Source of the DNA: a virus | IMG/VR virus record: IMGVR_UViG_3300014323_000042 | Span: 1 to 35,353 of that record | DNA length: 35,353 nt | Strand: one strand, 5' to 3' | Part shown: positions 1 through 35,353 of the stretch, in pieces | How the letters are laid out: each line of letters begins with the position of its first letter | Numbering within the stretch: the stretch's first letter is position 1 | Position numbers and translations under genes: made by a program | The notes under the pieces: generated by a model | What the model saw: the letters and a program-made list of their open reading frames with translations, nothing else | The model's database searches: none | What the model was told of the DNA's origin: nothing

Positions 1-123
1 AGATGGAGGAGCGGTCTCAGCTGGACTTCAAGGCCAATATAACTATCAAGAATTCAACAAAGAAATATTGGATGAAGGTGTCATTGGCCGTATGGCTGGA
101 TTTGATATGTATCAAGTTCAGAA
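1..123. repeat. Terminal duplicate, left copy (circle closure)
   Basis: These 123 bases are identical to the last 123 bases of the window (35231-35353). Both copies lie inside the coat gene and keep the same reading frame across the join. This is the overlap left when a circular or circularly permuted molecule is written linearly, not a biological long terminal repeat. The unit genome is therefore 35,230 bp. Confidence 0.95.
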
Positions 124-733
124 CACTGTGACATCCGTGCGTTCTTCTATACCGGATGGAACCACAATTGGAACTCCAGTTGTTGCGACCACATCCGTGA
201 GTGGAGATTCTTCAATTGCTATGAGCGGTTTTACGGTATCAACGACAGCAATTCTAAAGAAGGGGGCAATATTTACGGTAAGTGGGGTAGGCGCAGTAAA
301 TCCCATTACTCGTGTTCGAACTGGATTAATCCAGCAGTTTGTTGTTACTGCTGATGTTGATTCTGATAGTTCTGGGGATGCTGTTGTTCCAATTGCACCA
401 ACCATTATATTTGACTCAACTGATCCATACACCAATGTAACTGCATTGCCGACTTCCGGCGCAACTGTAACGGTAAATGGCTCACACACTGTCAATATCG
501 CTTACCACCCAGAAGCATTCACTCTAGCCATGATAAAATTAGGCGAATATAATGATTCTGGCGCGTATATGAAGACGATGGTTGATAAAAAATCTAACGT
601 TTCGATTAGAATGGTTCGTCAATATAATGTGCTTACTGACGTATTGGTTTATCGATTTGACGTGTTATATGGCGTGGAATGTTTCCCAGAATATGCATGT
701 CGAGGTATGGGTAGCTACAACGGAAATTTCTAA
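1..733 (+). CDS. Major capsid (coat) protein, P22 gp5-like, 3' part
   Basis: This is the C-terminal part of the coat protein whose start is at 34728. Joining 34728-35230 to 1-733 gives 1236 nt, one uninterrupted frame of 411 residues; P22 coat is 430. In this window the first full codon begins at base 2. The assignment rests on length, on the order portal-scaffold-coat-gp4-like-gp10-like, and on sequence character: an N-terminal part like P22-type coats (see 34728) and a long Thr/Ser/Val-rich beta segment here, which in P22-type coats corresponds to the inserted surface domain. The coat assembles on the scaffold into the icosahedral head. A stem-loop terminator follows directly. The internal ATG at 68 is not a separate gene start. 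The family call is firm; the fold is inferred. Confidence 0.93.
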   Translation, partial: DGGAVSAGLQGQYNYQEFNKEILDEGVIGRMAGFDMYQVQNTVTSVRSSIPDGTTIGTPVVATTSVSGDSSIAMSGFTVSTTAILKKGAIFTVSGVGAVNPITRVRTGLIQQFVVTADVDSDSSGDAVVPIAPTIIFDSTDPYTNVTALPTSGATVTVNGSHTVNIAYHPEAFTLAMIKLGEYNDSGAYMKTMVDKKSNVSIRMVRQYNVLTDVLVYRFDVLYGVECFPEYACRGMGSYNGNF

Positions 734-739
734 ATTAAA

Positions 740-766
740 AGGGAAGGCTTAACTTAATCCTTCCCT
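740..766 (+). terminator. Stem-loop terminator behind the coat gene
   Basis: A perfect 8-bp stem (AGGGAAGG at 740-747 with CCTTCCCT at 759-766) encloses an 11-base loop and is followed by the T-rich stretch AATTTTATTTT. It starts 7 bases after the coat stop. In this position it would cut down transcription into the tail genes and raise the coat-to-tail ratio. It looks like a factor-independent terminator, probably partial because the next genes show no other promoter. Confidence 0.75.
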
Positions 767-787
767 AATTTTATTTTGGAGACATTT

Positions 788-1084
788 ATGATTGAAGAAA
801 GACGATGGATGTACCATGCAACTTTGGAACCAAACTTGTTTGAAGGATATGAAGTCGCTCAAAAATTGCTTGAAGGATGGGTGAAGTGGCCATGGGAAGT
901 TGTAGAAAATAAAGCAAATAAAGAAATTCAGAAGTCCGTCAAGGAAGAAGTTGACGTATATATGCAAGAAGTTACAGAAATAGAATCATTACTAGAGGAA
1001 GTTGAGGAAGAGAAGTTAGGTCATATTACAGATACACAAAAAGAAAAAAATCATAACAAAAAACAGAGCGGAAACGCCAAATAG
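788..1084 (+). CDS. Small protein between coat and tail accessory factor, unknown
   Basis: A 98-residue protein. The frame also allows a TTG start at 776, but GGAG at 778-781 is correctly spaced (6 nt) for the ATG at 788, which is therefore preferred. The N-terminal half contains several Trp and aromatic residues (RRWMYHA, GWVKWPWEVV). The second half is highly charged, with an acidic helical run (EIESLLEEVEEEK) and a Lys/Asn/Gln-rich tail. No family is recognised. Position right after the coat gene suggests a late virion or assembly role, possibly a head accessory protein or chaperone; this is inference from context only. Confidence 0.7.
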   Translation: MIEERRWMYHATLEPNLFEGYEVAQKLLEGWVKWPWEVVENKANKEIQKSVKEEVDVYMQEVTEIESLLEEVEEEKLGHITDTQKEKNHNKKQSGNAK

Positions 1085-1092
1085 GTGATGCT

Positions 1093-1812
1093 ATGTTAGC
1101 AGGAGATGTGATCAGAGAAGCATATTTACTCGCAGGTGTTCTTGCGCAAGGACAGGAGCCAGAGGGTTTTTATGCGATACGCGGTTTGCTTTATCTGAAT
1201 CAAATATTAAGCCAGTGGGGTAAACAGAATGTATATGTGCCATACTCATCGACTTTGACAATCCCTATATTACCCACTGTGTACCAATACATAGTAAAGC
1301 CCGTCATCATAGAAATTCAAGAGGGGAATGTCACCTCTAGCAATGGGACGTTGACAAATATCAATATTTCGACGCCGAAAGAAGCGAATTTATTTAACTA
1401 TGTAAATGGGAGTAGTGCACGCCCTCAATCTGTTTTTCTGAGCCAAGAACAAGTATTCCCTGATCCTACTTCGAGTGATCTAGGAAGTAAGATTTTGATT
1501 TATCCGAAACCTAATGCTAACTACACATTGACCCTGATGGTGAAGTATCAACTGCCAGAAGTTACTTTATTTGAAAACATGCTCAATTTTCCGCCTTACT
1601 ATATGGAGCCGTTGATATATGAGCTAGCAAGAAAATTCATTAATTTTTTCAAAACAGTGCCTGGCGCAACTTTCAATGAGGATTATGAAAAACTGATGCT
1701 TGAGTTAAAGTCATCGACACCTCAGGATATGAGCATATTAGTTAAAAACGATTTTATGCCACATCGCCCATTCAAACCTTCTGGGTATCTATGGGGACCC
1801 TATGCGAATTGA
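1093..1812 (+). CDS. Head-tail adaptor, P22 gp4-like tail accessory factor
   Basis: A 239-residue protein that should form the adaptor ring beneath the portal and help close the head after packaging. The N-terminus (AGDVIREAYLLAGVLAQGQ, then LYLNQILSQWGKQNVYVPY) has the look of the P22 gp4 / packaged-DNA stabilisation family: a helical start with the conserved pattern of an alternating helix, then W-G-K and a beta region. P22 gp4 is shorter (166 residues), so this member has an enlarged C-terminal part. It overlaps the next gene by 11 bases, as is usual in this tail operon. In some P22 relatives gp4 has cell-wall hydrolase activity; nothing here shows catalytic residues. The family call is by recognition and gene order. 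Confidence 0.8.
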   Translation: MLAGDVIREAYLLAGVLAQGQEPEGFYAIRGLLYLNQILSQWGKQNVYVPYSSTLTIPILPTVYQYIVKPVIIEIQEGNVTSSNGTLTNINISTPKEANLFNYVNGSSARPQSVFLSQEQVFPDPTSSDLGSKILIYPKPNANYTLTLMVKYQLPEVTLFENMLNFPPYYMEPLIYELARKFINFFKTVPGATFNEDYEKLMLELKSSTPQDMSILVKNDFMPHRPFKPSGYLWGPYAN

Positions 1813-3247
1813 TTTCCCCGTTGTTGGACCATACGACAAGCAGCGTACAGTGCGCTTTAATGCAGAAGACAGCGTAAACTGGTACATCGTCATAGATGAG
1901 CGTGGGAAAAAGCCTCAAATGCTAGTCGGAACGCCTGGATTGCTACTTGCATATAACCTAGGTAGTGCCAGCTATCCTATTCGTCAGCTGGTTCAATACA
2001 ACAATGATATTTACGCAGTGGCAGGAAATAGCGTTTATAAGAACCAGACACTTTTAGGAACGCTGGCAACGTTTGTTGGTTATGTGGATTTTGCGATTAA
2101 TAATGCGGGCCAGATTGGGTTAGTTGATGGGGCATTTGGTTACATTATCGATACGGTTACAGTGACATTAGCAACAATTACAGCGCCAGCATTTCCATTA
2201 TTTCCGGTGGGAATTGCATACCTAGATGGTTATTTCATTGTAGCGAATGGCAGCTCTACTCAATTTAATTTTAGCGCGCTAAACAATGGTTTTTCATGGG
2301 ATACATTTGATTTTGAGCAGGTTCAGGCATATCAGGGTAATTTGGTAGGTGTTGCTGTTGTTAACCGTCGAATCTTCTTTTTCAAAACCACTTCAACAGA
2401 GGTTTGGTTTAATGAAGGGGGAGCTGGCAGCCCATTTCGCCGTGATAATAATTTAATCTTCAATTATGGATGTCTTGTCAACTCAACCATTGAATCTCAA
2501 TATGGTGTGTTATTTTTTCTATCTCAAGACGAGAGCGGAATCTCATCTGTCATGGCATCAGATGGAATAAACGTTAAAAAAATTAGCTGGGAATCTATTG
2601 ATGCACAGATCCATCAACTCACTGCCCCAGCAGATGTTTGCACTTACATTTATAAAGACGATGGCCATATTTTTTATGTAATGTCGTGGACAACAGATGA
2701 CATAACTTTCGTATATGACGCGACAACAGATTCATGGCATCGCATGAAAATGCAGCCAAAAAAACCGATAGCTGATCAGCCAAACTCAGCTAAAACACGT
2801 CATTTGTCGCAGGTACATTGTTTTGCTAACAATCAGCACTACGTAGGAAGTTATAAGGACGGCGACATCTACACAATGTCACTGGCGTATGGGGATAATA
2901 ATGGAGAGCCAATTAAGCGTGAGCGTGTTTTTAGACACTTTTCCTCAGAAAACTATAACTACAGACAAATTAATATGCTGCAGATTGACTTTCAAAGCGG
3001 CATTGGCTCCAACGCAGGGGTTGATAAATTCCCGCAGGCATATTTAAGTCTCTCCTACAATGATGGTCAGTCATTTGGGAATGAGATGAGTGCTCCGCTG
3101 GGGCGCTTAGGTTCATACACTACGCGTACTCTATGGCGAGTATTAGGGATTCACAGAGACTTTATTGCAAAAGTCAGTATTTATAGCGACGTAAAACCGA
3201 TATACATGCTTGGTGGGGCGATTGATTATGAGGAATTAAGCCAATGA
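1802..3247 (+). CDS. Tail hub protein, P22 gp10-like packaged DNA stabilisation protein
   Basis: A 481-residue protein matching P22 gp10 in length (472) and place. It starts with the family's typical opening (FPVVGPYDKQRTVRFNAEDS, then VNWYIV) and VGTPGLLL, followed by repeated beta-strand-rich stretches that fit the beta-propeller hub of the P22 tail. In P22 six copies extend the tail below gp4 and seal DNA in the head. The start ATG lies inside the previous gene (11-base overlap), and its stop overlaps the next start in ATGA, which implies translational coupling. No oddities seen. Confidence 0.87.
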   Translation: MRIDFPVVGPYDKQRTVRFNAEDSVNWYIVIDERGKKPQMLVGTPGLLLAYNLGSASYPIRQLVQYNNDIYAVAGNSVYKNQTLLGTLATFVGYVDFAINNAGQIGLVDGAFGYIIDTVTVTLATITAPAFPLFPVGIAYLDGYFIVANGSSTQFNFSALNNGFSWDTFDFEQVQAYQGNLVGVAVVNRRIFFFKTTSTEVWFNEGGAGSPFRRDNNLIFNYGCLVNSTIESQYGVLFFLSQDESGISSVMASDGINVKKISWESIDAQIHQLTAPADVCTYIYKDDGHIFYVMSWTTDDITFVYDATTDSWHRMKMQPKKPIADQPNSAKTRHLSQVHCFANNQHYVGSYKDGDIYTMSLAYGDNNGEPIKRERVFRHFSSENYNYRQINMLQIDFQSGIGSNAGVDKFPQAYLSLSYNDGQSFGNEMSAPLGRLGSYTTRTLWRVLGIHRDFIAKVSIYSDVKPIYMLGGAIDYEELSQ

Positions 3248-3948
3248 CATTTTTAAAAGATTTACTAAATCCCCCAAGCGCTAATATGAACGATGAAGAT
3301 AAGTATAACTTCTACAATACGATTGCAGTTGCGCTGGACAGACTCACATCTGTTTCAAATGCTTCGCAAACGCTTAATCCTAATTTTGCAACGCTTGGAC
3401 CTGGTGGTATGACACCAGTTACCGAAACAGATGGCGACAATGCACAATTCATGCAAAATTGGTACGTCGTAGGGGCATCGCAAGCAACCTATGTGTTGAC
3501 GCCAACCCAGTATCCCAACAACTCGACTGTTGCAAGCAGCTCTGCATTTTACGTTAACACGACCGTTTCAACTTACACCGGCAGTGGGCTTTATTTTTAC
3601 CAGCGCCAAATGAACACCGTGAGAAAATACCAGCAGCAGTTTATCACCTTCACACTGAGCGTGAATAACAACCAAAGTAACGTTATTAAGTTGCGTTTCA
3701 ACATCAATTCAAACTATGGGTCAAGCTCGGTATTAAACCAAGGTCCAGCGCTTTATTTACAGCCTGGTTGGAACATGATCACCACTACCCTGGAAACCGA
3801 TAGTTTGAATGGCGTAACGGTAACATCCGGCAATTACACAGAGTTTCAATTGTCGTTCGAAGATTTAGATTTAGGAGTCGGTACAGTCAATTTTGATTTG
3901 TATTACATCAAGACAGAATTTGGGCAAATAGCAACACCACTTAACTAG
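3244..3948 (+). CDS. Tail structural protein in the needle (gp26) position
   Basis: A 234-residue protein coupled to the hub gene by an ATGA overlap. Residues 1-40 are mostly helical and polar (LNPPSANMNDEDKYNFYNTI); the remainder is Asn/Ser/Thr-rich beta structure, ending in a pattern typical of a jelly-roll or carbohydrate-binding sandwich (LYLQPGWNMITTTLE, EFQLSFEDLDLG, VNFDLYYIKTEFG). In P22 the gene after gp10 encodes the tail needle gp26, a long trimeric coiled coil. This protein has no long heptad region, so it is not an ordinary needle; it may be a compact plug or tip with a glycan-binding-like knob. Position is seen; role is inferred. Confidence 0.7.
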   Translation: MTFLKDLLNPPSANMNDEDKYNFYNTIAVALDRLTSVSNASQTLNPNFATLGPGGMTPVTETDGDNAQFMQNWYVVGASQATYVLTPTQYPNNSTVASSSAFYVNTTVSTYTGSGLYFYQRQMNTVRKYQQQFITFTLSVNNNQSNVIKLRFNINSNYGSSSVLNQGPALYLQPGWNMITTTLETDSLNGVTVTSGNYTEFQLSFEDLDLGVGTVNFDLYYIKTEFGQIATPLN

Positions 3949-3957
3949 GAGAGAGAT

Positions 3958-4605
3958 ATGTCATTAGCTGGAAACCTAATGGGTGATCAACAGCAAGCAG
4001 GACGTGACATCGCAAAAGGCTATCAAGATGCGCAAAGATACATGGATCCATTCTACCAAGGCGGTGTTGATTCGTACAATAAATACCGTGGGGTACTAGA
4101 TACTATGGGTGGTCAGCTAGATCAATATGGCAATCCTGCGGAGTGGATGTGGGGGCAGATTAATCAAAATCCAGCGGACTACTATCAAACGTTAATGAAA
4201 GGCTACGATCAAACACCGCAGGCAAAATATGAGCAAGAGCAGATGATGAAAGCATCCCAACAAGGGGCGGCAGCCTCTGGTCTATTAGGTGGCGGCCAGT
4301 TTTTCAAAGACCTGCAAAATAACACAGCAGACATTACACGAAGAGATCAAGACCGGTATTTTAACAATATGCTAAATTCTAATAACCAACAGATGAATTA
4401 TCTGGGTGACTATCGTGGCGTGCAGAATCAGTATCTAAATGGAATGAACGGAATGGCAAACATGGGTCAACAGGCTGCCGGTCAACAAGGGCAATATGCC
4501 ATAGGGAAGGGAAATGCCAATGCGATGGCATCATCTGCTACTAATCCATGGGCAGATTTAGCAGGACGTGCAGGAGGCACTACCCTATCTTATTTATCTC
4601 AATAG
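3958..4605 (+). CDS. Probable ejection protein, gp7-like position
   Basis: A 215-residue protein with a good Shine-Dalgarno (GGAGAGAGAT just before ATG). It is rich in Gln, Asn, Gly, Met and Tyr, with helical stretches (QQQAGRDIAKGYQDAQRYMD, DITRRDQDRYFNNMLNSNNQ) and a Gly/Ala segment (SQQGAAASGLLGGGQFF). Size and place match P22 gp7 (229 residues), the first of three proteins expelled from the head with DNA to form a conduit into the cell. The low-complexity helical character fits this group, which is poorly conserved in sequence. The assignment rests mainly on synteny. Confidence 0.65.
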   Translation: MSLAGNLMGDQQQAGRDIAKGYQDAQRYMDPFYQGGVDSYNKYRGVLDTMGGQLDQYGNPAEWMWGQINQNPADYYQTLMKGYDQTPQAKYEQEQMMKASQQGAAASGLLGGGQFFKDLQNNTADITRRDQDRYFNNMLNSNNQQMNYLGDYRGVQNQYLNGMNGMANMGQQAAGQQGQYAIGKGNANAMASSATNPWADLAGRAGGTTLSYLSQ

Positions 4606-4618
4606 AGGAGATAACTTG

Positions 4619-5734
4619 ATGTCTTTTTTTGATCAATTTGATAAAGGCTACGATACCGGATTAAAGCTACAGTACGGAAAAAAGGATCGTGAATCTGCGT
4701 ACAAAACTGGATTAGCGGAGTTAGCGATGCGTCAAGCCGAAGCGCAAAACGCACCTGAATTTTTTGGCAGTCGTGCAGGTCAAATGACGAACCAAAAAGG
4801 ACTTACCGGACTTGAATTGCAGTATGCGCCTCAAAGATTTCAGATGGAGCAATCCTCAAATGGCCTAACCAATGCATTGCGACAAATGCAGATGCAGCAG
4901 ATGAAACAAGAAATGGCAGCGAGTGGAGGCTTTAAACCTGATTCTACGATGGGGAAATTATTTATTGACTATCAAAAAGTGGCGCAAAAGTTTGGAATCG
5001 ATAGTCCTGAGGCACAATCATTTAAAACCGCGTTAGACAGAGAAGCTAACGGTAAGGAAGGTATCACAGTTTTCGATCCGGTAACGGGAAACCCTCTCGT
5101 TTCCACTGGCAACAAGTCAAATGGTGGATTCGGTGGAGGAAGTTCTGGCACGTACATTGACCCGAAGACCGGAAAAATTACCGCATCTCCAACAACGCCC
5201 GCAAAGACGCGTGATTTCAGAACTGTCAGTGGAGGAGAAAACGTAGCGGCTTATTTATCGACAATACAAAAAGATTTGCCATTTGCATTTACTGGAAAAG
5301 ATGAAATTAAGGGAAAATTTCAGGGGTTATCTAACAGGTTTTTAGGAACCGATTATGAATATCCTAGCAAATTAGCCGAGGGAAATGCTGCTATAACAAC
5401 GATGGCAGAAGGGTTTCTTAATTCGTTTGGACTGAATTCTACAGGCGAAAACGTAACAAAGGCAGAAGCAATATTTAGGCCTATCAAAGGTGAAAGCGCA
5501 AATCAATGGCTAAAAAGAACTACTCGCCAAGGAGAGGAATTGTTAAACGTTATTGAGCGCGCAAAAGATCGATTGGCATCCAATCAAGAAGTTGGCCAAT
5601 CTCAAATGCCTCAGTTTCAGCCAACCCCTGTGATGCCGCAGGCATACTCTATTCTAAATAATGGCGCTCCTATCACTAAAGAAATAGGGGGGAAAGTATA
5701 TAATTTTGTAAATGGAGCATGGTACACACAATGA
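4619..5734 (+). CDS. Probable ejection protein, gp20-like position
   Basis: A 371-residue protein. The frame is open from 4568, but the ATG at 4619 has GAGGAG 8-13 bases upstream and gives a normal start (MSFFDQFDKGYDTGLKLQYG), so it is chosen. Helical, Gln/Met-rich N-terminal third (ALRQMQMQQMKQEMAASGG), then a Gly/Ser/Thr-rich linker near residues 160-185, then a mixed domain with a Leu/Ala helical core. It is the second of three consecutive genes between the tail hub and the fibres, equivalent to P22 gp20 (471 residues). Its stop overlaps the next start in ATGA. Function is inferred from order. Confidence 0.62.
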   Translation: MSFFDQFDKGYDTGLKLQYGKKDRESAYKTGLAELAMRQAEAQNAPEFFGSRAGQMTNQKGLTGLELQYAPQRFQMEQSSNGLTNALRQMQMQQMKQEMAASGGFKPDSTMGKLFIDYQKVAQKFGIDSPEAQSFKTALDREANGKEGITVFDPVTGNPLVSTGNKSNGGFGGGSSGTYIDPKTGKITASPTTPAKTRDFRTVSGGENVAAYLSTIQKDLPFAFTGKDEIKGKFQGLSNRFLGTDYEYPSKLAEGNAAITTMAEGFLNSFGLNSTGENVTKAEAIFRPIKGESANQWLKRTTRQGEELLNVIERAKDRLASNQEVGQSQMPQFQPTPVMPQAYSILNNGAPITKEIGGKVYNFVNGAWYTQ

Positions 5735-8187
5735 CGCCAGTTACAGACCCTAAAATATTAGCGCAATTAAATGCGGACCAAACGCCGCCACAAAATTCAG
5801 GATTAGGAGAACCAGTTACAGACCCGCGTATATTGGCGCAACTTAACGGAGAAATGCCCCAAAAAAGCAAGTCTTTTATGGATGAACTTGGCTATGTAAA
5901 CGAGTCTCTAGGAAAAGGACTGCGCCATGCAATTTCCGCGCCAGCGCAATTTGTGAATCCATTCATCGATTCGGTAGTCGGCAGTGATTTAACTGGCTCA
6001 TTAAATAGAGCTAACCAAGAGAGAGACGAGGAATACTACAAAAAATACCCAGAAGGTGGGTATATTGGTCAGGCAATATCAGATGTTGGCGAATATTTGC
6101 CATCTATGTTTGTTGGTGGCGGACTTATGAAAGGAGCTGGCGCAGTTGCTGCGGGAGCCTCTAAAATTCCAGCTGCCTTAAAAGGTTTAGGTGGTTTGAT
6201 AGGAAGAGGGGCTGGGGCTGGCGTATTAACATCGCCGTTGATTTATGACCAGGAATCTAAACTGTCTCCATTACAGAAAGCAGGGATTGGGGGTATTACA
6301 GGTGCAATTGGGGCGCCTCTGTTAGGTGGGTTAGGAAAAGGAACGGAACTTATCGGCAAAGCAGCTTCAAAAGGTAAAGACTGGTTATCTATAGCATTAA
6401 CTCCCTCTAAAATAGCTGAAAAAAATATGTTAGGTGATATTGCCAATCCAGCAGAGGCGATAGCAAAGAAAGCAGCAGGAGAACGTATTGGCGTTAATTT
6501 AAGGCCATCTGAGGCATCTCAGAGCACGCTTGCTGCTGCTACAGAGGCAGACCTTGGTTATTCAAAAGAAGGGGCGAAACTGCTCGAACAGCAGGCTAAA
6601 ATTCGCCAAGCAGAGGAGAAAGGTGCGATCTCTAATTTGCTGAATGAGATCACGCCAGATTCTAAAAATGTGAATGTGTCAGGTCAAACGCGTGACATTG
6701 CAAAACAAATACAAGAGGCGCGAGAAAATGCGGTATTGTCTCATGAGGGCAAAGGCATTGAGTCATTCATGAATAATCTTTCTCCTGGTGAACATGCAGA
6801 CGTGGGCACATCTGCGCGTAAGATGGCAAAAGATATTCTGCAAAAAAAGCGTGACGCATTGAGCGAGCAGGCATCTCCACTGTATGAAGCGGCTTATGGG
6901 GAGACTGTAGCGCCAAATAAGTTAAATTCGCTCATGAAAAAGGATGGCACGATTGAAAAAGCAGTGCAGGATGTACTTAAAAACCCCGATTATAGAGCAG
7001 AATTACAAGGATATGCCCCAAATAGCATCAAAGTTTTAGACTTGGCTAAGCGTCAAATTGATTCACGAATTTCCGGTGCCAACCAAGCTGGTGATCGCGA
7101 GCAAGTGCGCCTATTAATGAAGGCAAAAGAACGCCTTGTTTCAGAAACCGACCAATATAGCCCTACCTATGCGAAAGCACGAGCAATTTATTCAGAGGGC
7201 GCAAAGCCAATCAGCGCATTGGAAAATAGCACCATTGGCCGTCTTTCTCAGCTAGATGATGCTCAGCTCAATAAGGCAACAAAAACACTATTTAACCCAC
7301 AAGAAACCAATCTGCAAATATTGGCTAAAGCCCGCGATGAGATAGTTAAAGAAAATCCTGAACTTTGGAAAGGAATCGTACGAAGTGAAATGGAAAGACG
7401 TCTCGATAGAACCAATAACCCATTAAGTGGTGAAAATTTTTATAAACAGGTATTTGGTAAATCTGTTGACTATAAGCAATTCAAAGAGGCTGTAAAAGGT
7501 TTTCCTGAGCTGCAAAAAGAGATGGAAGCATTGCGTGCCCAATTTAAGAACAGCTCTCACAATATGAAATCTATTCGCGGAACAGACATTGCCAAAATAT
7601 CACGTATGAATGACTCACAACTTAAAAATGTATCTAAAACGATCTTTGACCCAACGCAGACAGACCAGATGGCTTTTTCTAAAATTCGTGATTCTTTTGA
7701 GAAAGCCGATCCAAAGGTTTGGAATAACCTGACGCGTAATGAAATAGAACGTTTAATGGCTACGGTAAAAAACAACAGATATGGCTCAAAATTCTATAGC
7801 GCCGTCTTAGAAAACGATAATAAATTTAACCAGTTCCTAGAGGCCACAAAAAATAACCAGAAGGTGCATGATAAGCTGAAGGACATGCGAGAAGTTTTTA
7901 GGTCACTTATCAATACAAAAAATGCCAGAGAAGCATACAATAAAAGGGCAAATAAATTAGATGTTGGGCGTAATGCAGTCAGCATGGCACTTGGAATGGT
8001 TAAAAAGTTAATAGCCGGAGATTATGATAAGGCGGCTTTGAAAGTGGTATTTAGCAAAGATTGGGACAAATCTCTACATAAGGTTCATCAAATAAATAGC
8101 AAAGAAGGACGCGATTTGGGAATGCTAAATCTGCTGCGCTCGGTGGGTGGTGCTCTTCCTTCTATTGTGCAAGGATTAGTAAAATAG
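5731..8187 (+). CDS. Large ejection protein, gp16-like position
   Basis: An 818-residue protein starting at the ATG that overlaps the previous stop (ATGA); an in-frame ATG at 5719 has no usable ribosome site. Two copies of a short motif open the protein (PVTDPKILAQLN, then PVTDPRILAQLN). Residues about 110-210 form a long Gly/Ala-rich hydrophobic region (MFVGGGLMKGAGAVAAGASK, GAIGAPLLGGLGKG) that could insert into a membrane. The remainder is a long Lys/Glu/Asn-rich helical rod with a pair of similar blocks (IGRLSQLDDAQLNKATKTLF and IAKISRMNDSQLKNVSKTIF), pointing to internal duplication. This fits the largest P22-type pilot protein (gp16, 609 residues) that crosses the inner membrane during DNA ejection. 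No transglycosylase motif was seen. Confidence 0.7.
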   Translation: MTPVTDPKILAQLNADQTPPQNSGLGEPVTDPRILAQLNGEMPQKSKSFMDELGYVNESLGKGLRHAISAPAQFVNPFIDSVVGSDLTGSLNRANQERDEEYYKKYPEGGYIGQAISDVGEYLPSMFVGGGLMKGAGAVAAGASKIPAALKGLGGLIGRGAGAGVLTSPLIYDQESKLSPLQKAGIGGITGAIGAPLLGGLGKGTELIGKAASKGKDWLSIALTPSKIAEKNMLGDIANPAEAIAKKAAGERIGVNLRPSEASQSTLAAATEADLGYSKEGAKLLEQQAKIRQAEEKGAISNLLNEITPDSKNVNVSGQTRDIAKQIQEARENAVLSHEGKGIESFMNNLSPGEHADVGTSARKMAKDILQKKRDALSEQASPLYEAAYGETVAPNKLNSLMKKDGTIEKAVQDVLKNPDYRAELQGYAPNSIKVLDLAKRQIDSRISGANQAGDREQVRLLMKAKERLVSETDQYSPTYAKARAIYSEGAKPISALENSTIGRLSQLDDAQLNKATKTLFNPQETNLQILAKARDEIVKENPELWKGIVRSEMERRLDRTNNPLSGENFYKQVFGKSVDYKQFKEAVKGFPELQKEMEALRAQFKNSSHNMKSIRGTDIAKISRMNDSQLKNVSKTIFDPTQTDQMAFSKIRDSFEKADPKVWNNLTRNEIERLMATVKNNRYGSKFYSAVLENDNKFNQFLEATKNNQKVHDKLKDMREVFRSLINTKNAREAYNKRANKLDVGRNAVSMALGMVKKLIAGDYDKAALKVVFSKDWDKSLHKVHQINSKEGRDLGMLNLLRSVGGALPSIVQGLVK

Positions 8188-8348
8188 TATAATTTTTTAC
8201 GTCCCCACATACGTTAATGTGCGAAATCCCTGGCATGGTACTGCCACAGTCTCCAACGACTCTAAAATTGAGTGTCTGCGCCCGCATCGCTGTAAAAATT
8301 GCGCGAAAATGAAGTTTTTTCTCATTATTTCGTGGAATTTTTATAGAG
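8188..8348. other. Noncoding junction between ejection and fibre genes
   Basis: This 161-base gap is unusual in a region where genes otherwise touch. It contains short inverted repeats (CACAT/ATGTG at 8207-8221, TGGCA/TGCCA around 8231-8246) and the 11-mer ATCCCTGGCAT at 8226-8236, which recurs inverted at 15630-15640. The gap marks the boundary between conserved virion genes and the host-recognition module. No clear promoter could be assigned. Confidence 0.5.
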
Positions 8349-9935
8349 ATGACTACTGCAAATTGGATACTTGCCCCTAGCGGCAGGTGGACTGCTCGTG
8401 ATAAGGTCGGAAATGCTGCCGTAGGCGCGTTCGTCTTCACGTATGTTAATAAAACACGTACGCCAAAATCCACTGCGCAAGACCCTGCAGGACTGACCCT
8501 AAATACAAATCCTATACAATTAGATTCTGCTGGTGAGGCTCAGGTATACTGGCAAACTGACGAATACTATACTATTGAAATTTATAGTGTTAACAAGCTA
8601 AATCCTTCTGTTCCATTTGAACTCATTTACACTGAAGACAATTATCCTGTTACTGCTGCTGGGAGTGGTGGTGATATTACTATTGTTCAGTCATTCCCTA
8701 ATCTGATTCGCAACCCTCAGTTTACATTATGGGGAAATGATGATTTGTTAAAGTCAGATACTGCGACAACAATGAATAGAATTGGGGTATCTACTGAATG
8801 TGCGCAAGATTGGTTTATAGTTAGAAATAATACTAATGCTCTATTGTCGTGCTCTAGACAACAATTTGCGCCAGGCCAAACTGATGTCCCTGGAAATCCT
8901 ATCTATTTTCTGAATTTTCAAACCATATCTACTGGCGCTGGTGGCGAACAATCAAAAGCACTTGTACAAGATTTTTACTCTGTTACAACGCTACAAAACC
9001 AGCCAGTTTCGTTTGGGTTTTGGGCGCGTAGTATTTCATCTACTACAATTACCGCATCATTTTCTCAATATTTTGGAAGCGGTGGTTCTCCAAGCGCAAG
9101 TGTTACTGGCATAGGTCAAATTAGCTGCGCTTTAACATCCGATTGGCAATTTTTTAGTAGATCTACAACTATTAATACAATCAATGGAAAAAATATTGGA
9201 ACTAATGGAGATGATCGACTTAGATTTAATATAGAATTTCCATTAAACATTAACTTTAATGTAGATATCGTAAATGTTGAGTTTCATAATTCGTCATCTC
9301 TTCCAACAAATTTCCCCTATTTAACAGTTAATGATCAGCAAAAATTAACCGATCATCTCGTAACAAATTCAACTTTTAAAACGGGTGACTTAAAAACAAC
9401 AATACGTCCATATGCGGACGATGGGTGGTTGATTTTTGATGATTCTACGTTTGGTAGCAATTTTTCAGGGGCTACCCATGCTGACTCAAACACAATCTAT
9501 CTATTTCAGCTGATTTGGAATCAAATCCCTAGCTCATTATGCACGATTTATAATAGCAATGGAACTATTGGTACCAGAGGGGCTGATGCAATCACAGACT
9601 TTAATGCTGATAAACGACTTGATCTCCCCCGCAGTGTGGGTAGAGTTCTAGTGAGCGCGGGAATTAGCTCTGATGTAAATATTACGCCATATCCGCTTGG
9701 AACTTATTTGGGGGTACAAAAAACAACTTTGATAGCAGCAAATCTTCCGCCGCATACGCATGAAACATATGCAATTGGCCTTGGTACATCTGATAACAAA
9801 GCATCAGCCACGAATCCTGGCAATACGCCACTTATAAATGGTGAAACTGGAACCGGTGCTACATTAGGCTTGAATTCAACACCGGTGAGTATTATGCAAC
9901 CAACCTTATATGTAAATGTAATGATAAAAATTTAG
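8349..9935 (+). CDS. Tail fibre/receptor-binding protein with head-binding and collar domains
   Basis: A 528-residue fibre. Residues about 5-105 resemble the P22-type head-binding domain that anchors tailspikes to the virion (GRWTARDKVGNAAVGAFVFT, NTNPIQLDSAGEAQVYWQTD, YYTIEIY). The middle (about 115-330) is beta-rich with a possible jelly-roll. The C-terminus is a tail-collar type domain with the metal-binding motif LPPHTHE near residue 465 followed by a Gly/Thr/Asn-rich region and a closing beta segment (IMQPTLYVNVMIKI). Such domains end short fibres that bind cell-surface sugars. The ATG has only a weak ribosome site. Domain calls are by pattern; receptor is unknown. Confidence 0.78.
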   Translation: MTTANWILAPSGRWTARDKVGNAAVGAFVFTYVNKTRTPKSTAQDPAGLTLNTNPIQLDSAGEAQVYWQTDEYYTIEIYSVNKLNPSVPFELIYTEDNYPVTAAGSGGDITIVQSFPNLIRNPQFTLWGNDDLLKSDTATTMNRIGVSTECAQDWFIVRNNTNALLSCSRQQFAPGQTDVPGNPIYFLNFQTISTGAGGEQSKALVQDFYSVTTLQNQPVSFGFWARSISSTTITASFSQYFGSGGSPSASVTGIGQISCALTSDWQFFSRSTTINTINGKNIGTNGDDRLRFNIEFPLNINFNVDIVNVEFHNSSSLPTNFPYLTVNDQQKLTDHLVTNSTFKTGDLKTTIRPYADDGWLIFDDSTFGSNFSGATHADSNTIYLFQLIWNQIPSSLCTIYNSNGTIGTRGADAITDFNADKRLDLPRSVGRVLVSAGISSDVNITPYPLGTYLGVQKTTLIAANLPPHTHETYAIGLGTSDNKASATNPGNTPLINGETGTGATLGLNSTPVSIMQPTLYVNVMIKI

Positions 9936-9944
9936 GAGATAACT

Positions 9945-10295
9945 ATGGCTTTACCAGCAGCCACTGTGTATGGAGTTGAGGGTTCAAAACCCGCAGCATC
10001 AATTGGAATTTTTTCTAAAAGAGGCGGTATTATTTTATCAACTGCCTTGGGAATTAATTTATTAGATCAGGATATCAATCAAACTTGGTCAGATTCATAT
10101 TGCAAATTTGTGCATGTTGGTAGCGGCGGAAATTTAGTATACATAACGCCTGATAATCAGCTCGACTGTTTCCTAAGTTTAAAAGATGGTCAGATTGTTC
10201 CGCTTGTTGGGTCGTCAATTTTGACATCAGCTACTATCCAGGGAGTCACTGTTTCTACGACATGTAATGATATTACATGGCACGGAGGAGAATAG
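9945..10295 (+). CDS. Small beta-rich structural protein of the fibre module
   Basis: A 116-residue protein with a clear ribosome site (TAGGAGATAACT before ATG). The second half (FVHVGSGGNLVYITPDNQ, DGQIVPLVGSSILTSATIQG) matches the general pattern of small phage decoration or spike-associated beta barrels that often occur as a glycine-turn strand pair followed by a G-x-I/L-x-P-L loop. It sits between two fibre genes, so a role as an adaptor, spike cap or decoration protein is plausible. Two Cys are present near the end of the barrel. Not assigned to a named family. Confidence 0.65.
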   Translation: MALPAATVYGVEGSKPAASIGIFSKRGGIILSTALGINLLDQDINQTWSDSYCKFVHVGSGGNLVYITPDNQLDCFLSLKDGQIVPLVGSSILTSATIQGVTVSTTCNDITWHGGE

Positions 10296-10300
10296 TGCAA

Positions 10301-10456
10301 ATGCATAGTAGCGCGTGTGAATGGGAAATGATCGATATGGTGAATTATGTAATTACACCAACTCCACCGCCTGCGCAAGAATTTCGTGTAATAAATGATT
10401 TATCAGATGAACCACGTGTTATTAACGCGACAACCCAAGAGCCGAGGGTGACATAG
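10301..10456 (+). CDS. Short protein with RVIN repeats between the fibre genes
   Basis: A 51-residue protein that ends one base before the next start. AGGAG at 10286-10290 lies 10 bases ahead of the ATG at 10301; a GTG at 10295 overlapping the previous stop is the alternative. The N-terminus contains Trp and Met-rich sequence and a Pro run (TPTPPPAQ). The C-terminus repeats a strand-like unit three times: EFRVIND, EPRVINA, EPRVT. Strand repeats of this type occur at the ends of small phage beta proteins, and this could be a linker or clasp between the two fibres. It is translated in line with its neighbours, which supports that it is real. Confidence 0.6.
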   Translation: MHSSACEWEMIDMVNYVITPTPPPAQEFRVINDLSDEPRVINATTQEPRVT

Positions 10457-10457
10457 A

Positions 10458-13400
10458 ATGTCAAAAACAATTCCGCAATTAGACCCAGCAATATCATTAG
10501 CTGGTACAAATAAAATTGAAATATCTCAGTCAGATTCTCCTAGTTCAACGAGCGTGTACGGAACGCTGGATCAAGTAATTTCAGATGTTGTTAACCAAAC
10601 TGCGCAAATTTCAGAATCTCAGGTTACCAATCTAACAGATGATTTGGCATCAAAATTGAGTTTATCTGGCGGGACGATGACAGGTGAATTAACATTAAAT
10701 TCTGATCCAATTTCTGATCTTGAAGCAGCAACGAAACAATATGTTGATAACGCTAAAAATTCTGTCGATCTTCAAACAGCCTACAATAATTCATCTTCGC
10801 CACAAACGATTCTTTGTGCCGTTGGAGCTGGAGAAGGTTTTTTCATAAAAGACCCGACAAGCAATACTCTATTAGGTATATCAACCTTAGATAGTACGAA
10901 TTATGAAATTTACTTAAATGCGCAAAGCGATGTGAAATTGGGAAATATTTCAAATGGCGGATATACGCAGTTTATGGGTAATAGCATTGTAAATTATGTT
11001 CCAACAGATTTTGGCGTTGATAATCCTAATTTCACATTTAATTTTTATAGTGACATCCCTACTATCACGGCTTGTTCTTCGGCTAATTTACAATCTGGGT
11101 TTTCTGATGAGTCAAGCAATCCTTCTGGGTTTTTTAAATTAACAGTAAAAGACCAAAATGTTGATAATAATATTTTATATGCGACGGGAACCGCTGGCGG
11201 TAATTCACCGCGCGTAGGTATTGATGGGCAATTAACAGTAGGAATACCCTATGGCTCATCATCCACCAAATATGCTCAACTACAATTAAATTCTACAACT
11301 CAAGGGTTTTTGCCAAATAGTCTTGACTCAACTCAAGAAAATAGTTTGGTATCCATGCTTGGTTCTAGTGAAGCGGGTCTTACCTGGTATAACCATATAT
11401 ATGGTGTACAATCATTTTGGGATGGCGCAGATAAACAACAACTGCTTTCTCTGAACAAAATCATTCAGGGCTCAAATATGATTATTACACCCAATGTAGA
11501 TGGATCAGTAGTATTTGATTCCTCTGGTGGGGGAAGCCCTGGTACACAAGTACAGGGATCGTTTACTAGTTCTACCCCCTCAGTGACAACTGCTGTCAGC
11601 GCTATTAGTGATTTACCAATTGCCGTATCTCCTGGCGGATTTAATCCTGTAAATCCTGTTGGAACAAACGTCACTACGCAAATTGTCAGTGGCGTGACAA
11701 CAGCTATTATTCAAAATACCGCAACTGGTGGCAGATGGTGTCAAGTTGATTTTGATTTGACAATGTATATTCCGTCTGGCTCAGGTCAAGAATATCGGTT
11801 TACTGTCTATACCAATACTGGTTTTACCCAATTTTTCAAAAGGTTCATTTTACAAGGTTCTACTCCGGCCTATAAAGACGTTAGCATTTGCGCGCCGATG
11901 GTTTATTTAAACACGAATGATTATGTGTATTTAACCGTTTCTGGCTCTGGCAGTTCACTTAATTTCAATGCTTACTATTTTAATGGTCGATTGATTGATA
12001 CCACAATTGCGAGCCTGCCAGGAACAGGCGCATTACCACAAACGGGTAATAATTGGTATTTAACCCAAGACGGCGGCGCAACTCTAGCCAGCGCAACCGG
12101 GACAATAATCAATGGTAATTTAACTCAATTTAGTGGGACTGGCGGATTAATTGAAGATGCCGGAGTTGCGTTAAGTGATATTAGTTTTCAATATATTTAT
12201 AACAACGCGGTTGCCGGGTATGTGGAAATTGATCTAACTTCAGCACCAACGGCTACATTTTCGATATATAACGGTGTTCCAAGCGACGGACAGCAAGATG
12301 TTATGACTGCCAGCAACAATGGTATTTATACTTTTTACGGCTTGGCATTCCGATCTAGCTCAGATAGCACTTGGTTTCGATTAAACTATTTGGGAGACGG
12401 TCCTACTGATCCGGTAAGTACAATTGCGCAACTTTATAGTACGCAATATGGCGCGATGTGGTATCCCGCTATGACGATAACACAAAGAGATGCAATTAAT
12501 ATAACGAGTGCATTGCCAGGCTGGGGAATTTATAATCTTGATCAAAATACACTTAATTTCTATGATGGCACTAATAAGAATCCTGTAGTAATTTTTGATG
12601 GGTCAACATCAAGCACATCTGGGAATCTTCCGCAATTTTCAAACACAAGCGGAAAGGTTATAGACTCTGGTATCATAGCGTCAAATGTTATTCAATCATC
12701 AGGAAGTTATAGTAATCCATCTTGGATAACTTCTTTAGCATCTTCAAAAATTACTGGTCTAAGTGCGAATAGTGTAGTTGTAACTAACAGTAGTGGAATT
12801 TTATCAACCTCTAATTCTGATATTCAGTTAGTAGTGCCTAATTTCGGCGGATTAAATTTAACAAATAATAATAGTCCGTTAACTGGTCAGCAAACGAATG
12901 TTGCTTTTAGTAGTTCTTTAAGCTATGGAAATTATATAAATTTTGGAAGTTTTGGCCCGTATATGGGGATTGATAATCCATCTAATGGAGTATTTCTTTC
13001 AGGGAATCTTCTTTTTGATGTTTCAGCTACGGGTTATGTTTATGCAAATGCAGCAGCTTCCGGCTTGCTTAAAGTAAACAACGCCGGCATACAGTTACAA
13101 CATGCGGTTTCTGGCACAAGTGGAAGTACAGCAACGCTTATTACTGATTTTTATGTAGATACTTCAGGAAATGTTAATTTCCCACATTTGACGGCATCAC
13201 AGCCAGCCGTTACAGATGGGTCTAAAAATTTAGTTTCAGCTGGATTTTCCACATCTTCCATTATTTTATCAAGTGGAGCATATGCTGATCCAGCTTGGAT
13301 AACGTCATTAGACGGGTCAAAATTAACTGCATCATCTGTAGATTTAACTACAAAAGTTACAGGAATATTGCCGGGAGGAAATGGAGGGACGAATAATAGC

Positions 13401-14204
13401 TTTTTTCAAATCAGTGGGCCAAATACCTCGATAAAAACATTCACATTACCTAACGCATCCGCTTCAATATTGACTGACAATGCCGGAGTTACAGTAGGAC
13501 AGGGTGGGACAGGTCAAACCACTTATACAAATGGACAATTATTGATCGGTAACACAACTGGCAATACGCTGACCAAAGCTACTTTGACTGGTACTACTAA
13601 TCAAGTTAGCATTACCAATGGGGCGGGAAGTATTACATTGTCGTTACCACAAAACATTAATACTACGGCTTCTCCTACATTTAATCAATTAACTTTACAG
13701 GCATCTTCAGCTCTCACCATAACTTCCGCTACTAATTCTATCCGCTTAGAAAATAATGCTGGTCTGCAAGCAAAAAATTCAGTGGGTACTTATGAGACAT
13801 TTATGTTCCCGCGATTTTCAGACAATGTCATGTATATTGACATGGGATCTTCGGGATTAAAATGGCGCCAAAATGGAGGTGCAAACGCATTAACAGTAGA
13901 CGCTAGCGCTAACCTATCGATCGATGCGGGAAATATGACTGTTTCCACTGCTGGAAAAGGATATAATATCAAATCTGGTTCTAATGCGCGCGTAGGAGTC
14001 AGTGCGATTTTAGTAGCTGGAACCACAACTGTTTCTACAACGGCGGTAACAACTGGAGACATCGTTTTACTTACCTGTACGACCGCAAGTGGCACCCAAG
14101 GAATAATAACAGTTTCTATTTCAACAGGAGCATCTTTTACTTTAACGTCATCAAATGCTTCGGACACCTCCACTTATGCGTGGATAATTATCAGACCAAC
14201 ATAG
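10458..14204 (+). CDS. Long tail fibre protein
   Basis: A 1248-residue fibre. The start (MSKTIPQLDPAISLAGTNK) is a fibre adaptor-like N-terminus, followed at about residues 65-95 by the tail-fibre repeat type GGTMTGELTLNSDPISDLEA with ATKQYVDNA. The body is Ser/Thr/Asn/Gly-rich with recurring blocks such as GSYSNPSWITSLASSKITG and GAYADPAWITSLDGSKLTA, and GQGGTGQTTYTNGQLLIG near residue 1015. The C-terminus is a compact beta domain (GDIVLLTCTTASGTQGIITV, YAWIIIRPT). No intramolecular chaperone motif was recognised. The protein should trimerise and carry host specificity, either with or on the 528-residue fibre. No reverse transcriptase or variable-repeat system is present, so no diversification is claimed. 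Confidence 0.82.
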   Translation: MSKTIPQLDPAISLAGTNKIEISQSDSPSSTSVYGTLDQVISDVVNQTAQISESQVTNLTDDLASKLSLSGGTMTGELTLNSDPISDLEAATKQYVDNAKNSVDLQTAYNNSSSPQTILCAVGAGEGFFIKDPTSNTLLGISTLDSTNYEIYLNAQSDVKLGNISNGGYTQFMGNSIVNYVPTDFGVDNPNFTFNFYSDIPTITACSSANLQSGFSDESSNPSGFFKLTVKDQNVDNNILYATGTAGGNSPRVGIDGQLTVGIPYGSSSTKYAQLQLNSTTQGFLPNSLDSTQENSLVSMLGSSEAGLTWYNHIYGVQSFWDGADKQQLLSLNKIIQGSNMIITPNVDGSVVFDSSGGGSPGTQVQGSFTSSTPSVTTAVSAISDLPIAVSPGGFNPVNPVGTNVTTQIVSGVTTAIIQNTATGGRWCQVDFDLTMYIPSGSGQEYRFTVYTNTGFTQFFKRFILQGSTPAYKDVSICAPMVYLNTNDYVYLTVSGSGSSLNFNAYYFNGRLIDTTIASLPGTGALPQTGNNWYLTQDGGATLASATGTIINGNLTQFSGTGGLIEDAGVALSDISFQYIYNNAVAGYVEIDLTSAPTATFSIYNGVPSDGQQDVMTASNNGIYTFYGLAFRSSSDSTWFRLNYLGDGPTDPVSTIAQLYSTQYGAMWYPAMTITQRDAINITSALPGWGIYNLDQNTLNFYDGTNKNPVVIFDGSTSSTSGNLPQFSNTSGKVIDSGIIASNVIQSSGSYSNPSWITSLASSKITGLSANSVVVTNSSGILSTSNSDIQLVVPNFGGLNLTNNNSPLTGQQTNVAFSSSLSYGNYINFGSFGPYMGIDNPSNGVFLSGNLLFDVSATGYVYANAAASGLLKVNNAGIQLQHAVSGTSGSTATLITDFYVDTSGNVNFPHLTASQPAVTDGSKNLVSAGFSTSSIILSSGAYADPAWITSLDGSKLTASSVDLTTKVTGILPGGNGGTNNSFFQISGPNTSIKTFTLPNASASILTDNAGVTVGQGGTGQTTYTNGQLLIGNTTGNTLTKATLTGTTNQVSITNGAGSITLSLPQNINTTASPTFNQLTLQASSALTITSATNSIRLENNAGLQAKNSVGTYETFMFPRFSDNVMYIDMGSSGLKWRQNGGANALTVDASANLSIDAGNMTVSTAGKGYNIKSGSNARVGVSAILVAGTTTVSTTAVTTGDIVLLTCTTASGTQGIITVSISTGASFTLTSSNASDTSTYAWIIIRPT

Positions 14205-14213
14205 AGAAAACTT

Positions 14214-14648
14214 ATGTCACAATTTAAATTTTTTTCTGGGACCCCCCGGTTTATTCAATTTCAATCAAGCCCAACTAACGCTGAGTCATTAAGCGAAAAT
14301 GATATAACTGCATTTAATGATGGTATTTTAATATTTGGATTTTGCAGAAATATCGCATCTATCTATATATTAGCAGCTATTGATTCAGAAACTAATTCAC
14401 AAGAGTGGATTTTATATTCTGAGCAAATAGACGATATAGCTTATATTGGTATATTGCCTATTATTGATAAATTAAGATGGGCGACATCAGATAATGATAA
14501 TCCAACATCTCAAGAACCACTGCCAGAGAATTTATTAACGGACTGGACATTTGGAATTTTATGGTGGAATAAAGACGGGAAAAATGTGTATAAACTAACG
14601 GCATATGACTCTGAAAATCAAATACAGACATGGGCACAAATTTTATAA
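14214..14648 (+). CDS. Protein following the long fibre, unknown
   Basis: A 144-residue protein 10 bases behind the long fibre gene. It contains an internal near-repeat: IYILAAIDSETNSQEWILYS in the middle and VYKLTAYDSENQIQTWAQIL at the end, each a strand pair ending in Trp. This hints at two copies of one small beta unit. Genes in this place commonly encode fibre assembly chaperones or a fibre tip, but no chaperone family was recognised. The ribosome site is weak (AGAGAAAACTT). Confidence 0.62.
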   Translation: MSQFKFFSGTPRFIQFQSSPTNAESLSENDITAFNDGILIFGFCRNIASIYILAAIDSETNSQEWILYSEQIDDIAYIGILPIIDKLRWATSDNDNPTSQEPLPENLLTDWTFGILWWNKDGKNVYKLTAYDSENQIQTWAQIL

Positions 14649-14759
14649 AACTATTTAAATTAACTGAATATGATCCAATCCCAGACGGCGGTTATATTCA
14701 AACATAGAAACAAATAGTATAATATAATATTACTTGACCAAACAAAATAGGAGAGTAAT

Positions 14760-14932
14760 ATAGACTTAGGTAAAATTTTGATTGACTCAAAAAATCAATT
14801 GATTTGTGCACCCGCGACTTTAATATCGCAAGTCATGCGTTAGTAATAGACGATTTAATTATTCATGTAATTAAATCAGAGCTATATGCTATTGCTGTAA
14901 ATATCATGGCTGAGATACACGAAGAAGCATAA
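14760..14932 (+). pseudogene. Possible broken small gene (lost start plus frame break)
   Basis: AGGAG at 14749-14753 is properly placed for a start at 14760, but the codon there is ATA. From it runs a 27-residue frame (IDLGKILIDSKNQLICAPAT...) ending in TAG at 14841-14843. A second open frame, one base off, continues with ordinary protein-like sequence (ASHALVIDDLIIHVIKSELY, then AIAVNIMAEIHEEA) to TAA at 14930-14932. The two together read like one small protein broken by a start loss and a frameshift. Equally, both could be chance open frames in AT-rich DNA. Low confidence. Confidence 0.25.
14852..14877. repeat. 10-bp perfect palindrome with 6-base loop
   Basis: GATTTAATTA (14852-14861) and TAATTAAATC (14868-14877) are exact inverse complements separated by TTCATG. 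There is no T-run behind it, so it is not a standard terminator. It could be a protein-binding site or a chance AT-rich palindrome; it lies within the possible decayed gene. Confidence 0.5.
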
Positions 14933-14981
14933 ACAGAGCAAGCGCAATAAGCATGAAAACGATTGATGACAGCGACATACC

Positions 14982-14992
14982 TGCGCCATCCC
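14982..14992 (+). repeat. Boundary repeat, left copy
   Basis: TGCGCCATCCC occurs here and as its exact inverse complement at 15636-15646. The similarity continues beyond the 11-mer with GCAT here versus TGGCAT in the other copy. The pair brackets the promoter and both genes of the 15057-15584 unit. Confidence 0.5.
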
Positions 14993-15056
14993 GCATGAAT
15001 TATCTGTGGGAGTCGATAACCGGGGCGAGTTTCTGATCTCATTTTTTAGCATGATT

Positions 15057-15085
15057 TTGACAGCGTTGTAGTTATAAACTGTAAT
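15057..15085 (+). promoter_or_regulatory. Near-consensus sigma70 promoter for the two-gene unit
   Basis: TTGACA at 15057-15062 is a perfect -35 box, the spacer is 17 bases, and TGTAAT at 15080-15085 matches the -10 consensus at five of six positions. Transcription should start near 15092, just ahead of the AAGGAG ribosome site (15096-15101) of the gene at 15109. No GTAC-N5-GTAC operator overlaps it, so it may be active in a repressed phage. Confidence 0.75.
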
Positions 15086-15108
15086 TATAAAAATAAAGGA
15101 GTGTTATT

Positions 15109-15303
15109 ATGAAATTTTTTAAACTGGCAGAAGATGAGTTTCAGCATTTGGCAGCTGTATTGGGAGAATTCCCAGCAGCAAAAGTTATAAAGGCAATCGA
15201 TATTTTGCGTAATTTGCCTGAGATAACGCATTTGTTTCAAAAAGAAGCTCCTAAAAATTCCCAACCCGCAGCCATTTGTAGCAAAGAACCGCCAAACGCA
15301 TGA
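15109..15303 (+). CDS. Small protein, first gene of independent unit, unknown
   Basis: A 64-residue protein with a strong ribosome site (AAGGAG, 7 bases from ATG) and its own strong promoter. Residues 1-45 are predicted helical (EDEFQHLAAVLGEFPAAKVI, KAIDILRNLPEITHLF). The C-terminal 18 residues are Pro/Ser/Ala-rich and probably unstructured. There is no signal peptide or membrane segment. The gene overlaps the next by ATGA, implying coupled synthesis of the two products. No family recognised. Confidence 0.7.
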   Translation: MKFFKLAEDEFQHLAAVLGEFPAAKVIKAIDILRNLPEITHLFQKEAPKNSQPAAICSKEPPNA

Positions 15304-15584
15304 TAAATGGATCAGCATTTGGCGAAATAACAACAAATTCATATGTGCGACAGCGGGAATTTGACGCGTATGTCAGATTTGCAGAAAATTCATCTGCCGA
15401 ATCATCCGCAGCAGTCAAAGAATTAGGAGCTGTATGTGCCTCAATTAATTTATCATTAGCGCGGCTAGAAGACAGGCAGAATACTATTGTCAATATGTGC
15501 AAATGGATGACTACAGCTGCAATAGGTGTATTTTCGATGCATTTACCAACAGTATTAAAATATATATTTAGCTTATTTTCGTAG
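15300..15584 (+). CDS. Small protein with C-terminal membrane segment, possibly XhlA/holin-like
   Basis: A 94-residue protein coupled to the preceding gene (ATGA overlap). The N-terminal about 60 residues are polar and helical (REFDAYVRFAENSSAESSAA, INLSLARLEDRQNTIVN). The last 28 residues are a hydrophobic segment (MTTAAIGVFSMHLPTVLKYI) preceded by CK and ending FSLFS. A coiled-coil head followed by one C-terminal membrane helix is the layout of the XhlA hemolysin/holin-accessory group, so a lysis role is possible. Other options are a membrane anchor for its partner or a superinfection-exclusion protein. No endolysin lies nearby, which weakens the lysis reading. Confidence 0.65.
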   Translation: MINGSAFGEITTNSYVRQREFDAYVRFAENSSAESSAAVKELGAVCASINLSLARLEDRQNTIVNMCKWMTTAAIGVFSMHLPTVLKYIFSLFS

Positions 15585-15670
15585 TAATTTAGAATTATTA
15601 TGTTATAATTCCATACGCGATGGAAGCTAATGCCAGGGATGGCGCATTTATTTACTGATTTTACCTTATT
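15585..15670. other. Convergent intergenic region with hairpins
   Basis: The rightward two-gene unit and the 7.5-kb leftward operon end head to head here. A 6-bp stem TTCCAT/ATGGAA with loop ACGCG (15609-15625) is followed by GCCA-GGGA-TGGC (15632-15643). Neither has a proper T-run on the plus strand. The second lies in the boundary repeat shared with 14982 and 8226. The region probably serves as a bidirectional transcription barrier, but this is inference. Confidence 0.45.
15636..15646 (-). repeat. Boundary repeat, right copy (inverted)
   Basis: GGGATGGCGCA is the exact inverse complement of the 11-mer at 14982-14992. The overlapping 11-mer ATGCCAGGGAT (15630-15640) is also the exact inverse of 8226-8236. 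Three related copies therefore sit at the edges of the fibre module and the two-gene unit. Confidence 0.5.
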
Positions 15671-17077
15671 TTAAGTTTCTATTGCTGGCTTGTACGTTTG
15701 TATGGTTTCTTCAAATGTCCATGCAACTGCTTCTTTTGCTTTGTTTATATGAGGTGGAACGCGTAAAAAATAATTTTTCCTACTTCCGTCCGGCTCTAGG
15801 GACGAATTTTGAACTTTTACCATGACAATAGCTTCATCATTTTTTAAGTACTTAATATAAAGTTCGAGAGGTCTTCCATATTGATCAATATCTACGTCTA
15901 TCAATTTCGCGCCGGAATCTTGTAAATAGCGGCCAATGAAATCTCTATCATATTGGTCAATCATCACTCTTTTTATTTCAGAATTTTCTTCTATCTCTAT
16001 CAATTCAATTGTTATTTTCTCTGGGAATTTAACAACATATTCGGGAATTCTAACCCCATGTATAGCATAGATAGCCCATCCATCTGGGTACATGCAAGCG
16101 GCATCTTCTATCGAATGAAGCCTACCATGTTCATCTCTATTCAATACACAATGACGTTCTGAAACCAAACAAATATTTTTGTGTGGCGAAGCCCCGCCAG
16201 CTGATTTAGCTAAGTCTATTAATCCTACTAATTTTTCGGTTTGTTTTTTCAATCCAACTACTTCTCTAAAATATTCATAAAAAGCTAACCAATCGGCGTC
16301 ATGTTGGCCATACGCGGATTCACTCGCGGAATCCCACACGGAATCCCACACGGAATCCCCTACGGAAGCCCTCACGGAAGACCACACGTAAGAATTCACG
16401 CCTTCCCTCACGTCTTCCCACACGGAAGCACTCACGGAATCCCTCACGGAATCCCTCACGGAAGACCTCACGGAAGCACTCACGGAATCCCTCACGGAAG
16501 ACCTAACGGCTTTCCTCACGGAAGCACTCACGGAATCCCCTACGGAAGCCCTCACGGAAGACCACACGTAAGAATTCACGCCTTCCCTCACGTCTTCCCA
16601 CACGGAAGCACTCACGGAATCCATCACGGAATCCCTCACGGAATCCCAAACGGAAGAATTCACGGAATCCCTCACGGAATCCCTCACGGAAGAATTCACG
16701 GAATCCCTCACGGAAGACCTCACGGCTTCCCTCACGGAAGCACTCACGGAAGCCCACACGGAAGCCCAAACGGAAGAATTCACGGAATCCCACACGGAAG
16801 ACCTCACGGAAGCCATCACGGAAGCACTCACGGAAGCACTCACGGAATGCAATCTATTTTTATCTAATATAATTGTTCTTACTAATTCCTGGCTAAAAGG
16901 AGACCCGCACCAAACTATTTTTTTAGGTTTTTCTATATCAGCTAAAATATATAATTCATTGATAGCCCGTTCTGCTATTTTTCTATTTGCTGGTTCTATT
17001 GACAGCCCTATATTTATCCATTTTTCACGATATTCTATAAATTTTTCTTTCTGCTCTTCAGATAAAATATTAATCAA
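15671..17077 (-). CDS. DUF6745 protein interrupted by a 44-unit S-V-x-x tetrapeptide array
   Basis: A 468-residue protein of unknown function. Start is TTG, backed by AAGGAG 9 bases upstream and by overlap (TTGA) with the preceding stop. Residues 1-75 (WINIGLSIEPANRKIAERAI, KKIVWCGSP) and about 258-468 (DWLAFYEYF; YPDGWAIYAIHGVRIPEYVV; YFLRVPPHINKAKEAVAWTF) match my recollection of DUF6745 proteins, common in actinobacteria and other bacteria. Between them residues 78-253 are 44 units of four residues, mostly Ser-Val-x-x, with Arg, Trp, Ser, Asn or Gly at the third place and Asp, Ser, Ala or Glu at the fourth. It is the last gene of the early left operon and is coupled to the HEEH-motif gene upstream, the usual partner of this family as I recall. 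Biochemistry is unknown. Confidence 0.82.
   Translation of the reverse strand: MINILSEEQKEKFIEYREKWINIGLSIEPANRKIAERAINELYILADIEKPKKIVWCGSPFSQELVRTIILDKNRLHSVSASVSASVMASVRSSVWDSVNSSVWASVWASVSASVREAVRSSVRDSVNSSVRDSVRDSVNSSVWDSVRDSVMDSVSASVWEDVREGVNSYVWSSVRASVGDSVSASVRKAVRSSVRDSVSASVRSSVRDSVRDSVSASVWEDVREGVNSYVWSSVRASVGDSVWDSVWDSASESAYGQHDADWLAFYEYFREVVGLKKQTEKLVGLIDLAKSAGGASPHKNICLVSERHCVLNRDEHGRLHSIEDAACMYPDGWAIYAIHGVRIPEYVVKFPEKITIELIEIEENSEIKRVMIDQYDRDFIGRYLQDSGAKLIDVDIDQYGRPLELYIKYLKNDEAIVMVKVQNSSLEPDGSRKNYFLRVPPHINKAKEAVAWTFEETIQTYKPAIET
16349..16442. repeat. 94-bp segment duplicated inside the array, first copy
   Basis: This stretch is identical to 16529-16622, exactly 180 bp (15 units) away. 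In the protein this gives two copies of a block containing VWEDVREGVNSYVWSSVRAS, 60 residues apart. Exact identity among otherwise diverged units points to recent block duplication or gene conversion. Confidence 0.9.
16529..16622. repeat. 94-bp segment duplicated inside the array, second copy
   Basis: Exact copy of 16349-16442; the match ends at 16443 versus 16623 (C versus A) and at 16348 versus 16528 (A versus T). Confidence 0.9.
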
Positions 17078-17406
17078 TCTATTACGCTCCTTATCCCTAA
17101 AGGACTATAAATTCGCTGTCTTATTACTTCATATTTTCCTATAGGCAAAGTAATTGTATCGTGCTCTTCGTGCTGTAATTTTGTGTCTTTAATTACAAGT
17201 AGGAAAAATCTATTGCTATATTTCCCTTTCATCAACAGGGCATTCCCATCGTATATTGCATGTTTATGTCCTGTAGACTCTCCATGCGCTAATATGATCG
17301 CATTTTCTATTTCTTGGCCTTCTGTTGCTTTATATTTTTTATCTTCTGTTTCAGGTATATCTTTAATGGGTTTAATAAAGATATCCCCTTGGCGATATGA
17401 TTTCAT
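17074..17406 (-). CDS. HEEH-motif partner protein of DUF6745, unknown function
   Basis: A 110-residue protein, ribosome site CGGAG 9 bases before ATG, stop overlapping the DUF6745 start. Conserved-looking motifs: YRQGDIFIKP at the start, HGESTGHKHAI in the middle, LQHEEHDTITLPIGKYEVI and RQRIYSP near the end. These match a small protein that, as I recall, commonly sits directly before DUF6745 genes in bacteria. The six His/Glu residues in GHKHAI and HEEH could form a metal site in a small beta barrel; that is inference. It is likely to act with DUF6745, given the overlap and the family pairing. Confidence 0.8.
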   Translation of the reverse strand: MKSYRQGDIFIKPIKDIPETEDKKYKATEGQEIENAIILAHGESTGHKHAIYDGNALLMKGKYSNRFFLLVIKDTKLQHEEHDTITLPIGKYEVIRQRIYSPLGIRSVID

Positions 17407-18396
17407 TTATTTTATCTCCGATAGTTCTTCTATTTTTCTGATGCAGTCTTTATAAACCGTTATTTCATGAAATTTTGTAGTTTCTTCAAAAAAATCGGAT
17501 ATAACGATGACTGCCTTCTTGCCATCCTCAGTATTGCAAACAAATTTCACATACGTATTGAGGTGAACAGTTTCTAGCTCTTCAAAGAATCTCTTGAATT
17601 CAGAATTTTCATATTGCTTGCATGGAAATTGTATGGCTTCCGGCGCGAGAAAAACTTCTCGCTGTAGAGCATCTGATTTAGCCTCAATTTGCGCACGTTC
17701 CTCAGCTAGTCTGATTGCTTCAAGCTTTTGTTGTTCTGCAATGACAGATAACCTCTCTTCTTGTCGGATAACTTCCTCCTCCTTTATTTTTCTTTCTTGC
17801 TCCGCAATTGCCTCTAGGCGTTGTTTCTCAATTAGGCCTTCTTCAATTTTTTTATTTTCCTCCTCCGCAGCCCTGATTTTTTCTGTCTCAAGTTCCACTA
17901 ATCGTTTTTTCTCATACTCATATTTGGTAGTTTCAAGAGCCAGGATGCTCTCAAATTCTTGGTCGCTCATTGTAATTACTGGTGGAAATTCTAAAAAATT
18001 TGCATTCACTGCTTGCAACGCAAGTACTCTCGACTGCAACTTAGCGGCGCGTGCGTTTTCTTGTTCTCTGCGAATTTTCTCTTTTTCTTCATCAATGGCG
18101 CTTTCTTGAATTTCGAGGTGATGCTCAATTGGTAAGAGTAGGGACGTGATGCGCTTGGCTTCTGCATCCACAGCGCGGCCGTAGGAAAGAGAATCTTCTT
18201 TTAGGGATTTTCTGATAAGCTCGATGTTGACACGTGCGCTCTTGACGCATAATCTCGCAGCTTTAACTGTTTGATAACCTTGCTTGTCATGAACGCCATT
18301 TATTTTGAGCGGCATATAGTCATTGCGCATCTCGGAAATTTTCGCATCGGGCATGTTGAATTTTTGTAATTCGCTATATATAAGGCTTGTTTTCAT
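17407..18396 (-). CDS. Coiled-coil early phage protein, unknown
   Basis: A 329-residue protein with a good ribosome site (GAGGAACTATAAGA before ATG). Residues 1-115 are a helical domain (VKAARLCVKSARVNIELIRK, then RAVDAEAKRITSLLLPIEHH) of a kind seen in phage early proteins near RecT/Exo genes. About 115-245 is one long coiled coil (EEKEKIRREQENARAAKLQS, EQERKIKEEEVIRQEERLSV). The last 75 residues form a separate beta/alpha domain (HLNTYVKFVCNTEDGKKAVI). The overall plan resembles DUF1351-type phage proteins; I cannot confirm the family. Its stop touches the next start, so it is co-translated with the HEEH/DUF6745 pair. Confidence 0.75.
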   Translation of the reverse strand: MKTSLIYSELQKFNMPDAKISEMRNDYMPLKINGVHDKQGYQTVKAARLCVKSARVNIELIRKSLKEDSLSYGRAVDAEAKRITSLLLPIEHHLEIQESAIDEEKEKIRREQENARAAKLQSRVLALQAVNANFLEFPPVITMSDQEFESILALETTKYEYEKKRLVELETEKIRAAEEENKKIEEGLIEKQRLEAIAEQERKIKEEEVIRQEERLSVIAEQQKLEAIRLAEERAQIEAKSDALQREVFLAPEAIQFPCKQYENSEFKRFFEELETVHLNTYVKFVCNTEDGKKAVIVISDFFEETTKFHEITVYKDCIRKIEELSEIK

Positions 18397-18487
18397 TCTT
18401 ATAGTTCCTCTTTATTTAGTGACAATTCTTTTACAACATCGATACCCGATATCTTTTCAAACATGGTGGCGTCGAAATTTGGCAAAG

Positions 18488-18874
18488 TTAATATATGTCG
18501 TCGACCCGTATCATCTCAATTATTCCATCTCTAATATAACGAGTTATCCGAAAATTAGATTTTTCTGGTTTTTGGATTGGCTTTAAATTCTCATCTTTGA
18601 CATTGTAAATTCCTATGGATTCACAATACACAAGCGTAAATCCTGGAGTGCTATCTAATTTTCCGATGTATTCTACCGACCGAGTTTGGTTCTTAACAAG
18701 TATCTTATCACCACGCTTGAATTCTGGCGGCTTTTCTTCTATTTTTTCTTCTATAGGAATAAGAAAAGAATAAAAGCTGCTTGAAGGTACCCACCCATCT
18801 TTATTGTTGAAATATACATCTGAATAAATATATTTTTTACCAACTACAGGTATATTGCTTATATCATTCTCCAT
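18488..18874 (-). CDS. Small phage protein with SH3-like barrel, unknown
   Basis: A 128-residue protein. The frame extends to a TTG at 18883, but ATG at 18874 is preferred although neither has a strong ribosome site. The centre (EFKRGDKILVKN, then YIGKLDSTPGFTLVYCESIG) shows the phage pattern F-x-x-GD-x-V-x-V followed by a strand meander, as in small SH3/KOW-like barrels found alone or in tandem in phage accessory proteins. The C-terminus (FRITRYIRDGIIEMIRVDDI) adds two strands. Role unknown; part of the early left operon. Confidence 0.65.
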   Translation of the reverse strand: MENDISNIPVVGKKYIYSDVYFNNKDGWVPSSSFYSFLIPIEEKIEEKPPEFKRGDKILVKNQTRSVEYIGKLDSTPGFTLVYCESIGIYNVKDENLKPIQKPEKSNFRITRYIRDGIIEMIRVDDIY

Positions 18875-18935
18875 AATTTTCAATTAAATTAATGTTGGCC
18901 ACCATAGGCGAGGATTCTGGTATTAGGAGAAGGTA

Positions 18936-19058
18936 ATGCAAAAACCTAATTTATACCAAATCTATGCGCCAACTGACGGGGTTATTCAAAATCGAGCTAC
19001 TCACCGTCTAATGCTCGTCTGCGAATTTTCCATCATGGATAGAACTTGTTTTAGATAG
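18936..19058 (+). CDS. Possible 40-residue antisense gene in the left operon
   Basis: A plus-strand frame (MQKPNLYQIYAPTDGVIQNR...) with a strong ribosome site, AGGAGAAGG about 3-11 bases before ATG. It fills the only sizeable gap (18875-19103) in the leftward operon and runs against it. No promoter was found. It may be chance or a relic of an inserted gene. Confidence 0.25.
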   Translation: MQKPNLYQIYAPTDGVIQNRATHRLMLVCEFSIMDRTCFR

Positions 19059-19103
19059 TAAGTACACATGAACAACCGTTAGAATAGTTCATAAATCCAT
19101 CTG

Positions 19104-19430
19104 TCATCTCTTGGCTGCCCTGTAAGTAATTTGAGCGGAACGTATTTCATATAAAAGTTTTATGCCAATTCCAACCATATTCAATAATTCTTTGTCACTT
19201 TTTGATTCAATTGCCTCTAAGGTATAAATCTCATACATTTTTAATATATTTCTTAAACGAGTTTTGAACCCTAGTATATCAATAGATGTTTGAATATCTA
19301 TAGTTTCGGGTATTTTTTCTACCTCACTCCAAGAATTTTTATCGTTTCCTTTAAACAACAGGCTTCGGTCGTCGCACAAAGCAAAACATCCCCCATAAGA
19401 ACCTGCTATTTGTATGATTTGACGTGACAT
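19104..19430 (-). CDS. RNA polymerase alpha C-terminal domain-like protein
   Basis: A 108-residue protein with ribosome site GAGGA 9 bases before ATG. Residues 49-100 line up without gaps with the 52-residue DNA-binding core of E. coli alpha-CTD (from memory). Residues that touch the UP element are kept: R58 (alpha R265), N61 (N268), G89 (G296), K91 (K298); S299 is Leu. The helix-hairpin-helix core LLNMVGIGIKLLYEI matches LLKTPNLGKKSLTEI. The N-terminal 42 residues (IAGSYGGCFALCDDRSLLFK) look like one beta-propeller blade of the RCC1/tectonin kind, also seen in phages. Likely action: binding promoter UP-type DNA, or competing with or redirecting host polymerase. Function is inferred. Confidence 0.75.
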   Translation of the reverse strand: MSRQIIQIAGSYGGCFALCDDRSLLFKGNDKNSWSEVEKIPETIDIQTSIDILGFKTRLRNILKMYEIYTLEAIESKSDKELLNMVGIGIKLLYEIRSAQITYRAAKR

Positions 19431-19453
19431 TTTTTAATCCTCGCTCGGTTAAA

Positions 19454-19822
19454 TTAATGATTTTTAAGTTGATACGCTCCAATAGAAATTCTAACTATCT
19501 TGCTATCTTTTTTACAACATAATTGATGAACATACGAATGCAATCGCCGCCTATCAACCGATAAGTTATGTAACCTATATAGCCCGACAGTTATTGCATT
19601 AAGAGAGAGCGTGCGGGAATGTTTAAAAAGATCTAGTATTTTTTCTTCCCAACCGGGATGAAATGGCGCTCTATTTAAAAATTTCAAATGTTTCCTAACT
19701 TCTTCAGGTAAGTCTGATAGGTCTTCTAGGTCAATGATATTCTTCCATTTCTTTAGGGAGCCATCTTTTAATTTTTGTTGTTTTTTTTCTGGCAATTTTC
19801 TATTTAAAACTACTTTCTTCAT
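19454..19822 (-). CDS. Early operon protein, unknown, possible winged helix
   Basis: A 122-residue basic protein with ribosome site AGGAGAAAC before ATG. Residues 1-45 are Lys-rich and helical (RKLPEKKQQKLKDGSLKKWK). The C-terminal about 70 residues (ALNAITVGLYRLHNLSVDRR-like order: helix, short turn, helix RRRLHSYVHQLCCKKDS, then strand pair KIVRISIGAYQLKN) are compatible with a winged helix that binds DNA. No family recognised. It lies between RecT and the alpha-CTD-like gene, so a DNA-linked early role is plausible. Confidence 0.65.
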   Translation of the reverse strand: MKKVVLNRKLPEKKQQKLKDGSLKKWKNIIDLEDLSDLPEEVRKHLKFLNRAPFHPGWEEKILDLFKHSRTLSLNAITVGLYRLHNLSVDRRRLHSYVHQLCCKKDSKIVRISIGAYQLKNH

Positions 19823-19954
19823 ATGTTTCTCCTATTAATTAACGATAATTTACTTGCATTCTTAATAAAGAATTTCAATTCCATATCAATCTACTAATCT
19901 TGATTCTGAACGGATGTCTTTTATTTTTTACTATATATTTTTCAACAATTTTAT

Positions 19955-20854
19955 CTACTCATTATCTACTTCTTTAGCCTTCAATTCGGCCAATTTATTC
20001 TTGTATAGTTCCCTAACTTTTATTTTGTCAGATTCCGGCAATTGTCTGGCGCAATCTGCAGCAACATCTAAATCATTCATGTCAGTTGCATCATTAATAA
20101 TTGATTCAATATCCTGCAAGCTTATGCATAAATCCTGCAAGCTTATGCCTAATTTGATAGGATCTTCTAGCTCAGTCTCAGGCATAGATATTACTTCTTC
20201 CTCGTGCTCCTCGTCTGTTTTTTCAGTTGCAGATAGCCTTGCTTGCAGACCGATAACCCCAGGTGATTTATTCTTTTCCTCCACGCTAATGACAGAATAA
20301 TGTTCTTTTGGTAAATCAATAGCCTCTTCTCTGAGAGCCAGTCCCTTTAACACATGAGGAAATAAATCCCTTAAAGTGAACCCGCGAGCGCGCATCTGTA
20401 GCATTCGATCAGGATATTGCTGCCAGGGGCCCCCTTTATTCCATAGAGCAGCGCGCTGAGCATCAGCAATGCTAAAGCTCCTAATCACAGTATCGCCACT
20501 CTTATTTTTTGCCTTACAGTAAGCTACCCTGGTTAAGCTTTTTATGTCGCCATCGGCCCACTCTTCGATTGATACGCAGTCTTCAGATGACCTAACAAGC
20601 GCTATTGCCATGTCACCCCATATTGAAGGTCGTCCATTAATAACCGAAATACTTTGGAGCGACTGCAATGCTGCAATACCTACCTCAGCCCCCATTTGAA
20701 TCGCAATAAAAGTATCTTCCGGCTTTCCTCGATAATCCTTTGGGGCAAAATTGCTGTTAGCAATCATTGTCGCGAACTTAAATGCCTCATCAAATGATTT
20801 CGGCGAATAAACAAAGGGTATATTTTGTGTGTTTTTAACTGTTTCTAAGCTCAT
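19955..20854 (-). CDS. recT: RecT-family single-strand annealing protein
   Basis: A 299-residue recombinase that anneals complementary single strands produced by the adjacent exonuclease. Recognisable RecT pattern: KFATMIANSNFAPKDYRGKP, then QMGAEVGIAALQSLQSISVI and NGRPSIWGDMAIALV, and finally YPDRMLQMRARGFTLRDLFP. The N-terminal about 190 residues are the core; the remainder is an acidic tail with a 7-residue tandem duplication (ISLQDLC, ISLQDIE). Start ATG has GGAG 8 bases upstream, inside the end of the exonuclease gene; the genes are 2 bases apart. The pair with YqaJ is the common RecE/RecT-like arrangement. Tail duplication may be recent. Confidence 0.88.
   Translation of the reverse strand: MSLETVKNTQNIPFVYSPKSFDEAFKFATMIANSNFAPKDYRGKPEDTFIAIQMGAEVGIAALQSLQSISVINGRPSIWGDMAIALVRSSEDCVSIEEWADGDIKSLTRVAYCKAKNKSGDTVIRSFSIADAQRAALWNKGGPWQQYPDRMLQMRARGFTLRDLFPHVLKGLALREEAIDLPKEHYSVISVEEKNKSPGVIGLQARLSATEKTDEEHEEEVISMPETELEDPIKLGISLQDLCISLQDIESIINDATDMNDLDVAADCARQLPESDKIKVRELYKNKLAELKAKEVDNE
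20111..20148. repeat. 21-bp-period tandem duplication in recT
   Basis: The 17-mer ATCCTGCAAGCTTATGC occurs at 20111-20127 and again at 20132-20148. The period of 21 bases adds seven residues in frame in the acidic tail of RecT. Confidence 0.85.
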
Positions 20855-20856
20855 TT

Positions 20857-21765
20857 CTAGAACTCCATCATATTTAATCTGAAAACCCGAGAATCAACTT
20901 CATTAGTATATTTCTCAAACAAAAGGGGATATTCCTTACGAAATGAGCTCTGTTCAAGGCGCTTCGACGTCTGGTTTTTCCAGGTCGCCATAATAAATCC
21001 AGTAGGAGATATAAGTGATTCATAGTCCTGCATCTCTAGCATCATCTGTGTTTCGAAATGCTGTTTTTGTTGTGTCAAATTTTTAATCTGACGCTTGATG
21101 TCGCGAAGATTTTCAAAAATTCCAACAATTTCGTTTGTTGCAATTTTTGATGACCCATTACGTGCGTCTTTCCAAAGTGCGCGAGCATCATCTATTGTTT
21201 TTGCGTCTGGCGGAACTTCAGCGAGCACATTCCCATGCCAAAATTTTCGCTCCATTTCTATAACGTCTCTTTCCAGGTCAGGGTTCCTATGGTATGTATA
21301 AATAAATAGCTCTGGTCGGTCAAAAAACACAGCAACATCTACCTTTTCTGCGTCATACACGATTGCATAATGTATCATTTGCAAAAGTACATCATCTGGC
21401 ATTTTATCTGTTCCAGGTTCACCCCATAATGGATTGACAAAGGTGCTCATATATTTAGCATCTACGATAATTTTATTGCAGATACCATCAAGATTTCCAA
21501 ACATCCAGGGATATTCGCGGCTAAACTTCATTTCTGGCGAGCGAGCAATAGAATAGCCCGTAAATTCCTCATACAAATCTAGTATAATTGGCTCCATGAT
21601 ATGCCCGTGCTTCTGATTTTTCGTCATTTCTCTCGGTTCAGAAAGCCCCAATTTGTCAAGATATACGTCAACAGCTGTCCGATAACTTGAAAGTCCCGCG
21701 ATTGCAGCAATGTCAGAGCCGCCTAACCCGCGCCTACGTTGTAATAATTGTTCTTCAGTTAACAT
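20857..21765 (-). CDS. YqaJ-type (lambda Exo-like) recombination exonuclease
   Basis: A 302-residue nuclease that resects double-strand ends for RecT. Family hallmarks: RRRGLGGSDIAAIAGLSSYR near the N-terminus, GHIMEPIILDLYEE (first acidic residue of the PD-(D/E)xK core), then GNLDGI and IVDAKYMS (Asp plus D-x-K), and LLQMIHYAIVYDAEKVDVAV. The residues for a working active site therefore appear intact. The C-terminal third is a long helix followed by SFRKEYPLLFEKYT. It starts one base after the csrA stop, with the ribosome site GAGGGGAAG inside csrA, so both are made from one message. Good confidence. Confidence 0.88.
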   Translation of the reverse strand: MLTEEQLLQRRRGLGGSDIAAIAGLSSYRTAVDVYLDKLGLSEPREMTKNQKHGHIMEPIILDLYEEFTGYSIARSPEMKFSREYPWMFGNLDGICNKIIVDAKYMSTFVNPLWGEPGTDKMPDDVLLQMIHYAIVYDAEKVDVAVFFDRPELFIYTYHRNPDLERDVIEMERKFWHGNVLAEVPPDAKTIDDARALWKDARNGSSKIATNEIVGIFENLRDIKRQIKNLTQQKQHFETQMMLEMQDYESLISPTGFIMATWKNQTSKRLEQSSFRKEYPLLFEKYTNEVDSRVFRLNMMEF

Positions 21766-21766
21766 T

Positions 21767-21949
21767 TCACTTCCCCTCTTCTTTCTGCTGTATTATTTTC
21801 TTGTAAATTTCATCCCGGTGTACCGAGATTTCCTTTGGCGCATGAATGCCAAGCCTTACTTGATTACCTTTGATTCCAAGTACAGTCACATTGATCTGAT
21901 CGTCATTAATGATCACAGATTCACCGATACGCCTGGTTAAAATTAACAT
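21767..21949 (-). CDS. csrA: CsrA/RsmA translational regulator
   Basis: A 60-residue protein, full length for CsrA (E. coli 61). Nearly every landmark is kept: [11 protein letters not shown] at the N-terminus with the RNA-contacting L4, T5, R6 and R7, [20 protein letters not shown] in the middle, and ISVHRDEIY with the R44-equivalent Arg. CsrA dimers bind GGA motifs in mRNA leaders and block or alter translation, governing host carbon, motility and virulence switching. In the phage it is the first recognisable gene of the recombination set and is one base from the exonuclease gene. Its own ribosome site GAGGATAATAAA contains AGGA, so autoregulation is possible. Closest resemblance is to gammaproteobacterial CsrA. 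Confidence 0.95.
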
Positions 21950-21978
21950 TTTATTATCCTCAATGTTGTTTAAATAAT

Positions 21979-22085
21979 GCCGGAATCACACCGGCTATCC
22001 ATTTTATTTTCCTAGATCAGTGGATTCTGAGCTCATGGGCATCACCCATCGCCATTACGAAAACCTGTTAGTAAAACGTAATGGC
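21979..22085 (-). promoter_or_regulatory. Three hairpins in the noncoding leader before csrA
   Basis: Within the 200-base gap ahead of csrA lie three stems: GCCGG/CCGGC (21979-21995, 7-base loop), ATGGG/CCCAT (22035-22049, 5-base loop) and a 9-bp GCCATTACG/CGTAATGGC (22051-22085, 17-base loop). None has a terminator T-run. They could regulate csrA translation or form a processed RNA from the left operon. GGA triplets are present between them but not in the loops. Confidence 0.5.
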
Positions 22086-22149
22086 ATTCACCTAGAAAAT
22101 CCTATGAGTTATTTTTATGCTCTTCTTCTGTTTGAAAAAATAATTTAAC

Positions 22150-22215
22150 CTATTTTTTAACTGGAATAATCCATTCAAGCCTATCTGCCGCTGTTTGATA
22201 ATCTTTCCAGACCAT
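22150..22215 (-). CDS. Possible 21-residue peptide
   Basis: Frame MVWKDYQTAADRLEWIIPVK plus K, with GAGGAGT about 5-11 bases ahead of ATG. It begins 11 bases after the stop of the membrane-protein gene in the same operon. The sequence is ordinary and amphipathic, but at this size it could be chance. Confidence 0.4.
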   Translation of the reverse strand: MVWKDYQTAADRLEWIIPVKK

Positions 22216-22226
22216 AAAATACTCCT

Positions 22227-22406
22227 CTAAATAAGTAGTTTGACAAATAATGCAATGGCTATAGAAAATAAGGCCATAGAGAAAATGTGAACAATCATGA
22301 GAGCTCCGCGAATATGCGCTGGACAATCATTCACATTAAAATCAAATGTAAATTTCCCTAAAAAAACAATAAAAAATACAAGTGTAGAAAGTTTAAATAA
22401 AAACAT
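22227..22406 (-). CDS. Small two-helix membrane protein
   Basis: A 59-residue protein with ribosome site AAGGAA 8 bases ahead of ATG, 12 bases after the preceding stop. Two hydrophobic segments (about residues 5-20, LSTLVFFIVFLGKFTF, and 36-58, ALMIVHIFSMALFSIAIALF) are joined by a short polar loop with one Cys (DFNVNDCPAHIRG). It should sit in the inner membrane. Being in the early operon, it is less likely to be the holin and more likely to be an exclusion or host-takeover protein; that is inference. Confidence 0.7.
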   Translation of the reverse strand: MFLFKLSTLVFFIVFLGKFTFDFNVNDCPAHIRGALMIVHIFSMALFSIAIALFVKLLI

Positions 22407-22418
22407 AAATAATTTTCC

Positions 22419-22670
22419 TTAATGTTTGTAATGATGCTTTTCGCAAAACTGTTGCAACCTGTTGAACTGACGCGTTGTATAACTCAATGTACGTATTTCA
22501 AATCGTGTTAAGCCAATATTTTTTAAAATATCATCACACAATTCTGGCCATCTATACTCGATATATTGAACCATTTTTCTAAATTTTATACCTTTTTCTA
22601 GGCCGTCCTCTATTCCTTGAAGAGGGTCTTTTATTTGTGTAAATCGATTTAATATAATTTCTTTACTCAT
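22419..22670 (-). CDS. Early operon small protein, unknown
   Basis: An 83-residue protein with ribosome site GGAG 9 bases ahead of ATG. It appears all-helical (SKEIILNRFTQIKDPLQGIE, RKMVQYIEYRWPELCDDILK, YTTRQFNRLQQFCEKHHYKH), with a His/Lys-rich end. No family recognised. Second gene behind pL. Confidence 0.65.
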   Translation of the reverse strand: MSKEIILNRFTQIKDPLQGIEDGLEKGIKFRKMVQYIEYRWPELCDDILKNIGLTRFEIRTLSYTTRQFNRLQQFCEKHHYKH

Positions 22671-22696
22671 AACTTAATGCTCCGTATAAGTTTAAA

Positions 22697-23092
22697 TTAT
22701 GCCAGGATATCTCTGATATCCCTATACCTTTGATTGTTATCCTGCTGTTTGAAATCTTCATAATCAGAGGGGACCCCAATTTCTTTTGAAATAGATTGGA
22801 TAGCATCTTCTAACATTTCTTCAAAACGTGATTTATGATTATGCAATACACAATCCGTTATTTCATTTGCTAGTCGGTATGAATATTCTATATCCCGAAT
22901 TCTAACAAAGCTGCTCATCAATAACCGTGACGGCTCTTGAATATCAAAAATAGGTAGTTCTTCTTTTGGGATTTCTTCTAAATAAAGTGAAACTAAAGCT
23001 TGGCGATCTTCTTGCGTTAGCTCGTCAATTCTGAAGATTCCTTTATAAGCAAGCCCTTTTAGAAATTCGTGTGTTTCTGGGTAATATGACAT
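22697..23092 (-). CDS. First gene behind pL, unknown
   Basis: A 131-residue, mostly helical acidic protein (YPETHEFLKGLAYKGIFRID, ELTQEDRQALVSLYLEEIPK, ITDCVLHNHKSRFEEMLEDA). Ribosome site GAGGAA lies 5 bases ahead of ATG. The pL start point is predicted about 30 bases upstream, so this is the first message of the early left operon. First genes in this place often encode antitermination, Kil-like or anti-host functions; none of these was recognisable. Confidence 0.7.
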   Translation of the reverse strand: MSYYPETHEFLKGLAYKGIFRIDELTQEDRQALVSLYLEEIPKEELPIFDIQEPSRLLMSSFVRIRDIEYSYRLANEITDCVLHNHKSRFEEMLEDAIQSISKEIGVPSDYEDFKQQDNNQRYRDIRDILA

Positions 23093-23130
23093 TTTATTTT
23101 CCTCATGGATTGTTGATAACTCATGAGGAA

Positions 23131-23159
23131 ATTGTACAACCAGTACAACCCTTCGTCAA
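23131..23159 (-). promoter_or_regulatory. pL, early leftward promoter
   Basis: On the minus strand TTGACG (23159-23154) is followed by a 17-base spacer and TACAAT (23136-23131), a strong sigma70 promoter starting near 23124. Operator A covers its -10 box and operator B lies just upstream of the -35 box. It drives the 7.5-kb left operon. Confidence 0.85.
23132..23148. promoter_or_regulatory. Operator A (pL -10)
   Basis: Perfect dyad TTGTAC-N5-GTACAA. Read on the minus strand its second half-site GTACAA supplies the first five bases of the -10 box TACAAT. Repressor bound here would block pL. Confidence 0.75.
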
Positions 23160-23164
23160 GTAGG

Positions 23165-23183
23165 ATTGTACTAAAAGTACAAT
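23165..23183. promoter_or_regulatory. Operator B (upstream of pL -35)
   Basis: Perfect 8-bp inverted repeat ATTGTACT-N3-AGTACAAT, with the same TTGTAC-N5-GTACAA core as operator A. Centres of A and B are 34 bp apart, close to three helical turns, so two dimers would lie on the same face. Confidence 0.78.
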
Positions 23184-23216
23184 ATATTTTTTAATACTAG
23201 CACTTACTATTGATTT

Positions 23217-23894
23217 TTAAAGGTTTTTATTTTGAATCGGGAAGATGTTTTTTCTAATTTCCACCAAAACACCAAGTATTTCCATAGAGTTATCTAGATA
23301 AATAAGTGGATAACGGCTATCAAATGCTCTTAAGGTAATATCCGAACCGTCTTTCTGATATTCCCTTATTTTAACTTCTCCATTTGAAAACCCAACTAGT
23401 ACTAGACATCCCACCTCAGGCTCGAAACCACGGGCAATAGCAACCATGTCTCCGGTAGATAAACTTAATGGGTTTTTATTATCAGACGACATTGCATCGT
23501 CTGTAATGCGCATAAACAACGACCCCTCGGGTAAAGCAAAATCCATAATAATACTCCTGTACTCTCCAATGTCGGGGAGCTTGGCATATTTAATATATTC
23601 ATAAACTGCCAAACGTGGAACAAGGGGCAATTGTTGTATAGAGGCATCCTTAAGGGGCGCCTTTACCCCATTGTTAGAAAATCCATACATGAACCATCCA
23701 GGCGGCAATTCCAGAGCTTTTTCTAGACGGAGAAGCACTGCTGTACTTGGTGATCGACGACCATGCATATAATGGCCAATCATAGATGAGCTAATCATAC
23801 ATAACTGCCCAACTTGTACAGCGGTAAGATTTAATTCCTTCATCCTGCTCGTTATTTTGGCCGGAAAATTTATTGTCCAATATATATTTTTCAT
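23217..23894 (-). CDS. CI-type repressor with degenerate S24 domain
   Basis: A 225-residue repressor. Residues 8-62 are a helix-turn-helix (LTAVQVGQLCMISSSMIGHY and MHGRRSPSTAVLLRLEKALE), ending GWFMYG. A linker leads to a LexA/CI-like C-terminal domain (SLFMRITDDAMSSD, STGDMVAIARGFEPEVGCLV, GEVKIREYQKDGSDITLRAF, ILGVLVEIRK). In this family the catalytic Ser sits in DSM and the Lys in T-V-K-R-L; here they read DAM (Ser to Ala, codon GCA) and KIREY (Lys to Arg). No Ala-Gly pair is present in the linker (LVPRLAVYEYIKYAK). The protein should dimerise and bind the GTAC-N5-GTAC operators but not self-cleave. No ribosome site; probably leaderless. Confidence 0.88.
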   Translation of the reverse strand: MKNIYWTINFPAKITSRMKELNLTAVQVGQLCMISSSMIGHYMHGRRSPSTAVLLRLEKALELPPGWFMYGFSNNGVKAPLKDASIQQLPLVPRLAVYEYIKYAKLPDIGEYRSIIMDFALPEGSLFMRITDDAMSSDNKNPLSLSTGDMVAIARGFEPEVGCLVLVGFSNGEVKIREYQKDGSDITLRAFDSRYPLIYLDNSMEILGVLVEIRKNIFPIQNKNL

Positions 23895-23900
23895 GACTAT

Positions 23901-23928
23901 ATTCTATTGACCCTATTTAATTTAACAC
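23901..23928 (-). promoter_or_regulatory. Candidate repressor promoter (pRM-like)
   Basis: Minus-strand TAGAAT (23906-23901) matches the -10 consensus in five of six places and lies 6 bases ahead of the repressor ATG, which places the start point on the ATG itself. The -35 region (GTGTTA, 16-base spacer) is poor, as expected of an activated or weak maintenance promoter. Confidence 0.5.
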
Positions 23929-23948
23929 TAATTTTTTATGTAGGCTCA

Positions 23949-23978
23949 TTGACCCCCTATCGGTACATAATGTACAGT
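23949..23978 (+). promoter_or_regulatory. pR, early rightward promoter
   Basis: TTGACC (23949-23954), an 18-base spacer, then TACAGT (23973-23978). The start point falls on the ATG at 23985. Operator C overlaps spacer and -10 in the same register as operator A at pL. A second ATTGACCCTAT-type sequence lies at 23906-23916, with ATTGACC-CCC-TAT at 23948-23960. Confidence 0.65.
23961..23977. promoter_or_regulatory. Operator C (pR -10)
   Basis: CGGTAC-ATAAT-GTACAG has the GTAC-N5-GTAC core seen in operators A and B but diverged outer bases. Its second half-site again supplies the -10 box (G followed by TACAGT). Confidence 0.68.
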
Positions 23979-23984
23979 ATCAAA

Positions 23985-24218
23985 ATGACACTCACAGAAT
24001 ATTTCAAAAAAATACCGCTCGGGCTGCGTATAAAGGAGAAGGAGCGTATAGCTGAAACGCTCGGATTAACGCTGCGACACATCTACTCGCTCGAAACGGG
24101 AGCCCGATCCATACGTCCACATATGCTCATCAAAATAGAGCAGGCTACTAAGGGCAGCGTTAAACGCCATGAGCTCATGCCAGAGCTTTACGCAGGATAC
24201 CGAAGAATAATTAAGTGA
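23985..24218 (+). CDS. Cro/YdaS-like regulator
   Basis: A 77-residue helix-turn-helix protein opposite the repressor. MTLTEYFKKIPLGLRIKEKE is followed by IAETLGLTLRHIYSLETGAR (the HTH), then IEQATKGSVKRHELMPELYA, typical of YdaS/Cro-like proteins whose end reads R-H-E-L-x-P-x-L-Y. Upstream in-frame ATG codons at 23970 and earlier lie within pR itself and cannot be in its transcript, so the ATG at 23985 is chosen; no ribosome site precedes it, which fits a leaderless message. It should bind the same operators and favour the lytic path. Confidence 0.82.
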   Translation: MTLTEYFKKIPLGLRIKEKERIAETLGLTLRHIYSLETGARSIRPHMLIKIEQATKGSVKRHELMPELYAGYRRIIK

Positions 24219-24373
24219 ATATTAACACACCTTAATAATTTATTAAAATCCAGCAAAAACACGCCGACCAGTAAAATAAACTTAACCACTTGAATGGTAG
24301 TTCATTTTAATTACACCGGATCGGCGCCAATTCAGGCATTTTCTAAAAATTACAATATGGAGAACTCGTAAAT

Positions 24374-25249
24374 ATGAGGTACAAAACTGTTGATGTTCGC
24401 CTGTGGGGGGACTCCAAATTTAGGTCGCTTTCGGGCAGTAAACCGAGCGCTCAAGGATTATTTATTTATTTTCTCATCAATCCCTATCAACAGGCATTCC
24501 CAGGTCTATACAAAGTGAGCGAAACAGTGCTGATGGATGACCTGGGTTGGGGCGGAAGCCTTTCGGGAGGGTTTCGGAAAGCCTTTCGGGAGGTATTAGC
24601 GAAGGGCCTCGCAAGGTATGATTTCGATGCCCGCGTTTTGTTCGTACAGAACGCTATCCGGTATAACCTACCACAATCACCCAATGTTATCCGAAGTTGG
24701 GTGCGAAATTTTGATGAGATTCCAGAGTGTAAATTAAAAGTCATTGCATATCATACAGTTAAAAAAGAATTGGAAAGCCTTTCGGAAGGGTTTCGGAAAG
24801 CCTTTCGGGAAGCCTTTCGGGAGCCCTTCGCTAATCAAGAACAAGAACAAGAACAAGACCAAGAACATAATACTATCGTTCGAAACTCCGAGCCGACGAA
24901 AAAAAAATCTTCATCACCCATCTCACTTTTGCCAGAGGAGGAGGATGGGTACCAGCAATTCAAAAAAATTTATCCCCGGCAGGCAGGGTGGGCTGATGCA
25001 AAAAAAGCTTGGAGGCAGGTTGACGCTACGAAATCACTGCAAATAATCCTAAAAAACATAGCTGAAAGACAGGATTTTAAAACCAGGGAGAAAAAATTTA
25101 TCCCACTTCCAGCCACATTTTTACGGGGAGAGCGATGGAATGATAAAGATTTTGATGATGAATTTACACCAATTGAATCGCAAGAAGACCCGCAAATTAA
25201 GCGCGTAATGGAGATTTTAGAGAAGAACAAACAGGAGGAAAAATACTGA
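24374..25249 (+). CDS. Replication initiation protein (lambda O-like role) with internal origin
   Basis: A 291-residue protein with ribosome site GGAG 11 bases before ATG. The N-terminal about 130 residues form a winged-helix-type domain found in phage replication proteins (VDVRLWGDSKFRSLSGSKPS, QGLFIYFLINPYQQAFPGLY, RVLFVQNAIRYNLPQSPNVI). Two blocks of F-R-K-A-F-R-E peptides (about residues 60-76 and 137-154) are translated from DNA iterons. A Glu/Gln run (EQEQEQDQEH) and Ser/Lys linker lead to a C-terminal domain with YQQFKKIYPRQAGWADAKKA, a pattern common at the ends of such proteins. It overlaps the next gene by one base (TGATG). It should melt the origin and recruit the helicase loader. 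Confidence 0.8.
   Translation: MRYKTVDVRLWGDSKFRSLSGSKPSAQGLFIYFLINPYQQAFPGLYKVSETVLMDDLGWGGSLSGGFRKAFREVLAKGLARYDFDARVLFVQNAIRYNLPQSPNVIRSWVRNFDEIPECKLKVIAYHTVKKELESLSEGFRKAFREAFREPFANQEQEQEQDQEHNTIVRNSEPTKKKSSSPISLLPEEEDGYQQFKKIYPRQAGWADAKKAWRQVDATKSLQIILKNIAERQDFKTREKKFIPLPATFLRGERWNDKDFDDEFTPIESQEDPQIKRVMEILEKNKQEEKY
24556..24590 (+). repeat. Origin iterons, cluster 1
   Basis: Two copies of AAGCCTTTCGGG at 24556-24567 and 24579-24590, 23 bp apart, with GGTTTCGG between them. They lie inside the replication gene. Confidence 0.75.
24775..24821 (+). repeat. Origin iterons, cluster 2
   Basis: Three copies of the same 12-mer at 24775-24786 (last base A), 24798-24809 and 24810-24821; the first two are again 23 bp apart. 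Directly behind is an AT-rich stretch with AACAAG repeats (24838-24870), the usual layout of iterons followed by a melting region in an O-type origin. Confidence 0.75.
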
Positions 25250-25806
25250 TGTCTGTTAATAAAACATATGAAATAAAGCACTTATCTAAACTTTATAACA
25301 AAAAACTTGACGATAATGTAATAGCTACTTATGTAGAAATGATAAGCAAATTCTCGGATGAATCAGTAAGAATTGCCTGCAAAAAAATCATCAAAGAGGA
25401 TATCAGGAAGTACATGCCGCTACCCGTAGAAGTACTTAAAAAAACGGCAAAAATTGAAGAATGGCTTCGTACAAAAAGGCTATCAACAGAGATTTTACGC
25501 TGTGAATATCGCAATTTATCTGAAAGCGACGCTTCAAAACGGCTGTGTGAAAAAGTGGATGTCGGTAGCGCTGAGGCCAGTAGGTTAAACGGCTGGGGGG
25601 CATTGTGCCGTTGGCATTATGATGTAAAATATTGTGAGTATTGGGAGGGAAAGCATCCAGGGCACGAGGTGACGCGGCGCAGATTCGTGGACGACATGCT
25701 CAAAGCCTCTGAGCACCAAAAAAGCTTGGATGAGGAGAAAATCGTCAAGAGCATCCAAAACTCTGTCAAAATCATGCCAAAAAATGAGATCAGAGCATCG
25801 TTTTGA
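25249..25806 (+). CDS. Possible helicase loader of the replication module
   Basis: A 185-residue protein coupled to the replication gene. The N-terminal 70 residues (YNKKLDDNVIATYVEMISKF, SVRIACKKIIKEDIRKYMPL, PVEVLKKTAKI) follow the pattern of helical loader/inhibitor domains (G39P-like): L-x-D, a helix, then V-x-x-A followed by a P-x-x-x-E-V/I turn. The C-terminal half has a Cys/Trp-rich centre (GWGALCRWHYDVKYCEYW). Position directly behind the initiator fits the lambda P role of delivering DnaB. No Walker motif, so it is not a DnaC-like ATPase. Confidence 0.55.
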   Translation: MSVNKTYEIKHLSKLYNKKLDDNVIATYVEMISKFSDESVRIACKKIIKEDIRKYMPLPVEVLKKTAKIEEWLRTKRLSTEILRCEYRNLSESDASKRLCEKVDVGSAEASRLNGWGALCRWHYDVKYCEYWEGKHPGHEVTRRRFVDDMLKASEHQKSLDEEKIVKSIQNSVKIMPKNEIRASF

Positions 25807-25926
25807 TCAGGATCGTAGCAAATTGGTACAAGTATGGCTCTTAATTTTTTAACTGCGTAAAAATGGCCTTAGAATTGATATTTGAATATTGTACAGAATT
25901 TATACAAATTAGGAGAAAAATTTTAA

Positions 25927-26109
25927 ATGCATCCCATCGTTTACAAAATTCAAGAACAGGCTTCTATAGAGAAAGATCACGCATCGAAGTCGAGTAGGGC
26001 AACCGATAAGCAACGTTACTTAGCGAGAGCTCAGGCATTTTTAGACGCTGCAAATATGCTAAAAAAATGGGAAAATGACCATATGGAGAAATTGAATGAA
26101 AAAAGATAA
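25927..26109 (+). CDS. Small nin-like region protein, unknown
   Basis: A 60-residue helical protein (KIQEQASIEKDHASKSSRAT, RYLARAQAFLDAANMLKKWE) with ribosome site AGGAG well placed. It follows a 120-base gap holding a weak promoter-like TTGATA (25875) but no clear -10. Overlaps the next gene by 14 bases. Confidence 0.65.
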   Translation: MHPIVYKIQEQASIEKDHASKSSRATDKQRYLARAQAFLDAANMLKKWENDHMEKLNEKR

Positions 26110-26302
26110 ATTTTCATGTCCACGCTGTCAAAGCAAGAACACGAAGCGTGACGGTAGAACCATAAAAGGCTCTCAACGCTATCTCTGTCATGACTGTGGC
26201 ATTTATTTCCAAGATCATTATATCCGTCTCTCTCGGAATACGTTTTTTAATCGATTTGAATTTATCGGACCAGAAATTAGCCATAAATTAGCCAGAAATT
26301 AA
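26096..26302 (+). CDS. Zinc-ribbon protein related to IS1 InsA N-terminus
   Basis: A 68-residue protein with CPRCQSKNTKRDGRTIKGSQ followed by RYLCHDCGIYFQ. This is the four-cysteine ribbon (C-x2-C...C-x2-C) with K-x-G...G-x-QRY-x-C seen at the start of InsA-type transposition proteins. No transposase domain follows, and the C-terminal 30 residues are not InsA's HTH. It should bind one zinc and probably nucleic acid. It sits among replication-module genes, overlapping its neighbour, so it is a phage gene and not an insertion remnant. Confidence 0.72.
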   Translation: MKKDKFSCPRCQSKNTKRDGRTIKGSQRYLCHDCGIYFQDHYIRLSRNTFFNRFEFIGPEISHKLARN

Positions 26303-26382
26303 TTAGCATAGATATGGCTATTAATGAGAGATGTGGTAGTGACTAAACGTTCATGAAATTTTATTAAGAGGCATAATTTTAA

Positions 26383-26787
26383 ATGATTAAAAAATATCCT
26401 TGCTCGATGAAAATATCTCATCCAAAATATAAAAATATCAAGGTTTTTTATGATAACGTTTGGTTTGACTCAATACTAGAGGTTACGCGTTACAAAAAGC
26501 TTTCTTTTTTAAAATATTGTGAAAAAATTAAAGACCTACGTCTACAGCCTAAGTTTTTATTGCAGGAAAAATATGTGGATAGCATGGGCAATAAACATTC
26601 TGCTATCTATTACATTGCTGATTTTATATACTACGATCATGATATAAACAAGTGGGTGATTGAGGATGTCAAAGGAATGCGCACTGCAGTTTATTTGATT
26701 AAGAAAAAACTGTTTCTTAAAATATTACCTGACAATACGGTGTTCAGAGAGATTTATTTTAACCATAGGAGTAAAAAAACAAAATGA
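26383..26787 (+). CDS. DUF1064-family nuclease-like protein
   Basis: A 134-residue protein with ribosome site AAGAGG. Family pattern: FDSILEVTRYKKLSFLKYCE (S-x-x-E-x-x-R-Y), LRLQPKFLLQE, then YIADFIYYD and VIEDVKGMRTAVYLIKKKLF. The E, D and E-D-x-K-G residues follow the PD-(D/E)xK order, and this group is predicted to be a structure-specific nuclease. In lambda-like phages such genes stand in the nin region where Holliday junction resolvases are found, so a junction-resolving role is plausible. Confidence 0.8.
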   Translation: MIKKYPCSMKISHPKYKNIKVFYDNVWFDSILEVTRYKKLSFLKYCEKIKDLRLQPKFLLQEKYVDSMGNKHSAIYYIADFIYYDHDINKWVIEDVKGMRTAVYLIKKKLFLKILPDNTVFREIYFNHRSKKTK

Positions 26788-26819
26788 ATAAGTATAGAAT
26801 TCAATAAACTTCAGCTTGG

Positions 26820-26984
26820 ATGTTTCAAGTATGTAAACGTAGCGGAATACAACCGCCATCGCCATATGGTGAATGTTGGATGGAAATATATAGTAGCAGA
26901 GACCAGAAAAACTGCGATGATTTTTTAGCCGACATTAAAGCCAATGGTGAGTTTCCTAGAATATTAACAGAGGTGGAATTTTAA
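26820..26984 (+). CDS. Short cysteine-containing protein, unknown
   Basis: A 54-residue frame (MFQVCKRSGIQPPSPYGECW, then MEIYSSRDQKNCDDFLADIK) that ends immediately before the ATG of the next gene. Three Cys and a Trp are present. The ribosome site is weak, but the fit between neighbours and normal composition support it. Confidence 0.5.
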   Translation: MFQVCKRSGIQPPSPYGECWMEIYSSRDQKNCDDFLADIKANGEFPRILTEVEF

Positions 26985-27248
26985 ATGTTACTAAATGATA
27001 TGATCGAAAATAAAATATCTGGCATGGAAGACAATATTGGGTCTCTTTCTGAATTTATAGAGGGATATTTACAGCGGAAAATTGACTGCGTTGAAAAAAG
27101 ATTAGAAATAAATGCTAGCTATGTAAATGGCAGCCATATAAAAATAAATGAGATTGAACGGAAAATAGATTCATTAATTTCTCATCTAGGATTGAAATTT
27201 GAAAAAATCCCTGCACAAGATGAGAAATTGAGAGTTTGCAAATTATAA
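26985..27248 (+). CDS. Coiled-coil protein, unknown
   Basis: An 87-residue protein, helical throughout, with heptad-like segments (ENKISGMEDNIGSLSEFIEG, IKINEIERKIDSLISHLGLK). Ribosome site AGAGGTGG lies 7-14 bases ahead of ATG. A related Glu/Lys-rich frame continues one base off behind its stop (see 27250), so the present stop may result from a one-base change. Confidence 0.6.
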   Translation: MLLNDMIENKISGMEDNIGSLSEFIEGYLQRKIDCVEKRLEINASYVNGSHIKINEIERKIDSLISHLGLKFEKIPAQDEKLRVCKL

Positions 27249-27249
27249 T

Positions 27250-27342
27250 CGTTTCGTTGCAATTAATGAATTGAAGGAAGAAGAAATAGCGCTTAGAAAA
27301 AATATTGAAAAAATTAAAAAAGAGCGGTATGCTTTTAAATAA
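27250..27342 (+). pseudogene. Out-of-frame coiled-coil tail, possibly part of the preceding gene
   Basis: The open frame RFVAINELKEEEIALRKNIE, then KIKKERYAFK and TAA, has no ATG or ribosome site. It would continue the preceding protein if one base were inserted near its stop at 27246-27248. Composition and helix pattern match that protein. Confidence 0.35.
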
Positions 27343-27351
27343 TTTAAAGAA

Positions 27352-27465
27352 ATGGCAGATAGATTGAGAATCGGAATTGCAGGGATGAAAGAATGGATAG
27401 GCGAGAAGTTTTGTGAGGGAGTCGAGTTTACATTAGATAACCTATTTCCAAAAAGAGGAGGATAA
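27352..27465 (+). CDS. Possible 37-residue protein
   Basis: Frame MADRLRIGIAGMKEWIGEKF, then CEGVEFTLDNLFPKRGG, ending in the ribosome site (AGGAGG) of the next gene. The sequence looks natural and amphipathic, but its own ribosome site is weak. Confidence 0.42.
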   Translation: MADRLRIGIAGMKEWIGEKFCEGVEFTLDNLFPKRGG

Positions 27466-27470
27466 AAAAG

Positions 27471-27683
27471 ATGGTCAGAATTAAACTGTTCTATCAGGAT
27501 TTGCAGAAAAAAAACAAGATCACGTATGAAATACATGTGCTTAATAAACTAAACCATGTCGAGGCTGTTGAGGTGGATGTTAATAAAAGCGATCTGGAAC
27601 ATCTTGCGGCTATCAAAGAAACACTTGAAAAGTTATACGTGAAAGTTGAAGATAGTCTTAAAAAGAAAGATGATGGAAAATAA
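27471..27683 (+). CDS. Small protein, unknown
   Basis: A 70-residue protein with a strong ribosome site (AGAGGAGGAT). A beta-strand pair (VRIKLFYQDLQKKNKITYEI) is followed by a charged helix (SDLEHLAAIKETLEKLYVKV) and a Lys-rich tail. No family recognised. Confidence 0.65.
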   Translation: MVRIKLFYQDLQKKNKITYEIHVLNKLNHVEAVEVDVNKSDLEHLAAIKETLEKLYVKVEDSLKKKDDGK

Positions 27684-27694
27684 CGGAGAAAATT

Positions 27695-27907
27695 ATGGCA
27701 AAACTGACAGCAAAAGCTAGAAAACAGATACCAAAGAAGGAATTTGGATTGCCTGGTGAAAAGAAATACCCAATGCCTGATAAATCCCATGCGGCGAATG
27801 CTAAGGCTAGAGCTACTCAGATGGTCAAGAAAGGAAAGCTAAGTGCAAGCAGTGCTGCCAAGATTAAGGCTAAGGCTAATAAGGTGCTGGAGAAGGAAGG
27901 TCATTGA
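27695..27907 (+). CDS. Small basic protein of a common phage type
   Basis: A 70-residue, strongly basic protein, ribosome site CGGAGAAAATT. The centre (FGLPGEKKYPMPDKSHAANA, then KARATQM) is the recurring phage pattern F-x-L-P-x-x-x-K-Y-P-x-x-D-x-x-H-A-x-N-A, known both alone and fused to head proteins. The C-terminal half is Ala/Lys-rich and helical (SASSAAKIKAKANKVLEKEG). It may bind DNA. Its last bases overlap the end of the leftward gene at 27901. Confidence 0.68.
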   Translation: MAKLTAKARKQIPKKEFGLPGEKKYPMPDKSHAANAKARATQMVKKGKLSASSAAKIKAKANKVLEKEGH

Positions 27908-28179
27908 GCGGGCGCGATAAATTTCATATTTCCGCCTGCCTTCCTTCTCTGGCTCACCGCTTGTTTATTTTCCGCATACCACTTCGTATATTTGTTGTAT
28001 GGCTCAGAAGCGTGCCTCCCTCTATGTCTTGGCTTATATTCGTCCAGTGATTTTTGAGTAATTATCCACATGTTGCCCATTTTAGTAGCGTCGATATAGC
28101 CACTTGCGCATAGATGGATGACGTTTTGCTGGCTCATTTTTAATATAGGAGCCACTTCTTTGGTTGTGTATGTTCTCAT
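27901..28179 (-). CDS. Excisionase/MerR-like helix-turn-helix protein
   Basis: A 92-residue protein: residues 1-50 (TTKEVAPILKMSQQNVIHLC, ASGYIDATKMGNMWIITQKS, LDEY) are the HTH_17 fold shared by excisionases and small MerR-like proteins. The C-terminal 40 residues are basic and rich in Arg, Lys and Tyr. Its start overlaps the stop of the membrane-protein gene (ATGA). No integrase is present in the genome, so an excisionase role lacks its partner; a promoter-binding regulator is as likely. Confidence 0.75.
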   Translation of the reverse strand: MRTYTTKEVAPILKMSQQNVIHLCASGYIDATKMGNMWIITQKSLDEYKPRHRGRHASEPYNKYTKWYAENKQAVSQRRKAGGNMKFIAPAQ

Positions 28180-28334
28180 TTGTAAAAATCTTCCTCCTCT
28201 ATGATATGAATGCTATTATGCCCATTAAGCTTTTTTTGTTGGCGCATATCATGTAAAATATACCATGAGAAAAACACTTGAATCATAACGGAGATAAATA
28301 GCAGTATTAATAAAAAACAGTTTAGAATTAACAT
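28176..28334 (-). CDS. Small single-helix membrane protein
   Basis: A 52-residue protein: MLILNCFLLILLFISVMIQV, then FFSWYIL is one membrane helix (about residues 3-27), followed by a cytoplasm-type polar tail (HDMRQQKKLNGHNSIHIIEE). AGAGG lies 10 bases ahead of ATG. The stop overlaps the start of the HTH gene, a strong sign that it is translated. Function unknown; exclusion protein or small toxin are options. Confidence 0.68.
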   Translation of the reverse strand: MLILNCFLLILLFISVMIQVFFSWYILHDMRQQKKLNGHNSIHIIEEEDFYK

Positions 28335-28414
28335 CGGGGTAATACCTCTAATAAATTTACTGATGTTGAAGATCCCATAGATTTACCAAACCACTTTATG
28401 GTAATCCTCACCAT
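28328..28414 (-). CDS. Possible 28-residue peptide
   Basis: Frame MVRITIKWFGKSMGSSTSVN, then LLEVLPRC, whose stop overlaps the ATG of the membrane-protein gene. No good ribosome site. Basic N-terminus. May be a leader peptide that couples translation, or chance. Confidence 0.3.
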   Translation of the reverse strand: MVRITIKWFGKSMGSSTSVNLLEVLPRC

Positions 28415-28459
28415 AATATGTTTATGTTCATGGTTATCCTTCTGATAGTTAATTAAATT

Positions 28460-28720
28460 TTAAAGGCTCGGCCATTTTATGATAGGTCTGCCATTCTCGG
28501 TAAATGGTTTTACTCTTTTTCCCTGTAAATATCTTGCATTTCGCCAACTAATCATCGCATTTTTTCGTTCTCCATTTTTTAACGAAAAACCTGCTCTATG
28601 TGCACACTGCAGGGACATTGTTATCTCGCCTTTACATTGTAAGGGCCTTCCATTTTTACCAGCTCTGAAGGCCGCTAATAACCTGGATATTCGTTCGGGA
28701 TGATGTTTATTTTGCTCCAT
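28460..28720 (-). CDS. Basic protein, first gene of left cassette, unknown
   Basis: An 86-residue protein with ribosome site GAGGACATAAAC and a perfect-consensus promoter 55 bases upstream. It is strongly basic with many Arg/Lys and two Cys (RISRLLAAFRAGKNGRPLQC, KGEITMSLQCAHRAGFSLKN, RNARYLQGKRVKPFTENGRP). A nucleic-acid-binding role is likely from charge alone. A 74-codon frame on the other strand (28479-28703) lacks these signals and is treated as a shadow. Confidence 0.68.
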   Translation of the reverse strand: MEQNKHHPERISRLLAAFRAGKNGRPLQCKGEITMSLQCAHRAGFSLKNGERKNAMISWRNARYLQGKRVKPFTENGRPIIKWPSL

Positions 28721-28774
28721 GTTTATGTCCTCTTTTCGGATGGTTTAAACAGTTGTGATTGACTGTATGGAGAC

Positions 28775-28803
28775 ATTATAGCTATTGATAAATAATTTGT
28801 CAA
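28775..28803 (-). promoter_or_regulatory. Perfect-consensus sigma70 promoter of the left cassette
   Basis: Minus strand TTGACA (28803-28798), 17-base spacer, TATAAT (28780-28775): both boxes match consensus at every base with the ideal spacing. The start should be near 28768, giving a leader of about 48 bases. No operator of the GTAC-N5-GTAC type overlaps, so it is expected to fire at once on entry and also in a repressed state unless another factor acts. Confidence 0.9.
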
Positions 28804-28838
28804 TTAGTTTAATGCAAATAAATTAAGTATATTCTGGC

Positions 28839-28867
28839 TTGATCTTTTAATCTTGGTATGGTATACG
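28839..28867 (+). promoter_or_regulatory. Candidate late promoter ahead of packaging genes
   Basis: TTGATC (28839-28844), 17-base spacer, then TATACG (28862-28867) preceded by TGG, an extended -10 element. It points into the terminase operon and is back to back with the perfect leftward promoter. Confidence 0.5.
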
Positions 28868-28906
28868 GATATTAGCGTGTCAATAACCTTATTTGGAGAT
28901 TTTGTT

Positions 28907-28981
28907 ATGAATAGCATGGGTAAAACTAGAAAATCTGATGGAGTGAAGGGGAAAGGTAAGGGTGGGAAGAAAGGATGTTAG
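28907..28981 (+). CDS. 24-residue Lys/Gly-rich peptide
   Basis: MNSMGKTRKSDGVKGKGKGG, then KKGC, with ribosome site TTGGAG 7-12 bases ahead of ATG. Nine Lys/Arg in 24 residues. It is the first frame of the packaging operon, 30 bases before the small terminase gene. It could be a nucleic-acid-binding peptide or a translated leader. Confidence 0.5.
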   Translation: MNSMGKTRKSDGVKGKGKGGKKGC

Positions 28982-29011
28982 TAACAATCCCAATCAATTT
29001 GAGAACAAGAT

Positions 29012-29314
29012 ATGGCATTTGTTAAGGGTAAATCAGGAAATCCCGCAGGAAGACCGAAAGGAACGGCGCATAAGATAATCAACGCAATAGAGATCATGCA
29101 GGGTCAGGGTTTTTGTCCTATTTTGAAAGCGATTGAAATGATCAATGATCCTGAGGTACGTCATCGCGAACGTGCGGAATTGGTCAATAAACTTATGGAT
29201 AAATACACACCAAATCTAAAATCAATCGAACATAGCGGAGACGTAGGCGCACAGTACGCGCTGAATATCATTTACCCAACGAAAGATGATCCCGAAGATC
29301 TTGACGAGAAATAA
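29012..29314 (+). CDS. Small terminase-type protein
   Basis: A 100-residue protein opening with VKGKSGNPAGRPKGTAHKI, the basic G-N-P-x-G-R-P-x-G motif common at the start of phage DUF5681/small-terminase-type proteins, where it contacts DNA. The remainder is helical (FCPILKAIEMINDPEVRHRE, RAELVNKLMDKYTPNLKSIE) with an acidic end. P22 gp3 is longer (162 residues). Position three genes before the large terminase supports a pac-recognition role. Stop and next start overlap in TAATG. Confidence 0.68.
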   Translation: MAFVKGKSGNPAGRPKGTAHKIINAIEIMQGQGFCPILKAIEMINDPEVRHRERAELVNKLMDKYTPNLKSIEHSGDVGAQYALNIIYPTKDDPEDLDEK

Positions 29315-29517
29315 TGTCATATTACATACTAAAATTAGAAGAGCTTGACAGTGCTCAATGGGCTAAGAGAGTAATACCGGACGTGCATTTTCTGGGTGAA
29401 GATAAGCTAAGAATGTATATACAAAGTCTACTTTTAGGCATTGAGTCGCAACACAATGAAATCGCAGAAGAGACGCGAGCAGAGTTTGAGAAAACTCATG
29501 GGAAATTGTTATTTTGA
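29314..29517 (+). CDS. Packaging operon small protein, unknown
   Basis: A 67-residue acidic, helical protein (LEELDSAQWAKRVIPDVHFL, LRMYIQSLLLGIESQHNEIA). Starts on the last base of the previous stop. No family recognised. Confidence 0.6.
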   Translation: MSYYILKLEELDSAQWAKRVIPDVHFLGEDKLRMYIQSLLLGIESQHNEIAEETRAEFEKTHGKLLF

Positions 29518-29574
29518 GATATCAGAAATCCAAATAACACTGTTGAAAAATCACACCAGCGGAGTTTGACTAAA

Positions 29575-29856
29575 GTGACGCGGCAAAAAGGAAACCCCGA
29601 CCCATCGCAGCATGGATCTATCAAATTAACATCTCAGCTCATCAAAGGCGATCAAAAAACGCCAGATCACATTGAATATTGCTTGAAATTCTATGGAACA
29701 CCTGCACAGATGATTTCTTATTGTGTTAGCACAGAAAAAGATAAGTCATGTGGCACAGAGGTCATTAATGCAATTTATTTGATGTGCGCGTCACTTCTTG
29801 AAAAGATTAGAGAAGCATCACAACTCCATTCGTTTATTGATCGGATCAATGATTGA
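29575..29856 (+). CDS. Protein before the large terminase, unknown
   Basis: A 93-residue protein. GGAG at 29561-29564 is 10 bases from the GTG at 29575, which is preferred over the TTG at 29566. Sequence has a basic, Gly/Pro/Gln-rich start (KGNPDPSQHGSIKL) and a helical second half (TEVINAIYLMCASLLEKIRE). It could be the true small terminase or its partner. Its end overlaps the large terminase start by 8 bases. Confidence 0.55.
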   Translation: MTRQKGNPDPSQHGSIKLTSQLIKGDQKTPDHIEYCLKFYGTPAQMISYCVSTEKDKSCGTEVINAIYLMCASLLEKIREASQLHSFIDRIND

Positions 29857-31333
29857 ACGAAACTTCGTGGCGAATAGTGTAGCTGCCGAATTCTTATCAA
29901 CCAATAATCAGAACGTTGAATTGCTCATGGGTCCGGTGGGTTGCGGGAAATCCTCGGGCGCAATGATAAAGCTCTATTTAGATGCTGTGAAAAATAGCCT
30001 TCCGGGGCATGACGGAATTAGGCGAACAAAAACAGTCGTCACACGTAATACATATAGCCAGCTAGAGACGACAACGATTAAAACCTGGGGGAAATGGTTC
30101 CCAGTGGAGTCGTTTGGAAAGATAAGCGGCGATAGCCCCATGACACATACAATACGTATGCCAGGAATTGAGTGGGACATCATATTTTTAGCTGTTAATT
30201 CTCTAGATGATTTAGAACGTCTAAAATCATTAGAAGTGACAAATGCTTATGTCAACGAAGCACAGTTCATTGGCGATAAAAAAGTTATTGAAAACATCCT
30301 GGAACGCACTAACAGATACCCAGATAAAATGTACGGTGGTGGTCTTGGAATGCCGAAGCTGTATATGGACTGTAACCCTCCCAGTCAGAGACACTGGATA
30401 TATAGTACATTTGAGAAGGGATCAGTTCAAGGATGGAAAATATACAAGTATGAGCCAGCGCTAATTGAAGTTGAATCGACCGACAGTGAAGACTACGCAA
30501 TTGACAGAGACGGGAAAAAGTGGGTTAACAATCCTACTTGTGATTATAGGCAACAACAGAATGATTCCAATTACTGGCTGCATTTGGCGCGAGGCGCGAG
30601 CAGAGAATACATTCTTGTTAACTTATGTGGACAGTATGGTGTGATAACAGAAGGCCTTCCCGTACATCCCGAGTACAATGATACGCTGCATAGATCATCG
30701 TCGCCATTGCAGGCAAATCCACTAGTTGAGATAGGGCTCGGTTTCGATTTCGGATTAACACCTGCCTGCGCAGTTACGCAGCTTTTGCCCAGTGGACAGT
30801 TTGTTGTCTTGGCTGAGATACGAAGTGACCGTAGTGACTTTCAGGGATTTCTAGAAAACGAAGTCATCCCATTTTTGGACAGGCATTATCCTTGGTGGCG
30901 AAAAAACTATGTTTCTGTTCATGATCCGGCAGATTCGGTAGGAAACCAGGGAAATACGAATCAGAATATCATGCGATCAGCTGGCATAAATTCATATCCA
31001 GCAACTACAAATGCAATGGCGTTTAGGCGCGCATCTTTAAAATATTTTCTGACCAGGGCTCCGAATGGAAACCCTGGTTTCCTGTTGAACTCTCAGCATG
31101 TTGAAATGTTACGAGAAGGACTGATGGGGGAGTTCAAATATCCGCTAATTAAGTACACAGCATTAAGTGGAGATAAACAATTTCAAGAAAAGCCGCTTAA
31201 AAATATGTGGTCTCATATCTGTGAAGCATTAGAATATATTGCAAGTAATTATGCAAGAGTTGCTAAAGAGCATTTTACTGATGAGGCAAATAATGCCTAT
31301 ACAATCAACACCGGATCCTGGATGTCATTTTAA
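29849..31333 (+). CDS. Large terminase, P22 gp2-like
   Basis: A 494-residue ATPase-nuclease that pumps DNA into the head; P22 gp2 is 499. An upstream frame opens at 29798, but MIERNFVANSVAAEFLSTN is the natural start and overlaps the prior gene. Walker A is GPVGCGKS at residues 28-35; the Walker B region is TNAYVNEAQF at 131-140, with Asn in place of the usual Asp before the catalytic Glu 137. The C-terminal nuclease shows GLGFDFGLTPACAVTQ and YVSVHDPAD, the acidic metal ligands of the RNase H-like fold. Headful packaging fits the circular permutation. Stop overlaps the portal start. Confidence 0.92.
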   Translation: MIERNFVANSVAAEFLSTNNQNVELLMGPVGCGKSSGAMIKLYLDAVKNSLPGHDGIRRTKTVVTRNTYSQLETTTIKTWGKWFPVESFGKISGDSPMTHTIRMPGIEWDIIFLAVNSLDDLERLKSLEVTNAYVNEAQFIGDKKVIENILERTNRYPDKMYGGGLGMPKLYMDCNPPSQRHWIYSTFEKGSVQGWKIYKYEPALIEVESTDSEDYAIDRDGKKWVNNPTCDYRQQQNDSNYWLHLARGASREYILVNLCGQYGVITEGLPVHPEYNDTLHRSSSPLQANPLVEIGLGFDFGLTPACAVTQLLPSGQFVVLAEIRSDRSDFQGFLENEVIPFLDRHYPWWRKNYVSVHDPADSVGNQGNTNQNIMRSAGINSYPATTNAMAFRRASLKYFLTRAPNGNPGFLLNSQHVEMLREGLMGEFKYPLIKYTALSGDKQFQEKPLKNMWSHICEALEYIASNYARVAKEHFTDEANNAYTINTGSWMSF

Positions 31334-33612
31334 TGCAAGATGCGCATACTGAAATATTTACGACACAACCAAAAATAAAGAACAGCCAGCGATCGAAAAA
31401 ATTAAAAGAGCCAGAGAATGTTTCGGATAAAGATGATGGCGATTTAATCAATCAACTCAAGAAGTGGACAGACGATTGGTATAGTTATTGGAATGAGCCA
31501 ATACAAAATGCACGTGAACTATTGTTATTTCTATTTATTTCACAGTGGGATCCTGAAGTTAAGCTGCGCAGACAAAACGCTGGCATACCAACACTTTCGT
31601 TTAACCATATCGCTCCGATGATTGATTCAATATTGGGTGAGCAGAGAAAAAATAGCGCACAAATCTCGATAATATCTCTCGATCAGGATGACACGCAGAA
31701 AAAAACAGACTGGCGAACAGACCTAATGCGGCAAATATGCTATTCATCACAGGCTGATAACCATTTTCAGATGGCGTATTTTCAGCAGTTAACCTGTGGA
31801 TGGGGATTTGTTCGTGTTTCTGTCCACTACGAGGGAAATGACACGTTTCGGAAGTGTGTGCGGATTGGTGGAGATGCTGATTACCAAAAAGCATTTTGGG
31901 ATCCAACTGCGAAAGAGAAGCATAAACAAGATGGCGACTACTGTGGGATCTATCAGGTCATGTCTATGGATGATTTCAAGCGAGATTATCCCGATATAGC
32001 GAATCCCGTTAGCGCAGGACAACAGACATTTTTTAGCTGGCAGACGAGAGAAACAATCACCGTCTGCGAGATTTATTACAAAGATTACTACAAAAAAACA
32101 ATAGTGCAGTTATCAGATAATCGTGAAATGGAGTTGTCAGATGCTAAAAAACTCATAGAAGCGCAAGCGTCTGAAGTCGCTGAAGACGAAATAGAAACAA
32201 ACGACATATTCCTTATGCAAATTGAAAAGCCAGAACCGTTGGAGATTATCAACCAGCGTGACGTTATGTGCTACAAAATGAAACATGTTCGATATGTTGA
32301 AAATGCATTAGTTGATAAAACTGATTGGCCCGGTAAAATGCTACCTATCGTATTTTTCCCAGGCCAGATTGCGGTAATTGATGGTAAGGAAAACCCGATT
32401 AGTTTTATCAATAATCTGCAAGACCCACAGCGATTGTACAACTATGTGATGAGTGAAATGGCAACTGGGATGCTAAATACTCAGCGCTCGAAGGTTATTG
32501 CAACACCTGATATGACGAAAGGACATGAGCAAGCATGGCGTCAACCGCAAAAAGTTCAAGGTGCACTACATTACAACCCAGACAACAGAACTCAGGCAGG
32601 AAGACCAGAATTTATTGATCCACCACCGTTTAATCAGGCGCTGATCGGATTACAGCAAATCGCGAACCAGGAAATGCCCACCATATCGGGAAGATTCGAA
32701 GAAAACAGAGGACAGGAAAGTAACGCGGTGTCTGGTAAAGCAATCAAAGCGCGTATTAGTGTAGGGAACAATGTCGTTAATGTATTTCACGACAACCTAC
32801 TTAGCGGTATTGAGCAAGTCGCGCGCGTAGGGATGGACTTGCTTCCACATGTTTATATCGGAGAGCGAGAAGTTATGCTGCGTGAGATGGATGGAACGTC
32901 ATATAAAATGACGATCAATAAGGCTACAGGACGATATAAAATGCCGAATGTCGCTCAAACTATGAAATTTGAAGATTTGATAGACAGTGCGGAAGAAGAG
33001 ATCGAAAACAAACTTGATGATGGCGAATTTAATATTGAAGTGAAAGCAGTTGGAAGTCTCGACTATCAGAAAGAAGAGTCTATGAATTTCTGGCTGAGCA
33101 TGATGTCGGTTGACCCAAGATTCCCAGGACTAATGGCGGATTTGGTTGCTGAAGAAAGCGATGCAACTAAAGCAAAACAAATATCTGAGCGTTTGAAAAG
33201 CATATTGCCGCCCGACATCTTGGCTAAAGAAAACGGACAACCACCACCACCTCCGCAAGCAGATCCTGCCGCACAAATGGCGCAGCAGAAAATGCAGTTA
33301 GAAATAAAGAACATGGCGCTTAAAGAACAGCAAATGCAGGTTGACATGCAGATGAAGCAAGGTCAGCAGCAGATTGATCAAATGAGTATGCAGAACGATC
33401 GCATGAAGATGATTTTGGATGCTCAACAGAATGGATTAGATGCACAGGTTGCTCGTGAACAGGCAGAAGCAGACATACATACAACGCATGTAAAAGCCAA
33501 TGCCGAGGTAGAAAAAGCCAATCTTGCGCGCGATACTGCGCACATAGTACATCACACGCATAGGATGAAAGAAATTAGTAAATTACAACAAAACACAGGA
33601 TTTAATCAATGA
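31333..33612 (+). CDS. Portal protein, P22 gp1-like
   Basis: A 759-residue portal (P22: 725). Core motifs of the P22 portal family include PTLSFNHIAPMIDSILGEQR near residue 90, CGWGFVRVSVHYEG near 155, KAFWDPTAKEKHKQDGDYCG, and PTISGRFEENRGQESNAVSG near 455. The C-terminal about 120 residues are Gln/Met-rich and helical (KMQLEIKNMALKEQQMQVDM, VAREQAEADIHTTHVKANAE), which matches the barrel that extends into the P22 head and senses packing. Twelve copies form the DNA entry channel. Coupled to terminase upstream (TAATG) and to scaffold downstream (ATGAG). Confidence 0.92.
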   Translation: MQDAHTEIFTTQPKIKNSQRSKKLKEPENVSDKDDGDLINQLKKWTDDWYSYWNEPIQNARELLLFLFISQWDPEVKLRRQNAGIPTLSFNHIAPMIDSILGEQRKNSAQISIISLDQDDTQKKTDWRTDLMRQICYSSQADNHFQMAYFQQLTCGWGFVRVSVHYEGNDTFRKCVRIGGDADYQKAFWDPTAKEKHKQDGDYCGIYQVMSMDDFKRDYPDIANPVSAGQQTFFSWQTRETITVCEIYYKDYYKKTIVQLSDNREMELSDAKKLIEAQASEVAEDEIETNDIFLMQIEKPEPLEIINQRDVMCYKMKHVRYVENALVDKTDWPGKMLPIVFFPGQIAVIDGKENPISFINNLQDPQRLYNYVMSEMATGMLNTQRSKVIATPDMTKGHEQAWRQPQKVQGALHYNPDNRTQAGRPEFIDPPPFNQALIGLQQIANQEMPTISGRFEENRGQESNAVSGKAIKARISVGNNVVNVFHDNLLSGIEQVARVGMDLLPHVYIGEREVMLREMDGTSYKMTINKATGRYKMPNVAQTMKFEDLIDSAEEEIENKLDDGEFNIEVKAVGSLDYQKEESMNFWLSMMSVDPRFPGLMADLVAEESDATKAKQISERLKSILPPDILAKENGQPPPPPQADPAAQMAQQKMQLEIKNMALKEQQMQVDMQMKQGQQQIDQMSMQNDRMKMILDAQQNGLDAQVAREQAEADIHTTHVKANAEVEKANLARDTAHIVHHTHRMKEISKLQQNTGFNQ

Positions 33613-34544
33613 GTGAAGAAACTGTCCAGTTGAATATTAGCGCTGAAACATCGGACGAAACTAAAGCGTCGGCAGTACATGCTGATGCAACGCAAGAACA
33701 GGACTTGGCTAGTGTAACCAAAGAGGCTGCCAAAGAAGAAAAACCTGCCACGGAGTTGCCGATAGAAGAATTACCGCTGCCGGATGTGGAAGGTAATGAA
33801 GAAGAACCTGTCCAGCCTAGACCTAAATCTAAAGAGGAGCGGTTGTTATTTAAGAAACAGCGTGAGTTAGATAGAGAGAGAATAAAAGCGCAAGAGTTAG
33901 AGCACCAGTTACATCTACAGCAATTTAAGCAAAGTAGACAGCAACAAGATTCGCCTGCGCAAGATTATTCTGATGTTTCACGTGAAAATTTTTCAAATGA
34001 AGAAGATTGGATAGCTGCTATTACTGACAAGCGATTACAGCAGCGAGAAGAAGCGTCTAGATACCAATATCAGCAAATGCAGCACCAGAAGCAGCAGGCT
34101 GAATTTGTGGCCAAGATAAATGAAATAAAAGATAAGGGCGTTTCAAAATATTCTGACTTTGATGACTTGGTTGAACCACTATTCGATCCGCGCGGAAATT
34201 TCCCAAGAAATGAACCAATGGCCGCAGCGATTGCAGATTCAGAATTTGGCGATGATATTTTGTATTTTATGGGTAAATATCCTGACCAAGCACGTGAGTT
34301 AGCAAAAAAGCCCCCGGTACAGGCTATTAAAGCAATTGCCATTTTAGAGCAGCGCTTCCGAGAAAAAAGAAATTCTGCTCCAGCTAAGGCGTCTGAAAAA
34401 CTTATTGAGCCATTGAAAGGAGGAAAGCATGTCAGCCCTACGACTACTTTGATGAGCATGACTTCAGAACAAATAGATCGGATGAGCATGAAAGAATTTA
34501 ACGAACGATGGGGTAGAGAGAATCCTAAAGGAACGCATTATTAA
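33609..34544 (+). CDS. Scaffolding protein, P22 gp8-like
   Basis: A 311-residue protein (P22 gp8: 303) between portal and coat. Residues 1-75 are acidic and disordered (TQEQDLASVTKEAAKEEKPA, ELPLPDVEGNEEE). From about 80 a long charged helix follows (LLFKKQRELDRERIKAQELE), then QREEASRYQYQQMQHQKQQA. The C-terminal part includes LPR-like basic patches and a short final helix (SMTSEQIDRMSMKEFNERWG) that may contact the coat. It guides coat assembly and leaves before or during packaging. A long structured leader separates it from the coat gene. Confidence 0.85.
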   Translation: MSEETVQLNISAETSDETKASAVHADATQEQDLASVTKEAAKEEKPATELPIEELPLPDVEGNEEEPVQPRPKSKEERLLFKKQRELDRERIKAQELEHQLHLQQFKQSRQQQDSPAQDYSDVSRENFSNEEDWIAAITDKRLQQREEASRYQYQQMQHQKQQAEFVAKINEIKDKGVSKYSDFDDLVEPLFDPRGNFPRNEPMAAAIADSEFGDDILYFMGKYPDQARELAKKPPVQAIKAIAILEQRFREKRNSAPAKASEKLIEPLKGGKHVSPTTTLMSMTSEQIDRMSMKEFNERWGRENPKGTHY

Positions 34545-34570
34545 AGATTAAATTTAGAAAAGCCAGAGTA

Positions 34571-34714
34571 ACACCTCCGCAGGTGTATAAACCGCGAGCC
34601 TATGCCCTCCACAAGGGCAGTTAAGCCAGATATCAACCTGGTTTGTGTGTCAACCGTTGGCGACGTGTAACAGCCGATAGCTGACGCGTTTACGCGTCAA
34701 ATTTGACACACAAA
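34571..34714 (+). promoter_or_regulatory. Highly structured RNA leader of the coat gene
   Basis: In the 183-base gap before the coat gene there are several stems: ACACCT/AGGTGT (34571-34586, loop CCGC), TGCCCT/AGGGCA (34603-34619), CCAG/CTGG (34626-34641), and a perfect 12-bp pair TTTGTGTGTCAA (34642-34653) with TTGACACACAAA (34703-34714). The last encloses two hairpins, TGACGCG-TTTA-CGCGTCA (34682-34699) and GTTGGC/GCCGAT (34656-34678, two wobble pairs), giving a three-way junction. The coat ribosome site AGGTGA (34718-34723) begins four bases after the outer stem. CACCT in the first hairpin could pair instead with this site. No terminator T-run. A translational switch, protein-binding or processing element is plausible. 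Confidence 0.7.
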
Positions 34715-34727
34715 TACAGGTGATATT

Positions 34728-35353
34728 ATGTCCTCCAATATTTTTCAAAATGAAACGCTTATCGCAAAGAAGTTTTTGAGCGAATTCGAAAACAACTTGG
34801 TTTTCTCAAAAACAATCAATCGTCAATTCGAAGATACCTATTCTAACAATACTGGTACAATCATCAATATCCGAAAGCCAACGCGATTTTTCCCCACTAC
34901 GGGCCGAGATATTACATCTAACATACAGACTATTAAGCAGAGAACAGTCCCATTAACGATCCGTTATCAAGACAACGTCGCGATGGAGCTAACATCACAA
35001 CAAATGGCGTTGAACATGGACGATTTGACGCGTGAGGTTATCTCTCCAGCTGCTTTGCAGTTAGCCAATAAGGTTGATATGCGAGCATATGATACGTCTC
35101 TTGGGATTTATAACGCTGTTGGTACAGCAGGAACAGCGCCAAACAGCTTTGGTGTAATAAATAACGCAAGGACCCTTCTTACGTCGCAAGGTGTTTTACT
35201 CAAGCCTCGCTATTTCTTATTTAATGTTTTAGATGGAGGAGCGGTCTCAGCTGGACTTCAAGGCCAATATAACTATCAAGAATTCAACAAAGAAATATTG
35301 GATGAAGGTGTCATTGGCCGTATGGCTGGATTTGATATGTATCAAGTTCAGAA
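34728..35353 (+). CDS. Major capsid (coat) protein, P22 gp5-like, 5' part
   Basis: N-terminal part of the coat protein; the frame leaves the window and continues at base 1 after removal of the 123-base duplicate. Ribosome site AGGTGA precedes ATG by 4-5 bases. The protein starts MSSNIFQNETLIAKKFLSEF, then NNLVFSKTINRQFED, IINIRKPTRFF, and VPLTIRYQDNVAMELTSQQM followed by LANKVDMRAYDT, the layout of P22-type coats (N-terminal arm, E-loop strands, then the V-P-L-T-I strand). It should build a small isometric head with portal and scaffold. Confidence 0.92.
   Translation, partial: MSSNIFQNETLIAKKFLSEFENNLVFSKTINRQFEDTYSNNTGTIINIRKPTRFFPTTGRDITSNIQTIKQRTVPLTIRYQDNVAMELTSQQMALNMDDLTREVISPAALQLANKVDMRAYDTSLGIYNAVGTAGTAPNSFGVINNARTLLTSQGVLLKPRYFLFNVLDGGAVSAGLQGQYNYQEFNKEILDEGVIGRMAGFDMYQVQ
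35231..35353. repeat. Terminal duplicate, right copy (circle closure)
   Basis: Exact copy of bases 1-123. See the left copy; removing one leaves a circle of 35,230 bp. Confidence 0.95.

Follow-up and report, generated by a model that had tools for sequence, protein, structure and literature searches.

Hypervariable tetrapeptide arrays in phage DUF6745 proteins: an exchangeable module with a possible role in counter-defence

The tetrapeptide array carried by the DUF6745 protein of the phage analysed here belongs to an exchangeable, fast-evolving type of module. The spread of this type of array into DUF6745 proteins with a constant partner, the HEEH protein, and over a range of lattices is new, as are the two-residue diversity pattern found over 60 arrays, the banks of separate array mini-genes and the occurrence on several scaffolds. 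By analogy with the Tweety gp54 protein, the gene pair may constitute a retunable counter-defence factor in which the array contacts a changing target, a tentative reading to which we give somewhat less than an even chance.

Results

The DUF6745 gene and its operon

The window, i.e. the whole stretch of DNA analysed, covers an IMG/VR virus record in full (35,353 bases). The phage in it is temperate and podovirus-like, with genes for a terminase, a repressor, RecE and RecT as well as a P22-type portal and a scaffold protein. The left operon runs from the repressor via RecE, RecT, several small genes and a 329-aa gene to HEEH and DUF6745 (Table 1). An initial sequence-only reading had placed the pair at the end of an early left operon, in agreement with the repressor, RecE and RecT genes found upstream on the same strand. 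No close relatives of the phage were found via the genes neighbouring the pair, although one RecT relative shares 53% identity, and the portal shares only ~25% identity with P22-like portals. The DNA of the DUF6745–HEEH pair gave 0 matches when searched against 50,697 phage records. Further short tandem repeats (12-bp, 23-bp and 6-bp) are present at 24772-24867, inside a DnaD-like replication gene (24374-25249).

Table 1 Features of the DUF6745–HEEH locus and its operon context in the window
Feature	Position	Strand	Remarks
DUF6745 protein gene, last gene of the operon	15671..17077	-	468 aa, TTG start
DUF6745 domain (PF20530), residues 254-468	15674..16318	-	E = 6.6e-48; pLDDT 87-97 over most
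Array of 44 tetrapeptide units, residues 78-253	16319..16846	-	mostly Ser-Val-x-x; 12-bp repeats
Conserved N-terminal helical domain, residues 1 to ~75	16853..17077	-	own HMM; pLDDT 91-98
HEEH partner gene	17074..17406	-	110 aa, phrog_27831; GHxH and HxxH motifs conserved; all-beta model
AAGGAG, ribosome-binding-site-like	17087..17092	-	~9 nt before DUF6745 TTG start (sequence read)
Upstream gene, same operon	17407..18396	-	329 aa, phrog_16469; not conserved partner
RecT-like annealing protein gene (context)	19955..20854	-	same operon
RecE-like exonuclease gene (context)	20857..21765	-	same operon

The array of 44 four-residue units reported in the initial reading was re-found in the DUF6745 ORF. 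The same reading had assigned both flanks to DUF6745, which holds for residues 254-468 (PF20530 profile positions 8-206 of 206, 163.2 bits vs a cut-off of 27). However, the N-terminal flank lies outside the Pfam model and forms a separate domain, which our own HMM detects in 144 of 181 DUF6745 ORFs. Consequently, DUF6745 is not split by the array as had been proposed; rather, the array precedes the PF20530 domain and sits between it and the N-terminal domain. TRF reported a 12-bp unit in 43.8 copies (16323-16847, score 441) together with an 84-bp higher-order period (score 538), and a block of seven units (units 20-26) recurs exactly 15 units later, which was reached by 0/200 shuffled arrays. 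The window array is less regular than others, with an imperfect lattice (0.82 and 0.98) and other Val codons in five units. The strand opposite the array is also open over 188 aa (16301-16867, plus strand), a by-product of the 12-bp repeat.

An AlphaFold2 model of the protein, obtained with 56 aligned sequences, shows pLDDT values of ~91-98 for the N-terminal and ~87-97 for the C-terminal domain. The array is drawn as helices at pLDDT 42-77, i.e. unreliably, and the solenoid or long helix suggested from the sequence gains no support from it. A continuous stable helix seems doubtful because some arrays are Gly-rich, e.g. those with GGQL repeats, and unit lags compared across arrays revealed no common period that could define a structural register. 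Foldseek searches of the DUF6745 domain and of HEEH against the PDB gave no match at E ≤ 0.001, and the best VIA Z values in the fold search were 4.4 and 3.0, respectively.

The HEEH partner

The partner gene was confirmed as a 110-residue HEEH gene whose ORF overlaps that of DUF6745 by 4 bases. The protein, which contains the stretch ...LQHEEHDTI..., matches phrog_27831 over residues 4-110 (E = 2e-15). Among 58 aligned members, G7, G46, H49, H82 and D110 are invariant and Q6, D8, E43, H79, G90, Q97, R106 and V108 nearly so. The all-beta structure model has a mean pLDDT of 87.5, and the histidine pairs suggest a putative metal site; no solved relative was found by sequence search. The initial reading had named HEEH as the usual neighbour of DUF6745 in bacteria, and it adjoins DUF6745 on the same strand at 78/78 cellular and 47/53 viral loci with enough flank, adjacency not being part of the Pfam definition of DUF6745. 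The two genes are thus one unit, and besides HEEH no gene of the window was widely found near viral DUF6745 genes.

PADLOC holds no model of the pair and gave no match for HEEH or cellular DUF6745. The sole hit, by its nicking-endonuclease model PDLC03396, is to residues 81-155 of the window DUF6745 protein (P0001), i.e. to the array and not to the scaffold domains (E = 7e-10), and is probably low-complexity similarity. Among the papers searched none named 'DUF6745' or 'DUF7666', and nothing useful on STM4011-4015 was found.

Distribution and composition of the arrays

Since scans of viral contigs with single proteins gave none or one relative, alignments were used instead, and a profile scan returned 147 viral relatives, 80 of which were kept. 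Arrays are present in 68 of the 86 viral DUF6745 proteins counted, mostly directly before the DUF6745 domain. Cellular DUF6745 proteins hardly ever carry one (5/80 by score); one of these five loci (L144) represents low-complexity readthrough and L102-L104 are prophage-like. Arrays range from ~10 to >100 units, and many metagenome contigs stop inside the array. The first two residues form a lattice (SV, QV, SL, QL, AV, NI or AT) that is constant within each protein, while residues 3 and 4 vary, as had been noted for the window. Over all arrays, R, G and W together account for 72% of the third residues, and D, G and A for 79% of the fourth. Four amino acids are nearly absent: of 7800 array residues, 13 are Pro, 14 Lys, 2 Phe and none Cys. 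Arrays were also found in sequenced isolates, namely in a Mycobacterium abscessus prophage (L005) and in two copies in a Nocardia strain, and are therefore not artefacts of metagenome assembly. Decay was considered for the frameshifted Nocardia copy (L007) and rejected, as the disruption consists of two single-base indels, both absent from the otherwise identical second copy of the strain.

Several loci depart from the common layout. One phage contig carries three DUF6745 genes in tandem, all without an array (L083:2518-6974). On contig IMGVR_UViG_3300047576_000028 two copies (L058 and L062) lie ~10 kb apart with C-domain DNA 99.5% identical, the array region of one being frame-disrupted; this doubling could be a duplication or an assembly error. 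Elsewhere, a pentapeptide-repeat protein is encoded ~1.3 kb upstream of the HEEH–DUF6745 pair (L002:2642-3193), and a phage with a DUF6745 array has a second repeat ORF of GSGDGYG type (L013:8111-9019).

Nucleotide pattern and turnover

The nucleotide pattern was studied in 60 arrays of at least 10 units. Positions 1-6, 9 and 12 of the 12-bp unit, synonymous sites included, are strictly invariant in 30/60 arrays, whereas position 7 is polymorphic in all 60, position 11 in 77% and position 8 in 48%. Codon-variant pairs among the units comprise 577 amino-acid-changing vs 24 synonymous cases, against a synonymous expectation of ~27% (from every possible single-base change to the consensus units, with sites mutating alike), noting that pairs inside one array are not independent observations. 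AGG and CGN arginine codons co-occur in 1/58 arrays. Judged from these sequences, the pattern would best be explained if arrays are homogenised while selection favours different amino acids at two residues of the unit.

Turnover of the array is directly visible between close relatives. The phages L024 and L066 are 98.7% and 98.6% identical in the DNA of the N- and C-terminal parts, but their arrays have 20 and 33 units, respectively, with different letters; the proposed free drift in array length is thus seen between near-identical phages. Similarly, L076 and L090 are 97-99.9% identical in neighbouring sequence vs 71-86%, plus indels, in their separate array genes. Block duplications were observed in the window array and several others. 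Conversely, repeated blocks in the 70-unit array of L104 are no commoner than in shuffled arrays (p = 0.83).

Array genes and other scaffolds

Several viral DUF6745 proteins are array-less, and at seven of their loci separate array mini-genes lie alongside: ~7 in tandem in L029, ~7 in L040, at least 5 in L064, and a single copy or a few in each of L078, L082, L090 and L076. The split forms occupy at least three places among the fused forms in a tree of the DUF6745 domain, from which only the split placements were used (L028, L045, L059 and L065, labelled 'none', carry truncated arrays). A mere spacer between domains cannot be supplied as a separate protein; from the gene layout it would follow that the array of split-form phages has to function as an independent module. 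The tandem mini-genes of L029 (5612-7171), L040 (3788-6741) and L064 are array-only, are arranged around the array-less DUF6745 gene and have common start and end motifs, those of the banks being MIDPG..LEEES, VIPLGKPL..LREDLTP and MKSV...

DNA-pattern scans for SV and AA arrays recovered DUF6745 proteins and, besides them, unrelated ones: DUF7666 proteins, mini-genes standing alone and a family whose C-terminal motif is SFDGxxWRLHxG. The last of these is a second phage scaffold with SV arrays (L191, L194, L199, L202, L203, L207 and L208), for which the four proteins tested gave no Pfam match. The phage proteins L206, L211, L214 and L218 combine tetrapeptide arrays with DUF7666 matches, two of them above cut-off, and L206 additionally matches RIIB PHROGs. 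These proteins share the 12-bp tetrapeptide array with the window protein, and L206 the SV lattice too, but the scaffold domain is unrelated.

Relation to Tweety gp54

The pair had been put forward as a candidate undescribed phage system. This stands for the DUF6745/HEEH setting, but not for the kind of array, which has been known since 2007 from gp54 of mycobacteriophage Tweety and from relatives of that protein, with 12-bp units and invariant third codon positions (PMC2884959). In Tweety gp54 (phrog_3416), as in the window protein, an array of 12-bp tetrapeptide units, here 40-48 of them, is enclosed by unique N- and C-terminal parts. As in the window-type arrays, residues 1 and 2 and the third codon positions are constant, W and G occur at residue 3 and the copy number varies between near relatives. 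However, the lattice is Ala-Ala rather than Ser-Val, and the neighbours gp53 and gp55 have no HEEH match. Our N-terminal, C-terminal and HEEH models gave no match to Tweety gp53-55, the flanks thus not being homologous, and the window protein did not match phrog_3416. Another variable-copy short repeat inside a phage gene, which we liken to the array by its description, is a 24-bp element and not a tetrapeptide.

Tweety gp54 is the sole array protein of this kind that was found with a functional study. According to two reviews, the number of gp54 repeats is raised or lowered in Tweety mutants that escape the prophage defences of Phrann and MichelleMyBell, and gp54 is in the author's view a tunable counter-defence protein (PMC9262239, PMC8549241). 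Counter-defence is thus shown by escape mutants for gp54, whereas for the window protein it would hold by analogy.

Discussion

We favour, tentatively, a counter-defence role of the window pair, because of the gp54 precedent together with the diversity and turnover of the arrays, the separate array modules and the position in the operon. An action on the host or on rival phages, as suggested in the initial reading, is plausible. The pair would be an early phage unit of two genes, one for HEEH, a small beta protein, and the other for a scaffold built from the N-terminal helical domain, the hypervariable array and the DUF6745 domain. The array may form the contact surface for an ever-changing protein target, most likely a defence component encoded by a prophage or the host, and gain, loss and swapping of units would allow the phage to retune which variant of the target is bound. 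The DUF6745 and HEEH parts would perform the constant step, and the whole would work in counter-defence like Tweety gp54. As the gp54 flanks are not homologous, the functional link is by analogy only.

An unlikely alternative, although the strongest of those considered, is that the array serves as a ruler or spacer whose sole task is to fix how far apart, and at what angle, the N-terminal and DUF6745 domains stand, with its variable letters mattering little. The published gp54 model gives the array this use, gp54 escape mutants differ in repeat number (PMC9262239), and the window array, of a kind that varies in length, is drawn as a helix between two well-modelled domains. However, the mini-genes beside array-less DUF6745 cannot space the domains of that protein, the strong excess of amino-acid changes is found at residues 3 and 4, and some DUF6745 proteins have almost no linker.

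It is also unlikely, and slightly more so, that the phage pair simply acts as the chromosomal DUF6745–HEEH pair does, with the array as a substrate or docking surface for maturation enzymes of the host. The C-terminal domain and the same-strand HEEH gene are shared with actinobacterial DUF6745 (PF20530), which in contrast to the window protein is without the tetrapeptide array. In Actinomycetes the cellular pair adjoins STM4011-4015 genes, encoding radical SAM, hydrolase, ATP-grasp-like and LRR-like proteins, and STM401x genes are found at 67/80 cellular loci. Beside STM4011-4015 in Deinococcus and Methylobacterium (L009, L011 and L012), an LRR-like repeat replaces the N-terminal part of DUF6745, showing that the scaffold tolerates different repeat modules. 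Both observations would fit a shared biochemistry. Nevertheless, STM401x genes were found at none of the viral DUF6745 loci, Obscuribacterales pairs are also without them, and the fast turnover of the array is left unexplained. Since most cellular pairs stand beside STM4011-4015 without arrays, the core activity may lie outside phage conflict.

We consider it improbable that the array is a sequence-reading code, in which the two variable residues of a unit recognise one element of a linear target, be it nucleic acid or a repetitive polymer. TAL-effector repeats, helical repeats of 33-35 residues, read DNA in this manner and similarly place two variable residues on a near-invariant framework, but they differ from the array in size and show no homology to it. 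In line with such a code, two residues of each unit are near-maximally variable on a lattice that is constant, regular arrays have ~6 unit types, and the order of units in several long arrays (e.g. L104) cannot be told from random. Against it, no tetrapeptide fold of this sort is known and the array model is unreliable; moreover, the units are smaller than known repeats that read nucleic acid, and the alphabets differ between proteins.

Selfish or neutral repeat expansion without function appears very unlikely. Slippage enlarges 12-bp repeats in frame, and the block duplications of the window and several other arrays are what it would leave behind, but it does not account for the excess of amino-acid-changing variants, the near-absence of Pro, Cys, Lys and Phe, or the recurrence of arrays with intact frames in many lineages and scaffolds, and the frameshifted Nocardia copy is explained by its two indels. 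Finally, targeted hypermutation by a diversity-generating retroelement or the like would restrict variation to fixed bases of the unit, as observed, but is highly improbable and its retroelement form was rejected, since no PF00078 reverse transcriptase was found in the window record or 25 related records, some of them fragments (the search was positive in 3/14 control genomes), T and G make up the variable bases, joined by A or C at position 7, in contrast to adenine-templated variation, and the synonymous arginine codon types hardly mix.

Beyond the proposed counter-defence role of the window pair, phages might have in common a modular polymer for recognition, with two residues in each four-residue unit carrying information, supplied in cis or in trans on several unrelated scaffolds and encoding the target in the order of its units, although we rate this broader proposal as rather improbable. 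If it were true, specificity would be rewritten by shuffling 12-bp units, and a unit order that carries specificity would be a new modular recognition code. The array of Tweety gp54 was formerly a curiosity of one mycobacteriophage group and is now found across many phages; one tunable counter-defence protein may in this way become a testable general class, which would provide the first functional lead for HEEH and for the widespread DUF6745.
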